Shown here piece by piece: positions 1 through 64,000 of a stretch of DNA of 64,000 bases. The notes below the pieces were generated by a model. That model did no database searches and was not told the origin of the DNA. It saw nothing but the letters and a program-made list of their open reading frames with translations. The DNA comes from Paraburkholderia sp. D15 (GTDB lineage Bacteria; Pseudomonadota; Gammaproteobacteria; Burkholderiales; Burkholderiaceae): the NCBI RefSeq assembly GCF_029910215.1, contig NZ_CP110395.1:1984001-2048000 (forward strand), written 5' to 3'. The number at the start of each line of letters is the position of its first letter. Position 1 is the first letter of the stretch. Both the position numbers and the translations under genes were made by a program.

Positions 1-236
1 GGCGTTTCGCGCCAGACCACCACGGTCGCGAGACGGCGTTCGGTTTCGCCACCCTTGCGGGCGTCGGTGACGTGCATGTCGACGCAATACGCGCAGCCGT
101 TGATCTGCGACGCGCGCAAGCGCACCAGTTCGGTCAGCGATTTGTCGAGCGCCGATTTGCCGATGCGCTCCTCGACGCCGAGCAGGGCCTTGATCGCGGC
201 GGGGTTGGCTTTATAGAAGTCCAGACGTTGTTGCAT
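1..236 (-). CDS. AhpD-like carboxymuconolactone decarboxylase family protein (C-terminus outside window)
   Basis: Partial gene; the visible N-terminal 78 residues start at the ATG whose complement is 234-236 and run off the left edge. The protein begins MQQRLDFYKANPAAIKAL and contains a GCAYCVDMH stretch, the CxxC-plus-histidine signature of AhpD/CMD proteins, which act as peroxidase-like thiol reductants. The segment before it (SLTELVRLRASQIN) also fits the family. Small single-domain CMD proteins of this sort are usually about 145-150 residues. Whether it reduces peroxides or is a stand-alone CMD protein of unknown substrate cannot be told from the fragment. Confidence 0.85.
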   Translation of the reverse strand, partial: MQQRLDFYKANPAAIKALLGVEERIGKSALDKSLTELVRLRASQINGCAYCVDMHVTDARKGGETERRLATVVVWRET

Positions 237-487
237 GATTCACTCCTGAGTGGGTTGGGGCGCATGCGTCGATGCGATGAGTGAAGAATAGTCGCCCGAC
301 TGGCTTTGAAAAATGACCGGTTTTGTCTATTTTCAGGTAACCACTTTGGCGCGATCGCCGTGGCGATCGCGTAGGTGGCGGCGCTCGCCCGACGAGCGTC
401 AGCGCCCTTACGCTTCGTAATGGCATCGTTGCCGGTGTGGTGGCGATTCGGTATGGTGGGCCATCGTTTTCAAGCCGGGTACACCGT

Positions 488-1555
488 ATGACCTCCAGCG
501 CAGCACCTTCAAACGCATCCATCCCCGCCGGCGAACCGGTCCGCACCGACGTGCTGATCGTCGGCGCCGGTCCCGTGGGTCTTTTCGCGGCATTCGAGGC
601 GGGTGTGATCGGCCTCACGTGCCACATCGTCGATGGACTCGACAAGGTCGGCGGTCAATGCATCGAGCTGTATCCGGACAAGCCGATCTACGACATCCCC
701 GCGATTCCTTCGTGCACCGCGCGCGAGCTGGTCGAGCGTCTGCTCGCGCAATGCAAACCGTTCGACGTGCCGATTCATCTCGAACAGCGCGTCGAGTCGG
801 TCGAGCAGCGCGAGGATGGACGCTGGACTGTGCGCACCGATCGCGGCCTGAGCTTCGATGTCGCGGCGATCCTGCTCGCGGCCGGCAACGGTGCATTCGT
901 GCCGCAGAAACTGGCGTTGCCTGAAGCGGTGCCGCTGGAATCGCGCCATGTGCACTACAGCGTGCAGCGTCTCGCCGATTTCGCGGATCGCGACGTGGTG
1001 GTGGCCGGCGGCGGCGACTCGGCGCTCGACTGGGTGCTGGCGCTGCGCAAGGTCGCGCGGCGCGTGACGCTCGTGCATCGGCGCAACGGGTTTAGCGCGG
1101 CCGATTCGAGCGTCGAACTGATGCGGCGTGCGGTCGAGGCGGGCGAGATGGATTTCGTGGTCGGCACGATCGCGGGCCTGACGGTCGAAGACGACGCGTT
1201 GAAGTCGCTCACGTTGCGCGGTCTGCAAGGCGAGATCCAGCTCGACACCGAGCATCTGATCGCGCTGTACGGTCTGGTCGCCGATCTCGGGCCGATCGCG
1301 AAGTGGGACCTGTCGATTCACGGTGGTCGTGTCGATGTGGACACGTCGAACTACGAGAGCTCGCGGCCCGGCATTTTCGCGGTGGGCGACATCGCCAACT
1401 ATCCGAACAAGCAGAAGCTGATTCTGTCGGGTTTTCACGAGGCGTCGCTGGCGTTGCGCAAGGCGTATGCGTACGCGTATCCGGAGAAGAAGCGCATGCA
1501 CGTGCATTCGAGCTACGACGCGAAGCTCGCGGAGAAGGTCGGCGCGGCGGGGTGA
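488..1555 (+). CDS. Ferredoxin-NADP+ reductase, thioredoxin-reductase type
   Basis: 355-residue FAD/NAD(P)H oxidoreductase that should pass electrons between NADPH and ferredoxin or flavodoxin in the cytoplasm. An N-terminal FAD-binding GAGPVGLFAA motif lies near residue 20, an NADP-binding VAGGGDSALD motif near residue 170, and a C-terminal GDIANYPNKQK flavin motif near residue 300. There is no CxxC redox-active disulfide between the two nucleotide domains, which separates this FNR class from true thioredoxin reductases. An in-frame GTG at 437 would add 17 residues unlike the family, so the ATG at 488 is preferred. A strong terminator follows at 1628, so it is probably monocistronic. Confidence 0.88.
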   Translation: MTSSAAPSNASIPAGEPVRTDVLIVGAGPVGLFAAFEAGVIGLTCHIVDGLDKVGGQCIELYPDKPIYDIPAIPSCTARELVERLLAQCKPFDVPIHLEQRVESVEQREDGRWTVRTDRGLSFDVAAILLAAGNGAFVPQKLALPEAVPLESRHVHYSVQRLADFADRDVVVAGGGDSALDWVLALRKVARRVTLVHRRNGFSAADSSVELMRRAVEAGEMDFVVGTIAGLTVEDDALKSLTLRGLQGEIQLDTEHLIALYGLVADLGPIAKWDLSIHGGRVDVDTSNYESSRPGIFAVGDIANYPNKQKLILSGFHEASLALRKAYAYAYPEKKRMHVHSSYDAKLAEKVGAAG

Positions 1556-1627
1556 GAATAAGGTAGTGCAGGTAGTGCAACGAAGGGCGATCGTGCACGG
1601 CGTCCCGGCGCTGTCACCGAATGCAGG

Positions 1628-1672
1628 GAGCCGGCGGCGGGTGAAAATATCGCCCGCTACCGGCTCTTTTTT
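1628..1672 (+). terminator. Rho-independent terminator after the ferredoxin reductase gene
   Basis: GAGCCGG at 1628-1634 pairs with CCGGCTC at 1660-1666, with further GC pairing inside, and six T follow at 1667-1672. It lies between the reductase gene and a convergent small gene. Confidence 0.8.
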
Positions 1673-1748
1673 ACGCGTGTTTCAACACGATTCTGGGCGG
1701 TGTCGCTAGCGGACGCTGCCGCTGCCGCTGGAAAAAACCACCGTCACA

Positions 1749-1985
1749 TCATTTCCCGGCCGGCTGACTCGCCCCGGCCGCCGCGCTCGCGGCCTTGTCC
1801 TTCTTCTTCGCTTCGTGATGGCCGATCGCGCAACCCGCGGCCGCGCCGGCTACGCCGTGATCGCCCGCGACATGGCCGGCCACGCCGCCGACCACCGCGC
1901 CCTTGGTACAGCCCTCGGCGTGCGCGGCGGTGTGAGCGAGCGTCAGCGCGGCGGCGAAGGCGAGGGTGGTGAATGCTCGTTTCAA
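1749..1985 (-). CDS. Small secreted glycine-zipper-like protein
   Basis: 78 residues with a clear signal peptide (MKRAFTTLAFAAALTLAHTA, cut after AHA). The mature part is a glycine/alanine-rich segment (GAVVGGVAGHVAGDHG) resembling glycine-zipper proteins of the Rick_17kDa/YMGG type, followed by a lysine-rich and then alanine-rich tail. The start is a TTG (complement of 1983-1985) chosen because AGGAG sits six bases upstream. A role in the envelope is likely; the precise function is unknown. It converges on the reductase gene and is transcribed alone. Confidence 0.7.
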   Translation of the reverse strand: MKRAFTTLAFAAALTLAHTAAHAEGCTKGAVVGGVAGHVAGDHGVAGAAAGCAIGHHEAKKKDKAASAAAGASQPAGK

Positions 1986-2123
1986 TTCAGACTCCTGGTT
2001 TTATGAAAGTGTGGAGATCTGCTAGCAATCCGGAGGCCCGCCCGCGCCGACCCGTCGCTTTCGCGTCGACAAAGCCGCGGTGTATGCTTTTGAGTGGACC
2101 TCATCTTCTCTACGCCAATCATC

Positions 2124-4097
2124 ATGACCCAACTCGACGTCTCTTCCGCCGGCGACAACGCCGACCCCTTGCGCGAATCCGCGGCCCCCGCGGCGTCCGC
2201 GCGCGTGCAGGTCGACTACGGCATGCTGGTCCAGGCGATCGAGGACTACGCGATCTTCCTGCTCGACGCGACCGGCCACATCGTCAGCTGGAGCGCCGGG
2301 GCGCACAAGGTGAACGGCTACACCGAGCAGGAAATCATCGGCGAGCATTTCTCGCGCTTCTATACCGCCGAGGCGGTGGCGCGTGGCTGGCCCGAATACG
2401 AATTGCAGCAGGCGTCGCTGACGGGCCGTTTCGAAGACGAAGGCTGGCGCGTGCGCAAGGACGGCACAACCTTCTGGTCGAACGTGGTGATCACCGCGAT
2501 CCGCGACCAGGCCGGCATCCTCACCGGCTTCGCGAAGATCACGCGCGACCTGACCGCGAAGCGCGAATACCTCGAAGCGCTGCGGCAAAGCGAGGAGCGC
2601 TTCCGGCTGCTGGTGGACAGCGTGAAGGACTACGCGATCTTCATGCTCGATCCGGACGGCAACGTGATCAGCTGGAACGCGGGCGCCGCGCGCATCAAGG
2701 GCTTCACGCGCGAGGACATCGTGGGCCGGCACTTCTCGACCTTCTATCCGCCCGAGGATGTCGCGGCGGGCAAGCCGGCGCGCGAACTGGCGATCGCCCG
2801 TCAGATCGGCCACGTCGAGGACGAGGGCTGGCGCGTGCGCAAGGACGGCACGACCTTCTGGGCCAACGTCAACATCACCGCCGTGTATGACGAATCGAAA
2901 CGGTTGCGCGGGTTCGCGAAGGTCACGCGCGATCTGACCGAGCGGCGTCAGCGGGAGGAACTCGAACGCTCCGGCGACCGCATGCGCAAATTTCTCGCCA
3001 CGCTCGCGCACGAACTGCGCAATCCGCTCGCGCCGGTGCGCAACGCGCTCGGCGTGATGCAACTCGAGACGGGCGTGAGTCCGACGCTCGCGCGTTCGCG
3101 CGATCTGATCGATCGCCAGGTCACGCATCTGACGCGGCTCGTGGACGATCTGCTCGACGTCGGCCGGATCATGTCGGACAAGGTCGAGCTGCGCATCGCC
3201 GAGGTCGATCTCGCCGAAGTGGTGGCGCGTGGCGTCGAGGCGGCACGGCCCTTCACCGATGCGCACGAACAGCGTGTCGTCACCCATCTGCCGCGCGATC
3301 CGGTGTTCGTGCGCGGCGACATGACGCGACTCGTGCAGGTGCTGCAGAACCTGCTGCACAACGCGTCGAAGTTTTCGCCGACCGGCAGCCGCATCGACGT
3401 GCGGGGGCGCATCGAACATCGGATGGCGGTGCTCGAAGTGCGCGACGGCGGCTGCGGGATCGCGCCGCAGGCGCTCGACCGGATCTTCGAACTGTTCACG
3501 CAGGAGAAGGAGGGGCAGCCGGTCGGCCAGGCCGGACTCGGTATCGGCCTGACCTTGTGCAAATCGCTGGTGGAGATGCATGGCGGCAGCATCATCGCGA
3601 GCAGCGACGGGCTGGGCTGCGGCAGTGCGTTCACCGTGAGTCTGCCGCTCGCCGCGACCACCTCGGAGACGCCGGCCGACACGCCGGGCGCGGCCGGGGA
3701 CGACGTCGCGCCGCTGCGCATTCTGCTGGTCGACGACAACCGCGATTCCGCCGACAGCCTCGCGATGCTGCTCGAACTGAAGGGCCACACGGTGCGCATC
3801 GCGTACGAAGGGCAGCAGGCGCTCGACATCGCGCCGCGCTTCGCGCCGCATCTCGCGGTGATCGATCTGGCCATGCCGAAGATGGACGGTTTCGCGACGC
3901 TCGCCGGCTTGCACGCCTATCCCGAACTGGCCGGCACGATGTACGCGGCGATGACCGGCTTCGGTCACGCGAGCGATGTGCAGCGCACGCGCGAGGCGGG
4001 CTTTCACGCGCATCTGGTGAAGCCGGTGGAGCTGGCGCTGTTCGACGATCTGCTCGCGCAAGCCGAAGCGCGCCGGGCTGGGGACGCGCGCGGCTAG
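2124..4097 (+). CDS. Hybrid sensor histidine kinase (PAS-PAS-HisKA-HATPase-REC)
   Basis: 657-residue soluble signalling kinase with no membrane segments. Two PAS domains (about residues 28-140 and 155-275) are near-duplicates: both contain the run GWRVRKDGTTFW, as in bacteriophytochrome-like kinases. A HisKA box has the phospho-accepting histidine at about residue 296 (LAHELRNPLAPVRN). The HATPase domain with GLGIGL follows, then a receiver domain from about 533 with phospho-acceptor Asp near 581 (VIDLAMPKMDG) and the conserved Lys (VKPVE). The ATG at 2124 is preferred over an in-frame GTG at 2094. No dedicated response regulator is adjacent, so output probably goes through its own receiver to a phosphotransfer partner elsewhere. 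Confidence 0.9.
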   Translation: MTQLDVSSAGDNADPLRESAAPAASARVQVDYGMLVQAIEDYAIFLLDATGHIVSWSAGAHKVNGYTEQEIIGEHFSRFYTAEAVARGWPEYELQQASLTGRFEDEGWRVRKDGTTFWSNVVITAIRDQAGILTGFAKITRDLTAKREYLEALRQSEERFRLLVDSVKDYAIFMLDPDGNVISWNAGAARIKGFTREDIVGRHFSTFYPPEDVAAGKPARELAIARQIGHVEDEGWRVRKDGTTFWANVNITAVYDESKRLRGFAKVTRDLTERRQREELERSGDRMRKFLATLAHELRNPLAPVRNALGVMQLETGVSPTLARSRDLIDRQVTHLTRLVDDLLDVGRIMSDKVELRIAEVDLAEVVARGVEAARPFTDAHEQRVVTHLPRDPVFVRGDMTRLVQVLQNLLHNASKFSPTGSRIDVRGRIEHRMAVLEVRDGGCGIAPQALDRIFELFTQEKEGQPVGQAGLGIGLTLCKSLVEMHGGSIIASSDGLGCGSAFTVSLPLAATTSETPADTPGAAGDDVAPLRILLVDDNRDSADSLAMLLELKGHTVRIAYEGQQALDIAPRFAPHLAVIDLAMPKMDGFATLAGLHAYPELAGTMYAAMTGFGHASDVQRTREAGFHAHLVKPVELALFDDLLAQAEARRAGDARG

Positions 4098-4120
4098 GGG
4101 CGGCACGACCCTTGCTGGAT

Positions 4121-4148
4121 GCTGCCGTGTAGCTGCATGCACGGCAGC
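4121..4148 (+). terminator. Perfect 9-bp hairpin downstream of the hybrid kinase
   Basis: GCTGCCGTG at 4121-4129 and CACGGCAGC at 4140-4148 form an exact stem with a 10-base loop. No T-tract follows directly (CTTTTGA comes 17 bases later), so it may be a weak terminator or an mRNA 3' protector. Confidence 0.4.
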
Positions 4149-4194
4149 CGGTCAAAGCCAGCCGGCTTTTGATCGACACATCCAGGGAGGCAGA

Positions 4195-5634
4195 ATGCTC
4201 GATACGCGTGACCTGATGGCCAGCGTCAAGGCGCGGCTACGGCAACAGCCCGGGGTGGGCGTGGCTTATCGCGGCACGAACCGCGATGCGAACGGCGACA
4301 CGAACGCGGACATCGACGCTGCCGCTGCCGCGCAGACCGGCTCGACGTTGAGCGGCCTCGCCGCATCGCGCCGCGCGTGGCCCGCGATGACCCCCGCCGA
4401 CGCGCTCGATGACTTCCTGCGCAACACCCGTTTCGATCCCGCCGACCCCGCCGCGCTCGGCAAGGTGCTGGGCGCGCTGGTCGATTACGGCTGCGACCGC
4501 GCGCCGTTCGTGCCGCTGCCCGGTCATGGCCAGACGCTCGCGCGCTGGCGCGCCCTGGCGGCGGTGGCCGCGTGCGATCTCGGCCTGGTCAAACTCTTCG
4601 AAGGTCATACGGATGCGTTGGCGATCCTCGCCGAACTGGATGGCCCTGCGCCGCCGGCGGGAAGTCGTTGGGCCGTGTGGGCGGCCGAGCCGCCCGATGC
4701 GCGCGTTCAAGCCGCGCAGAGCAAACGCGAGCGAAGCGAGCAGGGGGATTCGCGAGATGCGAGCGAAGCGCGCGACACGAGTGACACGAGTGACATGGGC
4801 GGCATGGGCGACCCGAGTGTCGATCTCGCCGACTCGATCTCATGGACCGCGCGCTCGCCACGCGTCCCACCCAGTCCGCCGATTCGCTTGACCGGCACGA
4901 AAGCGTGGTGCTCGGGCGCGGCCGTCGTCAGCCATGCGCTTGTGACCGTGTGGCTGAACGGCGAGCCGGTGCTTGCCGCGGTCGAGATGGATCATCCGTC
5001 GATCGCGATCGATGCGTCGAAGTGGCAGGCGGTCGGCATGCAGGCCACCGCGAGCGCCGACGTCACCTTCAACGACACGCCCGCGATCCTGCTCGGCGGC
5101 CCACACGCCTATGTGCGTCGTCCGGGATTCTGGCAAGGCGGCGCGGGCATCGCCGCGTGCTGGTATGGCGCAGCCGCGCGGATCGGTCAGCGCGTGCGCG
5201 AGGGTTCGACGCAACGGGCGGACGCGCATCGGCTCGCGCATCTCGGTGCGATCGAGGTGGCGTTGGCATCGGCGGCATCGGTGCTGCGCGAGAGCGCGGC
5301 CTGGATCGACGCGAACCCGCTCGCCGACGCGCACCGTATTGCGCTGCGTGCACGCCTCGTCGTCGAGGAAGCGGCGACCACGGTGATGCAGCACGCGACG
5401 CGCGCGCTCGGCGCGGGACCGTTGTGCCGCGACGCGCGTTTCGCGCGCGCGTTGGCGGATCTGCCGGTGTTCGTGCGGCAAAGCCATGCGGAGCGCGATC
5501 TGGCCGCGCTTGGCGAACTGGCGGCGAGTTCGCGCGGCAATGGTGCGGCGGGCGATGGCGCGTCCCGTGTCAACACCCAGGTGGATGGCAAGATCGGCGC
5601 ACGCGACGGTGGAGAAATGCCGTGGACGCTTTGA
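4195..5634 (+). CDS. Acyl-CoA dehydrogenase-like protein of a NodS/glycosyltransferase cluster
   Basis: 479 residues with the general shape of an acyl-CoA dehydrogenase: an N-terminal helical part with AVAACDLGLVKLFEGHTDAL, a central beta domain with LTGTKAWCSGAAVVSHALV, and a C-terminal helical part. The usual catalytic Glu and the short FAD signature are not obvious, so activity on acyl-CoA is uncertain. Residues about 174-207 are a low-complexity insert (SKRERSEQGDSRDASEARDT and onward), encoded partly by 9-base repeats. The gene overlaps the methyltransferase by 13 bases. In related bacteria I recall the same trio plus a PIG-L deacetylase, thought to make a modified surface or lipid glycoside. 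An AGGGAGG Shine-Dalgarno lies just before the ATG. Confidence 0.7.
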   Translation: MLDTRDLMASVKARLRQQPGVGVAYRGTNRDANGDTNADIDAAAAAQTGSTLSGLAASRRAWPAMTPADALDDFLRNTRFDPADPAALGKVLGALVDYGCDRAPFVPLPGHGQTLARWRALAAVAACDLGLVKLFEGHTDALAILAELDGPAPPAGSRWAVWAAEPPDARVQAAQSKRERSEQGDSRDASEARDTSDTSDMGGMGDPSVDLADSISWTARSPRVPPSPPIRLTGTKAWCSGAAVVSHALVTVWLNGEPVLAAVEMDHPSIAIDASKWQAVGMQATASADVTFNDTPAILLGGPHAYVRRPGFWQGGAGIAACWYGAAARIGQRVREGSTQRADAHRLAHLGAIEVALASAASVLRESAAWIDANPLADAHRIALRARLVVEEAATTVMQHATRALGAGPLCRDARFARALADLPVFVRQSHAERDLAALGELAASSRGNGAAGDGASRVNTQVDGKIGARDGGEMPWTL

Positions 5635-6320
5635 CGTTACCTGACCCGCCCGAAGGCGAGCACGGCGCGATTACCGGCCTGGTGGCCGACGAGGCCGCCG
5701 ACAATAAAGCAGGCACAAGCGCCACCACCACCTATTTCGACGACCTCTATCGCCGCAGCGACGACCCATGGCATCTGCGCGAAGGCTGGTACGAACGCCG
5801 CAAGCGCTCGCTGACGCTCGCGCTGCTGCCGCGTCCGCGCTATCGCAACGCGTTCGAACCCGGTTGCGCGAACGGCGAGTTGACGTTCGAACTGGCGAAA
5901 CGCTGCGATGCGCTACTGGCCGTCGACCTCCACGAACGCGCGGTGCAGCTCGCGCGCGAACGCGTGGCCGGTGCGCCGCACGTGCGCGTCGAACGGCGCA
6001 CGGTGCCGCGCGACTGGCCGCTCGACGCCGGTCCATTTGATCTGATCGTGATCAGCGAACTCGCGTATTACCTCGACGCGTCGGAGATCGAAGCGCTGGC
6101 CGGCTGCATCGCCGCCTCGCTGACGCCGGACGGCACGCTGCTCGCGTGCCACTGGCGGCGGCCGTTCGCCGAAGCGCTCGTGTCCGCCGACGCCGCGCAT
6201 GCGTCGCTCGACGCGGGCTGCGGGCTCACGCGTCTCGCCCATCACGACGAAGCCGATCTGCTGATCGACGTGTGGTCGCGCGACGCACGCTCGGTCGCGC
6301 AGTGCGAGGGCTTGTCATGA
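5622..6320 (+). CDS. NodS-type SAM-dependent methyltransferase
   Basis: 232-residue class I methyltransferase. The SAM-binding motif I is FEPGCANGELTFELAKRCD (about residues 82-100), followed by an acidic AVDLHERAV loop and a post-motif FDLIVISELAYYL. NodS-family enzymes N-methylate amino sugars, which fits the neighbouring glycosyltransferase. The start is a GTG at 5622, inside the 3' end of the preceding gene, preceded by GGAGAA six bases upstream; the stop overlaps the next gene's ATG (ATGA at 6317-6320). The whole trio is therefore translationally coupled. Confidence 0.8.
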   Translation: MDALTLPDPPEGEHGAITGLVADEAADNKAGTSATTTYFDDLYRRSDDPWHLREGWYERRKRSLTLALLPRPRYRNAFEPGCANGELTFELAKRCDALLAVDLHERAVQLARERVAGAPHVRVERRTVPRDWPLDAGPFDLIVISELAYYLDASEIEALAGCIAASLTPDGTLLACHWRRPFAEALVSADAAHASLDAGCGLTRLAHHDEADLLIDVWSRDARSVAQCEGLS

Positions 6321-6970
6321 TCGGCGTGATCGTCCCCGCGCATAACGAGGAGGCGCTGCTCGCGCCTTGCCTTGCCGCGTTGATCTATGCCGCGCGACAC
6401 GAGGCGCTGGCGGGCGAGCGTGTGCGCATCGTAGTCGTGCTCGACACCTGCGACGATTTCAGCGGCGCGATCGCGCGCGCGTACGGCGTCGAGACCTTGA
6501 CGCTGAAAGTGCGCAACGTCGGCATCGCGCGCGCGGCGGGCGCGGACTTGCTGCTCGCCGCCGACGCGCGCTGGCTCGCCTTCACCGACGGCGATAGCCG
6601 CGTATCGGCGGGATGGCTGGCCGCGCAGCTAGCGCTGCAGGCGGATGCGGTGTGCGGCTCGATCGCGGTCGACGACTGGACCGCGCATCCGCTCAGCGTG
6701 CGCGAGTATTTCTACAAGACGTACGTGGACGCCGACGGTCATCGGCATATTCACGGCGCGAACCTGGGCGTGTCCGCCGAGGCTTACCGGCGCGCGGGCG
6801 GCTTTCCGCCGCTGCCGTGCAGTGAGGATGTCGCGCTGGTCGAACGGCTGGTCGCGAGCGGCGCACGCGTCGCCTGGAGCGCGGCGCCGCGCGTGATCAC
6901 GAGTGCGCGCGCGGCGGCACGGGCGCGCGGTGGTTTCGGCGATACGCTCGCGGCGTGGGCCGTGCAATAA
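6317..6970 (+). CDS. Family 2 glycosyltransferase
   Basis: 217 residues beginning MIGVIVPAHNEEALLAPCL, the GT-A nucleotide-sugar-binding start. An acidic metal-binding FTDGDSRV motif (DxD) lies near residue 95, followed by HIHGANLGVSAEAYRRAGGF and the SEDVALVERL acidic catalytic region. It is predicted to transfer a sugar from a nucleotide donor in the cytoplasm; the acceptor is unknown. It is the last gene of the coupled acyl-CoA dehydrogenase/NodS operon and ends eight bases from the convergent MFS gene. Confidence 0.82.
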   Translation: MIGVIVPAHNEEALLAPCLAALIYAARHEALAGERVRIVVVLDTCDDFSGAIARAYGVETLTLKVRNVGIARAAGADLLLAADARWLAFTDGDSRVSAGWLAAQLALQADAVCGSIAVDDWTAHPLSVREYFYKTYVDADGHRHIHGANLGVSAEAYRRAGGFPPLPCSEDVALVERLVASGARVAWSAAPRVITSARAAARARGGFGDTLAAWAVQ

Positions 6971-6978
6971 CCCGCCGC

Positions 6979-8376
6979 TCAGCCTCGTCCGCCGCGCGAA
7001 ATCTCTTCCCCCGCGCCATGCGGCAGCCGCCGCGTCACCGGAATCGACGCGAGCGAACACAGCCCGACCACCAGAAACGCCGGCCAGAAATCCGACCACG
7101 TCACGCTCGCGTGCCCATGCAGCGAGCGCGAAATCTGCAGCACGATCCCGCCGACGGTCACGCCGAGCCCCAGCGACATCTGCTGCACGACGCTGCCCAG
7201 GCTGGTCGCACGGCCGACGTCGCGGCTCGCGATCTCCGCGTAGGTCAGCGAATTCAGACTCGTGAACTGCAACGCCGGGAAGAAACCGCCGAGCAGTACG
7301 ACCACCCAGATGATCCACGTCGGCGTGCCGGGAAAGAACAGCCCGCACGCCGCGATCGACACGCCCGAGAGCGCCGCGTTGACCACCAGCACCGAGCGAA
7401 AGCCGAACCGGTGCAATACGTTCGACGCGATCACGCGCATGAACATCCCGCCGAACGCGGACGCGCAGGTAATCAGCCCGGATTCGAACGCGCTCATGCC
7501 GTGCCCTTCCTGCAGCATCAGCGGCAACAGGAACGGCAGCGCGCCAAGGCCGATTCGAAACAGCGAGCCGCCCAGCACGCTCGCCTGAAACGTCGGCACC
7601 TTGAAGAAGCGCAGATCCAGCAGCGGTTTCTCGACGCGCTGCGAGTACACGATATAGCCAAGCAACAGCACCGCGCCGCTCGCGCACATGCCGAACGCGT
7701 CCTGATTCGACATCAGTTCGCCGCCCACCAGCGACAGCCCGAGCAGCAGCAGCACCGCGCCCGCGGCCGACAGCACGAAGCCGATCCAGTCGAGCGGACC
7801 CGGATCGGGCTCGCGCGTATTGGCGATGTACCGGTTGGTCAGATAGATGCCGAGGATGCCGATCGGCACGTTGATGAAGAAAATCAGCCGCCAGTGCAGA
7901 TAGGTGGTGATGAAGCCGCCGAGTAGCGGCCCGGCGGCCGGACCGAGCAGGGCGGGCACGCTCAGATAGTTCATCGCGCGGATGAACTCGGATTTGGGCA
8001 CCACGCGGAAAATGATGATGCGCCCGACCGGCACCATCATCGCGCCGCCGACGCCTTGCACGAAGCGCGCGAGCGTAAAGGTGGCCAGCGAATTCGACGC
8101 GGCGCACAGCAGCGAACCCGCGACGAAAATGCCGATCGCCGTGCGGAAGATGGTGCGCGCGCCGAAGCGGTCGGCCAGCCAGCCGCACACCGGAATGAAC
8201 ACGCCGAGGCCCAGCACGTAGCTCGTCACGGCGATTTTCAGGGTGACCGGATCGCGCCCGAAGTCGCGCGCCATGGCCGGCAGCGCGGTGACGATCACGT
8301 TCGCGTCGACGCTCTCCATGAACATCGCGCAGGCGACGATGAGGGGCGCGATCATGGCTTTCTGAACGGCGGTCAT
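6979..8376 (-). CDS. MFS transporter, DHA2 (EmrB/QacA) family drug exporter
   Basis: 465 residues, about 14 hydrophobic segments. The start VACAMFMESVDANVIVTALP is the DHA2 signature in helix 1; the loop 2-3 motif GWLADRFGARTIFRTAI and motif C in helix 5 (LLGPAAGPLLGGFIT) mark an antiporter. It is expected to export lipophilic or cationic compounds with proton exchange in the inner membrane. No periplasmic adaptor (EmrA) or outer-membrane gene is adjacent and no regulator is divergently placed, so substrate and control are unknown. Confidence 0.87.
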   Translation of the reverse strand: MTAVQKAMIAPLIVACAMFMESVDANVIVTALPAMARDFGRDPVTLKIAVTSYVLGLGVFIPVCGWLADRFGARTIFRTAIGIFVAGSLLCAASNSLATFTLARFVQGVGGAMMVPVGRIIIFRVVPKSEFIRAMNYLSVPALLGPAAGPLLGGFITTYLHWRLIFFINVPIGILGIYLTNRYIANTREPDPGPLDWIGFVLSAAGAVLLLLGLSLVGGELMSNQDAFGMCASGAVLLLGYIVYSQRVEKPLLDLRFFKVPTFQASVLGGSLFRIGLGALPFLLPLMLQEGHGMSAFESGLITCASAFGGMFMRVIASNVLHRFGFRSVLVVNAALSGVSIAACGLFFPGTPTWIIWVVVLLGGFFPALQFTSLNSLTYAEIASRDVGRATSLGSVVQQMSLGLGVTVGGIVLQISRSLHGHASVTWSDFWPAFLVVGLCSLASIPVTRRLPHGAGEEISRGGRG

Positions 8377-8539
8377 GGCGGCAATGGCTGCGGCGGGCGG
8401 TCGCAGGCAAAGGGGTGATTATTGCACCTGTACGGTGCGGTTTGTTAATCCCGCGCGAACTTCTTTCGCCCCCATTTTGAGATTTGCCTTCACCTTCCGA
8501 TTCAGGCCCATCAACGATCCGGGACTTTTTCGATATATG

Positions 8540-8567
8540 TTGCGGTGCGGGATGAGGCGGTTATAAT
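8540..8567 (+). promoter_or_regulatory. Sigma-70 promoter for the 49-residue small gene
   Basis: TTGCGG at 8540-8545 and a perfect TATAAT at 8562-8567 with 16 bases between. It points at the small ORF whose ATG is at 8607, which has a GAAGGA Shine-Dalgarno at 8593-8598. Confidence 0.65.
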
Positions 8568-8606
8568 CGGGTTATTGCCTAGGTATAAACCCTGAAGGAT
8601 TCCGCC

Positions 8607-8756
8607 ATGAACACCGCATCCAACACCGCTGCCCGCGCCACCGTCCCGACCGCCGGCACCTGGCTCGGCAAGCTGCGCGCTCTGGCGCGGCATGCGCTGA
8701 GCCTGCACCTGCAGTACTGTGCGGAGCTGGCCGAAGCGCATCGCCGTCCGCAGTAA
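8607..8756 (+). CDS. 49-residue basic small protein of unknown function
   Basis: The reading frame starts at ATG 8607 (MNTASNTAARATVPTAG) and ends in QYCAELAEAHRRPQ. It has no signal peptide; the central part LGKLRALARHALSLHLQ would make an amphipathic, positively charged helix. Support for expression is unusually good for so short a frame: a consensus-like promoter at 8540-8567 and a GAAGGA ribosome site at the right distance. I do not recognise the family. Confidence 0.6.
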   Translation: MNTASNTAARATVPTAGTWLGKLRALARHALSLHLQYCAELAEAHRRPQ

Positions 8757-8846
8757 GCGCGACGCACGTCCGAGCTCGAGGCGCCGCAACCGGCGCCGGC
8801 CGAACGCCGGGCGTTCCGTCGTGACAGCGTGCGTACGTTCGCACGC

Positions 8847-8993
8847 TCACTCGTGCTGGTTCGACACCCTCACCGCCGATAACGCCGCGCGCTGCCGCGT
8901 AGCACGCGCGGACAGCGCGCTCATCAGGAGCGCCATCGACACCAGTCCAACCAGATACATCCCCGCCATCACCCAATCCTGTTCCGCCATCAT
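8847..8993 (-). CDS. 48-residue single-span membrane protein
   Basis: The protein starts MMAEQDWVMAGMYLVGLVSM and has one transmembrane helix (about residues 8-27) followed by a basic tail (SARATRQRAALSAV). The ATG at 8991-8993 (complement) was chosen over an upstream start because GGAGA lies five bases before it. It is convergent with the 49-residue gene and divergent from lpiA. Function is unknown; N-out/C-in orientation is suggested by the basic tail. Confidence 0.55.
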   Translation of the reverse strand: MMAEQDWVMAGMYLVGLVSMALLMSALSARATRQRAALSAVRVSNQHE

Positions 8994-9223
8994 CGTTCTC
9001 CATCCCGTACCGAAGTCCACCTGGCGTATGCGGCGCATCGCACCCGGCTATTGATCGCGATTACGGCAGGCGGCGCGAAAAACTTGACTAAAACCCCTGC
9101 AAAACGCCGACACTGTCAACCTTTTGGCGCGGTTGCCGTTATCCATTTGTAATCGCCTGAGACAGGCGACGCCGTGGCGGACGATCCGACGCCGCGACCG
9201 CTCCATGCAAGGCCGCCTTGACC

Positions 9224-11827
9224 ATGTTCCACCGATATAACAACACGTTCGCCCGGCTCGGCGCGACGCTCTCGCGTGCGCCGCGTTTCCTGAAAACGCT
9301 CGGCGGCCGCGGCGTCCTCTCGCCCATCCTCGCGCTCGTCATCTGCGGGCTCCTGCTGGTCGTCCTGCAACATCTTTCGCAAGCCGTCGACTATCGCTCC
9401 GTGATGCGCCAGCTGCGTCATCTGACGGCCGGCGAGTGGTGCGCGGCGCTCGGCGCGACCGCGCTCAGCTTTGTCGCGCTGGTCGGCCGCGATGCCGTCG
9501 GCCTGCGCTATCTCGGCACGGCGGTGCCGCGTATCGCGCTGTGGGTCGGCGCGATCGCCGGGTCCGCGCTCGGCAACGCGACCGGCTTCGGCGCGCTGAC
9601 GGGCGGCGCGGTGCGCGCGCGCGTCTACGGCGTGAGCGGCGTGACGCCCGTGCAGATCGGCCGCATGACGGTGTTCACGAGCGTATCGCTCGCGCTCGCG
9701 CTGGTGCTGATGACCGCGCTCGGCATGGTCGGCGCGGCCGGCACGCTCGCGCCGATGCTGCATCTGTCGCCGCTCGCGCTGCGCTGGACCGGCGCGGCGT
9801 TGCTCGTCGCGCTCGCGCTCGCGGCGGCCGCCTGCCGGCGCGACACGCGGCCGGTGCGCACGCGCTGGCAATGGCTTTCGTTCGATATTCCCGCGCGCCG
9901 CGACCTGCTCGCGCAGATCGCGCTCGCCGTGCTCGACGTGGTGGCCGCGGGCCTCGCGTTGTGGGCGCTGCTGCCGCACGCGGGCGTGAGCTTCACGAGC
10001 TTCGTGACGATCTACGCGGCGGCCATGCTGCTCGGCATGATCGGGCACACGCCGGGCGGCGTCGGCGTGTTCGAGGCGGCGATGGTGTTCGCGCTGAACG
10101 GCAGCGTGCAGACGCACGAGATGCTCGCCGCGCTGCTCGCGTATCGCGCGATTTATTTCGGCGTGCCGCTGATCGTCTCGGCGGGATTGCTCGCGGGCTT
10201 CGAGGGGCGCGCGCTGAAAGGCCGTCTGCCGCTGCGCCACGCGGCCGGCGTGTCGAAACTGGCACCGCTGTTTCTGAGCCTCGTGACGTTTCTCGTCGGC
10301 GGCATGCTGGTGATTTCCAGCGCGACGCCCGCGTTCTGGCAACGCATCCGGATTCTGCGCGACGTGCTGCCGCTGTGGGTGCTCGAAAGCTCGCAGATGC
10401 TGTGCAGCGTGCTCGGCGTGCTGCTGTTGTTCGTCGCGCGTGGTTTGCTGCGGCGGCTCGACGCCGCGTGGTGGATGACGTTGCTGCTCGCGGTGCTGAG
10501 TCTCGGGTTGTCGTTGACCAAGGGTCTTGCCTTCGTCGAGGCGGGCGTGCTCGGCACGCTGATCGTGCTGCTGCTGTCCACGCGCAAGCGCTTCAGCCGT
10601 CACTCGTCGCTGTTCTCCGAACGCTTCACCGCGGGCTGGCTGGTGTCGATCGCGATGGTGCTCGCGCTGGCCGTGTGGGTGATGCTGTTTGCCTTCCGCG
10701 ACGTGCCGTACACCCGCGACCTGTGGTGGCAATTTGCATTCGACGAGCGCGCGCCGCGCGCGCTGCGCGCGACGCTGGCCGCGAGTCTGTTCGCGGCGAC
10801 CTTCGCGTTCTGGCAGCTGTTGCGTCCGGCCGCGGGCCGCTTTGTCAAACCCGCGCCGGAAGATCTGCTCGACGCCGCGCGCATCGTGCGCGCGCAGGAG
10901 CGCAGCGACGCCGGTCTCGCGCTGATGGGCGACAAGAGCTTCCTGTTCTCCGAGTCGCGCGAGGCCTTCCTGATGTACGCGAAATACGGCCGCACGTGGG
11001 CCGCGCTGCACGATCCGGTGGGACCGCGCGAGGAGTGGGCCGGCCTGATCGGCAAGTTCGTCGCGCTCGCGCATGCGCACGGCGGCCGCGCGGCGTTCTA
11101 CCAGGTGCGCGCGAACGCGCTGCCGCTGTATCTCGACGCGGGCCTCACGCTGATGAAACTCGGCGAGGAAGCCCACGTGGTGCTCGACGATTTCGATCTG
11201 AAGGGCTCGCACCGCGCGCATCTGCGCTATGCGTTAAAGCGTGGCGAACGCGACGGCTTCACCGTCGAGGTGATCGATCAGGCCGACGTGCCCGCATCGC
11301 TCGAAACCTTGCGGGAGATTTCCGACGGCTGGCTCGATAGCCGCGACGCGCGCGAGAAGAGCTTCTCGGTGGCCGCCTTCAACGACGAATACCTCGCCGC
11401 GCAATCGGTGATGCTGGTGCGCCAGAACGGCGAACCCGCCGCCTTCGTCACCTTCATGACGACCGATCTCAATACCGAGGCCACCGTCGGCGTGATGCGC
11501 CACGTGGAAAGCGCGTCGCCGTATGCGATGGAATATCTGTTCACCCAACTGGCGCTGCATCTGAAGCAGGCGGGCTTCCGCTCGCTGAGCCTCGGCATCG
11601 CGCCGCTCTCCGGCATGCGGCCGACGCCGCTCGCGTCGCGCTGGCACCGCATCGCCGGCATCGTATGGCGCTTCGGCGGCCGTTTCTATAACTTCCGCGG
11701 CTTGCGTGCTTTCAAGAGCAAGTTCCAGCCGCACTGGGAGCCGCGCTATCTCGCGGCGTCAGGTTCGGTCGGCGTGTTCTTCACGCTCGCGGACCTGTCA
11801 TTGCTGGCAGGAGGCCGGCGTTCATGA
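9224..11827 (+). CDS. lpiA: MprF/LpiA bifunctional aminoacyl-phosphatidylglycerol synthase and flippase
   Basis: 867 residues. The N-terminal half (to about residue 510) holds a dozen or more hydrophobic segments of the lysyl-phosphatidylglycerol synthase TM/flippase type, including TPGGVGVFEAAMVFAL. The C-terminal part (about 545-860) is the soluble DUF2156 synthase domain with GDKSFLFSESREAFLMYAKY and LKGSHRAHLRYALKRGERDG. It should transfer an amino acid (lysine or similar) from aminoacyl-tRNA to phosphatidylglycerol and flip the product, lowering surface charge against cationic peptides and acid. The ATG at 9224 is used; an in-frame TTG lies two codons earlier. It is coupled by ATGA to an AcvB-type gene, as in Agrobacterium lpiA-acvB. 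Confidence 0.87.
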   Translation: MFHRYNNTFARLGATLSRAPRFLKTLGGRGVLSPILALVICGLLLVVLQHLSQAVDYRSVMRQLRHLTAGEWCAALGATALSFVALVGRDAVGLRYLGTAVPRIALWVGAIAGSALGNATGFGALTGGAVRARVYGVSGVTPVQIGRMTVFTSVSLALALVLMTALGMVGAAGTLAPMLHLSPLALRWTGAALLVALALAAAACRRDTRPVRTRWQWLSFDIPARRDLLAQIALAVLDVVAAGLALWALLPHAGVSFTSFVTIYAAAMLLGMIGHTPGGVGVFEAAMVFALNGSVQTHEMLAALLAYRAIYFGVPLIVSAGLLAGFEGRALKGRLPLRHAAGVSKLAPLFLSLVTFLVGGMLVISSATPAFWQRIRILRDVLPLWVLESSQMLCSVLGVLLLFVARGLLRRLDAAWWMTLLLAVLSLGLSLTKGLAFVEAGVLGTLIVLLLSTRKRFSRHSSLFSERFTAGWLVSIAMVLALAVWVMLFAFRDVPYTRDLWWQFAFDERAPRALRATLAASLFAATFAFWQLLRPAAGRFVKPAPEDLLDAARIVRAQERSDAGLALMGDKSFLFSESREAFLMYAKYGRTWAALHDPVGPREEWAGLIGKFVALAHAHGGRAAFYQVRANALPLYLDAGLTLMKLGEEAHVVLDDFDLKGSHRAHLRYALKRGERDGFTVEVIDQADVPASLETLREISDGWLDSRDAREKSFSVAAFNDEYLAAQSVMLVRQNGEPAAFVTFMTTDLNTEATVGVMRHVESASPYAMEYLFTQLALHLKQAGFRSLSLGIAPLSGMRPTPLASRWHRIAGIVWRFGGRFYNFRGLRAFKSKFQPHWEPRYLAASGSVGVFFTLADLSLLAGGRRS

Positions 11828-13128
11828 CCTTGGATTCGTTTTTGCATTCGTCTGTGCGTTCGTCCTTGCATGCGTGTTTCCGGCTCGCCGTGGTGGCGGG
11901 CCTCGTGGGCGGCAGTTCCCTCGTTCAGGCCGCCAGTTCCACCGTGCCGGGCGGCCGTTTCGGCGACGTGACGGTGACGCAGCCGAGCGGTCCGTTGCGC
12001 GGCTTCGTGGTGCTGTACTCGCAGTCCAGCGGCTGGAGCGCGGCGGATCAGCAGAGCGCCGACGCGCTCGCGAAAGCCGGCGCGTTGACTGTCGGCGTGG
12101 ATACGGCGCGCTATGCGGCGAACCTCGCCGCGACGAAGGAGACCTGCCACAAGCTGGTCGGCGACGCGGAATCGCTGAGCCATCAACTCGAACGGCAATC
12201 GCAGTCGACGCATTACTACGCGCCGATCGTCGCGGGTACCGGGCAGGGCGCGACGCTCGCGATGCAGGTGCTGGAACAGGCGCCGTCGAACACGATCGCC
12301 GGCGCGGTCTCGGTAGACCCCGAGCGCACGCTCGACGCACGCTTCCAGCCGTGCCCGCCGGACCCGACGGTGATCCGCGACAAGGTGCCGGGCTTCGTCG
12401 AAAAAGCGGTGACGGGCAAGGCCGACCGCGCGCGCCTCGTCGCGCTGCTGACGCCGCATCTGCAGACACTGCCGACGGGCGACGACGATGTCTCCGACCT
12501 GCCGCTGATCGAACTGCCGGCCGCGCATCCGAACGGCCTGATGGCGATCGTGATCTCCGGCGACGGCGGCTGGCGCGATCTCGACAAGACCATCGCGCTC
12601 GGCTTGCAGAAGGACGGCGTGTCGGTGGTCGGCTGGGACAGCCTGCGTTATTTCTGGAGCGAGCAGTCGCCCGCGCAGACCAGCCGCGACCTCGCGCGCG
12701 TGATGCAGACCTACGGCGCGCGCTGGCACGCGCAACATATCGCGCTGATCGGCTATTCGTTCGGCGCCGACGTGATGCCGTTCGCCTACAACCGTCTGCC
12801 CGACACGCTGAAGAGCAAGGTCTCGCTGATGTCGCTGCTCGGCTTCGCGGCGGACGCCGACTTCCAGATTCGCGTCGGCGGCTGGCTCGGCATGCCGGCC
12901 AGCGACAAGGCGCTGAAGGTGCAGCCCGAACTCGCGCACGTACCGCTCTCGCTGATGCAGTGTTTCTACGGCGAGACCGAGAAGGACACCTTGTGTCCGG
13001 AGCTGGGCAAGCAGGGCGTCGAAGTGATCCGCACGTCGGGCGATCACCACTTCGGCCGCGACTACAACGCGCTCGAGCAACGCATTCTCGCGACTTTCAA
13101 AAAGAAGAGCGGCGTGAGCAAGGATTGA
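11824..13128 (+). CDS. acvB: AcvB/VirJ-type periplasmic lysyl-phosphatidylglycerol hydrolase
   Basis: 434 residues with an N-terminal signal peptide (hydrophobic core CFRLAVVAGLVGGSSLVQA). The C-terminal VirJ domain has an ISGDGGWRDLDKT oxyanion-type motif and a nucleophile elbow IGYSFGADVMPF (GxSxG), with a candidate catalytic His in SGDHHFGRDY near the end. In Agrobacterium AcvB was shown to hydrolyse lysyl-phosphatidylglycerol made by LpiA; the stop-start overlap with lpiA here (ATGA at 11824) supports the same pairing. The length matches AcvB (two VirJ-like parts) rather than the shorter VirJ. The older link to T-DNA transfer need not apply. Confidence 0.83.
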   Translation: MTLDSFLHSSVRSSLHACFRLAVVAGLVGGSSLVQAASSTVPGGRFGDVTVTQPSGPLRGFVVLYSQSSGWSAADQQSADALAKAGALTVGVDTARYAANLAATKETCHKLVGDAESLSHQLERQSQSTHYYAPIVAGTGQGATLAMQVLEQAPSNTIAGAVSVDPERTLDARFQPCPPDPTVIRDKVPGFVEKAVTGKADRARLVALLTPHLQTLPTGDDDVSDLPLIELPAAHPNGLMAIVISGDGGWRDLDKTIALGLQKDGVSVVGWDSLRYFWSEQSPAQTSRDLARVMQTYGARWHAQHIALIGYSFGADVMPFAYNRLPDTLKSKVSLMSLLGFAADADFQIRVGGWLGMPASDKALKVQPELAHVPLSLMQCFYGETEKDTLCPELGKQGVEVIRTSGDHHFGRDYNALEQRILATFKKKSGVSKD

Positions 13129-13130
13129 CA
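13125..13130 (+). promoter_or_regulatory. Consensus -35 element for the ilvA leader, overlapping the acvB stop
   Basis: A perfect TTGACA sits at 13125-13130 on the acvB stop codon. Seventeen bases downstream is only a weak -10 candidate (GAAGAT, 13148-13153). If this is the promoter, transcription would begin at about 13160, almost at the leader ATG, giving a nearly leaderless leader peptide. Confidence 0.4.
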
Positions 13131-13160
13131 AAACGCGTCACGTCAACGAAGATCGCCCAC

Positions 13161-13223
13161 ATGAACTGCCTCGACATCCGTATTGCGCTGATTATTAGCA
13201 TCATTCATCGAATGGTGGGTTAG
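13161..13223 (+). CDS. Isoleucine-rich 20-residue leader peptide for ilvA attenuation
   Basis: The 21-codon frame encodes MNCLDIRIALIISIIHRMVG. Six of twenty residues are isoleucine, five of them in an eight-codon stretch (13182-13205) including ATT ATT and ATC ATT pairs, and leucine is also present. It lies 38 bases upstream of an intrinsic terminator that precedes ilvA, whose product makes the first committed isoleucine precursor. The last codons plus stop (GGTGGGTT, 13214-13221) can pair with the terminator's 5' arm, so a ribosome stalled on the Ile codons would favour readthrough and one reaching the stop would favour termination. The Shine-Dalgarno is weak. Confidence 0.75.
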   Translation: MNCLDIRIALIISIIHRMVG

Positions 13224-13260
13224 CGCGCGTCGACTTGCAGTGACTACGCAGTGACAAAAT

Positions 13261-13287
13261 AACCCGCCCCACGAGGCGGGTTTTTTT
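13261..13287 (+). terminator. Attenuator terminator upstream of ilvA
   Basis: AACCCGCC at 13261-13268 and GGCGGGTT at 13275-13282 make an exact 8-bp stem with a six-base loop, followed by a T-run to 13287. The 5' arm can alternatively pair with GGTGGGTT at 13214-13221 (one G-U pair) in the leader, giving mutually exclusive terminator and antiterminator. Confidence 0.8.
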
Positions 13288-13377
13288 ATGTCCGCTGTCA
13301 GGTTCAAAACCCTGCCTCCTGGTCGATTCCCGCTGTATCGATTCACTCGATTCTTGCCGTTCATTCAGGAGACTGCC

Positions 13378-14949
13378 TTGCCGTTCCATGAAGTCACCCC
13401 GGTGGCCGAAGCCGCCGACAGCGTCGCGCTACGCCACGACTACCTGAAAAAAACCCTCACCGCGCGCGTCTACGACGTGGCCCGCGAGACCGAACTCGAA
13501 CGCGCGCCGAACCTGTCGGCACGGCTGCGCAATCCGGTCTATCTGAAACGCGAGGACAACCAGCCGGTGTTCTCGTTCAAGGTCCGCGGCGCGTACAACA
13601 AGATGGCGCACATTCCGGCCGAGGCGCTGGAGCGTGGCGTGATTACCGCATCGGCGGGCAATCATGCGCAGGGCGTGGCGCTGTCGGCGGCACGCATGGG
13701 CGTGAAGGCGATCATCGTCGTGCCGGTGACGACGCCGCAGGTGAAGGTCGACGCCGTGCGCGCGCACGGCGGCCCGACCGTCGAGGTGGTGCAGTTCGGC
13801 GAGTCGTACAGCGATGCCTACGCTCACGCGGTGACGTTGCAGGAAGAACGCGGCCTGACCTTCGTGCATCCGTTCGACGACCCGTACGTGATCGCGGGAC
13901 AAGGCACCGTCGCGATGGAAATTCTCAGCCAGCACCAGGGGCCGATCCACGCGATCTTCGTGCCGATCGGCGGCGGCGGGCTCGCGGCGGGCGTGGCCGC
14001 GTACGTGAAATCGGTGCGTCCGGAGATCAAGGTGATCGGCGTGCAGACCGACGATTCGTGCGCGATGGCGATCTCGCTGAAAGCGGGCGAACGGGTCACG
14101 CTGAATGAAGTGGGCCTGTTCTCGGACGGTACGGCGGTCAAGCTCGTGGGCGAGGAAACCTTCCGGCTGTGCAGCGAATATCTCGACGACGTGCTCACCG
14201 TGAACACCGACGCGTTGTGCGCCGCGATCAAGGACGTCTTCCAGGACACGCGCAGCGTGCTTGAACCGGCGGGCTCGCTCGCCGTGGCCGGCGCGAAGCA
14301 GTATGCCGAGCGTGAAGGCATCGAGAACCAGACGCTGATCGCGATCACGTCGGGCGCGAACATGAATTTCGACCGCATGCGTTTCGTCGCCGAACGCGCC
14401 GAGGTCGGTGAAGCGCGCGAAGCGGTGTTCGCGGTGACGATCCCCGAAGAGCGCGGCAGCTTCAGGCGCTTCTGCGAACTGGTCGGCACCCGCAGCGTCA
14501 CCGAATTCAACTACCGGATCGCGGATGCGAACTCCGCGCATATCTTCGTCGGCGTGCAGATCCGCAATCGCAGCGAGTCCGCGCAGATCGCGGGCGCGTT
14601 CGAGGCGCACGGTTTCGCCACCGTCGACCTGACCTTCGATGAACTGTCGAAGCAGCACATCCGCTACATGGTCGGCGGCCGCTCGCCGCTTGCGCATGAC
14701 GAACGGCTGTTCCGTTTCGAGTTTCCGGAACGGCCGGGCGCGTTGATGAAGTTCCTGTCGTCGATGGCGCCGAACTGGAATATCAGCCTGTTCCATTACC
14801 GGAACCAGGGCGCGGACTACAGCTCGATTCTCGTCGGCATTCAGGTGCCGGAGAGCGAGAACGCCGCGTTCGACCAGTTTCTCGCGACGCTGGGTTATCC
14901 GAACTGGGAAGAGACGCAGAACCCGGTGTATCGCCTGTTTCTCGCGTAG
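13378..14949 (+). CDS. ilvA: Threonine ammonia-lyase, biosynthetic (threonine deaminase)
   Basis: 523-residue PLP enzyme converting threonine to 2-oxobutanoate, the first step of isoleucine synthesis. The PLP lysine is in FSFKVRGAYNKM (about residue 64), the phosphate-binding loop is PIGGGGLAAG (about 201), and TSGANMNFDRM closes the catalytic domain. Two C-terminal ACT-like domains (about 345-520) mark the isoleucine-feedback-inhibited biosynthetic form. The TTG at 13378 is preferred since AGGAGA lies five bases upstream; the ATG at 13288 falls on the T-run of the terminator and would add 30 unlikely residues. It is controlled by the leader/attenuator just upstream. Confidence 0.93.
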   Translation: MPFHEVTPVAEAADSVALRHDYLKKTLTARVYDVARETELERAPNLSARLRNPVYLKREDNQPVFSFKVRGAYNKMAHIPAEALERGVITASAGNHAQGVALSAARMGVKAIIVVPVTTPQVKVDAVRAHGGPTVEVVQFGESYSDAYAHAVTLQEERGLTFVHPFDDPYVIAGQGTVAMEILSQHQGPIHAIFVPIGGGGLAAGVAAYVKSVRPEIKVIGVQTDDSCAMAISLKAGERVTLNEVGLFSDGTAVKLVGEETFRLCSEYLDDVLTVNTDALCAAIKDVFQDTRSVLEPAGSLAVAGAKQYAEREGIENQTLIAITSGANMNFDRMRFVAERAEVGEAREAVFAVTIPEERGSFRRFCELVGTRSVTEFNYRIADANSAHIFVGVQIRNRSESAQIAGAFEAHGFATVDLTFDELSKQHIRYMVGGRSPLAHDERLFRFEFPERPGALMKFLSSMAPNWNISLFHYRNQGADYSSILVGIQVPESENAAFDQFLATLGYPNWEETQNPVYRLFLA

Positions 14950-15166
14950 TTTGTCGCGTCGGGGTTTACCTTGAGCCCTGCGCATGCCATCGCTTTCGAC
15001 GGTCTTCCGGCGAACGAGCCACAAGCTCCGCCAGGACAGCGTTAGCGCGCATCGACATCTTCGTGCGCACAAGCCGACGCCTCACCGTTATCTCAAATCC
15101 GCATACAAGCTATCCGCCTTATCGCGTTGCGCGATACGGGACGCGATCGTCACACTGGACGCACTT

Positions 15167-15181
15167 CGAACGTTGCGTTCG
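15167..15181 (+). promoter_or_regulatory. Palindrome upstream of pobA
   Basis: CGAACG-TTG-CGTTCG is an exact inverted repeat 67 bases before the pobA ATG. It could be an operator for a PobR-type (IclR or AraC) activator; no regulator gene is adjacent. The rest of the ilvA-pobA gap (14950-15247) shows nothing else I can support. Confidence 0.35.
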
Positions 15182-15196
15182 CAATCAAATGCATGA

Positions 15197-16426
<1,230 letters not shown>

Positions 16427-16635
16427 AGGTCGAGGGAAGGGCGAACGGAATGCAAAGCAATAGCCCTTCATTGTCGTGCCGGAAGCAACACTGAATTCAG
16501 GTTTGGCGGATTTATCCCGTATCGGCGCCCACCTACACTGTGCTCATCGCTGCCGAAAACGTCCCACGAGGCTCCCAAGGCCCCATTCGCAGCGCGTATA
16601 GAGGCAGAGTCGAGACACATTCTGGAGGTGGTTTC

Positions 16636-16887
16636 ATGAAGTCGCTCATTCAAGCCGCGGCCCTCGCGGTGGTGCTGGCGGCACCGGTCGCTTCGTTCGC
16701 GCAGGCGTCGATGCAGCCGGCCACGCAGGATACGCAGGCGGTTCAAACGCAATCCGCCGGTCAAGCGGTTGGCGCGCAGGCGGCCACTAGCGGTTATGGT
16801 TCTGGAAGTCGCGGTACGTGGCAAGCCGGTGCCGCCAACGAGACGACGGTCAGCTCGTATTCGCCGCCGATCTACAACGCTCGTTAG
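16636..16887 (+). CDS. Small secreted DUF4148-like protein
   Basis: 83 residues with a signal peptide MKSLIQAAALAVVLAAPVAS cut after SFA. The mature part is rich in Gln, Ala, Ser and Thr and ends TVSSYSPPIYNAR. It resembles the DUF4148 family of short periplasmic proteins that are numerous in Burkholderia; their function is unknown. GGAGGTG lies just upstream of the ATG. Other frames in the 16427-16635 gap are not convincing. Confidence 0.7.
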   Translation: MKSLIQAAALAVVLAAPVASFAQASMQPATQDTQAVQTQSAGQAVGAQAATSGYGSGSRGTWQAGAANETTVSSYSPPIYNAR

Positions 16888-16906
16888 GACCCGATAGTCG
16901 ACGCAT

Positions 16907-17155
16907 TCACTGCGCGCCGAGCAAGGTCATCTCGTTGCGCAGCAGGGCCATCAGATCGTCGTCGGTTGGCCGCGTGCCCCAATGCCGCGCGCCGGCCACC
17001 GACGCGATGGCCATCCACGAATGCGGCGGAAACCATTCGCGCAGCAACGCGCCGTCCCGCCGCAGACACAATTGCCCAGTCTGTTCGCTGTATTCGGCGC
17101 AGACGACCTGGTCGTCGATGTGCGCCGTGACTCGTCGTGTTTCGGTGCGTAGCAA
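16907..17155 (-). CDS. Hypothetical 82-residue cytoplasmic protein
   Basis: The frame uses a TTG start (complement of 17153-17155) with AGGAG seven bases upstream. The protein (MLRTETRRVTAHIDDQVVCA, ending LMALLRNEMTLLGAQ) has no signal peptide or membrane helix. Codon use looks genuine (GC-rich third positions) and it does not overlap other genes. I do not recognise the family. Three 11-base tandem repeats lie 38-70 bases upstream of its start and could affect transcription. Confidence 0.5.
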   Translation of the reverse strand: MLRTETRRVTAHIDDQVVCAEYSEQTGQLCLRRDGALLREWFPPHSWMAIASVAGARHWGTRPTDDDLMALLRNEMTLLGAQ

Positions 17156-17192
17156 AACGTCGCTCCTATGATGCGTGTGGCGCGAGGTGGTC

Positions 17193-17225
17193 CGAGTATG
17201 CCGCGAGTATGCCGCGAGAATGCCA
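17193..17225 (+). repeat. Three tandem 11-bp repeats
   Basis: CGAGTATGCCG at 17193-17203 and 17204-17214, then a diverged copy CGAGAATGCCA at 17215-17225. They lie between the hypothetical 82-residue gene and a secreted-protein gene, both on the minus strand. Confidence 0.8.
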
Positions 17226-17261
17226 CGCGGCTTCGTCGGCGACGTTGCCTACGCGCAGGCG

Positions 17262-17663
17262 TCAATGGTCGCCGTTGCCGTGCCAGCCGCCGTCGCGGCC
17301 ATCGGGGCCGTGCCAGTCGCCGCGCGGGCCATGCCAGTCGCCATGCGGACCGCGCGCGTCGTGCCACTCGCGTTCATCGCGATGGCGTGCTTCCCACTCG
17401 CGACGCTCCCAGTATCGATGTCCGTCGTAATAGCGTTCGCCGTACCAGCCCGGCGCGACCACGACGACCGGCGGCGCCGGCGCATACACGGGCGGCGGAG
17501 GCGGCGCATAGACCGGTTCCGGCGCGGGTTGCGGTGCATAGACGACACCGGGCACGCCGATGTTCACCCCCACGTCGACGTGCGCGAACGCGATCGACGA
17601 TGCGCCGATTCCCAGACTCGCGACGATGCTCATCGCCAGCCAGCGGCTACGTGAATTGCTCAT
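17262..17663 (-). CDS. Secreted proline/glycine/histidine-rich protein
   Basis: 133 residues with a signal peptide ending SSIAFA. The mature chain has three zones: a short hydrophobic start (HVDVGVNIGVPGVVY), a proline-rich zone built on YAPxPxP units, and a C-terminal charged zone with repeated HGDWHGP-type units rich in His, Trp, Asp and Gly. Such proteins are common and poorly characterised in Burkholderia and may sit in the periplasm or outer membrane, possibly binding metal through histidines; that is inference. It is followed upstream by a small lipoprotein with a similar His/Tyr tail. Confidence 0.68.
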   Translation of the reverse strand: MSNSRSRWLAMSIVASLGIGASSIAFAHVDVGVNIGVPGVVYAPQPAPEPVYAPPPPPVYAPAPPVVVVAPGWYGERYYDGHRYWERREWEARHRDEREWHDARGPHGDWHGPRGDWHGPDGRDGGWHGNGDH

Positions 17664-17728
17664 GTGTTGTTCTCTGTTTTTTCGATTGAGTGTGGAGACC
17701 GCGATGTGTGACGCCGCGTCGTGACGGC

Positions 17729-17848
17729 TTAGTAATGATCGTGGTAGTAGTGGTCGTGATAGCCGCCGCCTGCCGGCACCACGATGCAGCCGCCGAGCGC
17801 GCTGCCGAGCGTGAGGGCGAGAATGACCAGCGCGAGAATTCGTTTCAT
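17729..17848 (-). CDS. 39-residue lipoprotein with His/Tyr tail
   Basis: MKRILALVILALTLGSALGG is followed by Cys, a good lipobox (LGGC), so the mature protein is a lipid-anchored peptide of only 19 residues ending in a HDHYYHDHY pattern. The start ATG (complement of 17846-17848) has GGAGCAAC upstream; the longer frame to 17947 lacks a signal sequence. The tail looks metal-binding or merely structural; no family is assigned. It may be co-transcribed with the His-rich protein gene at 17262-17663. Confidence 0.62.
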   Translation of the reverse strand: MKRILALVILALTLGSALGGCIVVPAGGGYHDHYYHDHY

Positions 17849-17944
17849 GATGTTGCTCCGTAGCGTCGTGTGACTGAGTGATCGAACTCTACTGAGCGGC
17901 GTCATTACCGATGTGTTCGTGTGTAACAGGACGTGTCGATGCCG

Positions 17945-17967
17945 CACGATGCCGGCGCGGCATCGTG
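17945..17967. other. Perfect 10-bp inverted repeat
   Basis: CACGATGCCG and CGGCATCGTG separated by GCG. No T-tract follows, so it is either an operator-like palindrome or a stable RNA hairpin. It lies in the 357-base gap 17849-18205, in which I see no other feature. Confidence 0.6.
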
Positions 17968-18205
17968 GGTGGTGGATCGGAGCGGGTGTACGTATCGCGC
18001 TGACGGCCGGTCATGGCGGCGAGCGCCGCCAAGCCCTTGAGCACGCTATGAAAAGCGCAGCGTGGCCGCGCGTTGTGGCGATTGATGAGAATAAAGCGGG
18101 CCGCGCGCGAACGTCCGCTAACTACACCGCATCATGCGGCACGCGGGTACGCCGCGGCGGATACATTCGGTTGCAGACTGAGGACAGCGCGCAACGCGCC
18201 GCTGT

Positions 18206-19120
18206 CTATCGCTGCTCGACGACAACCGCCGGCGCCGTTGCCGGCGCAGTCTCCGACGCAATGCCGCGATACCCGAGCCGCGCGGAAATCGCCTCGCCCG
18301 ACTGCTTCAGCAGCGTGACGTAGTGCGCCTTCGTATCGGCGCCGCAGCGCATGGTCGGAAACGAAATAGACAGGCCGGCGATCACGCGGCCGAAGCGGTC
18401 GAACACCGGCACCGCGAGACAACGCAAACCTTCTTCCTGTTCCTCGTTATCTTCGCCATAACCCTGTTCGCGCACGCGCGGCAGAATGCTCAGCACGGCG
18501 TCGGCGGAGGCGAGCGTCTTCGGCGTCGACTTGCGGAACTCGACGTGCGAGAGCACCTCGCGGGCGTCCGCCGGTTCCATCCACGCGAGCAGCACCTTGC
18601 CGATCGCCGTGCTGTGCAGCGGATTGCGCCGGCCGATCCGCGATTGCATGCGCAGGCCGTAGTCGGCATCGATCTTGTGGATGTAGATGATCGCGTCTTC
18701 GTCGAACGCGCCGAGGTGGACGGCCTCGCGCGTGAGCGCGCCGATGCGGCGCATTTCGATGTCGGCTTCGCGCACGAGGTCGACGCTTTCCAGCGCCCGC
18801 GCGCCGAGTTCGAACAGACGGATGGTCAGACGGTAGCGTTCGGTTTCGACTTCCTGGGTCACGTAGCCGAGCGCCTTCAGCGTCTGGATCACGCGATGCA
18901 CGGTGGTCTTCGACATGCCGAGCCGTTGCGACAGTTCGCTGATGCCGATCTGTCCGCGCTCGCCGATCGCACCGAGAATCGCGAATACCCGGCCGATCGA
19001 CGAAGCCGATTCGCCGCGTTCTCCACCGGCGCAGTCCGCGTCGTCCATGCTGTCCGCGCTGTTTGCGGGGTGACGCGACGTGGCGTCGTGATCCTTGCGC
19101 TGTCTGCTCGTTGTTGCCAT
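18206..19120 (-). CDS. kdgR: IclR-family regulator, KdgR-like
   Basis: 304 residues. The N-terminal winged HTH (about 38-100) includes ISELSQRLGMSKTTVHRVIQ, and the C-terminal IclR effector domain includes GLRCLAVPVFDRFGRVIAGL. It is next to kduD, kduI and kdgT, so it probably senses 2-keto-3-deoxygluconate or a relative and controls those genes, as KdgR does in enterobacteria. The first 35 residues are a charged, low-complexity extension (KDHDATSRHPANSADSMDDA), so the true start could be further in. Two matching 15-bp palindromes between kduI and kdgT are the likely binding sites. Confidence 0.8.
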   Translation of the reverse strand: MATTSRQRKDHDATSRHPANSADSMDDADCAGGERGESASSIGRVFAILGAIGERGQIGISELSQRLGMSKTTVHRVIQTLKALGYVTQEVETERYRLTIRLFELGARALESVDLVREADIEMRRIGALTREAVHLGAFDEDAIIYIHKIDADYGLRMQSRIGRRNPLHSTAIGKVLLAWMEPADAREVLSHVEFRKSTPKTLASADAVLSILPRVREQGYGEDNEEQEEGLRCLAVPVFDRFGRVIAGLSISFPTMRCGADTKAHYVTLLKQSGEAISARLGYRGIASETAPATAPAVVVEQR

Positions 19121-19356
19121 TTCCGTGATTCCCTCGCTGATTCATGCTGCCAGGCGTAGCCGCCGCCTGTGTTGCGCGTTCGTTTCCGCGCACATGGAGT
19201 GCCGCCGCCATAACGCGGCGTGCGCGACGGTCCTGTCGCGTGGCTTCCCTGCGCTCGCGGCGCGCCGAGAGCATACCGCGTTCGGCACGTGCGCCGGAAC
19301 CCGACGCGGCGCCACCACCGGGCGGCTACCGCATGAGCGCGCGGCTGACGCGCCAC

Positions 19357-20127
19357 CTAGCGCGCCAGCCATCCGCCATCCACCGCCAGCGTATGTCCGT
19401 GCACATAGTCCGACGCGGACGACGCCAGAAACACCACCGGTCCCGCGAGATCCTCGGGCGCGCCCCAACGGGCCGCCGGAATGCGCGCGAGGATTTCGTC
19501 GTTGCGCTGCGCGTTATCGCGTAGCGCGGCCGTGTTCGCGGTCGCCATGTAGCCCGGCGCGATCGCGTTCACGTTGATGCCCTGCGCGGCCCATTCGTTG
19601 GCGAGCAGACGCGTGAGGCCGAGCACGCCGCTTTTCGACGCGGTGTACGACGCGACCCGTATGCCGCCCTGAAACGACAGCATCGACGCCACGTTGATGA
19701 TCTTGCCGCCGCCGCCTTGCTCGACGAAGCGGCGCGCGGCGGCTTGCGACAGAAAGAACAGGCTCTTCAGGTTGACGTCCATCACCGCGTCCCAATCGTC
19801 GACGCTGAACGCGAGCGCGTCCTCGCGGCGGATGAGGCCCGCGTTGTTGACCAGCACGTCGATGCGCCCGAACGCCTCGACGGCGGCGCGCACGATGTCC
19901 TCGACCGGCGCCACCGACGCGAGATCGGCGCGCACGTCGGCAAAACGCCGTCCGGCGGCCGCGACGCGCGCGGCGGTGTCGCCCGGATCGGCACGGCTCA
20001 CGCCGACGATGTCGCAACCGGCGGCGGCGAGCGCGACCGCCATGCCGGCGCCGAGTCCGGTATTGCTGCCGGTGACGATGGCGACCTTGCCGCTCAGATC
20101 GAAAGGGTTCACGGTAGTCGGGCTCAT
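19357..20127 (-). CDS. kduD: 2-dehydro-3-deoxy-D-gluconate 5-dehydrogenase
   Basis: 256-residue short-chain dehydrogenase that reduces 2,5-diketo-3-deoxygluconate to 2-keto-3-deoxygluconate with NAD(P)H in uronate breakdown. The Rossmann motif TGSNTGLGAGMAVALAAAG lies near residue 20, the NNAG motif near 90, and the catalytic Ser (NVASMLSF) and YTASK active site around 145-163. The C-terminal ASDYVHGHTLAVDGGW is typical for KduD. The gene is 58 bases downstream of kduI on the same strand, so they are very probably one operon. Confidence 0.88.
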   Translation of the reverse strand: MSPTTVNPFDLSGKVAIVTGSNTGLGAGMAVALAAAGCDIVGVSRADPGDTAARVAAAGRRFADVRADLASVAPVEDIVRAAVEAFGRIDVLVNNAGLIRREDALAFSVDDWDAVMDVNLKSLFFLSQAAARRFVEQGGGGKIINVASMLSFQGGIRVASYTASKSGVLGLTRLLANEWAAQGINVNAIAPGYMATANTAALRDNAQRNDEILARIPAARWGAPEDLAGPVVFLASSASDYVHGHTLAVDGGWLAR

Positions 20128-20185
20128 GTCGTGGATGCGCAGAACGGGAGGGCGGCAGAAAGCGGATTCATGGTCAGGCGCGCCA

Positions 20186-21022
20186 TTAACGCAACGCGCT
20201 GACCGCGAGGTGATCCATGTCGCCGAACACCTGGTTCTCGCCGACCATCCCCCAGATGAACGTGTACGCGCGCGTGCCGACGCCCGAGTGGATCGACCAG
20301 CTCGGCGAGATCACCGCCTGCTCGTTATGCACGAGGATGTGCCGCGTTTCGTGCGGCTCGCCCATCATGTGGAAAACGGCGGCGTCGTCGGCGACGTTGA
20401 AATAGAAATACACCTCCATGCGCCGTTCGTGGGTGTGGCACGGCATCGTGTTCCAGAGGTTGCCGGGTTCGAGCTTCGTCATGCCCATCGACAACTGACA
20501 GGTGGGCAGCACCTCGGGCACGATGAACTTGTAGATGGTGCGGCGGTTGCTCGTGGCCGGGTCGCCGAGCGTTTGCGGCGAGGCCTGCGCGAGCGAGATC
20601 GTGCGGGTGGGATGCGACTCGTGCGCCGGCGCGCAGTTCACGTAGAACTTCGCCGGATGCGCGAGATCGTCGCTGCCGAACGCGACCGCCTGCGCGCCCT
20701 TGCCGATGTAGATCGCCTCTTCGTTGCGCACCGGGTAGCGCTTGCCGTCCACCTCCACCCAGCCGTCGCCGCCGATGTTGATCGCGCCCAACTCGCGCCG
20801 TTCCAACAGATAGCTCACGCCGATCGCCTTGCCGAGCGCACCCGGTACTTCGACCGCGCGCGTGACCGGCCACACGCCGCCGACGATGATCCGGTCGATG
20901 TGGCTATACGTGAGTTTCAGCGTATCGCGCTCGAACACCTGGTCGACGAGGAACTGCTTGCGCAGCCCTTCGGTGTCGAGCGTCTTCGCGTACTCGCTGT
21001 TGATGGCCTGGCGCACTTCCAT
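20186..21022 (-). CDS. kduI: 5-dehydro-4-deoxy-D-glucuronate isomerase
   Basis: 278 residues, exactly the length known for KduI. It isomerises 4-deoxy-L-threo-5-hexosulose uronate to 2,5-diketo-3-deoxygluconate. The start [20 protein letters not shown] is typical; the cupin zinc ligands are in [15 protein letters not shown] (about residues 196-210). The open frame extends to 21277, but the ATG at 21020-21022 matches family length. It is divergent from kdgT, with a 281-base control region carrying two operator-like palindromes. Confidence 0.93.
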
Positions 21023-21085
21023 GGTCTGTCGTCTCCGGTTGAGGGGGCAGCTTCGTGGCCTCGACTGTAGCGCAAATTCAGATTT

Positions 21086-21100
21086 CGGAACATCGGTCCG
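21086..21100 (+). promoter_or_regulatory. KdgR-like operator 1 (kduI-proximal)
   Basis: CGGAAC-ATC-GGTCCG, inside a larger exact inverted repeat TTTCGGA/TCCGAAA (21083-21103). It is 64 bases upstream of the kduI start and shares its core with operator 2. Confidence 0.6.
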
Positions 21101-21182
21101 AAAATATTGCGACGCGTCATCAATGCCGGAAAGGCTTTCGTGGCGTGCTCGGGTAAACGATAAACACGAATGCACACAAAAT

Positions 21183-21197
21183 CGGAACGACGTTCCT
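21183..21197 (+). promoter_or_regulatory. KdgR-like operator 2 (kdgT-proximal)
   Basis: CGGAAC-GAC-GTTCCT; the inner 13 bases GGAACGACGTTCC are a perfect palindrome. Its centre is 97 bp from operator 1, allowing each site to control one divergent gene or both to be bridged. Confidence 0.6.
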
Positions 21198-21303
21198 ATC
21201 TCGATGCTATATTGCGCCGAAAGGGAGCAGCCCGGCGTCAGAACGGGACACCAACAGGGTGATACGTCACCCGACAACTGGACGCGAAGTCCATGGAGGA
21301 GGC

Positions 21304-22323
21304 ATGAAGCTCAAGAAGGCCATCGACCGCGTTCCTGGCGGCCTGATGCTGGTGCCGTTGCTGCTCGGCGCCTGTGTTCACACGTTCGCGCCGGGCGCGG
21401 GGAAATATTTCGGCTCGTTCACCAACGGCTTGATCACCGGCACCGTGCCGATTCTCGCGGTGTGGTTCTTCTGCATGGGCGCGACCATCGATCTGCGCGC
21501 CACCGGCGTGGTGCTGCGCAAATCGGGCACGCTGCTCGTCACCAAGATGCTGGTCGCGTGGATCGTGACGCTGATCGCGGCGCACTTCATTCCCGTCGAC
21601 GGAGTGAAGGCCGGACTGTTCGCGGGGCTCTCGGTGCTGGCGATCACGACGTCGATGGACATGACCAACGGCGGCCTCTACGCGGCGGTGATGCAGCAGT
21701 ACGGGACCAAGGAGGAGGCGGGCGCGTTCGTGCTGATGTCGGTCGAGTCGGGGCCGCTCGTCAGCATGATCATTCTGGGCGCGACCGGGGTCGCGTTCTT
21801 CGAGCCGCGGCTGTTCGTGGGCGCCGTGCTGCCGTTTTTGATCGGCTTCGCGCTCGGCAATCTGGATGGCGAATTGCGCGAGTTCTTCGGACGCTGCGTG
21901 CATCCGCTGATTCCGTTTTTCGGTTTCGCGCTGGGCAACGGGATCGATCTGAACGTGATCGTCACGAGTGGCTTGCCGGGGATCGCGCTGGGGCTCGGCG
22001 TGATCGTCGTGACGGGGATTCCGCTGATTTTCGCGGATCGCTGGATCGCGGGCGGCAATGGGGCGGCGGGGCTGGCGGCGTCGTCGACGGCGGGCGCCGC
22101 GGTCGCGAATCCGGCGATCATCGGCGAGATGATTCCGCGCTTCAAACCGCTGGTGCCGGCGGCGACCGCGATGGTCGCGACGGCGTGTCTCGTCACCGCG
22201 ATTCTGGTGCCGATTCTGACCGCGCTATGGGTGCGGCGGCATCATGCGCGCGATGCGCTGCGTGAGGAGTTCGAGGCGGCGAAGGCGCCGCCGTTGAATG
22301 AGCAGCGGGATGTGCACGTGTGA
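21304..22323 (+). CDS. kdgT: 2-keto-3-deoxygluconate permease
   Basis: 339 residues, about ten hydrophobic segments, beginning [20 protein letters not shown] as in KdgT. Further family features are [35 protein letters not shown] and [18 protein letters not shown]. It imports 2-keto-3-deoxygluconate with protons through the inner membrane. GGAGG lies directly before the ATG at 21304; an earlier in-frame start at 21259 is not supported. Together with kduI and kduD it handles products of pectin or glycosaminoglycan breakdown. KdgK and KDPG aldolase are not in the window. Confidence 0.9.
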
Positions 22324-22330
22324 TGGGGTG

Positions 22331-22359
22331 AGGTGAGGTTAGGTTAGGTTTAGGTTAGG
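22331..22359 (+). repeat. Degenerate GGTTAG tandem repeat
   Basis: AGGTGAGGTTAGGTTAGGTT continues into TAGGTTAGG, a purine-rich short tandem array just after the kdgT stop and before its terminator. Confidence 0.7.
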
Positions 22360-22397
22360 GCGGGCGCGAAGGTGGCGCCCGCTTTGTTGTCTGCTTT
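22360..22397 (+). terminator. Rho-independent terminator of kdgT
   Basis: GCGGGCGC at 22360-22367 and GCGCCCGC at 22375-22382 make an exact 8-bp stem with a seven-base loop, followed by a T-rich stretch. It marks the edge of the normal chromosome before the AT-rich island. Confidence 0.78.
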
Positions 22398-22429
22398 GTT
22401 TTTAGATTGACTGATAGGCGGTAGTTCGA

Positions 22430-22445
22430 CTCACCGCCGCATCTT
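22430..22445 (+). repeat. Left copy of 16-bp direct repeat flanking the island
   Basis: CTCACCGCCGCATCTT here is identical to 27643-27658, which encodes the end (KMRR-stop) of the GNAT gene. The arrangement resembles attL/attR of an element integrated at a gene 3' end. Confidence 0.6.
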
Positions 22446-22556
22446 TCCCCCAGAGTAGATCGTTGCCTCGTGCTCATGCCCGAGCGCTTTGCCAATTGAC
22501 TCAGTCACCTCTCTTTCGATTGAAACGGTCGTGAGGTTAGGTTGTCTTCGGTCGAT
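22431..22556 (-). pseudogene. Possible tyrosine-recombinase C-terminal remnant
   Basis: A minus-strand frame open for 41 codons, without a start codon, ends at the left direct repeat. It reads in part EREVTESIGKALGHEHEATI then YSGGKMRR-stop. The LGH...Y pattern resembles the last catalytic His and Tyr of phage-type integrases, and its position at a putative att site would suit one, but the spacing between LGH and Tyr is shorter than usual and the match is weak. The rest of the 22446-22874 gap is AT-rich and shows no gene I can support. Confidence 0.28.
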
Positions 22557-22874
22557 TTATTCATTGTTCAATTGTTTGTATGTTTATTTAAATATGAGAT
22601 TTTTTAAGATTATTCTTGTGTTTGTTTTTTCAAAAAATCACAGTTTTATTCTGTGTTGTATGTCATATTAAACATTGACGGTTTAGTGTTGGTCGAGTCC
22701 GTGCGAATTGGGTAATTTGTCGGGCTGGGTAATTAATGATTGTTGCGTTGATAATGGTATGTCGGATTTTCATCAAACAAGGGTGTGAAATGAGATCAAG
22801 CGAATAACGGCGCCGTTGGAGAAAGCGTTGCATTTGTCCCGGGTACATATGAATAAAAGTCGCCATTACCGCTC

Positions 22875-25796
22875 ATGAGCAATTCGCACCAAGGTACGCC
22901 TCCCTCTCATCCCACGCACTCGCCGCAAGCTTCGGCGACATCCGCCGCGCCAGCTGCAGCGCCTTATAAGCCGCTGAGCTTTAGCTATCCGTTCGCGCCA
23001 GCAGGCAAGGACGACGCGACAGATCCGATGATCTATATGAAGGCACTCGGCAATGCGCGGAACGGTTTCTATCCTTTGGGCGTAAATGGGATGTGGCACG
23101 GCGGCATTCATTTCGACGGTAATACCGGTAACGTGCTCAGGCAGGACGTGGGTATCCGCGCGATAGCGGATGGCGAGGTGGTGGCTTACCGGCTCGATTC
23201 GAAATACCCTGTGCTCGAATATAAGGACACGCGTTTGGCGTCGTATTCCACGGGCTTCGTGCTGATTCGCCACAAGCTGCAGCTTCCGCCGCCACTGAAA
23301 CCGGACAGCGCATTGCCGAATGCATCCGGTGCATCCAGCGTGCCGGTTGCACCGGCCACTGCAGTCAGCGCAACGAGCGTCCCGGTTGCCTCGACTAGTC
23401 CCCTTGCTCCTGCGCTTCCCGCGCAAGCGCCCGCTGCCGACACGCTCGTATTTTTCAGCCTGTACATGCATCTGTTGGACTGGGGCGGATATGAACTCGC
23501 GATGGACGCCGGAAAGAAAGCGCCTGTTGACCCGCATGCTCCGCAGGTGCAGCCGTTGCCGTTCTGGGAGGGCGACCGATACTACCGCGTCGGTGCAAAG
23601 GCAAAGGACAAACAGGACGTGCCGAAGCGAAAGGCCATTTCCTTCATGACGCAACAGGCGGGTGGCTGGAACGGGGCGGACAGCGACTCCATCGGAGTTC
23701 CGATGCAGAGTGATTTCAAACTGCCGTCCCTAGCCGCAGGTAGCGCTCCGCATCCGACGCCTGTTTCAGGCATCCGCGTGCGTGATGCCGCCAACGGACG
23801 GATCATCGGACTGCTGCCGACAGGTTCAGAACTGATTGTCTCCACAACGGAAACGTCGAACAAACCTGGCTGGGGGAAGATCGCGAAGATAAGAAGCGGT
23901 ACGCCCGTTGGGGCGATGGCGGGGCAGTCGCCGTCTCCACATGTGCCGTATGGCTGGGTGTATGTCAAGGAACTGGACTTTGTGGTTGATCCGAAACCAC
24001 TCGATCAGGTGGTGGTGCTCAAGACGCCGTTTCCCGTGGCGGCGGGGACCGTGATTGGCTATCTCGGCCAGTATCAGGATTACGCGGATTCGAGTCCGTT
24101 GCCGCCGCAGCGAACGCATCCGATGTTGCATCTGGAGACGTTCGCTGGGCCGGACTTGCCGGAGTTCATCAACAGGAGCAGGGACCGTGTGAAACAATCG
24201 CCTCGGGCACAGACGAAAACGTTTCTGGAAATTTTGCCTGGCGCACTGCTTGTAACGGACATTCCCGAACCCGATCAGACGCTGACACCAACGTCAATGC
24301 AGCCTAACCTGCATCTGGTGCCTGTTGGTGATGTCGAGGGATCACGCTGGGTCAGAGTACAACCGAAAGTGCGTCATCAGCCGACGGCGCCGGCGGCACC
24401 CCATCAACCTCATCAGGGGATTCATAGCGGACATCACGCTGGACATCATCCGGCGCCCGTCCTCGATAACCTCGGGACGCCATTGTGGGTCGAGGCCAAT
24501 CTTGCAAATACGGTGACGGCGATGGCTGTTAAAGGCTGGAAGGAATTCCCGTTAAAAATCGCGAACGCAAAAGGACCCGCCGCGGATTTCCGGGATGTGT
24601 TTCGTCGAGTCGATCTTGACAAGCTCGGCCTTGAGAATGTTGCGAAGGATGACAGCAGCCCGACGCAGCACTGGTGGAACATCACCATCGGCACAAAGGA
24701 CGGCGCGACGCGACAAGGCTGGGTGTGCGATACACGGCATCCGCTCACGCGCCTGTGCGGGCCGTGGGACTGGCCTGGTTTCGATCTGGTCGACAGCAGC
24801 AGCACCAAGCCGCTCGACATGCTCAAGCGCTACCTGTACGTGACGGAACGGTTGATCAAAGGCGAGGACAAATCGGAGTTCGAGCCGAGCATGTCGCTGG
24901 TGAATGCGGGCGAGCTCATCACCAAGTTGGAAAAGGCCATCGATACGAATCGCGACGGCAAGATAACGGCGCTGGAATTGAAGGCCGCGCAGCAGACGCG
25001 GTGGCTAGCCGAGGCGATTTCGCACCTGGTGGTGCGATACGAAAGCGAGTGGGGTGGCGACCCAGGCAAATGGGACGCGCTGTCGCCGCTGATGAAGAAG
25101 CTGCTATGGCTTTGGAAGGGCGAGCTTGAGCGCATCGGTAAGTTGCAATGGTGGGAGCAGATTAGCGGCGTCGACAGCTTCCCGACCACGCCAACACCGT
25201 GGCATTTCCATCCGATTGGGTTGGTTGGCAATTTCATTGACGGTGGTTGCGATTGCGCAGCTCAATTCAAGAAAATATCGGCGATCATCCTGAAACATGA
25301 GGGAGGTTTTGTTAACTCCCAAACAGACAACGGCGGGGCGACAAATCACGGAATCGCCTGGGCGGCGTGGCAAGCCTATGCCAAAGAAGATCTCGGTCTA
25401 GAGCCAACCCTTGATAACTTGAGGGCTTTGAGCGAGACGCAGGCGGAAGTTATTTATCTCAAGCGCTACTGGGAGCCCAAGGGATTTTGCAAATTTCGGG
25501 ATGCGCGCGTAGCCTTGATGGTTTACGACTGGACTGTAACTTCGGGTGGCGCCGCTAAACAGATACAAATGATGCTTAATCAAAAATACAATTCCGCGGT
25601 TTCAGAGGATGGCGGCATGGGTCCTCAAACTGTGAATGCGCTCGTCTCGGTTCCTGATCAGGACAAACTGCTTTCCGACATAACGACCTTGAGAAAAGCG
25701 TATTACAACCAGTTGGTAGTGAATGACCCAAGTCAGATCGTTTATCTTCAGGGTTGGCTCAATCGTGTAGACGACTGCCTTACGGTGAGCATATGA
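22875..25796 (+). CDS. Multidomain peptidoglycan hydrolase toxin (M23-like + SH3 + EF-hand + GH108 + PG-binding)
   Basis: 973 residues, no signal peptide or membrane helix. Order: a Pro/Ala-rich N-terminus; an M23/LytM-like domain whose first metal motif is WHGGIHFD (residues 74-81) and second is HPMLHLE (415-421), interrupted by an Ala/Pro/Val linker; an SH3-like domain (about 295-375); a His/Pro linker; an EF-hand-like loop DTNRDGKITALE (about 691); a WHFHPIGLV motif (about 776); then a GH108 lysozyme domain with catalytic-type Glu809 in KHEGGFVN and DNGGATNHGI, and a terminal PG_binding_3 part. Two wall-cutting domains without a Sec signal point to a type VI secretion effector or cargo. 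The overlapping downstream periplasmic gene is the likely immunity. GC content is lower than in neighbouring genes. Confidence 0.82.
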   Translation: MSNSHQGTPPSHPTHSPQASATSAAPAAAPYKPLSFSYPFAPAGKDDATDPMIYMKALGNARNGFYPLGVNGMWHGGIHFDGNTGNVLRQDVGIRAIADGEVVAYRLDSKYPVLEYKDTRLASYSTGFVLIRHKLQLPPPLKPDSALPNASGASSVPVAPATAVSATSVPVASTSPLAPALPAQAPAADTLVFFSLYMHLLDWGGYELAMDAGKKAPVDPHAPQVQPLPFWEGDRYYRVGAKAKDKQDVPKRKAISFMTQQAGGWNGADSDSIGVPMQSDFKLPSLAAGSAPHPTPVSGIRVRDAANGRIIGLLPTGSELIVSTTETSNKPGWGKIAKIRSGTPVGAMAGQSPSPHVPYGWVYVKELDFVVDPKPLDQVVVLKTPFPVAAGTVIGYLGQYQDYADSSPLPPQRTHPMLHLETFAGPDLPEFINRSRDRVKQSPRAQTKTFLEILPGALLVTDIPEPDQTLTPTSMQPNLHLVPVGDVEGSRWVRVQPKVRHQPTAPAAPHQPHQGIHSGHHAGHHPAPVLDNLGTPLWVEANLANTVTAMAVKGWKEFPLKIANAKGPAADFRDVFRRVDLDKLGLENVAKDDSSPTQHWWNITIGTKDGATRQGWVCDTRHPLTRLCGPWDWPGFDLVDSSSTKPLDMLKRYLYVTERLIKGEDKSEFEPSMSLVNAGELITKLEKAIDTNRDGKITALELKAAQQTRWLAEAISHLVVRYESEWGGDPGKWDALSPLMKKLLWLWKGELERIGKLQWWEQISGVDSFPTTPTPWHFHPIGLVGNFIDGGCDCAAQFKKISAIILKHEGGFVNSQTDNGGATNHGIAWAAWQAYAKEDLGLEPTLDNLRALSETQAEVIYLKRYWEPKGFCKFRDARVALMVYDWTVTSGGAAKQIQMMLNQKYNSAVSEDGGMGPQTVNALVSVPDQDKLLSDITTLRKAYYNQLVVNDPSQIVYLQGWLNRVDDCLTVSI

Positions 25797-26464
25797 ACAA
25801 GATATCTTCGGCTCTAATCCCGATAAAGATGATTGTCGGCATCGCACTCGCTTACTCCGTAAACGTTGTCTATGCTCAGGGTCCGTTCTCGGGCGACTGG
25901 AAATATGTAGAACGTGCTGATGCCTCCGGAAAACCCTACTCCACATTTGAGGTGAGATTGACGGAGAGCGCCGACGGTCGGCTCCAAGGCGCCTACTGTT
26001 TCGTAACCCAGAGCGGCAACCGGATCGACTGTGATCCGGATCGTAAAGCGATCAACATAACTGGTCGTGTCGCGACAGACGGCCGGTCAGCCGAAGTTCA
26101 CTTCTACTCGTTTTTCGGCGGAAAGGACGGGGTCGCCGAGCTTGCGACGACGGATGACGAGCTGAATTGGCGAGTCATCCAAAACCCTCGTGGCGATTTC
26201 TTTTACGGTCCCTACAAAGTCAAACTACAAAAAGAGCCAACTGACGAACATCGTGGCGAGCGCCAGGTCAAGGCTGCTAAAGCGTATTTATACGATCAGC
26301 CGTCCACATTGCCAGTTGCCAGGACTTACGTGGTGAAGGGGGACTACGTAAAGCTACTACGCGTGTCGGACGATCTTAAGTTTTGGAGGGTGGAATATGT
26401 CAGTAACAGTGGTGCCGTGATCGAGCGTTGGATCGACTGCCGTGCGATAGCATTCTGTCCTTGA
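25793..26464 (+). CDS. Periplasmic SH3-like protein, probable immunity to the hydrolase
   Basis: 223 residues. The ATG overlaps the toxin stop (ATGA at 25793-25796), so the two are translationally coupled. A signal peptide (hydrophobic IVGIALAYSVNVVYA) directs it to the periplasm, where a peptidoglycan hydrolase would act. The N-terminal half (GPFSGDWKYVERADASGKPY) looks like a beta-sandwich; the C-terminal half (about 150-215, with AYLYDQPSTLPVARTYVVKG and KFWRVEYVS) is SH3-like. Cys pairs could form disulfides. Immunity is inferred from coupling and location only. A terminator follows at once, separating it from the later genes. Confidence 0.72.
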   Translation: MNKISSALIPIKMIVGIALAYSVNVVYAQGPFSGDWKYVERADASGKPYSTFEVRLTESADGRLQGAYCFVTQSGNRIDCDPDRKAINITGRVATDGRSAEVHFYSFFGGKDGVAELATTDDELNWRVIQNPRGDFFYGPYKVKLQKEPTDEHRGERQVKAAKAYLYDQPSTLPVARTYVVKGDYVKLLRVSDDLKFWRVEYVSNSGAVIERWIDCRAIAFCP

Positions 26465-26475
26465 ACAAAAACCGC

Positions 26476-26504
26476 GCTTGCGTTTCCGGCTGCAAGCATT
26501 TTTT
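26476..26504 (+). terminator. Terminator of the toxin-immunity operon
   Basis: GCTTGC at 26476-26481 and GCAAGC at 26492-26497 followed by ATTTTTT. It ends the two-gene unit 14 bases after the immunity stop codon. Confidence 0.7.
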
Positions 26505-26647
26505 CACGGGTGCCGGAATCGCGGGCAATTGGAAACGGACATGCGATGCATGTGCGTGGAACGACGCAAGGACTGATATCTTCCAGACCAGATTTTTATA
26601 CGATTGAACTTCCAAAGTTATAAGATTGGCGATCTATCGAGGATGCG

Positions 26648-27004
26648 ATGAGAAAAATAATTTATTTGATAATTTTTTTGTTCCCGTTGAGTTCGTTTGC
26701 CAAAGCGTGCGCCGGCGATGGGAATGTGTATGATGATTTGTCTTGCGCTGATCGCACTCTGGATAGCTCAAAGAAAGAGCTTAATGCAATCTATAAAAAA
26801 ATCTATTCATTCACGCAATACAAGAATGAGCTCGAACAGTCACAGAAGGTCTGGCTTGATTATAGGGAAAAGCAGTGTAATGGCTATATAGCAGCCGAGG
26901 CTTCACAGTCGCAAGGCGTTGGTGCTGGGTCGATTGTGAAAGACTGTCTTGTCGAGATCACCAGGCAGCGCGTAGATTATCTGAAAACGCTTCTCGAGAA
27001 ATAG
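26648..27004 (+). CDS. LprI/DUF1311-family periplasmic protein, lysozyme-inhibitor-like
   Basis: 118 residues with signal peptide (MRKIIYLIIFLFPLSSFA). The mature protein has the DUF1311/LprI pattern: DLSCADRTLDSSKKELNAIY, then LEQSQKVWLDYREKQC, with four or five cysteines. LprI of Mycobacterium inhibits lysozyme; the family is widespread as small secreted proteins. Beside a GH108 lysozyme-type toxin, a second, lysozyme-specific immunity role is attractive but unproven. Very AT-rich (about half the codons end in A or T), unlike the surrounding chromosome, which supports transfer. It lies after the operon terminator and needs its own promoter. Confidence 0.75.
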   Translation: MRKIIYLIIFLFPLSSFAKACAGDGNVYDDLSCADRTLDSSKKELNAIYKKIYSFTQYKNELEQSQKVWLDYREKQCNGYIAAEASQSQGVGAGSIVKDCLVEITRQRVDYLKTLLEK

Positions 27005-27137
27005 TGTGTTGGCGCGATGAATTTTATGCGTGTTGCCGATAGTGTCGACTATGGAATGTGGTGCAAACAGGCGCGCCAGGATATCAAAAAAACAAACGAA
27101 ACGCTAAGTAAGCGTATTCCAATCTCGAGGATTTACG

Positions 27138-27497
27138 GTGAAAAAATTGATTTTTGTTGGGGCTTGCTTATTTTCTTTGCTGCAGGCAGCGATTGGCCAC
27201 GCGGCAAACCTGAGCGGCTACGGGCTTCCGTCGATACAGGAACGCGAAAAATATGATGAAGTTAGATCAAAAATGCTAAAAAACGGATGGAGCCCCTATC
27301 ACGCGCCTGATGCGCTTGAATGCCAGAATGGCGATAAGCGATGCGTGGGCAAACCGGAAATGGAGGCTTGCTCAGATGTCGAGCAGGCGCCATGTGCCTG
27401 GTTATGGAAAAAAGGTAATAAATACGTTGTTGTGCATACGGTTTATGGCGACAGCGCAGATATTTACGTCAATGTAATGAAATATACAAAACGCTAA
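27138..27497 (+). CDS. Small secreted Cys-rich protein, candidate additional immunity
   Basis: 119 residues from a GTG start with GAGG seven bases upstream. The signal peptide is MKKLIFVGACLFSLLQAAIG with cleavage after HAA. The mature part has four cysteines in the pattern CQNGDKRCVGKPEMEACSD with a following CAWLWKKGNKYVVVHTV. I recall similar short secreted proteins with a GW-P-HAPDA-C-D-RC-PEM-C pattern in many Gram-negatives, without known function. Gene position and composition make it part of the island. The overlapping frame at 27017-27256 is less convincing and is omitted. Confidence 0.6.
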   Translation: MKKLIFVGACLFSLLQAAIGHAANLSGYGLPSIQEREKYDEVRSKMLKNGWSPYHAPDALECQNGDKRCVGKPEMEACSDVEQAPCAWLWKKGNKYVVVHTVYGDSADIYVNVMKYTKR

Positions 27498-27642
27498 AGA
27501 GTATTTTTCTCGAGAACGTTATTGGTGTAGACGACAGCCCCGAGCATGGCGACAAGACAGCGAGTGGTTTGACGACGAGTTAAGGCTGTCGAGTCGGCTT
27601 GGCTTGGCATGCAACTGGTAAAGCGCCTATCAAGGGATGTCC

Positions 27643-27658
27643 CTCACCGCCGCATCTT
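27643..27658 (+). repeat. Right copy of 16-bp direct repeat, at the 3' end of the GNAT gene
   Basis: Identical to 22430-22445. It covers the stop codon and last residues of the GNAT acetyltransferase gene on the minus strand, a usual place for an attachment site that leaves the host gene intact. Confidence 0.6.
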
Positions 27659-28261
27659 CCCCTCCAGCATCGCCTTCACCTCCGCCCACTCATCGTCGAT
27701 GATGCTAAAGCGCGCCGAATTGCGCTTACGTCCATCCGGCATGATGCGTTCATGCCGCACCACCCCTTCGAATTTCGCGCCGATGCGCAGAATCGCCGCG
27801 CGCGATTTCTCGTTGTTTTCGTCGGTGGTCAGTTGCACGCGCACGCAATGCATCGCTTCGAACGCATGGCGCAGCAGCAGATACTTCGCTTCGGTATTCA
27901 CGCCCGAGCGCTGCACCGATTGACTCAACCACGTATGCCCGATTTCGAGTTTGCGATTCACGCGGTCGATCTTCCAGAACCGCGTGCTGCCGACAATCCG
28001 GTCCGTCGCGCGATCGACGATCACGAACGGCATCACCGTGCCGCCCGCGCGGCTGGCGAGCGCGGCATCGATGAACGCGCCCATCTTGCCCGGTCCCGGC
28101 ACGACGGTGACGGTCATGTTCCACAGTTGTCCGTCGGCGGCGGCATCGAGCAGGCCTGGCTCGTGTTCCGGCTGGAGCGGACGCAGTTCGACGAGGCGCC
28201 CCGTCAAGGTCGGCTGATTCAGTCGAGTGTGTTGATCCGGTTGAAGCGCGCTGTCGTTCAT
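27644..28261 (-). CDS. GNAT-family N-acetyltransferase (RimJ/RimL-like)
   Basis: 205 residues from the ATG at 28259-28261 (complement); the frame is open eleven codons further. The fold is that of RimJ/RimL-type enzymes: LTGRLVELRPLQPEHEPGLL at the start, DRIVGSTRFWKIDRVNRKLE (strand beta 4 region), GHTWLSQSVQRSGVNTEAKY with an acetyl-CoA pyrophosphate loop, and QLTTDENNEKSRAAILRIGA at the end. It acetylates an amine from acetyl-CoA; substrate unknown. Its 3' end is the right edge of the island. Confidence 0.85.
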   Translation of the reverse strand: MNDSALQPDQHTRLNQPTLTGRLVELRPLQPEHEPGLLDAAADGQLWNMTVTVVPGPGKMGAFIDAALASRAGGTVMPFVIVDRATDRIVGSTRFWKIDRVNRKLEIGHTWLSQSVQRSGVNTEAKYLLLRHAFEAMHCVRVQLTTDENNEKSRAAILRIGAKFEGVVRHERIMPDGRKRNSARFSIIDDEWAEVKAMLEGKMRR

Positions 28262-28425
28262 CGTGTCGATAACAATAAAAAGGCCCGCGAGCAACGGCGC
28301 GCGGACCCGGCACAGAGAATAGGAGGGAAACTGAACCGGCGCGAACCCTGGCGCACGCCGGTTACGACTCCATGATTTCCATCACCCGCAACCACCCTTA
28401 AGCCTTGAACAGGCCTCGGGCAGCA

Positions 28426-29871
28426 TCAAACCGCCGTCACCGAAACCGACTTGGTGACCAGATACGCTTCCATCGCTTCCGGGCCGCCTTCCGAGCCATA
28501 GCCCGAATCCTTCACGCCGCCGAACGGCATTTCCGGCCACGGCGTCGCCGGCTGGTTGACCCACAGCATGCCGACTTCCATCTGCTGCGACAGCACATGA
28601 ATATTGCGGAACGACTTCGTGTACGCATAACCGGCGAGGCCGAACGGCAAGCGGTTCGCTTCGGCGATCGCGTCTTCCAGTTTGTCGAAGCCGCGAACCG
28701 CGGCGACTGGGCCGAACGGCTCGTTGTTGAACACGTCCGCTTCGAGCGACACGTTGGTCAGCACGGTCGGCGCGAAGAAGTTGCCCGCCGAGCCCACGCG
28801 TTCGCCGCCGGTCGCCACGGTCGCGCCGGTCTTGCGGGCGTCGTCGAGCACCTTGCTCATCGCGCTGAGGCGGCGCGCGTTGGCGAGCGGGCCGAGCGTG
28901 GTGCCTTCGGTCAGGCCGTCGCCGAGCTTCAGGCTTTCGGCATGCTTGACCAGCGCCGCGACGAACTCCTCGCGGATGCTGTTATGCACGAGGAAACGCG
29001 TCGGCGAAATGCACACCTGGCCAGCATTGCGGAATTTCGCCGCACCGGCCGCCTTGACGGCGAGCGCCACGTCCGCGTCTTCCGCGACGATCACCGGCGC
29101 GTGGCCGCCCAGTTCCATCGTGGCGCGCTTCATGTGCGCGCCGGCCATGGCGGCGAGCTGCTTGCCGACCGGCGTCGAGCCGGTGAAGGTGACCTTGCGG
29201 ATCACCGGATGCGGGATCAGGTAGCTGGAGATTTCCGCCGGATCGCCGAACACGAGACCGACGGTGCCGGCCGGCACGCCGGCTTCCACGAACGCCTGCA
29301 GCAGCGCGGCCGGCGACGCCGGGGTTTCTTCCGGCGCCTTGACGAGGAACGAGCAGCCGCTCGCGAGCGCGGCGCTCAGCTTGCGCACCACCTGGTTGAC
29401 CGGGAAATTCCACGGCGTGAACGCGGCGACCGGACCGATCGGCTCCTTGAGCACCAGTTGCTGCACGTTGAGATTACGCGGCGGCACGACCCGGCCATAC
29501 ACCCGGCGGCCTTCGTCCGCGAACCACTCGATGATGTCCGCCGCCGACAGCACTTCGATGCGTGCCTCGCCCAGCGGCTTGCCCTGTTCCTGCGTCATCA
29601 GACGGGCGATGTCCAGCGCGCGTTCGCGCACCAGCGCGGCGGCCTTGCGCATGGTCGCGGCGCGTTCGTTGGCGGGCACCTTGCGCCATGCGTCGAAACC
29701 GCGTTGCGCGGCTTCCAGCGCGCGGTCGAGGTCGGCGATGCCGGCATGCGCGACCTTGCCGATCGGCTGGCCGGTCGCGGGGTTGATGACGTCGAGCGTC
29801 TTGCCGCTTGCGGCGTCGCACCACTCGCCGTTGATCAGGAGCTGCGTATCGGTGTAGTTCGAGGTGGCCAT
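28426..29871 (-). CDS. gabD: NAD(P)-dependent succinate-semialdehyde dehydrogenase-like aldehyde dehydrogenase
   Basis: 481 residues. Starts [20 protein letters not shown] and follows the aldehyde dehydrogenase plan: cofactor site [25 protein letters not shown], catalytic Glu in MELGGHAP (about 253), catalytic Cys in [12 protein letters not shown] (about 287), and [10 protein letters not shown]. It oxidises succinate semialdehyde or a near relative such as 2-oxoglutarate semialdehyde; the two groups are hard to separate by eye. AGGAA precedes the ATG. No gabT or gabP is adjacent. The gap 29872-30321 upstream has tandem repeats but no gene I can support. Confidence 0.83.
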
Positions 29872-30058
29872 GCTGGGGTTCCTGTAAGTGGGAGGGCGGC
29901 AGGCCGTGCGGTCGTCGAACGTTGGGCTGGTCCGGCGCGGCCTGCAATGGACTGCCGATGACAAACGATGATCTTATCCGATTGCACGCCATCGCATCGC
30001 CGCGCCGGGCGGGCAGCCGCGCACGGCGCGCCGCTCGATGGCGCTCGACCGCGACCGG

Positions 30059-30094
30059 CAGCACCGTCAGCACCGTCAGCACGGTCAGCACCGT
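30059..30094 (+). repeat. Four tandem 9-bp repeats (CAGCACCGT)
   Basis: Copies at 30059, 30068, 30077 (one C-to-G change) and 30086 in the gap between gabD and the cold-shock gene. Frames through it give Thr-Val-Ser or Leu-Thr-Val repeats, which look accidental. Confidence 0.85.
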
Positions 30095-30321
30095 CAGCAG
30101 CGGCAACCCACCCACCTCGACGCGGCGGCACGCGCCTTGCTGCACGCCTCGCGCAGCGGCTGGAAGGCAACTGGAAGGCAAACGCAGCGGCGGCACGCAA
30201 ACAAGCGTAGAGTCAAACGGCAGTGGCAGGAACCGGCACGCGCTCGCGGTCCATCACCGCGGGCACTGGGCGCGAACCGGCGACTGCAGCCCAATCAACC
30301 TGGATGCATAGAGGAATCGAC

Positions 30322-30525
30322 ATGCCAACCGGTACAGTGAAGTGGTTCAACGACGCAAAAGGCTTCGGCTTCATCACCCCTGACGACGGCGGCGAAGACC
30401 TGTTCGCGCATTTCTCGGAGATTCGTTCCGAGGGCTTCAAGTCGTTGCAGGAAAACCAGAAGGTCAGCTTCGAAATCAAGCAGGGACCAAAGGGCAAGCA
30501 GGCGGCGGATATCAAGCCGGTCTGA
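30322..30525 (+). CDS. cspA: Cold-shock domain RNA chaperone
   Basis: 67 residues, all cold-shock domain. RNP1 is KGFGFITP and RNP2 is DLFAHFSEI; the start [18 protein letters not shown] is canonical. It binds single-stranded RNA or DNA and loosens structure during cold or growth transitions. GAGGAA precedes the ATG. A strong terminator follows within 20 bases, so it is transcribed singly. Several paralogues are usual in Burkholderia, so the symbol means family rather than strict orthology. Confidence 0.93.
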
Positions 30526-30539
30526 AGCGAAGGCGGTGG

Positions 30540-30584
30540 TCGGCCGGTTCGGGCGCGCAAGCGTCCAGCCGGCCGATTTTTTTT
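30540..30584 (+). terminator. Rho-independent terminator of the cold-shock gene
   Basis: TCGGCCGG at 30540-30547 pairs with CCGGCCGA at 30569-30576 and eight T follow. Confidence 0.85.
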
Positions 30585-30684
30585 GCGCGGCGCATTGCCG
30601 TGCGTTTCCTCCACGCTGTAATAAATCTTGCCTGGAAGCAGTGGTACAAACTCGCCGGAGCCGACGGCGGCGGGCCTTTTTTTG

Positions 30685-30717
30685 CTTAAGGTTTCCTTCA
30701 GCTTTGCTCCGTAGTAT
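30685..30717 (+). promoter_or_regulatory. PmrA-type box and promoter of the hpnJ operon
   Basis: CTTAAG (30685-30690), five bases GTTTC, CTTCAG (30696-30701), ten bases, then TAGTAT (30712-30717) as -10. The box replaces the -35 element, as in PmrA-activated promoters whose consensus is two TTAA-type half sites spaced by five. The same layout occurs at 36841-36873. The start codon of hpnJ is 87 bases beyond the -10. Confidence 0.7.
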
Positions 30718-30803
30718 CTGCGCGAATTGCGTGGGCGAGTTCCCGTGCCGATGGTTTTTCGATAGACAACTGAAAGCGCCGATCGAGGCTTGCTGGAGCG
30801 TCA

Positions 30804-32225
30804 ATGAAAACCCTGTTCTTGCAGGCGCCGTCGTACGACGGCTTCGACGGTGGCGCGGGTTCGCGCTATCAGGCCAAGCGTGAAGTGCGGTCGTTCTGGT
30901 ATCCGACCTGGCTCGCGCAACCCGCCGCGCTGGTGCCCGACAGCCGCGTGCTGGACGCGCCGGCCGACGGCCTTTCCGTCGAGGCGACGCTCGACATCGC
31001 GCAGCAATACGAGCTGGTCGTGATCCACACCAGCACGCCGTCTTTCCCCACCGACGCCTTGTTCGCCGAAGACCTGAAAAAGCGCAAGCCGGCGCTGCTG
31101 GTCGGCATGGTCGGCGCCAAGGTCGCCGTCGATCCGCATAACTCGCTGACCGCCAGCGACGCGATCGATTTCGTCTGCCGCGAGGAATTCGACTTCACCT
31201 GCCAGGAAGTGGCCGAGGGCAAGCCCCTCGCACAGATCAAGGGGCTGAGCTATCGCGCGCCCGACGGGTCGATCGAGCACAACGAAGCGCGGCCGATCCT
31301 CGAGAACATGGACGAACTGCCGTTCGTCGCGCCGGTTTATCAGCGCGATCTGAAGATCGACAACTACTTCATCGGCTATCTGAAGCATCCGTACGTGTCC
31401 ATCTACACGGGCCGCGGCTGCCGCTCCAAATGCACGTTCTGCCTGTGGCCGCAGACGGTGGGCGGCCATCGCTACCGCACGCGTTCGGTGGACAACGTGC
31501 TGGAAGAAGTGAAGTGGATTCGCGACAACATGCCCGAGGTGAAGGAGATCATGTTCGACGACGACACCTTCACCGACTTCAAGCCGCGCGTCGAGGAAAT
31601 CGCTCGCGGGCTGGGCAAGCTCGGCGTGACGTGGTCGTGCAACGCGAAGGCCAACGTGCCGTACGCGACGCTGAAGATCATGAAGGAAAACGGTCTGCGT
31701 CTGCTGCTGGTCGGCTACGAATCCGGCGACGACCAGATCCTGCTGAACATCAAGAAGGGTCTGCGCACCGACATCGCGCGCCGCTTCAGCGACGATTGCC
31801 GCAAGCTCGGCATCAAGATTCACGGCACCTTCATTCTGGGCTTGCCCGGCGAGACCCAGGAGACGATCCAGAAGACCATCACGTACGCGAAAGAGATCAA
31901 TCCTCATACGATCCAGGTGTCGCTCGCCGCACCTTATCCGGGCACGACGCTCTATAACCAGGCCGTCGAAAACGGCTGGCTCGAAGAGAACAAGGTGATC
32001 AACCTGGTCAGCAAGTCGGGCGTGCAGCTCGCGGCGATCGGCTATCCGCACCTGTCGCGCGACGAGATCTATCACCAGCTCGAAAACTTCTACAAGCGCT
32101 TCTATTTCCGCCCGTCGAAGATCTGGGAAATCCTTCGCGAGATGCTGACCAGTTGGGACATGATGAAGCGGCGTCTGCGCGAAGGCGTGGAGTTCTTCCG
32201 CTTTTTGCGCGCTCACGAGGCGTGA
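30804..32225 (+). CDS. hpnJ: Hopanoid biosynthesis B12-binding radical SAM protein HpnJ
   Basis: 473 residues. The N-terminal third (to about 190) is a cobalamin-binding-like Rossmann domain; the radical SAM cluster motif CRSKCTFCLW (CxxxCxxC, about 206-215) follows GRG, and KIHGTFILGLPGETQETIQ belongs to the TIM-barrel part. HpnJ is required for the cyclitol ether head group of bacteriohopanetetrol, probably by ring contraction of the glucosamine-derived sugar. It starts an operon: the next gene's GTG overlaps its stop (32222-32225). The upstream PmrA-type box suggests control by the nearby two-component system. Confidence 0.88.
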   Translation: MKTLFLQAPSYDGFDGGAGSRYQAKREVRSFWYPTWLAQPAALVPDSRVLDAPADGLSVEATLDIAQQYELVVIHTSTPSFPTDALFAEDLKKRKPALLVGMVGAKVAVDPHNSLTASDAIDFVCREEFDFTCQEVAEGKPLAQIKGLSYRAPDGSIEHNEARPILENMDELPFVAPVYQRDLKIDNYFIGYLKHPYVSIYTGRGCRSKCTFCLWPQTVGGHRYRTRSVDNVLEEVKWIRDNMPEVKEIMFDDDTFTDFKPRVEEIARGLGKLGVTWSCNAKANVPYATLKIMKENGLRLLLVGYESGDDQILLNIKKGLRTDIARRFSDDCRKLGIKIHGTFILGLPGETQETIQKTITYAKEINPHTIQVSLAAPYPGTTLYNQAVENGWLEENKVINLVSKSGVQLAAIGYPHLSRDEIYHQLENFYKRFYFRPSKIWEILREMLTSWDMMKRRLREGVEFFRFLRAHEA

Positions 32226-33406
32226 GCGCCGCAACGCCACTGGTCGTGTCGCTGCTGTCCTCGTTTGCCGCGTGCCTCGCTTGCGTGTGCGCGGCGGGGG
32301 CGGCGTTCGGCATCGCCTACACCGTGCTGGCGGGCGCCTTGATCGGGCGCTTCTTCTCCCGTGCGGTGGCCGAGCCGACCAGCTTTCCGCCCGTCACCAT
32401 CGTCAAGCCGCTGCACGGCGACGAGTGGGCGCTGCTCGCCAATCTTGCCAGCTTTTGCGCCCAGGACTATCCGGGCCCAGTGCAATTCCTGTTCGGCGTG
32501 CACGACGGCGCGGACCCGGCCTTGCGTGCCGTCGACGAACTGCGCCGCCTGCATCCGGACGCCGATATCAGCGTGATCGCCGATGCCCGTCTGTACGGCC
32601 CGAACCGCAAGATCAGCAACATCCTCAACATGCTGCCGCAGGCGCGCCACGACGTGCTGGTGTTCGCCGACAGCGACGTGAGCGTCGGCGCGGACTATCT
32701 GCGCAACGTGATCGGCGAATTGCAGAAGCCGGGCGTCGGGCTCGTGACCTGCGTGTATCGCGGACAACCCGATCCGGGATTCTGGCCGCGCCTGTCGGCC
32801 AAGGCGACCAACTATCAGTTCCTGCCCGGCGTCGTCACCGGTCTCGCGCTCGGGCTCGCGCGCCCATGCTTCGGCCAGACCATCGCGATGCGCCGCGACA
32901 CGCTGGAGAAGATCGGCGGGTTCACGCCGTTCGTGCGGCATCTGGCGGAAGACCACGCGATCGGCGAGGCGGTTCGCATGATCGGCGAGAAGGTGGTGAT
33001 TCCGCCGTTCACGATCGCGCATGCGTGCGTCGAATCGAGCGCGACCCAACTGATCGCGCACGAGTTGCGCTGGAGCCGCACGATTCGCAGTGTCGATCCG
33101 CTCGGCCATTTCGGTTCGGTGCTGATTCATCCGCTCGCGTTCGCGTTGCTGGCGGTGGCGTTTTCCGGCGGCGCGCCGTGGGCGTGGGCGCTGGTGCCGC
33201 TCGCCATGGCCGCGCGGCTCGCGTTGAAACTGCTGTCCGATCGTGCGCTGCGGCAGGTGCGTCGCGACCTGTGGCTTTTGCCGATCTGGGATATCGTGTC
33301 ATTTGCGATTTTCGTCGCGAGCTTCTGGTCGTCGCGGGTCATCTGGCGAGGCTTCAGCTTCGAGGTGGACGGCGACGGCCTGCTGTCCGCGCAGCCGGAA
33401 GAATGA
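32222..33406 (+). CDS. HpnI-like hopanoid-associated glycosyltransferase (ceramide glucosyltransferase-like)
   Basis: 394 residues from a GTG overlapping the hpnJ stop, with CGAGG just upstream. An N-terminal membrane helix is followed by a GT-A domain: PVTIVKPLHGDEWALLANL, LYGPNRKISNILNML, the DxD motif FADSDVSVGADYL, and a processive-type motif HELRWSRTIRS, then three C-terminal hydrophobic segments. It resembles GT21 ceramide glucosyltransferases and HpnI, which adds N-acetylglucosamine to bacteriohopanetetrol. A second HpnI-like gene (37496) sits next to hpnK, so which paralogue makes GlcNAc-BHT is open; this one may act with hpnJ on another step or lipid. Confidence 0.78.
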   Translation: MSAATPLVVSLLSSFAACLACVCAAGAAFGIAYTVLAGALIGRFFSRAVAEPTSFPPVTIVKPLHGDEWALLANLASFCAQDYPGPVQFLFGVHDGADPALRAVDELRRLHPDADISVIADARLYGPNRKISNILNMLPQARHDVLVFADSDVSVGADYLRNVIGELQKPGVGLVTCVYRGQPDPGFWPRLSAKATNYQFLPGVVTGLALGLARPCFGQTIAMRRDTLEKIGGFTPFVRHLAEDHAIGEAVRMIGEKVVIPPFTIAHACVESSATQLIAHELRWSRTIRSVDPLGHFGSVLIHPLAFALLAVAFSGGAPWAWALVPLAMAARLALKLLSDRALRQVRRDLWLLPIWDIVSFAIFVASFWSSRVIWRGFSFEVDGDGLLSAQPEE

Positions 33407-33580
33407 TCGACGCAGCACGGAACAACGCCAGCCTGGATCGGCCATGACGCACGGGGTTATCGAACGACGACGCAGCGATACGCGCGGCGCGCTTGACCGG
33501 TCGCATGGGTCGGCGCGCGCACCGCTGCGCGTGCCGCCGTATCGCGCTGCGCATCGGGGCCTGTCTTGCGGGGCGACGCC

Positions 33581-34621
33581 ATGAAGCACCTCGGCCGCGC
33601 CGCCGCGCTCGCCGGCTTGCTGGCGTCGCTCTGGCTCGTCTGGCACGAGAACCCCGCCGCCGTGCTCGGCGCGCTGCGGGTCGCCGGCGCGGGGCTGCTG
33701 CTCGCCGCGCTCGTGCATGTGCTGCCGATGCTCGCCAACGCCTGCGACTGGCGCTCGCTGATTCGCGGCGCGAACCGGCCGGGCGTCGCGCGCATGCTGC
33801 ATACCGTCTGGGTGCGCGAATCGGTCAACTGCATGCTGCCGGTCGCGCGGATCGGCGGCGAGGTGGTGGGCTTCCGCCTGCTCAGGCGGCGCGGCGTGCG
33901 GCCTGCGATGGCGATCGGCAGCATCATCGTCGACATGCAGCTCACGGTGATCAGCCAGTTGCTGTTCACGATGGTGGGTATCGGCTTTCTGTTCGCGCAT
34001 GCGCACTCCGGCGCGCTGCGGCTCGCATCGCAGCTGGCGTGGGGCGTGGTGGTGCTGACGCCGCTCTTCGTGCTGTTCGCGGTGATGCAGCATGCGAGTC
34101 CGTTCGAACGTATCGGCCGCGTTCTAGAGCGCATGACGAGCGGCAAGCTCGCGGCGCTGGTGGGGCCATCGGCGCGCATCGATCAGACAATCAAGCTGAT
34201 CTGGCGGCGCCGCGCGGTGGTGCTGCGCTATCTGTTCTTCTGGCAGCCGTTGCAGTGCTTTCTGACTTCGCTGGAAATCTGGCTTGCGCTGTATTTTCTC
34301 GGCGAGCGCATCACGCTGGTGGAAGCGGTCGTGATCGAATCGCTGATCCAGGCGATCAGCAGCGCCGCGTTCTTCGTGCCGGGCGCGCTCGGCGTGCAGG
34401 AGGGCGGTTTCATTCTGATCGGCGGCGCGCTTGGCCTCGATCCTTCGCTATGCCTCGCGCTGGCCGGCGCACGGCGCATCCGCGATCTGGTGATGTACGT
34501 GCCGGGGTTGATCGCATGGCAGTTCGCGGAAGCGGGCAGGCCGGCGACCGATTTCGCGCAGCAGGCCGGACTGGCGCCGCCGGGCGAGCCGCGCATCACC
34601 GGCGAGGCGGCGCAGCGTTGA
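33581..34621 (+). CDS. hpnL: HpnL-like membrane protein (LPG synthase TM/flippase family)
   Basis: 346 residues with about eight hydrophobic segments and no soluble synthase domain. It belongs to the UPF0104/lysylphosphatidylglycerol synthase transmembrane family, as shown by AISSAAFFVPGALGVQEGGF near residue 275, the same motif type as in the LpiA flippase. In hopanoid operons such proteins are called HpnL and are presumed lipid transporters. The ATG at 33581 follows a 174-base gap after the glycosyltransferase; an in-frame TTG at 33566 is possible. It converges on the sensor kinase gene. Confidence 0.75.
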   Translation: MKHLGRAAALAGLLASLWLVWHENPAAVLGALRVAGAGLLLAALVHVLPMLANACDWRSLIRGANRPGVARMLHTVWVRESVNCMLPVARIGGEVVGFRLLRRRGVRPAMAIGSIIVDMQLTVISQLLFTMVGIGFLFAHAHSGALRLASQLAWGVVVLTPLFVLFAVMQHASPFERIGRVLERMTSGKLAALVGPSARIDQTIKLIWRRRAVVLRYLFFWQPLQCFLTSLEIWLALYFLGERITLVEAVVIESLIQAISSAAFFVPGALGVQEGGFILIGGALGLDPSLCLALAGARRIRDLVMYVPGLIAWQFAEAGRPATDFAQQAGLAPPGEPRITGEAAQR

Positions 34622-34639
34622 GTCGTGGCGGGCAAGCTC

Positions 34640-36040
34640 TCACCGCACCGCCGCATACGCCGGAAACGACACCTCCACCGACAAGCCACGCGCCCCGATC
34701 CCCGCCCCGAGCCGCAGATCCGCGCCGAAATGCTCGGCGATCCGCGCGACGATCGAGAGTCCCAGGCCGCTGCCGGTCGCCTGATTGCCGGTCGCGCGAA
34801 AGAAACGATTCGTCAGACGGTCGAGGTCGCCGGCCGCGACGCCGGGTCCGTCGTCGCGCACGGTCAGGCACACGCGATCGTCCGCATGCCGCACGGCCAC
34901 TTCGATCGTGCCGCCCGGCTGCCCGTACTTGATCGCGTTGTCCAGCAGGTTGTCGAGCAGGATGCCGATCAGCACCGGCTCCGCGTCGATCTCCGCGCGC
35001 GTGTCGCCGCTCAGCGTCACGTGGATGGCCTTCTGCTGGGCATTGCGTTCGTTGGCGAGCAGCGCGTCGCGCGCGACGGCGGCGGGACGCAGCGGCGCGG
35101 TGGAGAGCGTTTCGTGCGCGTCGAGCCGCGCGAGCAGCAGCAACTGTTCGGCGAGCCGCGCGCTGCGATCGACACCTTGCACCACGCGCTGCATCGCAAG
35201 CTGCTGCAACGCGGTGTCGGTTTCGGCCAGCGCCACCTGCGCCTGCACCTTGATCGCGGCGAGCGGCGTCTTCAGTTCGTGGGCGGCGTCGGCGGTGAAC
35301 GCGCGTTCGCGTTCCAGCGAGTGCAGCAGACGCGACAGCAGCAGATTGATCGCATCGACGAGCGGCCGCACCTCGGTCGGCGCGCGGCCGATATCGACGG
35401 GTTCGAGCCGGTTCACGTCGCGCGAACGGATCGCCCCCGACAGCAGCTTGAGCGGCGCGAGACTCAGGCCGATGCTGAACCACACCAGCAACGCGAGCAC
35501 CGGCAGCGCGATCAGCGTGGGCCGCGCGATGCGGCTCGCGACGCCGCTCACCAGGTCGCTGCGCGTGTTGGCCGGTTCGAAAACACGCACCGTATGGCCC
35601 AGCGCGGTGTCGCGCAGGGTGAACGAGTGATAGCGCTGGCCGCCGAGCGTCACGTCCTGCGCGCCGCTCGTGGATGGCACCGGCAGATCCCATGCGGCGA
35701 GCGCATGCAGCGGCGGGCTGCCGGCGAGAACGTCGCCCTTCGCGTTGCGCACCTGGAAGAGGGCGTCGCGCGGCAGCGCGTCGTCGTCGTCGCTATCGTT
35801 CGCGCCGGGTTCGCCGCCTTTTTCTTCCTCGCGCACGTCGATGCGCGCGTTGGCCAGGGTGGTCAGGTTGCGCTGATCGAGCAGCGCGAGAATCTGCGCG
35901 AGTTCCGCGAGACGCGCCTCTTCCCATTCGCTCACTTCGGCTCGCGCCTGCGCGTAGCTGGTGAGCAGCGCGACGCCCCAGACCAGCGCGATGCTGGCGA
36001 GCACCAGCAGTACGAGGCGCCGGCGGATCGATGCGGACAT
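34640..36040 (-). CDS. Sensor histidine kinase of a PmrB/QseC-type two-component system
   Basis: 466 residues. One membrane helix near residues 10-30, a periplasmic domain of about 130 residues with an acidic cluster (GANDSDDDDALPRDAL), a second helix near 165-185, then HAMP and the H-box TADAAHELKTPLAAIKVQAQ, followed by N, G1 (DDGPGV) and G2 (GSGLGLSIV) ATP-binding motifs. It phosphorylates the response regulator whose stop overlaps its start (ATGA at 36037-36040 on the complement). The acidic periplasmic run could bind cations, as in PmrB, but this is inference. Confidence 0.87.
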   Translation of the reverse strand: MSASIRRRLVLLVLASIALVWGVALLTSYAQARAEVSEWEEARLAELAQILALLDQRNLTTLANARIDVREEEKGGEPGANDSDDDDALPRDALFQVRNAKGDVLAGSPPLHALAAWDLPVPSTSGAQDVTLGGQRYHSFTLRDTALGHTVRVFEPANTRSDLVSGVASRIARPTLIALPVLALLVWFSIGLSLAPLKLLSGAIRSRDVNRLEPVDIGRAPTEVRPLVDAINLLLSRLLHSLERERAFTADAAHELKTPLAAIKVQAQVALAETDTALQQLAMQRVVQGVDRSARLAEQLLLLARLDAHETLSTAPLRPAAVARDALLANERNAQQKAIHVTLSGDTRAEIDAEPVLIGILLDNLLDNAIKYGQPGGTIEVAVRHADDRVCLTVRDDGPGVAAGDLDRLTNRFFRATGNQATGSGLGLSIVARIAEHFGADLRLGAGIGARGLSVEVSFPAYAAVR

Positions 36041-36699
36041 CACGCCTTCTCCACCACGTAGCCGATATTGCGCACGGTACGGATCAGCCGTGCGCCGAGT
36101 TTCTTGCGCAGATTGGACACGTGCACCTCGATCGCGTTGCTCTCGATTTCTTCCTGCCAGCCGTACAGACTTTCCTCCAGCCGTGCGCGCGATTGCGGAA
36201 TGCCCTGATGGGTCAGCAACTGCATCAGGATCGCCCATTCGCGCGAGGTGAGCGGCACCCGCGAGCCGCCGAGCTCGACCGTTTGCGCGCTCGGATTGAC
36301 GGTCAGTTCCTGATAGCGGATCAGCTCGACGCTGCGGCCTTGCGCGCGGCGCAGCAGCGCGCGGCAGCGGGCGATCAGTTCGGTCAGATCGAAGGGCTTG
36401 CCGAGGTAGTCGTCGGCGCCGGCTTCGAGGCCGTTCACGCGGTCGACCACCGTGCCCTTGGCGGTCAGCACCAGCACCGGCACGTCCTTGCCGGCGTCGC
36501 GCAGACGCTTGAGCAGATCCATGCCGGAGACACGCGGCAGACCGAGGTCGAGTATGACGAGCGCATAGGCGGTGGTGTCGAGCGCGAGGCCCGCTTGATG
36601 ACCGTCGCGCGCCCAGTCGACGGTGAAGCCTGACTGGCGCAAACCGGCCTCGATGCCGCAGCCGATCAGGTCGTCGTCTTCCACGAGAAGTAAGCGCAT
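36040..36699 (-). CDS. OmpR-family response regulator, PmrA/QseB-like
   Basis: 219 residues. Receiver domain: acidic pocket VEDDDLIG, phospho-acceptor Asp51 in VILDLGLP, conserved Lys in GKPFDLTEL. C-terminal winged helix: LTSREWAILMQLLTHQGIPQ, recognition region NAIEVHVSNLRKKLGARLIR and the wing TVRNIGYVVEKA, close to PmrA/QseB. The frame allows a start five residues earlier at 36714; the MRLLLVEDD start is usual. Directly upstream lies the shared divergent control region with a CTTAAG-type box, consistent with this regulator controlling the hopanoid genes and itself. Confidence 0.88.
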   Translation of the reverse strand: MRLLLVEDDDLIGCGIEAGLRQSGFTVDWARDGHQAGLALDTTAYALVILDLGLPRVSGMDLLKRLRDAGKDVPVLVLTAKGTVVDRVNGLEAGADDYLGKPFDLTELIARCRALLRRAQGRSVELIRYQELTVNPSAQTVELGGSRVPLTSREWAILMQLLTHQGIPQSRARLEESLYGWQEEIESNAIEVHVSNLRKKLGARLIRTVRNIGYVVEKA

Positions 36700-36840
36700 G
36701 GTGCGGGATTCCATTCGGCCTGGATGAGGTCGCAGCTCGGCGCTGCGCGGGTTGGGGCGTCATCTGTTTCACGCGTGTGACGTGCCGCCTATCTTAAGCG
36801 TAACCGTGAAATTCGACCGCCGCGCCGCGGCGTTTTTTTC

Positions 36841-36873
36841 CTTAAGGTTTCCTTCAGCTTCGATCGCTAGTAT
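36841..36873 (+). promoter_or_regulatory. PmrA-type box and promoter of the second hopanoid operon
   Basis: CTTAAG (36841-36846), GTTTC, CTTCAG (36852-36857), ten bases, TAGTAT (36868-36873); same sequence and spacing as at 30685-30717. A further lone CTTAAG at 36793-36798 may serve the divergent regulator gene. The stretch 36700-37059 holds nothing else I can support. Confidence 0.7.
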
Positions 36874-37059
36874 CGCCGACTGACGGTGGCTGTCGTGTTG
36901 CCGTCATGAACGCAGGGCACCATGCATTGCGTTGCTGTGTCGTCGCGCCGTCGCCATCCGATCGTCAGTATGCCGATGGAATGTGCGGTCGACCCGTTCA
37001 CGCCGGCCGCTGCGCCGATGCCGGGCGCCGTGCCTCTCGCCAGGTCACGAGATCACGCC

Positions 37060-37443
37060 ATGAAGCCAGTTATTGTCGACATGCTGCGGGCCCATCTGCT
37101 GGTGGCTTCGTTCACCGCGCTGTGCGCCGAGGCGCTCGCGTTTCTCGCGCTGCTGCTGTTGCCGGTGTCGCAACAGCTTTTCAGTTCCACGCCGTTCCGT
37201 CTGCTGGCGCTCGCCGCGATCGTCAGCGGCGTGATCGTGACGCGCGAATTCGCGCAGGCGGCGTTCGAGCAGGCCGTGCAGGCGCGTCACGCGATCGAGC
37301 AGGAAGCCGATGCGCGTGCGGATGCGTCTCCTTTCGCTGCGTGCCACGCTTGCGTCGCGATCGCCGAAGACTGTCCGCAGCGCTGGCTGGTCGAATTGCA
37401 TCTGCGCTTGACGGGGCGGCCGTTCGTGCTTGCCGGTCTTTAA
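37060..37443 (+). CDS. Small inner-membrane protein at the head of the hpnI-hpnK operon
   Basis: 127 residues from the ATG at 37060 (MKPVIVDMLRAHLLVASFTA), with two hydrophobic segments (about 12-35 and 43-60) and a cytoplasmic-looking tail with four Cys/His-rich positions (FAACHACVAIAEDC). Longer starts at 36922 or 36970 are possible in the same frame but would add basic, low-complexity sequence. I do not recognise the family. It is the first gene after the PmrA-type promoter and precedes an HpnI-type glycosyltransferase by 52 bases, so a role in hopanoid or envelope modification is likely only by context. Confidence 0.55.
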   Translation: MKPVIVDMLRAHLLVASFTALCAEALAFLALLLLPVSQQLFSSTPFRLLALAAIVSGVIVTREFAQAAFEQAVQARHAIEQEADARADASPFAACHACVAIAEDCPQRWLVELHLRLTGRPFVLAGL

Positions 37444-37495
37444 CGCTTCCACCGCTTCTAACCTTTTTATAACCTTTTTCTAACGTCTCCAACGG

Positions 37496-38908
37496 ATGCT
37501 CACGATGGCGGCTCACGCAATCGCGGCATGGCAATGGCTACTGCTGGCGGGTTGCGTCAGCGCATCGGCGTATGCGATGGTGGCCGCGGTGGCAATGCCG
37601 TTTTTCGGCGCACGGCGAGGGGGCGGGCAAGGGCGAGGGCAGGGTCGGGGTCGCCGGCCAGGCGCCGTGAGGCCGTCGAGCGTCGCGGTCCCGTCCTTCA
37701 CCTCGCTCACCTCGCTCACGTCGCTTCCGTGCTATTCCTTCGCCGATGTCGGCGTCAGCGTGCTCAAGCCCCTGTGCGGCGCCGAGCCGCGTCTCTATGA
37801 AAATCTGCGCACGTTCTGCGAGCAGCGCCACGGACGTTTCCAGCTGGTGCTCGGCGTGTCGTCGCCGGACGATCCCGCGATCGCCGTGGTTCGTCGTCTG
37901 CAGGCCGCGTATCCGCGCTGCGACATCGAACTCGCGATCGACACGCGCGTGCACGGCAGCAATCTCAAGGTCAGCAACCTGATCAACATGGCGGAGCACG
38001 CGCGCCACGACGTGATCGTGATCGCCGACAGCGACATCGCCGTGCAAGCCGATTATCTCGACAGCGTGGCCGCGCCGCTCGCGGACCCGCGCGTCGGCGT
38101 GGTCACGTGCCTGTACGTCGCGCGCGGCGTCGGCGGATTCTGGCCGCGGGTGGGCGCGCTGTTCATCAACGAGTGGTTCGCGCCGTCGGTGCGCGTCGCG
38201 CATGCGGCCGGCTCGCGGCGTTTCGGTTTCGGCGCGACGCTGGCCTTGCGGCGCGCGACGCTCGAACGGATCGGCGGTTTCGGCGCACTGAAAGACTGTC
38301 TCGCGGACGACTACTGGCTCGCCGAACACGTCCGCGCGCTCGGACTGCCGACGGTGCTCTCGCGCGTGATGGTCGCCACCGACGTGATCGAGCCGACCTT
38401 CGCCGCGCTGTGGCAGCGCGAGACGCGCTGGTTGCGCACGATCCGCTCGGTGAATCCGCTGGGCTTCCTGTCGCTGCCGGTCACGTTCACGTCGCCGTGG
38501 CTGATGGCGGGCGCGTGGCTCGCGGGCACGCTGGCGGCGGCGCCGCGCGGCGCGCACGCCTGGACGATGGAGTGGGCCGCGGCCGCGAGCGTTGCGGCGA
38601 CGCTGGCGGGCGGCATCGCGCGTCTGTTGCTGCACTGGCGCGCCGCGCGGCATGAACGGACGTTCTGGCGCGATCTGCCGCTCGTGCCGTTGCGCGACAC
38701 GCTGCTGATGTTCCAGTGGCTCGCGGGGGCGTTCGGCTCGCACGTGACATGGCGGGGCATGCGCGTGCCGGTGGAGGCGTCCGCTGCCGGCTCCGCGTTT
38801 TCCGCGACCTCGGCGACCGCTTCGACGCCGCATGTCTCGAATCCGCACGCCGCGACGCCCGGCGCAATCAACATACTGGACGTGATGGAGACTTCCGATG
38901 GCGGTTAA
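37496..38908 (+). CDS. hpnI: Hopanoid glycosyltransferase HpnI
   Basis: 470 residues. N-terminal membrane helix, GT-A core with VSVLKPLCGAEPRLYENLRT, VHGSNLKVSNLINMAEHARH, DxD motif IADSDIAVQADYL, and QRETRWLRTIRSVNPLG, then C-terminal helices. HpnI adds N-acetylglucosamine to bacteriohopanetetrol; the overlapping hpnK then removes the acetyl group. Oddities: a Gly/Arg-rich insert (GGGQGRGQGRGRRPGAV) and a 9-base-repeat-coded SLTSLTSLP stretch lie between helix and catalytic core (residues about 41-82), plus a Ser/Ala/Thr-rich C-terminal tail. The start could also be the ATG at 37505. Confidence 0.83.
   Translation: MLTMAAHAIAAWQWLLLAGCVSASAYAMVAAVAMPFFGARRGGGQGRGQGRGRRPGAVRPSSVAVPSFTSLTSLTSLPCYSFADVGVSVLKPLCGAEPRLYENLRTFCEQRHGRFQLVLGVSSPDDPAIAVVRRLQAAYPRCDIELAIDTRVHGSNLKVSNLINMAEHARHDVIVIADSDIAVQADYLDSVAAPLADPRVGVVTCLYVARGVGGFWPRVGALFINEWFAPSVRVAHAAGSRRFGFGATLALRRATLERIGGFGALKDCLADDYWLAEHVRALGLPTVLSRVMVATDVIEPTFAALWQRETRWLRTIRSVNPLGFLSLPVTFTSPWLMAGAWLAGTLAAAPRGAHAWTMEWAAAASVAATLAGGIARLLLHWRAARHERTFWRDLPLVPLRDTLLMFQWLAGAFGSHVTWRGMRVPVEASAAGSAFSATSATASTPHVSNPHAATPGAINILDVMETSDGG
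37698..37724 (+). repeat. Three tandem 9-bp repeats inside hpnI
   Basis: TCACCTCGC twice then TCACGTCGC, in frame, encoding repeated Ser-Leu-Thr. Gain or loss of a unit keeps the frame. Confidence 0.85.
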
Positions 38909-39722
38909 GCCGCGCGCGCTGATCGTCACCGCCGACGATTTCGGTCTGCACCCGCGCGTGAACGAGGCGGTCGAGCGCGCGCATCGCGACGGCGTGCTGC
39001 GCGCCGCGAGCCTGATGACCGGCGCCCCGGCCGCCGCCGATGCGGTGGCGCGCGCCCGCGCGTTGCCGGGCCTGCGGGTCGGCCTGCATCTGGTGCTCGC
39101 CGACGGCGCCGCGCTTGCGCCGCGCGCCGCGATCGCCGCCCTGCTCGACGAGCACGGCCGTTTCGGCGACGACATGGTGCGCGCCGGCGTGCGGTTTTTC
39201 TTCCTGCCCTGGGTGCGCCGGCAGCTCGCGCGCGAAATTCGCGCGCAGTTCGACGCGTTCGCCCGAACCGGCCTGACGCTCGACCACGTCAACACGCACA
39301 AGCATTTCCATCTGCATCCGACGGTGCTCGGGTTGATCCTCGACATCGGCCGCGAATACGGGATGCGCGCGATGCGCCTGCCGTTCGAGGCGGGCGCGCC
39401 GTGGTGGCTGAAACCGTGGATCGCCAGGGTGCGCGCGCGGCTCGATCGCGCGGGCATCGCGCATAACGACTACGTCGTGGGCATTGCCGCGAGCGGCCGG
39501 ATGGACGAGGCGGCCTGGCTGGCGGCGCTGGCCGACCTGCCGGACGGCGTCGGCGAGATTTACTGCCATCCCGCGCTGGCGGGCGAGCGCGCGCTGAGCG
39601 ACGGCATGCGCGCGTACCGGCACGCGGACGAATTGCAGGCGCTGCTGTCGCCGCGGGTGGCCGCCGCGATCCGTGCGAGCGGGGCGCGTCTGGGCGGTTT
39701 TGGGGACGTGCTGGCGGGCTAG
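38898..39722 (+). CDS. hpnK: Hopanoid biosynthesis deacetylase HpnK (ChbG/YdjC family)
   Basis: 274 residues overlapping hpnI by 11 bases, with GGAG upstream of the ATG. The YdjC fold motifs are VTADDFGLHPRVNEAV (metal-binding Asp pair, residues 11-26) and the metal ligand run HVNTHKHFHLHP (about 134-145), plus EIYCHPAL near the end. It deacetylates GlcNAc-bacteriohopanetetrol to the glucosamine form, the substrate for later cyclitol formation. Together with hpnJ in the other operon, the head-group path is nearly complete; hpnG/H/O and squalene-hopene cyclase are outside the window. Confidence 0.88.
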   Translation: MAVKPRALIVTADDFGLHPRVNEAVERAHRDGVLRAASLMTGAPAAADAVARARALPGLRVGLHLVLADGAALAPRAAIAALLDEHGRFGDDMVRAGVRFFFLPWVRRQLAREIRAQFDAFARTGLTLDHVNTHKHFHLHPTVLGLILDIGREYGMRAMRLPFEAGAPWWLKPWIARVRARLDRAGIAHNDYVVGIAASGRMDEAAWLAALADLPDGVGEIYCHPALAGERALSDGMRAYRHADELQALLSPRVAAAIRASGARLGGFGDVLAG

Positions 39723-39858
39723 TTTTTGCCCAGCGGCGAGCTTGCGCGCAGACCGTTCCGCGCGTTGTCGCGAACCCCGCGAACGCCCGTTGCAGCGTTG
39801 TCACGAGCGGGTTCGCGCACGCTGCTACAATCCCGTCTTTCTCGATCGATTGTGTGCT

Positions 39859-40800
39859 ATGGGTTTCGAACAACTTGCCGAACTGAAGAAGCAACTGGCC
39901 GCGGCGCGAGCCGAAGCGGCGCCTGCCGCGAAGCCGGATGCAAAGCCTGGTTCCAAGCCCGGCGCCAAGCCTGCCGGCAAGGCCGGTAATAGGGCCGACG
40001 GCAGGGCCGACAGCAAGGCTGACGCGCGGCCGTCGCGCAAGCCGGCGCCGCCGCGCCGTCATGCGCATCAAGCGCCGCACGCGGAGGCGAACGCTCAAGG
40101 CGGCGCATCGGCACAGGCGCGGCCCGCCGCTCACGCGAAGCCGGCCGCGGACGCGAAGCCGGTGGACCCGGTGGTCAAATCGATCGGCCGTTTGCAGAAG
40201 CGTTTCCCGGTCGCGTTCCCGAAGAACCCGGCGCCGAAATTGCCGCTGAAGGTCGGCATTTTCGAAGACCTCGTCGTGCATGCGAAGGAGCTGTCGCTGA
40301 CCGAGGCCGAGTTGCGCGACGCGATCAAGACGTGGTGCCGCGGTAGCCGTTACTGGAAGTGTCTGGTCGAAGGCGCGGCGCGCGTCGATCTGACGGGCGC
40401 CGAGGCGGGCACGGTGAGCGCGCAGGAAGCGGCGGGCGCCCAGCGTCTGCAGGCGCATCGCGCGGGGCGTAGCGCGCAGAAGGCGGCTGCGGCGGCTGAT
40501 GCCACGGCAACGGCGGCGGCTGGTGCTTCCGGCGAAGCGGCGGCAGCGGGTGCGGCGGGTGCAGCGCCCGGCAACGCGCAACAGAACGTGCAAAACAACG
40601 CGGCTGGCGAAGCTCCGGCAACGGCGGCAGCAGACGCTGCCACGCAAGCTGTTGCGGCAGCGCAAACGCCTGCTGCTACAGACGCTGTGACGGATGCCGC
40701 GGCAACCGCGCCGGCTGCCGGAACCGTCATCGAACCGGCAGCCGAATCGACTGCCTCGGCCACGCCGGCCGGTACGCCGCCGGCTACGCCCGAAGCGTAA
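39859..40800 (+). CDS. proQ: ProQ/FinO-domain RNA chaperone with long low-complexity flanks
   Basis: 313 residues. The ProQ/FinO domain is about residues 92-185: VVKSIGRLQKRFPVAFPK, PLKVGIFEDL, LRDAIKTWCRGSRYWKCL. It binds structured RNAs and terminator hairpins. It is flanked by an N-terminal Lys/Pro/Ala-rich linker with KPGSKPGAKPAGKAG-type units and a C-terminal tail of about 110 residues that is over half Ala with Thr/Glu/Gln. Both flanks are probably disordered. The longer frame beginning at 39673 overlaps hpnK and is not supported. The 39723-39858 gap shows no clear terminator for hpnK. Confidence 0.85.
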   Translation: MGFEQLAELKKQLAAARAEAAPAAKPDAKPGSKPGAKPAGKAGNRADGRADSKADARPSRKPAPPRRHAHQAPHAEANAQGGASAQARPAAHAKPAADAKPVDPVVKSIGRLQKRFPVAFPKNPAPKLPLKVGIFEDLVVHAKELSLTEAELRDAIKTWCRGSRYWKCLVEGAARVDLTGAEAGTVSAQEAAGAQRLQAHRAGRSAQKAAAAADATATAAAGASGEAAAAGAAGAAPGNAQQNVQNNAAGEAPATAAADAATQAVAAAQTPAATDAVTDAAATAPAAGTVIEPAAESTASATPAGTPPATPEA

Positions 40801-40831
40801 TCCCCCGCCTGAAAAGCCAGCGCCGCCCGCT

Positions 40832-42181
40832 CTACGGGCGGCCGCCTGGCGACGCGGCCGTCAACCGGTCGCGCACGAAACCGACGTGCTCGCGCAGCAC
40901 ATAAAACGCATCCGCATACGCAAGCGGCATGCGCAGCCGGTTCAACGACACCTCGATCTGATCCAGTTCCGCGAGCAGCCGCTTGCGGTCGGCCTCGCTC
41001 GACTCGGCCAGCGCGCCGCGTTCGATCGCGATCAGCGAACCGTAATAGCGATAGATGCGCGAACGCACCCGCCAGCGATACAGCGCCGGAATCAGCCGCA
41101 TCGCGGGAAACAGCAGCACGGCCATCGGCAGCAGCAGCACCAGCGTGCGGTCGGCGATGCTCGCGAGCCAGAACGGCAGCGTCCGGTACAGGAAGCTCTT
41201 GCCGGTCCGGTAGTAGCGCTGCGCGTCCTCGCTGATCTGATATTCGCGCGCCACCGGGTTCGGAAACTCGCCCGCGTGCTGCAACAGGCCCGGCATCCCG
41301 TGCACTTCCTGCGCGGCTTCGATCAGCAGATCGGAGATCGCCGGATGCAGACTCGTGCGCGCCACCAGTTCGACCGTCGGGCTGATCAGGTGCACGGTCT
41401 CGGGCGGAATCCGGTGCTTCAGGTCCAGCACGCCGGGCGGCAGGTCGATCTGATCCAGATACGGAAAGAGCCGCGTATAGGCGCTGGCTTCGTCGAAATT
41501 CATCACGGAGATGCCGGGCACCTTCAGGAGCCGCAGCATCAGGCCGCGCGTGGCGGAGTCGCCGTTCAGGATCGCCGCGTCCACCTCGCCGGCCACCAGT
41601 TGAGTCGCGGCTTGCAGGCCGTCGCTGGGCACCAGCACCGTGCCGTCGCCGGGTTCGATGCCGTTCGCGTCCAGCAGCTTGAGCGCGAGCAGACGCGTGC
41701 CGCTGCCTTCGCGGCCCACCGCGATCCGTTTGCCTTCCAGTTGCGACAGCTCGGTCAGGCCGGTGCCGCGATAAAAGACCACCACCGGGATGTAGAACAC
41801 GCTGCCGAGCGACATCAGCGACGACGTGTCGAGGCCGTCCGCGACGCCGCCCTGAACCAGCGCGACATCGACATGCTGTTTCGGGTCGAGCAGGCGATGC
41901 AGGTTCTGCACCGAGCCGTCCGACTCCAGCAGGTTCAAACGGATGCCGTTTTTCGCGAGGATTTTCTTGTACTGATCGGCGGCGACCATGAACGAACTGT
42001 CGCGCGGGCCCGCGCTCATCGTGATGGTCTTGGGCGGCGCCGGATCGGCCAGCCAGACGAACAGCGTCACCAGCAGCACGACCAGCGCGGCCACGATCGC
42101 GTAGGGCAGCGTGTGGTCGCGCCATTCGGCATGCGGAGGCTCGTCGGGGAAATGCGGGGAGGGCGGGCGCTGGGTCGTCAT
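40832..42181 (-). CDS. Membrane-anchored TAXI-family solute-binding protein
   Basis: 449 residues. An N-terminal helix (about 26-44) is followed by a TAXI/TRAP-type binding domain: TITMSAGPRDSSFMVAADQY, DVALVQGGVADGLD, GKRIAVGREGSGTRLLALKL and GEVDAAILNGD. A second helix at about 335-360 and a helical cytoplasmic C-terminal part (LYRWRVRSRIYRYYGSLIAI and a coiled coil) follow. True TAXI binding proteins are soluble and work with TRAP permeases; none is present here. This two-helix form with a cytoplasmic tail may be a sensor or an assembly protein. It is transcribed alone. Confidence 0.8.
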   Translation of the reverse strand: MTTQRPPSPHFPDEPPHAEWRDHTLPYAIVAALVVLLVTLFVWLADPAPPKTITMSAGPRDSSFMVAADQYKKILAKNGIRLNLLESDGSVQNLHRLLDPKQHVDVALVQGGVADGLDTSSLMSLGSVFYIPVVVFYRGTGLTELSQLEGKRIAVGREGSGTRLLALKLLDANGIEPGDGTVLVPSDGLQAATQLVAGEVDAAILNGDSATRGLMLRLLKVPGISVMNFDEASAYTRLFPYLDQIDLPPGVLDLKHRIPPETVHLISPTVELVARTSLHPAISDLLIEAAQEVHGMPGLLQHAGEFPNPVAREYQISEDAQRYYRTGKSFLYRTLPFWLASIADRTLVLLLPMAVLLFPAMRLIPALYRWRVRSRIYRYYGSLIAIERGALAESSEADRKRLLAELDQIEVSLNRLRMPLAYADAFYVLREHVGFVRDRLTAASPGGRP

Positions 42182-42314
42182 GTCGGGGAGGCGCGGTGCC
42201 GCGAGCGGGGATGCCGTATTGTCTAACGTCTGGCCGCGCGTGGGCGTCCGAGGATTGCTCTATTGACCGGTGGGGCGGGTGGGCGTTGGGGGCGGATGCT
42301 GATGCTGTTGCCGA

Positions 42315-42339
42315 TGCGGAGGCGGAGGCGGAGGCGGTG
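42315..42339 (+). repeat. Hexanucleotide (GGCGGA) repeat
   Basis: GCGGAGGCGGAGGCGGAGGC and a few more bases lie in the 310-base gap 42182-42491, which otherwise shows no gene. Confidence 0.7.
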
Positions 42340-42491
42340 GGGCTGATACGCAAGCTTGCGCGGCAGGGGCAAATCTTCGGCATCACGGGGCGCTGGGCGG
42401 TCTGCGCGCGAAATACGTCGTGGCATAATCCGCGGCAGTTTCCAGTCTTCTCTTTATCGCATCGTTGTTTCGTCGTGTCGCCGGGCGCATC

Positions 42492-43001
42492 GTGAGTCGT
42501 TTCCATCGGAAGATCGGCAGTTGGCTGGGATTGCTGGCGATCCTGATGGCCACGCTCGCGCCGACGATCTCGCATACGCTCGCCGCCCGTGACGGCGCCG
42601 CCGGTATGCCGGTGCATTGCTCGATGCCGTCGATGCAGATGGACGCCATGGACTCGATGAGCGCCGGCGGTTCCACGCATGTGATGGCCTCGATGCATGC
42701 GATGCACGCCATGCATGCGATGCATCAGGCCGCATCGACGCCTGACGATGCACCCTCGAACGACTCAGCCACCTCCGCCAGCCCCGTCGGCAAGCACGCG
42801 TCCCACGCCACGATGTCCGACGGCGACGCCTGCGGCTACTGCAGCCTGCTTGCCCACATGCCCGCCGTGCCGAGCGTCGAAACGCTCTTCTTCGTCGCGG
42901 TGCGCACGCGTCAGCACACCATCGCGACGCGCTTCGACAGCGTTCGCCGCGTCGAACCGCTGACCTTCGCGCGACCCCGCGCACCACCGGTCCTCGTCTG
43001 A
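42492..43001 (+). CDS. DUF2946-family protein with Met/His-rich segment
   Basis: 169 residues from a GTG at 42492 (an in-frame TTG at 42465 would add nine). Begins MSRFHRKIGSWLGLLAILMA, a membrane/signal-like segment typical of DUF2946. The middle has a Met/His-rich block (STHVMASMHAMHAMHAMHQA) and a CGYCSLLAHMP motif. DUF2946 proteins are repeatedly linked to copper handling; the downstream CopC gene supports that. The Met/His block would suit Cu(I)/Cu(II) binding. The repeated ATGCAT-type units are visible in the DNA. Function is otherwise unknown. Confidence 0.72.
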   Translation: MSRFHRKIGSWLGLLAILMATLAPTISHTLAARDGAAGMPVHCSMPSMQMDAMDSMSAGGSTHVMASMHAMHAMHAMHQAASTPDDAPSNDSATSASPVGKHASHATMSDGDACGYCSLLAHMPAVPSVETLFFVAVRTRQHTIATRFDSVRRVEPLTFARPRAPPVLV

Positions 43002-43128
43002 TTCACACGTTCCCGGCGCGATGCGTTTGCCTGCATCGCGGCGGCCGGCGCACGTCCGTTGGACGCCGCGCGGCCCCGTCACGACCGACGGCCGGACGAG
43101 CCATGAACCTTACGAAACAGGATCGACC

Positions 43129-44031
43129 ATGTTGCACACCCTCACGATGCGCGGTCACGGAAGGCCGCGCACGATGGCACTCGCCACGACAACCCTCGCC
43201 ATCGCCTGCCTCTGCGCGTCCTCGCTGGCCCACGCGCACGCGATCGCCGGCGACCGCGTCTTCCCCGCGACGATGGCCGTCGACGACCCCGGCGTCGGCG
43301 ACGAAGCCGACTTCCAGTATGGCCACCAGCGCGTGCCGGGCGACGGCGGCGACCAGAGCATCAACACCTTCAGCGTCGAATACGACAAGCTGATCACGCC
43401 GCGCTTCGCGGTGTCCGTCGACGGCAGTTACGTGATGCAGAACAACCCGGCCGCGCGCGGCTTCGACAACTTCGGCGTCGGCCTGAAATACCTGCTGTAC
43501 GTGAACGACGCGCACGAGTTCATGACCTCGGTCGGCGTGGATGCCGAGATCGGCGGCACCGGCAGCCGCGCGATCGCCGACAACTTCTCGACCCTCTCGC
43601 CGACGCTGTACGCGGGTAAAGGCATGGGCGATCTGCCCGATGCGCTCGCCTATCTGCGGCCCATCGCGATCACCGGCGAAGCGGGGCCGGCGCTGACCAC
43701 CGGCGCGGGTCAGCCGAACGCGTTCAACTACGGCTTCACGGTGCAGTACAGCCTGCCGTATCTGCAGCAACACGTGCACGACGTTGGCCTGCCGCAACCG
43801 CTGGCGAATCTGATTCCGCTGGTGGAAATTCCGTTGTCGCGCAGTCAGGGGCAGACGACTGGCACAGTCAACCCGGGCTTCATCTGGATCAACCGGTACG
43901 GGCAATTCGGCGTGGAAGCGCAGATCCCGATCAACCGCGCGAGCGGCTCGCACGTGGGCATTCTGGTGCAGGCGCACGTGTTCCTCGACGACGTCGCACC
44001 GGCGACGCTCGGCAAACCTCTGTTTCAATAA
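43129..44031 (+). CDS. Predicted outer-membrane beta-barrel protein of a CopC cluster
   Basis: 300 residues with a signal peptide (core MALATTTLAIACLCASSLAH; cleavage after AHA). The mature protein alternates short amphipathic strands (FAVSVDGSYVMQ, FDNFGVGLKYLLYV, FNYGFTVQYSLPYL, GQFGVEAQIPI, SHVGILVQAHVFLDD) with loops and ends in LGKPLF-Q, as expected for a transporter-like or structural beta-barrel. AGGA lies upstream of the ATG. It sits between DUF2946 and CopC genes on the same strand, so it may help copper or another metal through the outer membrane; this is inference. Confidence 0.7.
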   Translation: MLHTLTMRGHGRPRTMALATTTLAIACLCASSLAHAHAIAGDRVFPATMAVDDPGVGDEADFQYGHQRVPGDGGDQSINTFSVEYDKLITPRFAVSVDGSYVMQNNPAARGFDNFGVGLKYLLYVNDAHEFMTSVGVDAEIGGTGSRAIADNFSTLSPTLYAGKGMGDLPDALAYLRPIAITGEAGPALTTGAGQPNAFNYGFTVQYSLPYLQQHVHDVGLPQPLANLIPLVEIPLSRSQGQTTGTVNPGFIWINRYGQFGVEAQIPINRASGSHVGILVQAHVFLDDVAPATLGKPLFQ

Positions 44032-44106
44032 CGCGGGAGACGCACGATGAACGACGATCGAAGGGACACGTTGCAGCGGACTACGGAGCAGAAAACGGAA
44101 CTCGCG

Positions 44107-44463
44107 ATGAAGCCGGCCACGCTCGCGCTCGCGCTGGTACTTGGCCTCGGACTCGCAAGCTCCGCTTTCGCGCATGTGTTCCCGAAAAAGCAGGAGCCGG
44201 GCGCGGGCGCGACGGTGGCCTCGCCCGCGCAGGTGCGGGTGATTTTCGACGGACCGCTGGAACCCGCCTTCAGCTCGCTGACCGTGACCGACGCGAGCGG
44301 CAGGCAGGTCAACACGGAAAAATCAGCCGTCGATGCGCACGAGGCCGATGCGATCGCGGTGCCGTTGCCGGCGCTCGCGGCGGGGCACTACACCGTGCAT
44401 TGGGTGGCAGTGGCCGACGATGGGCACCGGACACACGGCGATTACAGCTTCGACGTGAAGTGA
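44107..44463 (+). CDS. copC: CopC-domain periplasmic copper-binding protein
   Basis: 118 residues. Signal peptide MKPATLALALVLGLGLASSA; mature protein begins at His (HVFPKKQEPGAGATVASPAQ), the N-terminal copper ligand of CopC, and the C-terminal WVAVADDGHRTHGDYSF holds the Asp/His ligands. It should bind Cu(II) in the periplasm. A start at 44047 has a better ribosome site but adds 20 residues before the signal peptide; I prefer 44107. CopD, its usual partner, is not adjacent. Last gene of the DUF2946/barrel/CopC group. Confidence 0.85.
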   Translation: MKPATLALALVLGLGLASSAFAHVFPKKQEPGAGATVASPAQVRVIFDGPLEPAFSSLTVTDASGRQVNTEKSAVDAHEADAIAVPLPALAAGHYTVHWVAVADDGHRTHGDYSFDVK

Positions 44464-44533
44464 GCGACGGCGGGGTGCGAGGCTATCGCCTTGCCATCCC
44501 GCCATCCCGCCAGCTCGCCATTCCATCGTGCCG

Positions 44534-46387
44534 TTATCCCGCCTTGCCGACGGGCGCGAAGCGCCGCTTTGCCGATGCGATCGGCAGACGACGGAAGCGT
44601 TCGCGCTTGTGTTCTTCCTCGAAGTGCGCGAGCGACGGTTTGACGAGATCGCTGCGCGACACGATGCCGACGAGCCGCAGGCTCTGCGCATCGGCGACGA
44701 CCGGCAGGCGTTCGAGTCCCTGCACGGCCAGCCGCGTCGCGACGAGCCGGCAGGTTTCCGAGCGCAGCGCAAACGCCGGTGCTGTGCGTTCAAATACAGC
44801 GGCGAGCGTCGACGCATGCTTGAGCGCGCGGCGAGCATCGTTATTCCCGGAAGCGCCAGCACTGGCCTCAGCCTTAGCCTCGCCCTCGACGCGGCAAAAA
44901 CGCTCGAGCATCGCGCGATCCACCACACCGATCACCGCGCCCGCGCGCACCACCGGATACGCGCGATGCAACTGCCCTGAACCGAAATACGCGTCCAATG
45001 CCGCGCCCACCGTCAACCCCGCATCGATCGTTTCGACCTCGGTCGTCATCACCTCATCGACATAGTGCCGCTCCAGCGGATCGACGCCGTACTCGCGATA
45101 GATGTGATACCCGCGCCGCGCGATCTTCTCCGTCATGATCGACCGGCGCATCACCACCGCCGAGAAGCCGTGCGCGACCAGCGTCGCCGTCAATAGCGGC
45201 AGCAGCGCGTTGCTGTCGTGAGTGAGGCCGAACGCGAAGACGATTGCCGTCAACGGCGCGCCGAGCGTCGCGCCCAGCGTGGCGGCCATGCAGACGAGCG
45301 GCCACAGCGCCGGTTCGTTACCCGGCAGCCAGTGCGACAGCAGCGTGCCGAGACCCGCGCCGAGCATCAGCAGCGGCGCGAGCACGCCGCCCGACGTGCC
45401 GGAGCCGAGCGCGACCACCCACATCACCGCCTTCACCGCGAGCAGCGCGAGTGCGATCTGCACCGCGATGTGCTGATGCAGCAGATCGCCGATCACGTCG
45501 TAACCGACGCCGAGCGCGCGCGGCTCCAGCCATCCGCCGATACCGACGACCACCGCGCCGAGCGCCGGCCACCACATCCAGTGAATCGGCAGCTTGCCGA
45601 ACAGGTCCTCGGTCTTGTAAAGCGCAGCCGACAGTCCCGACGCGAGCGCACCCGACAACAACCCGGCAATCACGCAGGACAGCAGCGCCCACGCATCTGG
45701 CACAGCAGTGTCGAGCGGAAACAGCGGACCCGCGCCGAAGCACAGCGCGCGCGCGAAACCGGCCACCGCGCAGGCGATCGCCACCGGCAGAAAACTGCGC
45801 GGCCGCCATTCGAACAACAGCAGTTCGACCGCCAGCAGCACGGCCGCGACCGGCGTGCCGAACACCGCGGTCATGCCGGCCGCCGCGCCCGCCACCAGCA
45901 GCGTCTTGCGCTCCGCCGCCGTGACCTTGAAGCATTGCGCGATCAACGAGCCGAGCGCGCCGCCGGTCATGATGATCGGCCCTTCCGCGCCGAACGGGCC
46001 GCCGCTGCCGATCACGATGCCCGACGACAGCGGCTTGAGCACCGCGACCTTCGGCGACATCCGGCTCTTGCCGAACAGGATCGCCTCGATCGCTTCCGGA
46101 ATGCCGTGACCGCGAATCTTCTCCGACCCATACCGCGCGATCAGCCCCACGATCAGCCCGCCCAGCACCGGCACGCCGATCACCCACAGCCCGAGCGTGT
46201 TGCCCGCCGGCGAGCGCTCGGCGAACGACAGCGTGCCGAAGAAAAACAGATTGGTGAACAACCGGATCAGGTTCAGCAGGACGAATGCGGCGAGCGTACT
46301 GACCGCGCCGATGCATGCAGCCAGCGCGAAAATTCCGGGCAGCCGCGCGTTGGCCGAAAAATCGCGCTTGTGGGCATCTGTGCTCAT
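44534..46387 (-). CDS. ClC-family chloride channel/antiporter with C-terminal CBS pair
   Basis: 617 residues, about 10-12 membrane helices. Filter motifs: GSGGPFGAEGPIIMTGGALG (gating Glu retained in GAEGP, but the usual Lys/Arg of G[K/R]EGP is Ala), GTPVAAVLLAVELL, and GSGTSGGVLAPLLMLGAGLG. The last 200 residues hold two CBS domains (VDEVMTTEVETIDAGLTVGA; PVVADAQSLRLVGIVSRSDL) for nucleotide-sensing control. The start at 46387 follows the MarR gene's stop by two bases, so both are one operon. It may move chloride or another anion; a link with the HPP protein gene, which shares the MarR operator, suggests joint anion homeostasis. Confidence 0.87.
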   Translation of the reverse strand: MSTDAHKRDFSANARLPGIFALAACIGAVSTLAAFVLLNLIRLFTNLFFFGTLSFAERSPAGNTLGLWVIGVPVLGGLIVGLIARYGSEKIRGHGIPEAIEAILFGKSRMSPKVAVLKPLSSGIVIGSGGPFGAEGPIIMTGGALGSLIAQCFKVTAAERKTLLVAGAAAGMTAVFGTPVAAVLLAVELLLFEWRPRSFLPVAIACAVAGFARALCFGAGPLFPLDTAVPDAWALLSCVIAGLLSGALASGLSAALYKTEDLFGKLPIHWMWWPALGAVVVGIGGWLEPRALGVGYDVIGDLLHQHIAVQIALALLAVKAVMWVVALGSGTSGGVLAPLLMLGAGLGTLLSHWLPGNEPALWPLVCMAATLGATLGAPLTAIVFAFGLTHDSNALLPLLTATLVAHGFSAVVMRRSIMTEKIARRGYHIYREYGVDPLERHYVDEVMTTEVETIDAGLTVGAALDAYFGSGQLHRAYPVVRAGAVIGVVDRAMLERFCRVEGEAKAEASAGASGNNDARRALKHASTLAAVFERTAPAFALRSETCRLVATRLAVQGLERLPVVADAQSLRLVGIVSRSDLVKPSLAHFEEEHKRERFRRLPIASAKRRFAPVGKAG

Positions 46388-46389
46388 GA

Positions 46390-46806
46390 TTACTCGTAGT
46401 CGATCTGTGGAACCTGGAAAGCGCCCTTGAGCGATTTCAACTCCGCGCGGTGCAGTTGCGCGAGGCGTGCGAGCACGCGTTCGCCGGCTTTTTCCAGGTG
46501 GACTTCCACCTGGCGACGATCGGTCTCGCTGACCTGGCGGCGCACCAGATTCAGCGCCTCGCAGCGCGACACCAGCGCGACCACGCCGTGATGCTGCGAT
46601 TGCAGGCGCTCGGCGAGTTCGCCGATGCTGGCCCAGTCGCGCTCCGGATACCCCTTGATATGCAGCAGCAACAGATACTGCAGCGGCGTGATGCCTTCGC
46701 TTTGCGCGGCCTGTTCGGAGAAGCGCTCGAAGCGCCGCATCTGATAGCGAAACTCCGAGAGTTGTTCGAAGTCGGTTTTCTTCAGCTCGTGAATGCGTGC
46801 TGTCAT
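46390..46806 (-). CDS. MarR-family transcriptional regulator
   Basis: 138 residues. Winged HTH from about 42-110: ITPLQYLLLLHIKGYPERDW, IGELAERLQSQHHGVVALVS, and the wing RRQVSETDRRQVEVHLEKAG. MarR proteins bind palindromes as dimers and release on ligand binding. A 19-bp perfect palindrome lies 31 bases upstream of its own ATG and a 16/19 match lies right before the HPP-CBS gene, so it probably represses itself, the ClC channel and the HPP protein. The inducer is unknown; anions or phenolics are both conceivable. Confidence 0.88.
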   Translation of the reverse strand: MTARIHELKKTDFEQLSEFRYQMRRFERFSEQAAQSEGITPLQYLLLLHIKGYPERDWASIGELAERLQSQHHGVVALVSRCEALNLVRRQVSETDRRQVEVHLEKAGERVLARLAQLHRAELKSLKGAFQVPQIDYE

Positions 46807-46837
46807 GGGTCATCCGGCGTGGCGGGAAAAGCGCAAT

Positions 46838-46856
46838 TATATCACAAGGTGATATA
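46838..46856 (-). promoter_or_regulatory. MarR operator of the marR-clc operon
   Basis: TATATCAC-AAG-GTGATATA, exact 8-bp arms. The match at 48155-48173 supports it as the operator of this regulator. Confidence 0.75.
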
Positions 46857-46912
46857 TATGGATGCAGTGCCGGCACGCGAATCCGGTGCACGCATGCACG
46901 GAACGGCGGGCG

Positions 46913-48151
46913 TCAGGCGGCCTGCTGCGCCTTCAGCATGGTCTGACGATAAAGGCCCGAGATCAGATCGATCTGCGTGATCATGCCGGCCACCTGACCG
47001 GCGCGGTCCAGCACCGGAATGTGGTGATGGCCGTGGTTGGCGAACAGGGGCACGAGGTCGGTGATCGGCGCGGCGGCGTCGATGGTGCGTACCTCGGTCG
47101 TCATCACGCTGCCAGTGGTGGGCGTGCGCCGCGCGTCGCCGCGCAGCCAGCCGTCGACGTAGTTTACGAAGGGCGACAGGCCGCCGAAGATCCGTTTGTC
47201 GACGAGGTCCGCGCGTGTCACGATGCCCAGCAGTTTGTGCTCGCCGTCGGTGACGGGCAGCGCCTTCACGTTGTGGCGCTTGAGCAGCGCCCACGCCGCC
47301 GTCGCGCGGGTGGCGGGCGACACGGCCACTACGTGGCGCGACATGATGTCTTCGCAGCGCAGTTCGTCGAAGCTGCGCGAGAACGCCTGCAATTCGGTTT
47401 CGCGCAGCAAGGCTTCGAGGTCGTCCGGATCGATGTCGAGCATTTCGCCACGGCGCTGCAACACCGTTTCGAGATCCGCGCGGGTGAAGCCGGCGCGCGG
47501 CGTGGCGTCGGACGTGGCGCGCGCTTGACGGACCGCGTGCGGATAGCGGTGGCCGGTAGCGGCGTGATACACGAGCGCTGCCGCCAGCAGCGCGGCCGAC
47601 TGCAATGCGATCGGCTCCAGCACGAAGCGATAACCCAGCGCGTGAATCGCCGGGCCGCCGAGTACCGCCGTCAACGCGACGGCGCCGGATGGCGGATGCA
47701 CGCAGCGCAGCGCGAACATGCCGCAGATCGACAGCGCGACCGCGAGCGCCGCCGCGAGCGTCGGGTCGCCGATCAGATGCGCGCAGGTCACGCCGATCGT
47801 CGCCGACACCAGATTGCCGCCGATGATCGACCACGGCTGCGCGAGCGGACTGGCCGGCACGGCGAACAGCAGCACGGCCGAGGCGCCCATCGGCGCGACC
47901 AGCAGCGGAATGGCGGCGGCCGGCCCGAGCAGCACGAACATCGCGCCGCCGGTGAAGGCGATGCCGACGAGCGCGCCGAGGCAGGCGCGCGCGCGTTCCT
48001 GCCAGCGCACGGACACCGGAGCGGGGATGAAGCTGGCCAGCCAGCGTAGAACGTTGGAACGGTACACGGTAGGAAGAGCAGGGAAGTGAAGGACGGTGAC
48101 GCCGGCGACGTTACCGGAGAAACCCCGGCGACGCGAAGACACATTGCGCAT
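46913..48151 (-). CDS. HPP-family membrane protein with CBS pair
   Basis: 412 residues. Four hydrophobic segments (about 55-190) include the family-defining CVHPPSGAVALTAVLGG. The C-terminal half has two CBS domains (CEDIMSRHVVAVSPATRATA; VMTTEVRTIDAAAPITDLVP). HPP proteins include nitrite transporters of cyanobacteria and chloroplasts. The ATG at 48149-48151 lies only three bases from the operator and close to a TATAAT, so the true start may be further in (for example the GTG at residue 29) or the mRNA nearly leaderless. It probably belongs to the MarR regulon with the ClC channel. Confidence 0.83.
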   Translation of the reverse strand: MRNVSSRRRGFSGNVAGVTVLHFPALPTVYRSNVLRWLASFIPAPVSVRWQERARACLGALVGIAFTGGAMFVLLGPAAAIPLLVAPMGASAVLLFAVPASPLAQPWSIIGGNLVSATIGVTCAHLIGDPTLAAALAVALSICGMFALRCVHPPSGAVALTAVLGGPAIHALGYRFVLEPIALQSAALLAAALVYHAATGHRYPHAVRQARATSDATPRAGFTRADLETVLQRRGEMLDIDPDDLEALLRETELQAFSRSFDELRCEDIMSRHVVAVSPATRATAAWALLKRHNVKALPVTDGEHKLLGIVTRADLVDKRIFGGLSPFVNYVDGWLRGDARRTPTTGSVMTTEVRTIDAAAPITDLVPLFANHGHHHIPVLDRAGQVAGMITQIDLISGLYRQTMLKAQQAA

Positions 48152-48154
48152 GAT

Positions 48155-48173
48155 TATATGTCAATGTGATATA
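48155..48173 (-). promoter_or_regulatory. MarR operator and -10 element of the HPP-CBS gene
   Basis: TATATGTCAATGTGATATA, 16 of 19 positions identical to 46838-46856. On the minus strand it contains TATAAT (48153-48158), so repressor binding would block the promoter. Confidence 0.68.
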
Positions 48174-48220
48174 AAACGCCGGGCGCGGCACACGCGCCAT
48201 CAGGGCGTGGGCGAGGTGTG

Positions 48221-49795
48221 TTACGCGTCCCCGACCCGCTCGGCTCGCTCCGTCCGCCCGGTTCGCTCCGTCCGTTCCACGCGTGAGGACGACACCTTGT
48301 TGCGTCCGCTCGCCTTGGCGTCGTACAGCGCTTCGTCGGCGGCCTTGATCACGGCGGTCACTTCATCGTCGCGTTGCGGCTCGTAGCTGACCGCGCCGAT
48401 GCTGGCCGTCACGCGTCCGTACTCGCTGCCCGCGTGTTCGATCCCGCACTCGGAGATCGCGTTGCGAATCCGCTCGGCGATTTCGGTGGCGCCTTCGGCC
48501 GGCGTATCGGGCAGCACCACGACGAATTCCTCGCCGCCGTAGCGCGCGGCGGTATCGGCCGGCCGCCGGATGCTGTCGGTGATGCAGCGCGCGACGGCGG
48601 CGAGCGCGTCGTCGCCGGCCTGGTGGCCGTAGGTGTCGTTGTACGCCTTGAAGCGGTCGATATCGACGAACAGCAGCGACACCACGCTGCGCGTGCGCTT
48701 CGCGCGCCGCCATTCGGTCTCCAGAATCTCGCCGAGACTGCGCCGATTGTTCAGCCCGGTGAGACCGTCGGTGCGTGCGAGCAGCATCAGTTCCGATTCC
48801 GCGCGCATGCGCCGCCGCAACTGCACGCCGAGCAGCGAGGTCAGGCCGATGAACGCGAAGCCGAAGACGAGCATCAGCGAGCCGATGGTCAGCGCGCGGC
48901 GGCGCCACCCCGCGTAAATATCGTCTTCCGCCGCGGCGGCCATGATGATCAGCGGCGCGTTCGGGAAATTCCTGAACCAGTAGAGACGCCGTACGTTGTC
49001 GATCGACGCGGTATCGCCGAAGCTGCCTTCCTCGTCCGCCATGAAGTGACGGAACGTGCTGGCGTTGCGGATGCTGCGGCCCGGCACGCGCGGGTCGTAC
49101 GGCTGACGCATCACCATCACGCCGTCCTTGCCGATCAGCGAGAGCGAGCCGTGCGGGCCGAGCGAGAGCCCGGCGAACAGCTTGTGGAAGTATTCGAGGT
49201 TGACCGCGAGCAGCACGATGCCGGCGAACGAACCGTCCGGATTCGACAGACGCCGGGTCAACGCAATGCTCGGCGAGCCGCCGCGCAGCCGCGACTCGTA
49301 GGGATCGCTGACATACAGGCCCATGGCCGGGTTGTCGCGTTGCACGATGAAGTACTGCCGGTCGGCGAAATTCCCCTGGCGCGGCACGTCGCTGCCGGAG
49401 TCGAGCACGATGTTGCCCTGCGCATCCAGCACGAGAATCGATCCCAGGTATTGCGCGCTCGCCGCCCGGTCGAACAGCACCTCGCGGCGCATGCGCGGCG
49501 GCAGGGCCATCACCTCGGGGTCCTTGATGCCGTCCACCACCGCCTGCAACGACAGCTCGTAGAGCTCGAAATTGCGTTCGATGTCGCGCTCGGCGATCAG
49601 CGCGATGTCGCGCAGCGTGTCGCGCGTGTGGTCGAGGGTGTCCTGGCGGCTTTGATAGAGGACGAGCCCGCACAGGCCGAGCATGACGAAGGCGATCAAC
49701 GCGCCGCACGCTGCGACGAGCAACGAGGACGACGCGAATTTCCGTGTCACGCGTCCCCAGAAATCCGCCACCAGACCGTTTTCCGTTCTTGTCAT
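48221..49795 (-). CDS. Diguanylate cyclase with periplasmic dCache sensor
   Basis: 524 residues. Membrane helix about 28-48, extracytoplasmic dCache domain about 50-295 (LQAVVDGIKDPEVMALPPRM, DRQYFIVQRDNPAMGLYVSD), second helix about 298-320, then a GGDEF domain (about 345-500) with active site RYGGEEFVVVL and an intact I-site RPAD five residues before it. It makes c-di-GMP in response to a periplasmic ligand, with product inhibition. The last twenty residues are an Arg/Thr/Glu repeat (RVERTERTGRTERAERVG) coded by short DNA repeats. No EAL domain. It is monocistronic. Confidence 0.9.
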   Translation of the reverse strand: MTRTENGLVADFWGRVTRKFASSSLLVAACGALIAFVMLGLCGLVLYQSRQDTLDHTRDTLRDIALIAERDIERNFELYELSLQAVVDGIKDPEVMALPPRMRREVLFDRAASAQYLGSILVLDAQGNIVLDSGSDVPRQGNFADRQYFIVQRDNPAMGLYVSDPYESRLRGGSPSIALTRRLSNPDGSFAGIVLLAVNLEYFHKLFAGLSLGPHGSLSLIGKDGVMVMRQPYDPRVPGRSIRNASTFRHFMADEEGSFGDTASIDNVRRLYWFRNFPNAPLIIMAAAAEDDIYAGWRRRALTIGSLMLVFGFAFIGLTSLLGVQLRRRMRAESELMLLARTDGLTGLNNRRSLGEILETEWRRAKRTRSVVSLLFVDIDRFKAYNDTYGHQAGDDALAAVARCITDSIRRPADTAARYGGEEFVVVLPDTPAEGATEIAERIRNAISECGIEHAGSEYGRVTASIGAVSYEPQRDDEVTAVIKAADEALYDAKASGRNKVSSSRVERTERTGRTERAERVGDA

Positions 49796-49975
49796 TGTTT
49801 ATCGGACGAGCAGACCCGGCTCGTGCAACGCCAGGCCGATAGTCGGAGGACGCCGGGCCATGCTGGTCCGCCCGGTATCCGCGCTTGGTTGATGCAGTGG
49901 CTATGGTATCAGGCTTAAACTGCGGTTTAACGGTCCTGACGACAGCCGGCCATCGCGCGCCGAGGGAGACATGAC

Positions 49976-51226
49976 GTGAGCACTTTCCTGTTCCGCAATG
50001 CCGCATTGCTCGATCCGCTCGAAGCGCAGTTGCGCGAGGGCATCGAGATCCTCGTCGAGGACGGTTTGATCCGGGAAGTGTCGGACACGCCGCTCAACAG
50101 CGCCGCCGCGCAGGTGATCGACGTGAAGGGCAGGACCGTCATGCCCGGCCTGATCGACCTGCACGTGCATGTGGTCGCGATCGAGTTCAACCTGCCGCGC
50201 GTCGCGACCCTGCCCAACGTGCTCGTCACGCTGCGCGCCGTGCCGCTGATGCGCGCGATGCTGCGGCGCGGGTTTACCACGGTGCGCGACGCGGGTGGCG
50301 CGGGGCATCCGTTCAAGGTGGCGGTCGAGTCCGGGCTCGTCGAAGGTCCGCGCATGTTCGTCTCGGGCCGCGCGTTGAGCCAGACCGGCGGCCATGCCGA
50401 CAGCCGCGCCCGTACCGACTACATGCCGCCCGACGCGCCGTGCGGATGCTGCGTGCGCGTCGGCGCGCTCGGCCGCGTGGCGGACGGCGTCGACGAAGTG
50501 CGCCGCGCGGTCCGCGAGGAACTGCAGATGGGTGCCGACCAGATCAAGATCATGGCCTCCGGCGGGGTCGCGTCGCCGACCGACCCGGTGGGCGCGTTCG
50601 GCTACTCGGAGGACGAGATCCGCGCGATCGTCGCCGAGGCCGAGGGGCGCGGCACCTATGTGCTGGCGCACGCCTATACGCCCGCCGCGATCGCGCGCGC
50701 GGTGCGCTGCGGCGTGCGCACGATCGAACACGGCAACCTGATCGACGATGAAACCGCGCGGCTCGTCGCGCAGCACGGCGCTTACGTGGTGCCGACGCTG
50801 GTCACCTACGACGCGCTCGCCAGCGAAGGCGAAAAGTACGGCCTGCCGCCGGCCAGCATCGCGAAGATCGCGGACGTGCACGGCGCGGGCATGCGCTCGA
50901 TCGAAATCATGAAGCGCGCGGGCGTGAAGATGGGCTTCGGCACCGACCTGCTGGGCGAATCGCAGCGTCTGCAAAGCGACGAATTCCGCCTGCTGGCCGA
51001 GGTCATGACGCCGGCCGAGGTGATTGCGAGCGCAACCGTCGTCGGCGCGCAAGTGCTGGGCATGCAGGACCGGCTCGGGCGGATCGTGCCGGGCGCGTAT
51101 GCGGATCTGCTGGTGGTGGACGGCAATCCGCTCGAATCGGTGACGTGCCTGCTCGGCCAGGGCGAGCACATTCCGCTGGTGATGAAGGATGGGCGCATCG
51201 TCGTGAACGAGCTCGAACGCGCCTAA
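49976..51226 (+). CDS. Amidohydrolase-superfamily protein (imidazolonepropionase/prolidase-like)
   Basis: 416 residues from a GTG with GGGAG upstream; the ATG at 49971 is followed at once by a stop. Metal ligands of the amidohydrolase fold: GLIDLHVHVV (HxH, about residues 58-67), a Lys in QIKIMASGG (about 191-199), LAHAY, IEHGN and the Asp in FGTDLLG. A hydantoinase/prolidase-like activity on N-acyl or Xaa-Pro-type substrates is typical for this subgroup, but the substrate is not visible. It is followed by an MFS permease on the same strand and a convergent LysR gene, so it is probably part of a small catabolic unit. Confidence 0.82.
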   Translation: MSTFLFRNAALLDPLEAQLREGIEILVEDGLIREVSDTPLNSAAAQVIDVKGRTVMPGLIDLHVHVVAIEFNLPRVATLPNVLVTLRAVPLMRAMLRRGFTTVRDAGGAGHPFKVAVESGLVEGPRMFVSGRALSQTGGHADSRARTDYMPPDAPCGCCVRVGALGRVADGVDEVRRAVREELQMGADQIKIMASGGVASPTDPVGAFGYSEDEIRAIVAEAEGRGTYVLAHAYTPAAIARAVRCGVRTIEHGNLIDDETARLVAQHGAYVVPTLVTYDALASEGEKYGLPPASIAKIADVHGAGMRSIEIMKRAGVKMGFGTDLLGESQRLQSDEFRLLAEVMTPAEVIASATVVGAQVLGMQDRLGRIVPGAYADLLVVDGNPLESVTCLLGQGEHIPLVMKDGRIVVNELERA

Positions 51227-51278
51227 CGAAAGTCCACGTGGTTCTTGCCGTCTTTGTCATGCTCGCGGGAGTCCTGCC

Positions 51279-52655
51279 ATGTCGATGATTGCCGAGCGCA
51301 TCGAGCGCCTGCCGTTATCTTCGTTCCACCGCCGCCTGCTGCTGATGGGCGGCCTCGGCTATACCTTCGACGCGATGGACGCCGCCGTGCTCGCGTTCCT
51401 GCTGCCGGTGCTGCGCACGCAATGGGGGCTCACGAGCGTGCAGACCGGCGTGCTGGGCAGCGGCACCTTCATCGGCTATTTTCTCGGCGCGATGCTGGCG
51501 GGCATGCTCGGCGATCTGATCGGCCGCCGCAAGGTGATGATGTACGCGCTGGTGATCTACTGCGTGGCGTCGCTCGCGAGCGCGGCGGCCACGCAATGGG
51601 GCTTCTTTCTCGCGACGCGCATCGTCGCCGGGTTCGGCACCGGCGCGGAAAGCGCGATCGTCGCGCCGTTCCTGTCGGAGTTCGTCGCACGGCGCTATCG
51701 CGGCAGCTTCACGGGCAGCCTCGCCGGGTTCTTCTCGTTCGGCTTCGTCGCGGCCGCGTTGCTCGGCTATCTCGTGATTCCGCTCGCGCCCGACGCGTGG
51801 CGCGTGGTGATGGTCGTCACCGCGTTGCCGATCGTGATGCTGCTGTGGTGGCGCCGCGCGTTGCCCGAGTCGCCGCGCTGGCTCGAAGCGCGCGGCCGCC
51901 GCGCGGAAGCCGAGGCGATCGTCGCGCGCATGGAAGCGGAGGTCACGGCCGCGGGCGTGCGGCTCGAACCGCTGCCGCCGGCGCGTGAAGGCGAACTGCC
52001 GCTGGCGGCCGGCAACGCGTCGATCGTCGCGAACGTGAAGGCGCTGTGGAGCGCGAAGCTCGCGCGCATCACCGCGATGACGTGGCTGATGTGGCTGTCG
52101 ATCACCTTCAGCTACTACGCGTTCTTCACGTGGATTCCTGGCCTGCTGGTGCAGAGCGGCATGACGATCACGCGCAGTTTCTCGTACTCGCTCGTGATCT
52201 ATCTCGGCCAGATTCCCGGCTATTTTTCCGGCGCGTGGCTCAACGAAAAGATCGGCCGCCAGGCGACCATCGCGTCGTACATGATTCTGGGCGGCATCGC
52301 GGCGCTCGGGCTCGCGCTGACGCGTAGCGACGCGGGCATCATGCTGTCGGGCGTGCTGCTGTCGTTCTTCATGAACGGCACCTATGCCGGCGTCTATGCA
52401 TACACGCCGGAGGTTTTTCCTACCGACGTGCGCGCGACCGGCACCGGACTCGCGTCGTCGATCGGACGGCTCGGCGCGATCGCGGCGCCGATCCTGGTCG
52501 GCTATCTGTATCCGCCGCTGGGCTTTGCGGGGGTGTTCGGCGCGACCACCGCGGTGCTGTTGATCGGCGCGCTCGCCGTGTTGCTGATGGGCGTGCAGAC
52601 GCGCGGCAGATCGCTGGAAGAGATCGCGGCGGAGCAGGTCGACCGGCCGGTTTGA
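51279..52655 (+). CDS. MFS transporter, aromatic acid/sugar-type symporter
   Basis: 458 residues, 12 predicted helices. Motifs: GYTFDAMDAAVLAFLLPVLR in helix 1 (Asp typical of AAHS-type proton symporters), loop 2-3 GMLGDLIGRRKVMMY, and RALPESPRWLEARGR after helix 6. A YTPEVFPTDVRATGTGLASS motif near the end is shared with AAHS and sugar porters. It lies 52 bases after the amidohydrolase gene and probably imports its substrate. Confidence 0.85.
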   Translation: MSMIAERIERLPLSSFHRRLLLMGGLGYTFDAMDAAVLAFLLPVLRTQWGLTSVQTGVLGSGTFIGYFLGAMLAGMLGDLIGRRKVMMYALVIYCVASLASAAATQWGFFLATRIVAGFGTGAESAIVAPFLSEFVARRYRGSFTGSLAGFFSFGFVAAALLGYLVIPLAPDAWRVVMVVTALPIVMLLWWRRALPESPRWLEARGRRAEAEAIVARMEAEVTAAGVRLEPLPPAREGELPLAAGNASIVANVKALWSAKLARITAMTWLMWLSITFSYYAFFTWIPGLLVQSGMTITRSFSYSLVIYLGQIPGYFSGAWLNEKIGRQATIASYMILGGIAALGLALTRSDAGIMLSGVLLSFFMNGTYAGVYAYTPEVFPTDVRATGTGLASSIGRLGAIAAPILVGYLYPPLGFAGVFGATTAVLLIGALAVLLMGVQTRGRSLEEIAAEQVDRPV

Positions 52656-52675
52656 GGGCGGCGTGCGGGGTTGGT

Positions 52676-53602
52676 TCATTGGCCTGCTGCAAGCCCTTTC
52701 AACCCGTCGTCAAGACCTTGCAGACCGGTTAGATGCTGCACCAGCGCCTTCTCCGCGCGCGGCATCGTCTCCAGATCGCGCATGCAGATCAGCAACTGGC
52801 GCGTCGCCCATGGATCGGCGAGATCGATCGTGCAGATGCCCGGCGTGCCGCGATAGCGCCGCGCCGCGGCGGCCGACACGATGCCGATGCCGGCGCCTTG
52901 CTCGACCATGCAGCAGATTCCGTCGAAGGTCCGCATATGCGTGCGGATGCTCAGCGTGCGGCCTGCCATCAATGCCCGTTCGCCGAGATACGCCTGTAGC
53001 GAACTGTCCGCGCTCAGGCCGATGAATTCGCGCCCGCCGGCTTCCGCGAGCGTGGTGCTCGCGAGTCCGGCAAGCGGATCGTCGCGGCTCGTGATCAGCA
53101 CGAGCTTGTCGACCGCGAACGGCAGCGTCTGCAACGCGCCGTGTTCGACCGCATCGGAAATGATGCCGATCTCCGCCGCGCCGGTCAGCACGCCCTTGAC
53201 CGTTTCGCTGCTTTGCCGCTCCTTCAGATCGATCTGCACGTTCGGATGGTCGCGCAGAAAACGGCCCACCGCCGACGGCAAGAACTCCGTGAGCGCCGCC
53301 GAGTTGGTCCACAGGCGGATGCACGCCTTGCGTCCCTGCTGATGCTCGCCGAGTTCGCCCTGCATCCGCTCGATCTGGCCGAGCACGAGCCGCGCGTGGT
53401 GCGCGAGCGTGTCGCCGGTTGGCGTGGATTCGACGCCGCGCCGGCCGCGTTCGAGCAGCGGCATGCCGAGCGTGTCCTCCATGCCGCGCAGCCGCGCGCT
53501 CGCCGATGGCAGCGACAGATTCGCGCGCGCGGCGCCGTGCGTGATGCTGCCGGTTTCGAGGATGGACAGAAACAGTCGTAGGTCGACGAGATCGAAGCGC
53601 AT
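52676..53602 (-). CDS. LysR-family regulator
   Basis: 308 residues. N-terminal HTH: DLRLFLSILETGSITHGAAR, SLPSASARLRGMEDTLGMPL. The C-terminal LysR substrate domain includes VQIDLKERQSSETVKGVLTG and EFIGLSADSSLQAYLGERAL. It converges on the amidohydrolase-MFS pair rather than diverging from it, so the target is uncertain; it resembles regulators that sit beside such transporter genes. The stretch 53603-54059 downstream of no gene holds a tandem repeat and one tiny frame. Confidence 0.87.
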   Translation of the reverse strand: MRFDLVDLRLFLSILETGSITHGAARANLSLPSASARLRGMEDTLGMPLLERGRRGVESTPTGDTLAHHARLVLGQIERMQGELGEHQQGRKACIRLWTNSAALTEFLPSAVGRFLRDHPNVQIDLKERQSSETVKGVLTGAAEIGIISDAVEHGALQTLPFAVDKLVLITSRDDPLAGLASTTLAEAGGREFIGLSADSSLQAYLGERALMAGRTLSIRTHMRTFDGICCMVEQGAGIGIVSAAAARRYRGTPGICTIDLADPWATRQLLICMRDLETMPRAEKALVQHLTGLQGLDDGLKGLAAGQ

Positions 53603-53696
53603 GGAGTGGGTGTCGTGGGAACGTGCCGCCGGGGTTCGGCGTCTGGTTCTGGATTCGGGTTCAACCGCGGTTTCGGGCTCGCGTTCGGCGTTTGAT

Positions 53697-53728
53697 TCAG
53701 CCTCGCGTTCAGCCTCGCGTTCAGCCTA
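53697..53728 (+). repeat. Tandem 12-bp repeat, 2.7 copies
   Basis: TTCAGCCTCGCG at 53697-53708 and 53709-53720, then TTCAGCCT, upstream of the LysR gene at 52676-53602 (minus strand). Weaker copies lie just before it. Confidence 0.8.
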
Positions 53729-53866
53729 TGTCCTGGCCTAAGTCACGCTACGTATCTTACGCATTGTGAGCTTGCACGGCGCAATCGAAAATGGCCGTCA
53801 TCGCTGCATAACATCGTCCCATCCACCGGGACGCAACCATAACGAAGCGAAAGGCGAGGTGCAATC

Positions 53867-53956
53867 GTGTGGTCGACTCTTCTCGATACCCTGGGTGCGT
53901 TGGCGGTGCTGGCCAGCGTGGCCGCGCAGCTTGCGTACCGGCGCAGGAAGCGCTGA
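53867..53956 (+). CDS. 29-residue putative single-span membrane peptide
   Basis: GTG start (MWSTLLDTLGALAVLASVAA then QLAYRRRKR) with GAGG seven bases upstream. The shape, a 20-residue hydrophobic helix followed by a strongly basic end, is typical of small inner-membrane peptides with N-out orientation. No promoter was recognised. It stands alone between two divergently oriented LysR genes' flanks and I know no family. Confidence 0.4.
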   Translation: MWSTLLDTLGALAVLASVAAQLAYRRRKR

Positions 53957-54059
53957 ACGCGCGGCTACGCAAGCGCGCACGTTGCGCGTCACTGCATGCC
54001 GCCGCGCGGGCCTTGCGATCCGACGCGCACCAACGTGCACCAACGCGCCTCGACGCACA

Positions 54060-55028
54060 TCACCGCGGCGCAAGCCGTTCCGGCAACGCATAACGCTGCA
54101 TCGTGCGTTCCATCCCGTCGAGAAACGCCTGCTCGGCCGCATTCATCTTGCGCGCGCGCAGCCAGAGCAGATGAATGTCCACGTCCACCAGTCCCTCATC
54201 GGGCGGCAGACGCCACAGCCTTTGCTGCGCGAGATCGTCGCGCACGATGTGCTCCGGCAGACAACCGATCCCATAGCCCGCGAAGATCAGCCGCCGCACC
54301 TCGTCGAGACTCGGCGACGCGGCGACGATGCGCCCGGTGAAGCCGCGCTGATCGCGAAACACGGTGAGCGGCGACAGGCTGTCGCCGATCTGGTCGCTCG
54401 TGAAGGACACGAAATTTTCCGCCAGCAACTGCTCGACCGACAGCGCGTGCCGCCCGAATAGCCGGTGATGCCGGCCGCAGAACAGCGCATACCGTTGCCG
54501 CAGAAAACAGCGCTGCTCGAGTTTGTCGACCGGCGTGCGGCACAGGCCGAGCCCGGCGGTCGCGGTCTTCTGCAGCAGCGACGAGATGATGTCCGACGAA
54601 CGCATCACCTCGATCTGCAAATCCACGCGCGGATAGCTCTTGTGAAATTCCGCGAGGAATTCGTCGTACACGCCCGAGTCGATCCGGCTCACGGTGAGCA
54701 GGCGAATCGAGCCGGTGATGTCGTCGCTGCGCTCGTCGAGTTCGGTGTCCAGACGCGACATGTGCCCGTAGATGTCGCTCGCGATCCGGTACACCTCCTC
54801 GCCCGCGCGCGTGGGCTCGAAGTGCGGGCCGCGCCGCTGGATCAGCGTGCGCCCGAGCGATTCCTCGAGCCGCTTGAGCGCCTGGCTGACCGCCGGCTGC
54901 GTTAGATGCAAACGCGCGGCCGCGCGGCTCACGCTGCGCTCCTGCATGATCACGAGAAAGGTGCGCAACAGGTTCCAGTCGAGCCGGTCGTTCAGAAAAC
55001 GGGTGACGTCCGCGCGCAGTTGAGCCAT
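54060..55028 (-). CDS. LysR-family regulator divergent from an MHS transporter
   Basis: 322 residues from the ATG at 55026-55028 (complement); the frame is open to 55250 but the extension is unlike LysR. HTH: DWNLLRTFLVIMQERSVSRA, LTQPAVSQALKRLEESLGRT. The ligand domain includes GSIRLLTVSRIDSGVYDEFL. Its position 157 bases from the divergent MHS gene implies that it controls the transporter-amidase-deacetylase group in answer to their substrate. Two TTTAT-N8/10-ATAAA inverted repeats in the gap are LysR-box candidates. Confidence 0.88.
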   Translation of the reverse strand: MAQLRADVTRFLNDRLDWNLLRTFLVIMQERSVSRAAARLHLTQPAVSQALKRLEESLGRTLIQRRGPHFEPTRAGEEVYRIASDIYGHMSRLDTELDERSDDITGSIRLLTVSRIDSGVYDEFLAEFHKSYPRVDLQIEVMRSSDIISSLLQKTATAGLGLCRTPVDKLEQRCFLRQRYALFCGRHHRLFGRHALSVEQLLAENFVSFTSDQIGDSLSPLTVFRDQRGFTGRIVAASPSLDEVRRLIFAGYGIGCLPEHIVRDDLAQQRLWRLPPDEGLVDVDIHLLWLRARKMNAAEQAFLDGMERTMQRYALPERLAPR

Positions 55029-55053
55029 GAAATCGTCCTGAATATTAGCCAGA

Positions 55054-55109
55054 TTTATAGCGCAGATAATAAACCGAAATTTGACTAATGTTTTATGGAT
55101 GGCGATAAA
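55054..55109 (+). promoter_or_regulatory. LysR-box candidates and MHS promoter
   Basis: Inverted repeats TTTAT-N10-ATAAA (55054-55073) and TTTAT-N8-ATAAA (55092-55109). TTGACT at 55081-55086 and GATAAA at 55104-55109, 17 bases apart, could be the transporter promoter; the second repeat overlaps it. Confidence 0.45.
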
Positions 55110-55185
55110 CGATGCCAGACAGCCATCCGCTAACGACGGAAGCGATTTGAACGACTGAAACCACTGAGACGACTGAGGAGCCGCC

Positions 55186-56496
55186 ATGTCCCAATCCCCC
55201 GCCGCCGCCCGGCAGCCCGTGAGGGCGGCCAGCGCCGCCTTCATCGGCACGATGATCGAGTGGTACGACTTTTATATCTATGCGACGGCCGCCGCGCTGG
55301 TGTTCGGCGAGCTGTACTTTCCGTCGCATGATCCGTTCGTCAGCACGATGGCGTCGTTCGCGACCTTCGCGGTCGGCTTCTTCGCGCGGCCGCTGGGCGG
55401 GGTGATCTTCGGCCATCTCGGTGACCGCATCGGCCGCAAGAAAGCGCTGATGACCACGCTGATGATGATGGGCGTGGCGACGGTCTGCGTCGGCCTGTTG
55501 CCGTCGTACGCGAAGGTCGGCGTGCTGGCGCCCGTGCTGCTGGTGCTGCTGCGCGTCGTGCAGGGCATCGCGGTGGGCGGCGAATGGGGCGGCGCGGTGC
55601 TGATGGCGGGCGAACACGCGCCGCAGGGGCGGCGCACGTTTTTCGCGTCGTTCGCGCAACTGGGCAGCCCGGCCGGGTTGATCCTGTCGCTGGTCGCGTT
55701 CCGCGCGGTCACCTCGATGCCGCACGACGACTTTCTCGCCTACGGCTGGCGTCTGCCGTTTCTGGCGAGCGCGGTGCTGCTCGCGGTCGGCATCTTCATC
55801 CGTCTCGGTGTGAACGAGTCGCCCGAATTCGCGCGCGAGAAAGAAGCGAAGCGCACCGTCGAACTGCCGATCGCCGAAGTGTTCCGCTCGTCCGGCGCGC
55901 TCGTCGCGCTGTGTATCGGCGCGAACACCATCGGCATCGCCGGCGTGTATTTCACCAACACGTTCATGATTTCGTACACCACGCAGAACGTCGGCGTGTC
56001 GAAGTCGCTGATTCTCGACTGCCTGTTCGCGGTCGCGATCATCCAGTTCCTCGCGCAACCGCTGGCCGCGTGGCTCGCCGAAAAACTCGGCGGCGCGCGC
56101 TTCCTCAAGCTCGCCGCCTTCGCGGCGATGCTCTCGCCGTACCCGATGTTCACGCTCGTGCAGAGCGGCAGCCGTGGCTCGATGATCGTCGGCATTGCGC
56201 TGGCGGTGGTGTGCATGGCGAGTTTCTATTCGGTGATTGCCGGGTTCGTCAGCGGCGTGTTTCCGGTGCGCGTGCGCTACTCGGCGATCTCGCTGTCGTA
56301 TCAGGTGTGCGGTGCGATTGCCGGCGGTTTGACGCCGCTCGCGGGCACCTGGCTCGCGCATCGTTTCGTCGGGCAATGGTGGCCGCTGGCCGTGTTCTAT
56401 ACCTGTCTCGCGGGCATTTCGCTGTCGTGCATCGTCGCGCTCGACGCGCTCAAACACCGTCGCGCGGATGCGCCCGAAGCGCTCGCCGCGCGTTGA
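55186..56496 (+). CDS. MFS transporter, metabolite:H+ symporter (MHS) family
   Basis: 436 residues, 12 helices. The start AASAAFIGTMIEWYDFYIYA is the MHS hallmark; further FFARPLGGVIFGHLGDRIGR (loop 2-3) and VVQGIAVGGEWGGAVLMAGE. MHS carriers import dicarboxylates, shikimate, betaine and other zwitterions with protons. It is the first gene of a run with a hydantoinase-type M20 amidase and an acetylpolyamine-type deacetylase, so its substrate is probably an N-acylated or carbamoylated amine or amino acid. Confidence 0.88.
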   Translation: MSQSPAAARQPVRAASAAFIGTMIEWYDFYIYATAAALVFGELYFPSHDPFVSTMASFATFAVGFFARPLGGVIFGHLGDRIGRKKALMTTLMMMGVATVCVGLLPSYAKVGVLAPVLLVLLRVVQGIAVGGEWGGAVLMAGEHAPQGRRTFFASFAQLGSPAGLILSLVAFRAVTSMPHDDFLAYGWRLPFLASAVLLAVGIFIRLGVNESPEFAREKEAKRTVELPIAEVFRSSGALVALCIGANTIGIAGVYFTNTFMISYTTQNVGVSKSLILDCLFAVAIIQFLAQPLAAWLAEKLGGARFLKLAAFAAMLSPYPMFTLVQSGSRGSMIVGIALAVVCMASFYSVIAGFVSGVFPVRVRYSAISLSYQVCGAIAGGLTPLAGTWLAHRFVGQWWPLAVFYTCLAGISLSCIVALDALKHRRADAPEALAAR

Positions 56497-56514
56497 ATCG
56501 AAAGGAGAGTTGGC

Positions 56515-57813
56515 ATGGTGTCGAAGGTCGATGGAGCCCGTCTGTGGGCAAGTCTGATGGAGATGGCGCAGGTCGGCGCGACCGCGCGCGGCGGCGTGCG
56601 GCGTCTCGCGCTCACGGCGGAGGATCGTCGTGGGCGGGCGTTGTTCACGCAGTGGTGCGAAGCGGCCGGCATGAGCGTGCGCACCGACGCGCTCGGCAAT
56701 CTGTTCGCGCGCCGTGAAGGCACGCAAACGGATGCGCGGCCGGTGCTGATCGGCAGCCATCTGGACACGCAGCCGGAGGGCGGCCGTTTCGACGGCGTGT
56801 ACGGCGTGCTGGCTGGTCTCGAAGTGGTGCGCAGTCTGAACGATCAGGGCATTCGCACGCGTCATCCGCTCGAGGTCGTGTCGTGGACCAACGAGGAGGG
56901 TGCGCGCTTCACGCCCGCGATGCTGGGCTCGGCGGTGTTCGTCGGCGCGACCGCGCTCGACGCCGCGTTGCAAACCAGGGACGCGCAAGGCGTCACGCTG
57001 GCCGACGCGCTGCGCGAATGCGAGTGCGCAAAAGGCACGCGGCCCATGTCCACGCAGGACGTCGAAGCGTATTTCGAAGCGCATATCGAACAGGGGCCGG
57101 TTCTCGAAAGCCACGGTCATCCGATCGGCGTGGTGACGGGCGGCCAATCGATCCGCTGGCTCGACATCGAAGTCACGGGCGTGGCCGCGCATGCGGGCAC
57201 CACGCCGATGCCGTATCGCAAGGACGCCTTCTTCGCGGCCTCGGCGATGGCGCTCGAACTCGAAGCGCTCGCCGAACGTTTTGCGCCGCAGGGGCTCGTC
57301 ACGATCGGCCAGATCGACGTGCCGAATTCGTCGCGCAATACGATCGCGGGCAAGCTGAGTTTCACGGTCGATCTGCGTCATCCGGACGATACGAAGATCG
57401 ACGCGATGGAGCAGGATCTGCGCGCCGCGTTCGACCGCGTGGCCGTGCAACGCGGCGTGAGCGCGACGATCTCGACCTACTGGCGCAGTCCCGCCACGCC
57501 GTTCGATCCGGCCTGCGTCGCGCTGGTCGAGAACGCGACGCGCGAACTGGGTTACGCGTACGAGCGTATCGTCAGCGGTGCGGGGCACGACGCGATTCAT
57601 CTGGCGCGTCACGTGCCGACCGCGATGGTGTTCATTCCGTGCGTGGATGGGTTGTCGCACAACGAAGCCGAAGACGCGTTGCCCGACGATGTGACGGCCG
57701 GCGCGAACGTTCTGCTCAACGCGGTCCTGGCGCGCGCGCAGGTCGTTGCGGCTGCAACTGCAAGTACAACCGCACCCGCACCCGCGGCGGCACCCGCAAC
57801 GGCGCGGGCCTGA
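56515..57813 (+). CDS. M20-family N-carbamoyl-amino acid/allantoate-type amidohydrolase
   Basis: 432 residues. Metal ligands and motifs of the carbamoylase/allantoate amidohydrolase group: GSHLDTQPEGGRFDGVYGVL (His and Asp, about residues 80-99), SWTNEEGARF (Glu pair), HIEQGPVLE, the lid motif GVAAHAGTTPMPYRKDA, and GAGHDAIHLA. It hydrolyses an N-carbamoyl or similar C-N bond. Last 18 residues are an Ala/Thr/Pro tail. GAAAGGAGAG sits before the ATG and it is 18 bases after the MHS gene. Beta-ureidopropionase is another possible role. Confidence 0.88.
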   Translation: MVSKVDGARLWASLMEMAQVGATARGGVRRLALTAEDRRGRALFTQWCEAAGMSVRTDALGNLFARREGTQTDARPVLIGSHLDTQPEGGRFDGVYGVLAGLEVVRSLNDQGIRTRHPLEVVSWTNEEGARFTPAMLGSAVFVGATALDAALQTRDAQGVTLADALRECECAKGTRPMSTQDVEAYFEAHIEQGPVLESHGHPIGVVTGGQSIRWLDIEVTGVAAHAGTTPMPYRKDAFFAASAMALELEALAERFAPQGLVTIGQIDVPNSSRNTIAGKLSFTVDLRHPDDTKIDAMEQDLRAAFDRVAVQRGVSATISTYWRSPATPFDPACVALVENATRELGYAYERIVSGAGHDAIHLARHVPTAMVFIPCVDGLSHNEAEDALPDDVTAGANVLLNAVLARAQVVAAATASTTAPAPAAAPATARA

Positions 57814-57846
57814 TCCCCCGAGCGGAAGAAATCAAGGAATCGAACG

Positions 57847-58869
57847 ATGCAAACGTTTTTTCATCCCGCGCAGTTGAAGCATCATCCGCGCAGCTATCTG
57901 TCGCGCGGTCAGATGCGCACGCCGCAGGAAGTGCCTGAACGTGCATTGCGGCTCGTCGAGGCCGCGACGAAACTCGGCTTCGACGTGCGCGAGCCGGCCG
58001 ACTTCGGCAGCGCGCCGCTCGCCGCCGTGCACGGCATGAACTATCTGCGTTTCCTGGAAGAAGCGCATCGCGAGTGGAAGAAGATTCCCGCGGAGTGGGG
58101 CGACGAAGTGATGTCGAACGTGTACATCCGCGAGAACAATCCGCTGCGCGGCGTGCTCGCGCAAGCGGCGCGCTATCTCGCCGACGGCAGCTGTCCGGTC
58201 GGCGAGCATACGTACGAATCCGCGTACTGGTCGGCGCAAAGCGCGTTGGCCGGCGCGCATGCCTTGCTCGACGGCGCGGGCGAAGCGTATGCGCTGTGCC
58301 GCCCGCCTGGCCATCATGCGCGCGCGGAAGCGGCCGGCGGTTTCTGCTATCTGAACAATGCGGCCGTCGCGGCGCAGGCGCTGCGGCAGCGTTATCAGCG
58401 CGTGGCGATTCTCGACACCGACATGCATCACGGCCAGGGCATTCAGGAGATTTTCTACGGCCGCGACGACGTGCTCTACGTGTCGATTCATGGCGACCCG
58501 ACCAACTTCTATCCGGTCGTCGCGGGCTTCGACGACGAGCGCGGCACGCATCGAGGCGAGGGGTACAACCTCAATCTGCCGATGCCGCACGGCTCGCCGG
58601 AAGCGGTATTTTTCGAGCAGCTCGACGTCGCGTTGCGCGCGCTCGCGCGCTTCCAGCCGGACGTGCTGGTGGTCGCGCTCGGCTTCGACATCTACAAGGA
58701 CGATCCGCAGGCGATGGTGGCGGTGACGACCGAGGGCTTCGGCGAACTCGGCGGCAAGCTCGGCGCATTGAAGCTGCCGACGCTGATCGTGCAGGAGGGC
58801 GGTTACCACCTCGACACGCTCGATGCGAATGCGCGCTCGTTTTTCGGCGGCTTCCTGTCGGACCGGTAA
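57847..58869 (+). CDS. Acetylpolyamine aminohydrolase/histone deacetylase-family protein
   Basis: 340 residues of the HDAC fold. Zinc and catalytic residues: RPPGHHARAEAAGGFCYLNN (tandem His, about residues 154-173), ILDTDMHHGQG (Asp and His ligands) and GFDIYKDDP (second Asp). The loop between includes residues as in bacterial acetylpolyamine amidohydrolases (AphA). It removes acetyl groups from acetylated polyamines or similar amines in the cytoplasm. 33 bases follow the M20 gene, so it is in the same operon. A protein-lysine target cannot be ruled out. Confidence 0.87.
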   Translation: MQTFFHPAQLKHHPRSYLSRGQMRTPQEVPERALRLVEAATKLGFDVREPADFGSAPLAAVHGMNYLRFLEEAHREWKKIPAEWGDEVMSNVYIRENNPLRGVLAQAARYLADGSCPVGEHTYESAYWSAQSALAGAHALLDGAGEAYALCRPPGHHARAEAAGGFCYLNNAAVAAQALRQRYQRVAILDTDMHHGQGIQEIFYGRDDVLYVSIHGDPTNFYPVVAGFDDERGTHRGEGYNLNLPMPHGSPEAVFFEQLDVALRALARFQPDVLVVALGFDIYKDDPQAMVAVTTEGFGELGGKLGALKLPTLIVQEGGYHLDTLDANARSFFGGFLSDR

Positions 58870-59036
58870 GGAACGGCAATCTGGCCCTGCTACCGATTGT
58901 TCGGCGCATCCGGCCGATCTATTCGTTTCGAGCCGCTTTATCCGGACGACCCCGGTCTCTACATTGTGTCCAGTGACGGCGCTGTGGCAGTTCTCCGGTT
59001 TCACCGGCGCCCATCTTCCATTTAAAGGACACGATC

Positions 59037-59789
59037 ATGAGCAAGCTCGCAGGCAAGGTAGCAGTGGTAACGGGTGCATCGAAGGGCATCGGTGCGGCAA
59101 TCGCCAAGGCGTTGGCGGCGCAGGGCGCGTCGGTGGTGGTGAACTACGCGTCGAGCAAGGCCGGCGCGGACACCGTGGTCGCGGCGATCACCGCGGCGGG
59201 CGGCAAGGCGGTGGCGGTCGGCGGCGACGTATCGAAAGCGGCCGACGCCAGGGGGATTATCGACGCCGCCGTCGAAACCTACGGCCGTCTCGACATCCTG
59301 GTGAACAACTCGGGCGTATACGAATTCGCGCCGATCGAGGAGATCACCGAGGAACACGTTCGCAAGCAGTTCGACGTCAACGTGCTGGGCCTGCTGCTGG
59401 TCACGCAGGCGGCGGTCAAGCACATCGGCGAAGGCGGCAGCATCGTCAATATCAGCTCGGTGGTGAGCCGCATCACACCGGCTACCAGCGCGGTCTATAC
59501 GGCGACCAAGGGTGCGGTGGACGGCATCACCGGCGCACTCGCGCGCGAACTCGGGCCGCGCCAGATCCGCGTCAATTCGGTGAACCCGGGCATGGTGGAA
59601 ACCGAAGGCACGAAAAGCGCCGGCATCACCGGCACTAATTCGGATTTCGAAGCATGGGCGATCAGCACGACGCCGCTCGGCCGCATCGGCCGTCCGGACG
59701 ATATCGCCGACGTGGTGGCGTTCCTCGCCTCGGACGACGCGCGCTGGCTGACCGGCGAAAGCCTGATTGCAAGCGGCGGTTCGCGTTAA
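59037..59789 (+). CDS. Short-chain dehydrogenase/reductase (SDR), 3-oxoacyl reductase-like
   Basis: 250 residues. Cofactor motif VTGASKGIGAAIAKALAAQG (residues 10-29), NNSG at about 87, catalytic Ser (NISSVVSR) and YTATKGAVD with Tyr/Lys at about 152-160. It reduces a keto group or oxidises an alcohol with NAD(P)(H). AAAGGA lies upstream of the ATG. It follows the deacetylase after 167 bases, so it may be separately transcribed. Very similar SDRs are common stand-alone genes in Burkholderia; the true substrate is unknown. Confidence 0.85.
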   Translation: MSKLAGKVAVVTGASKGIGAAIAKALAAQGASVVVNYASSKAGADTVVAAITAAGGKAVAVGGDVSKAADARGIIDAAVETYGRLDILVNNSGVYEFAPIEEITEEHVRKQFDVNVLGLLLVTQAAVKHIGEGGSIVNISSVVSRITPATSAVYTATKGAVDGITGALARELGPRQIRVNSVNPGMVETEGTKSAGITGTNSDFEAWAISTTPLGRIGRPDDIADVVAFLASDDARWLTGESLIASGGSR

Positions 59790-59831
59790 GACGCCACGCT
59801 CGCCGTAGTTTGAACGCCATGTAGTGAAAGA

Positions 59832-59887
59832 GGGCGCCGCGGCAATCGTCCGACGATAATCGGGCGATCGTCAGGCTGGCGGCGCCC
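59832..59887. terminator. Convergent hairpin between the SDR and LysR genes
   Basis: GGGCGCCGC at 59832-59840 and GCGGCGCCC at 59879-59887 form a 9-bp outer stem with further pairing inside. No T-run is present and it overlaps the LysR stop codon, so a terminator function is only likely. Confidence 0.4.
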
Positions 59888-60746
59888 GCTGCGGCAACTC
59901 GACCGCAAACAGCGCATCCAGCAGATTCGAACCCGGCCGCTCGGCGAGCCGCGTCAACGATTCGATCATCTGCACCTGGCAATCCTGCAACGGGATCATC
60001 CTGATCCGCCGCGACTCGTTGAATTCCGCGCGCGCGATCACGCCCACGCCCATGCCTTGCGCGACCGCTTCTTCCAGCGCCTCGCGGCCATCCACGTACA
60101 TCACCGGTTCCACCTGCAACGATTCGCGCACCAGCTCGATCTCGAGCAACTGCTGCGTGACCGATTGCGGTTCCCGGAAAATCATCGGCTGACGGACCAG
60201 TTCCGCGTAGCTGAGCTTGCGCTTCTTGGCGAGCGGATAACCGGCAGGCACCATCGCCACCAGCGGATCGCGGCGCAGCACGCGTGCCTCCAGCCGGCTA
60301 TGCACCTGCGGCGCGGCGGTGATGGCCGCGTCCACCGCGCTCGACAGCACGCGCTGCATGCAGTCGGCTGCATTGGCGATGGACAGCGTGACGACAATGC
60401 CCGGATGCAACTGGCGAAACGCGCCGATCAACGCGACCGCCAGATCGGGCGCGTCCGCCACGATCGACAGCGAGCCCGATTCGAGACCGCCCGCCGATTC
60501 GAGCAGTTGCCGCGCGTCGCGCTCGCAACTGAGCATGTGCCGCGTCACCGCGAACAAACGCAGACCCAGTTCGGTGGTCTCGACGCCGCGCGGGCCGCGC
60601 TCGAACAGCTTGACGCCGTAATCCTGTTCGAGCCGCCGCACGTGATCCGACACCGCCGGTTGCGTGAGCGACAGCGCCTGCGCCGCTTTCGAGAAACCGC
60701 CGTGTTCGGCGACCGCATGAAATGCCCGCAATTGCGCGTATTGCAC
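59871..60746 (-). CDS. LysR-family regulator of phosphonate use
   Basis: 291 residues from a GTG start with GAGG upstream. HTH: AQLRAFHAVAEHGGFSKAAQ, LTQPAVSDHVRRLEQDYGVK. The ligand domain includes LVAMVPAGYPLAKKRKLSYA and VIARAEFNESRRIRMI. It is divergent from phnW with 163 bases between, so it is very probably the 2-aminoethylphosphonate-responsive activator of phnWX; I do not assign a symbol as several unrelated names are used. Confidence 0.85.
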   Translation of the reverse strand: MQYAQLRAFHAVAEHGGFSKAAQALSLTQPAVSDHVRRLEQDYGVKLFERGPRGVETTELGLRLFAVTRHMLSCERDARQLLESAGGLESGSLSIVADAPDLAVALIGAFRQLHPGIVVTLSIANAADCMQRVLSSAVDAAITAAPQVHSRLEARVLRRDPLVAMVPAGYPLAKKRKLSYAELVRQPMIFREPQSVTQQLLEIELVRESLQVEPVMYVDGREALEEAVAQGMGVGVIARAEFNESRRIRMIPLQDCQVQMIESLTRLAERPGSNLLDALFAVELPQRAPPA

Positions 60747-60775
60747 GTGAGCCTCGCTAGGTGCGTGTAGGTAAG

Positions 60776-60867
60776 GGGGTATTCGGATGGGGTATTCGGA
60801 TGAATCGATAAGTTTTTACGATACCTGCATCGATTATATCGATTTTACCGATGCCACGCGTTTCGAT
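60776..60867 (+). promoter_or_regulatory. phnW control region: 13-bp tandem repeat and CGAT cluster
   Basis: GGGGTATTCGGAT occurs twice in tandem (60776-60801). Downstream, ATCGAT-TAT-ATCGAT (60829-60843) is a perfect palindrome and six CGAT units lie at 60806, 60819, 60831, 60840, 60849 and 60864. These are candidate LysR binding sites between the divergent genes. Confidence 0.5.
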
Positions 60868-60909
60868 ACTGTGTGAGCCATCGAAACAGCGTTATCGGAG
60901 AGTCCGGTC

Positions 60910-62109
60910 ATGAACAGCATGTTCGACGGTTCCGTCGTCGTCTGCGAAGCGCCCGTGCAGGGCGAGCCGTATCTGTTGACGCCGGGTCCGTTGACCACGG
61001 CGCGCTCGACCAGGGAAGCGATGCTGCGCGACTGGGGGTCGTGGGACGGCGATTTCCGCGCGATGACCGCGCAGCTGCGCGCGAGCCTGCTCGACATCGC
61101 CGGCGATACGGCTGGCGACTACGACTGCGTGCCGCTGCAAGGCAGCGGCAGCTACTGCGTCGAGGCGATGCTCGGCAGCCTGATTCCGCGTGACGGCCAC
61201 GCGCTGGTGCTCGCGAACGGCGCGTACGGCAAGCGTATCGCCACCACGCTCGGCTATCTCGGCCGCGCCGCGACGGTGCTCGACAAGGGCGACTACCTGC
61301 CGCCGCGCGGCGAGGAAGTGGAGCGCCTGCTGGCCGCCGATCCGCGTATCACGCACGTGGTCGCCGTGCATTGCGAAACCAGCTCGGGGATTCTCAATCC
61401 GCTGGAGGAAATCGCCGCCGCGACCGCGAAGCATGGCCGCAAACTGCTGATCGATTCGATGAGCGCATTTGGCGCGGTGCCGCTCGACGTGCGGCAGATT
61501 CCGTGCGAGGCCTTCGTGTCGTCGGCGAACAAATGCATCGAGGGCGTGCCGGGGTTCGGCTTCGTGATCGCGCGCAAGGATGCGCTGCGCGACGCGAAGG
61601 GCCGCAGCCATTCGCTTGCGCTCGACGTTCATGATCAGTGGGAGGTGATGAACCGCACCGGCCAATGGCGCTTCACGCCGCCCACGCATACGGTGGCCGC
61701 GTTCATCGAGGCGCTGCGTCTGCATAAGCTCGAAGGCGGTCAGCCCGGCCGCCTCGCGCGTTACGCGAACAATCGCGACGTGCTGGTGGCCGGCATGCAG
61801 GGGCTCGGTTTCGAGCCGCTGCTGAATGCAGGCTGGCGCTCGCCGATCATCGTGACGTTTTTCGCGCCCGCGCATCCATCGTTCGAGTTCGAACGGTTTT
61901 ATCAATCGATGAAACGCCAGGGTTTCATCATCTATCCGGGCAAGCTGACGGCGGTGGACAGCTTCCGCATCGGCTGCATCGGCCAGGTGGACGAGCACGT
62001 GATGCGCCGCGTGGTGGGCGCCTGCGCCCACGCATTGCGCGAGATGGGCGTCGCGCACGCCGCGCCACCGGCCGCCGCGCTCGACGAGCGCAAGCGGCTC
62101 GCGCAGTGA
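60910..62109 (+). CDS. phnW: 2-aminoethylphosphonate-pyruvate transaminase
   Basis: 399 residues. Converts 2-aminoethylphosphonate plus pyruvate to phosphonoacetaldehyde plus alanine. Typical motifs: YLLTPGPLTTARSTREAMLR, DWGSWDGDF, PLQGSGSYCVEAMLGSLIPR, the PLP-binding region DSMSAFGAVPLDV and the Schiff-base Lys in SANKCIEGVPGFGF (about 199). It is longer than the usual 360-370 residues by a C-terminal Ala-rich tail. The ATG at 60910 is supported by GGAGAG upstream. phnX follows after 91 bases. Confidence 0.92.
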   Translation: MNSMFDGSVVVCEAPVQGEPYLLTPGPLTTARSTREAMLRDWGSWDGDFRAMTAQLRASLLDIAGDTAGDYDCVPLQGSGSYCVEAMLGSLIPRDGHALVLANGAYGKRIATTLGYLGRAATVLDKGDYLPPRGEEVERLLAADPRITHVVAVHCETSSGILNPLEEIAAATAKHGRKLLIDSMSAFGAVPLDVRQIPCEAFVSSANKCIEGVPGFGFVIARKDALRDAKGRSHSLALDVHDQWEVMNRTGQWRFTPPTHTVAAFIEALRLHKLEGGQPGRLARYANNRDVLVAGMQGLGFEPLLNAGWRSPIIVTFFAPAHPSFEFERFYQSMKRQGFIIYPGKLTAVDSFRIGCIGQVDEHVMRRVVGACAHALREMGVAHAAPPAAALDERKRLAQ

Positions 62110-62200
62110 GATGGACTCCACGCGAAGCCGGTACGCACCGGCTTCGTCAGGCGCGCGGCGTACCGCGCGCGCGTTGCAAACAGCAAAGGATCGAACGCAA

Positions 62201-63004
62201 ATGAAGCACGTCAAAGCAGTGATTTTCGATTGGGCCGGCACGGTGGTCGATTACGGTTCGCTCGCGCCGATGGGCGCTTTCGTCGAAACCTTCGAACAGT
62301 TCGGCGTAGCGATTTCGATCGACGAGGCGCGCGGCCCGATGGGCATGGCGAAACGGCCGCATATCGCGGCGCTGATGGCGTTGCCGCGGGTCGCGCAAGC
62401 CTGGGCCGACCAGTACGGCCACGCGCCGACCGAGGCCGATATCGACGCCGTGTACGACGTGTTCGTGCCGAAGAACATCGCGGTGGCCGCGAGCTACAGC
62501 TCGGTGATTCCCGGCGTCGCGCAGGTGGCGAGCGCGCTGCGCGGCGACGACATCCGCATCGGCACGACCACCGGCTATACCCGCGAGATCATGGCCGAGA
62601 TCCTGCCGGGCGCGGCGCGGCAAGGCTTCGCGCCGGACAGCCTCGTGTGCACCGGCGACACGCCGGAAGGCCGGCCGTCGCCGTACATGATCTACAAGAC
62701 GCTGCCCGAACTCGGCGTGTGGCGCGCGAAGGATGCGATCAAGGTGGACGACACCGAGGTCGGCATCGAGGAAGGCATCAACGGCGGCACGTGGGCGGTC
62801 GGCGTGGCGGTGAGCGGCAACGCGTTCGGCATGGCCGAGGCGGACGTCAAGGCGTTGGCGCCGGATGAATTCGCGTGGCGTCGCGAGGCGGCGGTCGAGA
62901 AGCTGCGCGCGGCCGGCGCGCATTACGTGATCGACAGCGTCGCGGATCTGATGCCGGTGGTGTACGAGATCGACGCGCGTCTCGCGCGCGGCGAGCGGCC
63001 GTAA
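62201..63004 (+). CDS. phnX: Phosphonoacetaldehyde hydrolase (phosphonatase)
   Basis: 267 residues, the family length. HAD nucleophile motif VIFDWAGTVVDYG (Asp12), the Schiff-base-type lysine in MGMAKRPHI (about 54), TGYTREIM with the HAD motif II Thr, and acidic IKVDDTEVGIEEG at the end. It splits phosphonoacetaldehyde into acetaldehyde and phosphate, completing C-P bond cleavage after PhnW. AAGGA lies before the ATG at 62201. The pathway supplies phosphorus from 2-aminoethylphosphonate; its transporter genes are not in this window. Confidence 0.93.
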   Translation: MKHVKAVIFDWAGTVVDYGSLAPMGAFVETFEQFGVAISIDEARGPMGMAKRPHIAALMALPRVAQAWADQYGHAPTEADIDAVYDVFVPKNIAVAASYSSVIPGVAQVASALRGDDIRIGTTTGYTREIMAEILPGAARQGFAPDSLVCTGDTPEGRPSPYMIYKTLPELGVWRAKDAIKVDDTEVGIEEGINGGTWAVGVAVSGNAFGMAEADVKALAPDEFAWRREAAVEKLRAAGAHYVIDSVADLMPVVYEIDARLARGERP

Positions 63005-63010
63005 CGGGAT

Positions 63011-63052
63011 GAACCGGGCCACGCGCACGGCGACGTCGCGCCGGCCCGGTTC
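63011..63052. terminator. Hairpin after phnX
   Basis: GAACCGGGCC at 63011-63020 and GGCCCGGTTC at 63043-63052 form an exact 10-bp stem between phnX and the convergent LysR gene. No T-run, so it may serve both directions weakly. Confidence 0.5.
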
Positions 63053-63063
63053 GTCGCCATCGC

Positions 63064-63969
63064 TTACTTGAAAAACCCCACCGCCAGATCGATGAACTCG
63101 CGGATCTTGCGCGGCACGAACTCGCGGCTCGGGTACACGAGCGACACCGCCACGTCGCCGTTGGTGACCGCGTAGTCGCCCAGCACGCGCACCAGCGTGC
63201 CGCTGCGCAGTTCGTCGGCGACCATTTCCAGCGGCAGCATCGCGATGCCCATCGCGCCGAGCGTCGCCTGCTTCTGCATGATCATGCTGTTGACCGTGAA
63301 CGACGCGTCGAGCGCGATGCTTTCCTCGCTGCCGCTCGCCTTGCCGTTGCGGCTGAACACCCACGTCTGCGGACTCGTATCCAACGCGGCGGCGATCACG
63401 CGATGCCGCGCGAGATCGCCTGGCGTCCTCGGCGTGCCGGCCTGGTCGAGATACGCGGCCGCCGCCACGGGCACCGCGTGCGAGCTGATGAGCCGCCGCA
63501 CCACCAGCGATTCCGAGCGGATCATGTGCTCGGTGACGATGCCCACGTCGAAACCGCCTTCCAGCAGATCCACCCGTTTCTCGGTGAGCGTGACGCGCAG
63601 CTTCACCTGCGGAAACTTCGCCTGATATTCGGCGAACAGCGGCGTGAGCCGGAACAGCGAAAAACTGCCGAGCGCCACGATGCGCAGATCGCCCGCCACT
63701 TCCTTCTGCGTGGTGGTCGCGCGCGACTCCACTTCCTCCAGCTCCGACATCACGACGCGGCAGCCATCCGCGTAATCCGCGCCGGCCTCGGTCAGCACGA
63801 CCTTGCGCGTGGTGCGCTGGAACAGGCGGATGCCCAGATGCTTTTCGAGGCTCGACACGTGGCGCGTGACCACCGAGGTCGACACGCCGAGCTGTTCCGC
63901 GGCCTGCGCGAAACTGCCCGCGTCCGCGACCTTGACGAAGGCCTGCATGGCCTGAAAGAGATTGATCAT
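63064..63969 (-). CDS. LysR-family regulator (aminoaromatic/CrgA-like subgroup)
   Basis: 301 residues. HTH: INLFQAMQAFVKVADAGSFA, LGVSTSVVTRHVSSLEKHLG. Effector domain starts GDLRIVALGSFSLFRLTPLF and ends VYPSREFVPRKIREFIDLAV, as in the CrgA/DmlR-like subgroup. Transcribed towards phnX; its likely target lies beyond the right edge, divergent from it. The gene is complete. Confidence 0.88.
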   Translation of the reverse strand: MINLFQAMQAFVKVADAGSFAQAAEQLGVSTSVVTRHVSSLEKHLGIRLFQRTTRKVVLTEAGADYADGCRVVMSELEEVESRATTTQKEVAGDLRIVALGSFSLFRLTPLFAEYQAKFPQVKLRVTLTEKRVDLLEGGFDVGIVTEHMIRSESLVVRRLISSHAVPVAAAAYLDQAGTPRTPGDLARHRVIAAALDTSPQTWVFSRNGKASGSEESIALDASFTVNSMIMQKQATLGAMGIAMLPLEMVADELRSGTLVRVLGDYAVTNGDVAVSLVYPSREFVPRKIREFIDLAVGFFK

Positions 63970-64000
63970 GTCAGTGCAAAAACGGTTTCGTTAGGGCGTG

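Follow-up and report, generated by a model that had tools for sequence, protein, structure and literature searches.

The window analysed here, a stretch of 64,000 nucleotides from Paraburkholderia sp. D15, contains an ilvA gene whose product, a biosynthetic threonine ammonia-lyase, catalyses the first step of isoleucine synthesis and whose start is probably TTG 13378, with AGGAG at 13367-13371 in front. The initial annotation had placed before this gene a 21-codon frame with six isoleucine codons, five of them within eight, together with an exact terminator stem followed by a T-run and a pairing over eight positions (one G-U) between the end of the leader and the 5′ arm of the terminator. The frame is exact as described, the Ile codons being codons 6, 8, 11, 12, 14 and 15 (five fall in codons 8-15), and Ile accounts for 6/20 codons beside one Val and two Leu codons. 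An intrinsic terminator, a feature of amino-acid attenuators, lies between the frame and ilvA; its arms, AACCCGCC at 13261-13268 and GGCGGGTT at 13275-13282, match exactly, and a terminator scan also reports the T-run at 13281-13287, while the pairing of GGTGGGTT (13214-13221) with 13261-13268 extends to nine pairs through A13222-T13260. The annotation had missed a match to the Rfam family P9, the 1:2 hairpin, a promoter-like pair and a probable leaderless start (Table 1), as well as the status of this ilvA as an extra copy and the presence of the element before other genes.

Table 1. Features of the ilvA leader region of Paraburkholderia sp. D15 (positions in the window)
Feature	Position	Strand	Remarks
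Promoter-like pair	13125..13153	+	TTGACA 13125-13130, 17 nt, GAAGAT 13148-13153; predicted start at or beside A13161
Leader peptide frame	13161..13223	+	MNCLDIRIALIISIIHRMVG, then stop; six Ile codons; no Shine-Dalgarno sequence seen
Match to Rfam RF00624 P9 ('Pseudomonas sRNA P9')	13188..13284	+	50.9 bits, gathering 43; model full length 1-74
Predicted control codons, tandem Ile codons 11-12 (AUU AUU)	13191..13196	+	Ile conservation at -10/-9 in Ile-blind loci
1:2 hairpin	13199..13217	+	13199-13206 with 13210-13217; -7.4 kcal/mol; covariation
Segment 2, antiterminator 5′ arm GGUGGGUUA	13214..13222	+	Overlaps UAG stop (13221-13223)
Segment 3, UAACCCGCC	13260..13268	+	Antiterminator 3′ arm and terminator 5′ arm
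Segment 4 GGCGGGTT (13275-13282) and T-run 13281-13287	13275..13287	+	3:4 hairpin -14.0 kcal/mol
ilvA, biosynthetic threonine ammonia-lyase, leader-controlled copy	13378..14949	+	NCBIfam TIGR01124 820.3 bits, cut-off 411.3

A chance origin of leader and terminator was rejected on the strength of the Ile-blind scan described below, of shuffles and of the Ile-codon probability. At the local base composition the probability of at least six Ile codons in 20 is 2.7e-6, and the window contains a single combination of GGTGGGTTA and TAACCCGCC spaced by 20-48 nt, as against none in 100 shuffles. Two of the 393 ATG frames of 12-35 codons on both strands of the window have six Ile codons; the second, on the minus strand at about 25842, was inspected by eye only.

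The region upstream of the leader was compared among 81 non-redundant sequences; these remained of 115 loci with a usable ATG once near-identical upstream regions had been removed, and the leader was taken to start at the closest ATG in frame lying 14-35 codons ahead of the stop. TTGAC is found at -38..-35 in 60 of the 81, this conservation being position-specific, and C(-1) precedes A(+1) of the leader AUG in 70, while a Shine-Dalgarno-like 4-mer occurs in one as against 5.8 expected, a scarcity that is statistically mild as 1000 shuffles reach down to 0. The first base of the leader AUG (A13161) is therefore the likely start of transcription, and the promoter spacing, C(-1)A(+1) and rarity of Shine-Dalgarno sequences suggest that translation of the frame is probably leaderless. 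A generic promoter scan reported none at 13125-13153, owing to the poor -10 hexamer GAAGAT of the window.

Conservation was assessed with a pattern blind to isoleucine, consisting of the antiterminator arm, UAG and the terminator, which yielded 120 loci. At least three Ile codons among the last 15 leader codons were found in 105/120 of these as against 1.9% of 3197 control TAGs, with Ile at leader codon -10 in 106, at -9 in 103 and at -6 in 101 of the 120. The tandem Ile codons are nearly always AUU AUU (AUU in 103/111 loci at each position), and nucleotide and codon conservation are therefore not fully separable there. Four pattern loci that look like chance (L106, L130, L180 and L195) were dropped before sequences were picked for alignment, before leaders were checked at the IlvA matches and before the AUU count, and the total of 111 in this last count also omits five Alteromonas loci in which the Ile frame lies one base further. 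Although most conserved loci were selected by a pattern fixing both antiterminator arms, the 30 best matches fetched by IlvA protein similarity alone were not, and leader and terminator were present in all 30. The expectation of the initial annotation that Ile codons, both arms and leader stop position would be conserved in relatives was thus borne out, the frame, tandem Ile codons, arms and stop position being kept from Paraburkholderia to Pseudomonas, and the lack of conserved frame or pairing that it had named as contrary evidence did not arise. Beyond the genus the element has a patchy distribution, with matches, own genome included and some of them chance hits, in 10/250 genomes at the level of the order, 8/369 in a class-level sample and 23/299 in a phylum-level sample. 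Weak P9/R1 matches (L037-L039, L041-L047, L049, L050, L052, L053, L248, L257, L258 and L280) appeared by eye to be ordinary terminators or gene interiors and were not counted as members; this inspection left out L040 and L048.

The stems show compensatory changes, mainly in the 1:2 hairpin. In alignment A1 (44 sequences: the window and 43 of 53 picked sequences, ten being omitted by choice) there were 27 both-side changes, all in 1:2, as compared to 7.7±2.2 in shuffled alignments, and in alignment A2 (77 chosen loci) there were 71 as compared to 22.5±3.7, of which 68 were in 1:2 and 3 in 3:4. The 1:2 hairpin thus covaries strongly, and it fits the pause or protector hairpin of amino-acid attenuators. 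Covariation of 2:3 is thin, with 2 both-side changes in 77 sequences, and rests on two sequences because the search pattern fixed both antiterminator arms; 95.2% of 2:3 cells are paired in the 77 sequences, most loci having been selected by these very arms. A pair at columns 54/102 is absent in 17/76 sequences. When the transcript to 13274 was folded with the part covered by a ribosome masked, assuming that the footprint reaches 14 nt past the A-site codon's first base, 2:3 formed with masking to 13205, 13208 or 13214 and did not form with masking to 13217 or 13235. At the level of sequence, pairing and masked folds together give a mutually exclusive antiterminator, the 5′ arm of which a ribosome standing on the stop codon would cover. 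The minimum-energy fold of the full RNA to 13290 retains the terminator even with segment 1 masked, and antitermination therefore needs a kinetic argument.

We propose, at a probability of roughly 0.88, that 13125-13287 is an isoleucine-responsive transcription attenuator controlling ilvA. With sufficient Ile-tRNA the ribosome would reach the UAG at 13221-13223 and cover segment 2, whereupon 3:4 (13261-13282) would form and transcription would end near 13287. When Ile-tRNA is short the ribosome would stall at codons 11-12 and cover segment 1, and the segment 2 so freed (13214-13222) could pair with segment 3 (13260-13268), allowing ilvA to be transcribed; in an untranslated RNA segment 2 would stay sequestered in the 1:2 hairpin, again with termination as the outcome. 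The attenuation logic put forward in the initial annotation is well supported by the comparison. That the switch might sense ribosome stalling in general, caused by translation inhibitors or by another amino acid, is improbable given the positions held by Ile in the Ile-blind loci and the fact that a main client, ilvA, serves Ile synthesis, even though the PhzF loci L245, L246, L250, L251 and L262 keep the hairpins while reading ..MI.. with one or two Ile codons, and the clients include kinase, GNAT and NTF2-like genes.

The isoleucine attenuator proposed here is the same element as Rfam P9, the gathering score being exceeded by the window and by Pseudomonas loci that precede ilvA alike. The Pseudomonas members L190 (P. 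aeruginosa PA7), L086 and L145 reach 90-92 bits, and in Pseudomonas, PA7 included, P9 consists of an Ile-codon leader ending in GGCGGGUUAG, then the terminator, then ilvA. The Rfam entry is typed as an sRNA gene, whereas we interpret the element as an attenuator, and of the leader its model includes just the 3′ half, together with the terminator. The cassette of the window is homologous to P9, and P9 is therefore likely to represent the terminated form of the attenuator. Rfam's classification could instead mean that P9-type RNA acts in trans as an independent sRNA whose position before ilvA is a coincidence, and a terminated attenuator RNA can indeed work in trans, as described for rnTrpL of Sinorhizobium in the part of PMC7298713 consulted; we regard this as very unlikely, however, as conservation falls on a frame with Ile codons, the stop of this frame overlapping a segment that can pair with the element's own terminator, and as ilvA or a few recurring genes follow in 112/120 loci. 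The open-access literature searched yielded no paper on P9 as an sRNA or on the accession RF00624. The view that the hairpin merely terminates the upstream gene (11824-13128), the small frame being due to chance, draws on its position 132 nt past the stop of that gene and on its reading as a terminator on both strands, but was rejected as scarcely credible since 30/30 best-matching ilvA loci carry leader and terminator, the upstream gene was found within 700 nt of the leader copy in just 6/11 genomes, and the element is conserved to Pseudomonas.

The enterobacterial attenuators of ilvGMEDA (ilvL) and ilvBN (ivbL) combine a leader peptide with alternative 2:3 and 3:4 hairpins before branched-chain genes, and their leaders are multivalent, carrying Val, Leu and Ile codons in runs. 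The element of the window has the same three components in common with them, but its leader, with the codon composition given above, is not of this multivalent kind, stands directly before ilvA and has no evident ribosome-binding sequence. The thr operon leader (RF00506) has the same hairpin plan; however, known Rfam amino-acid leaders were rejected as the identity of the element, as Thr_leader, Leu_leader and Trp_leader score 18.0, 18.0 and 23.3 bits on the plus strand, below the gathering values of 55, 50 and 41. Model R1 also matches leaders with Thr and Ile codons (L277, L278, L279 and L281), behind which we read thrA, a link to the thr leader that is our own reading; L277, the sole such locus run against Rfam, fell below the thresholds of RF00506 and P9. 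In the trpL attenuator of Sinorhizobium meliloti the RNA rnTrpL begins with the leader AUG, according to the part of PMC7298713 consulted, and a start at the leader AUG is predicted for the window too; the S. meliloti system differs in responding to Trp before trpE(G), and the likeness is not drawn from sequence. Titles and abstract openings of the open-access papers listed in the searches reported no isoleucine attenuation of ilvA in Burkholderia or Pseudomonas, and the main text of PMC8297930 mentions neither ilv nor isoleucine. The element would represent a new, compact and probably leaderless form of amino-acid attenuation, filed in Rfam as an sRNA.

Paraburkholderia sp. D15 has two near-identical ilvA genes, with the switch before one. 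In the genus of the window the leader is tied to the extra copy, being present in 29/29 genomes with two ilvA copies and in 0/19 with one. The two copies are sisters in 11/11 genomes examined, and therefore evolve in concert with only one carrying the switch. The genes behind the 120 loci comprise ilvA in 73 (3 behind an NTF2-like gene), an AAA_33 P-loop kinase in 30 (6 behind an NTF2-like gene) and an NTF2-like gene only in 9, mostly starting at most about 200 nt past the terminator; the other eight comprise four end-of-sequence cuts and four that look like chance. The kinase, one of which stands behind such a cassette in Paraburkholderia sp. D15, and the NTF2-like gene are both uncharacterised, and no solved structural relatives of the kinase were found at E 0.001. 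As they are preceded by the same Ile element, these genes are, by guilt by association, likely to be isoleucine-controlled. A tentative extension, to which we would give somewhat less than even odds, is that P9 is a portable, self-contained cassette of about 165 bp serving a hidden Ile regulon (ilvA, NTF2-like and AAA_33), with one of two gene-converting ilvA copies regulated and the terminated form being the Pseudomonas 'sRNA'. Such a cassette would comprise promoter, leaderless Ile-codon frame, antiterminator and terminator, set in front of unrelated genes across the Proteobacteria, and the NTF2-like protein and AAA_33 kinase would be parts of the response of the cell to a shortage of isoleucyl-tRNA.

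The attenuator reading would explain how an Rfam family classed as sRNA works and, by the part of PMC3766115 consulted, would supply an Ile attenuator of a kind that this 2013 survey found lacking in Rfam. Through guilt by association, two uncharacterised gene families become candidates for control by isoleucine, and the element is a candidate case, in addition to trpL, of attenuation in which the leader frame is leaderless. It also reveals a natural experiment, in that concerted evolution keeps the two ilvA copies alike while only one has the switch.

Upstream of ilvA, the initial annotation had proposed an isoleucine attenuator composed of a short leader frame with six Ile codons, a terminator with its T-run and a complementary antiterminator arm. 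Each of these elements was confirmed: the leader reads MNCLDIRIALIISIIHRMVG (then stop), and the antiterminator arm, GGTGGGTTA, pairs over one position more than claimed. The window holds a single instance of the paired motif, as compared to 0 of 100 shuffles, and six Ile codons are found in 2 of the 393 short ATG frames of the window; the combination of motif and leader is therefore not due to chance. An additional hairpin, which had escaped the first reading, competes with the antiterminator over 13214-13217, and with this third hairpin the element displays the plan that it has in common with classical attenuators, namely four RNA segments forming a 1:2 hairpin, a 2:3 antiterminator and a 3:4 terminator. 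The attenuation reading stands, with regulation by isoleucine as its prediction.

Features of the ilvA leader region and related loci (bare coordinates are window positions; C1 is a contig of the window's own genome)
Feature	Position or loci	Strand	Remark
Promoter-like pair	TTGACA 13125-13130; GAAGAT 13148-13153		17 nt apart; then C13160, A13161
Leader frame	13161-13223
Segments 1:2, additional hairpin	13199-13206 with 13210-13217
Antiterminator arm	13214-13222
Terminator arms	13261-13268 with 13275-13282		T-run 13281-13287
Rfam P9 match	13188-13284		50.9 bits
Kinase-type P9 element (L002/L205)	C1:1676073-1676157	-	own genome, P9 45.5 bits
Second ilvA (L219)	C1:545838-547355	-	own genome, without leader
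NTF2-like (DUF4440) gene first after leader	L098, L190, L193; L092, L109, L142, L148, L175, L191

When 44 diverse sequences were aligned, both partners of a pair had changed in 27 cells of the 1:2 and 3:4 helices, as compared to 7.7±2.2 upon shuffling; a count of 27 was reached in 0 of 500 shuffles, and all 27 are located in 1:2. A model-based alignment of 77 sequences, fitted to the structure and biased towards it, yielded 71 such changes against 22.5±3.7 (68 in 1:2 and three in 3:4, the latter at loci L274, L275 and L256). For the 2:3 helix 95.2% of cells pair and just two show both-side change (L251 and L247), its covariation being thin because the locus search itself largely fixed this helix. 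When the transcript to 13274 was folded with masking to 13205, 13208 or 13214, the 2:3 helix was free to form (-21.8, -20.7 and -16.7 kcal/mol, respectively), and with masking to 13217 or 13235 it was not; a stall on the conserved tandem at codons 11 and 12 thus fits antitermination, and a ribosome that reached codon 15 before stalling would occlude segment 2. Once the RNA is complete, the best fold in every masked state is the terminator, so the decision must be kinetic.

Comparison of the window with all Rfam families returned a single match at curated thresholds, RF00624 'Pseudomonas sRNA P9' (gathering score 43). The P9 consensus, which reads AUU AUU AUU ACC GCC AUU CCU GUU AUG GCG GGU UAG and continues with AACCCGCC and GGCGGGUU, is an Ile-rich leader end joined to an antiterminator arm and a terminator. 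A scan of named genomes that was blind to Ile, employing only the antiterminator arm, UAG and the terminator, identified at least 120 loci; among the 120 matches listed, 105 carry at least three Ile codons within the last 15 leader codons, as compared to 1.9% for the 3197 remaining TAGs of these loci, and Ile occupies codon -10 in 106, -9 in 103 and -6 in 101; of the 15 exceptions, five come from Alteromonas and have the Ile codons one frame over. P9 was matched by nine of 12 loci run against Rfam, L113, L245 and L277 giving no P9 match; L190 of P. aeruginosa PA7, where the leader MTFATLPTRRSIITAIPAMAG (then stop) is followed by an NTF2-like gene and ilvA, scored 89.8 bits. A 2013 survey describes Rfam as being without Ile/Val attenuators (PMC3766115). 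P9 seems to be an attenuator of the Ile/Val class that is typed in Rfam as an sRNA. P9 was matched in 41 of 98 relatives, 38 of them over threshold, and across the class in 20 of 369 genomes, of which 4 were over threshold. R1, a model built in this analysis, was matched in the genus by 102 of 144 genomes, in the order by 10 of 250, in the class by 8 of 369, in the phylum by 23 of 299 and in one further family by 2 of 67; these counts include the own genome except for the further family, outside which it lies, and some of the weak matches are chance.

Among 81 non-redundant leaders, 60 have a TTGAC that begins at -38 to -35 relative to the ATG, as compared to 0.5 expected and at most 4 in 1000 shuffles; 59 have A at -12, 58 have T at -8 and 70 have C at -1. 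A Shine-Dalgarno-like 4-mer precedes one of the 81 leaders against 5.8 expected, with shuffles also going to 0. The pair in the window has a weak -10 and was not reported by a generic promoter scan. Two genes lie upstream (window 9218-13128), which we take from their frames to be mprF-like and acvB/virJ-like; the -35 of the pair overlaps the second one's stop codon. The trpL leader RNA of Sinorhizobium meliloti is described as beginning at the AUG of its own frame (PMC7298713). With this promoter spacing transcription would begin at the A of the leader AUG or next to it, and the leader is probably leaderless.

The genes downstream of the 120 matches listed comprise ilvA in 73 cases, a gene for an AAA_33 P-loop protein (PF13671), here termed kinase, in 30, an NTF2-like gene alone in nine and none of these in eight, the AAA_33 call having been made with two proteins run against Pfam and the NTF2-like call (DUF4440/SnoaL_3) with three. 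Among these matches the NTF2-like gene comes first in six kinase and three ilvA operons, which ties the two classes together. A fusion of the NTF2-like gene to the kinase is present at L241. The own genome also harbours a kinase-type leader, MNQFLINSIISAATSPAG (then stop), followed by an AAA_33 P-loop kinase gene, and both types are present in Achromobacter pulmonis (L093, L196); a search for solved relatives of the kinase found none. Before PhzF-like genes (L245, L246, L250, L251 and L262, of which L245, L250 and L251 are three copies within one genome) the hairpins are kept and the leaders, ..MI.., are nearly Ile-free, the amino-acid signal having perhaps been changed or lost. The rarer clients also include a GNAT acetyltransferase gene (L255) and small P-loop genes of a second kind (L259, with Pfam matches below cut-off, L268, L269 and L274-L276). 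The clients of L277-L279 and L281 are read as thrA and their leaders resemble the known thr leader, with no thr-leader call by Rfam for L277.

The second ilvA of the own genome is near-identical to that of the window from residue 18 on (98.9% DNA identity over 1440 nt), and its upstream region contains neither leader nor terminator. For the 48 genomes with no more than 10 contigs among the matches listed, with the leader scored anywhere in the genome, a leader match above 74 bits was present in 29 of 29 with two ilvA copies and in 0 of 19 with one, the leader being confirmed to adjoin ilvA for a subset of the 29. A decayed leader of 58.7 bits in G030 (L213) and one ending abruptly within the terminator in G057 (L214), both genomes with a single ilvA match, are likely traces of leader-copy loss; in G465 and G027 all matches fall within the kinase-type score range, G465 being assigned from its score. 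In each of the 11 genomes of the genus that were compared, one ilvA copy has leader and terminator and the other lacks both, and the copies are mutually closest, grouping by genome and not by locus. The flanks of the copy lacking the leader are common to all 11 and show no relation to the leader-copy flanks in the two queries tried. The simplest reading of these sequences would be gene conversion limited to the coding region; repeated re-duplication of ilvA may instead have occurred, since the gene preceding ilvA in the window was found no more than 700 nt from the leader copy in just six of the 11. The identity of the element with P9, the second class of clients, the probable leaderless start and the link of the leader to an additional ilvA copy that evolves in concert are new.
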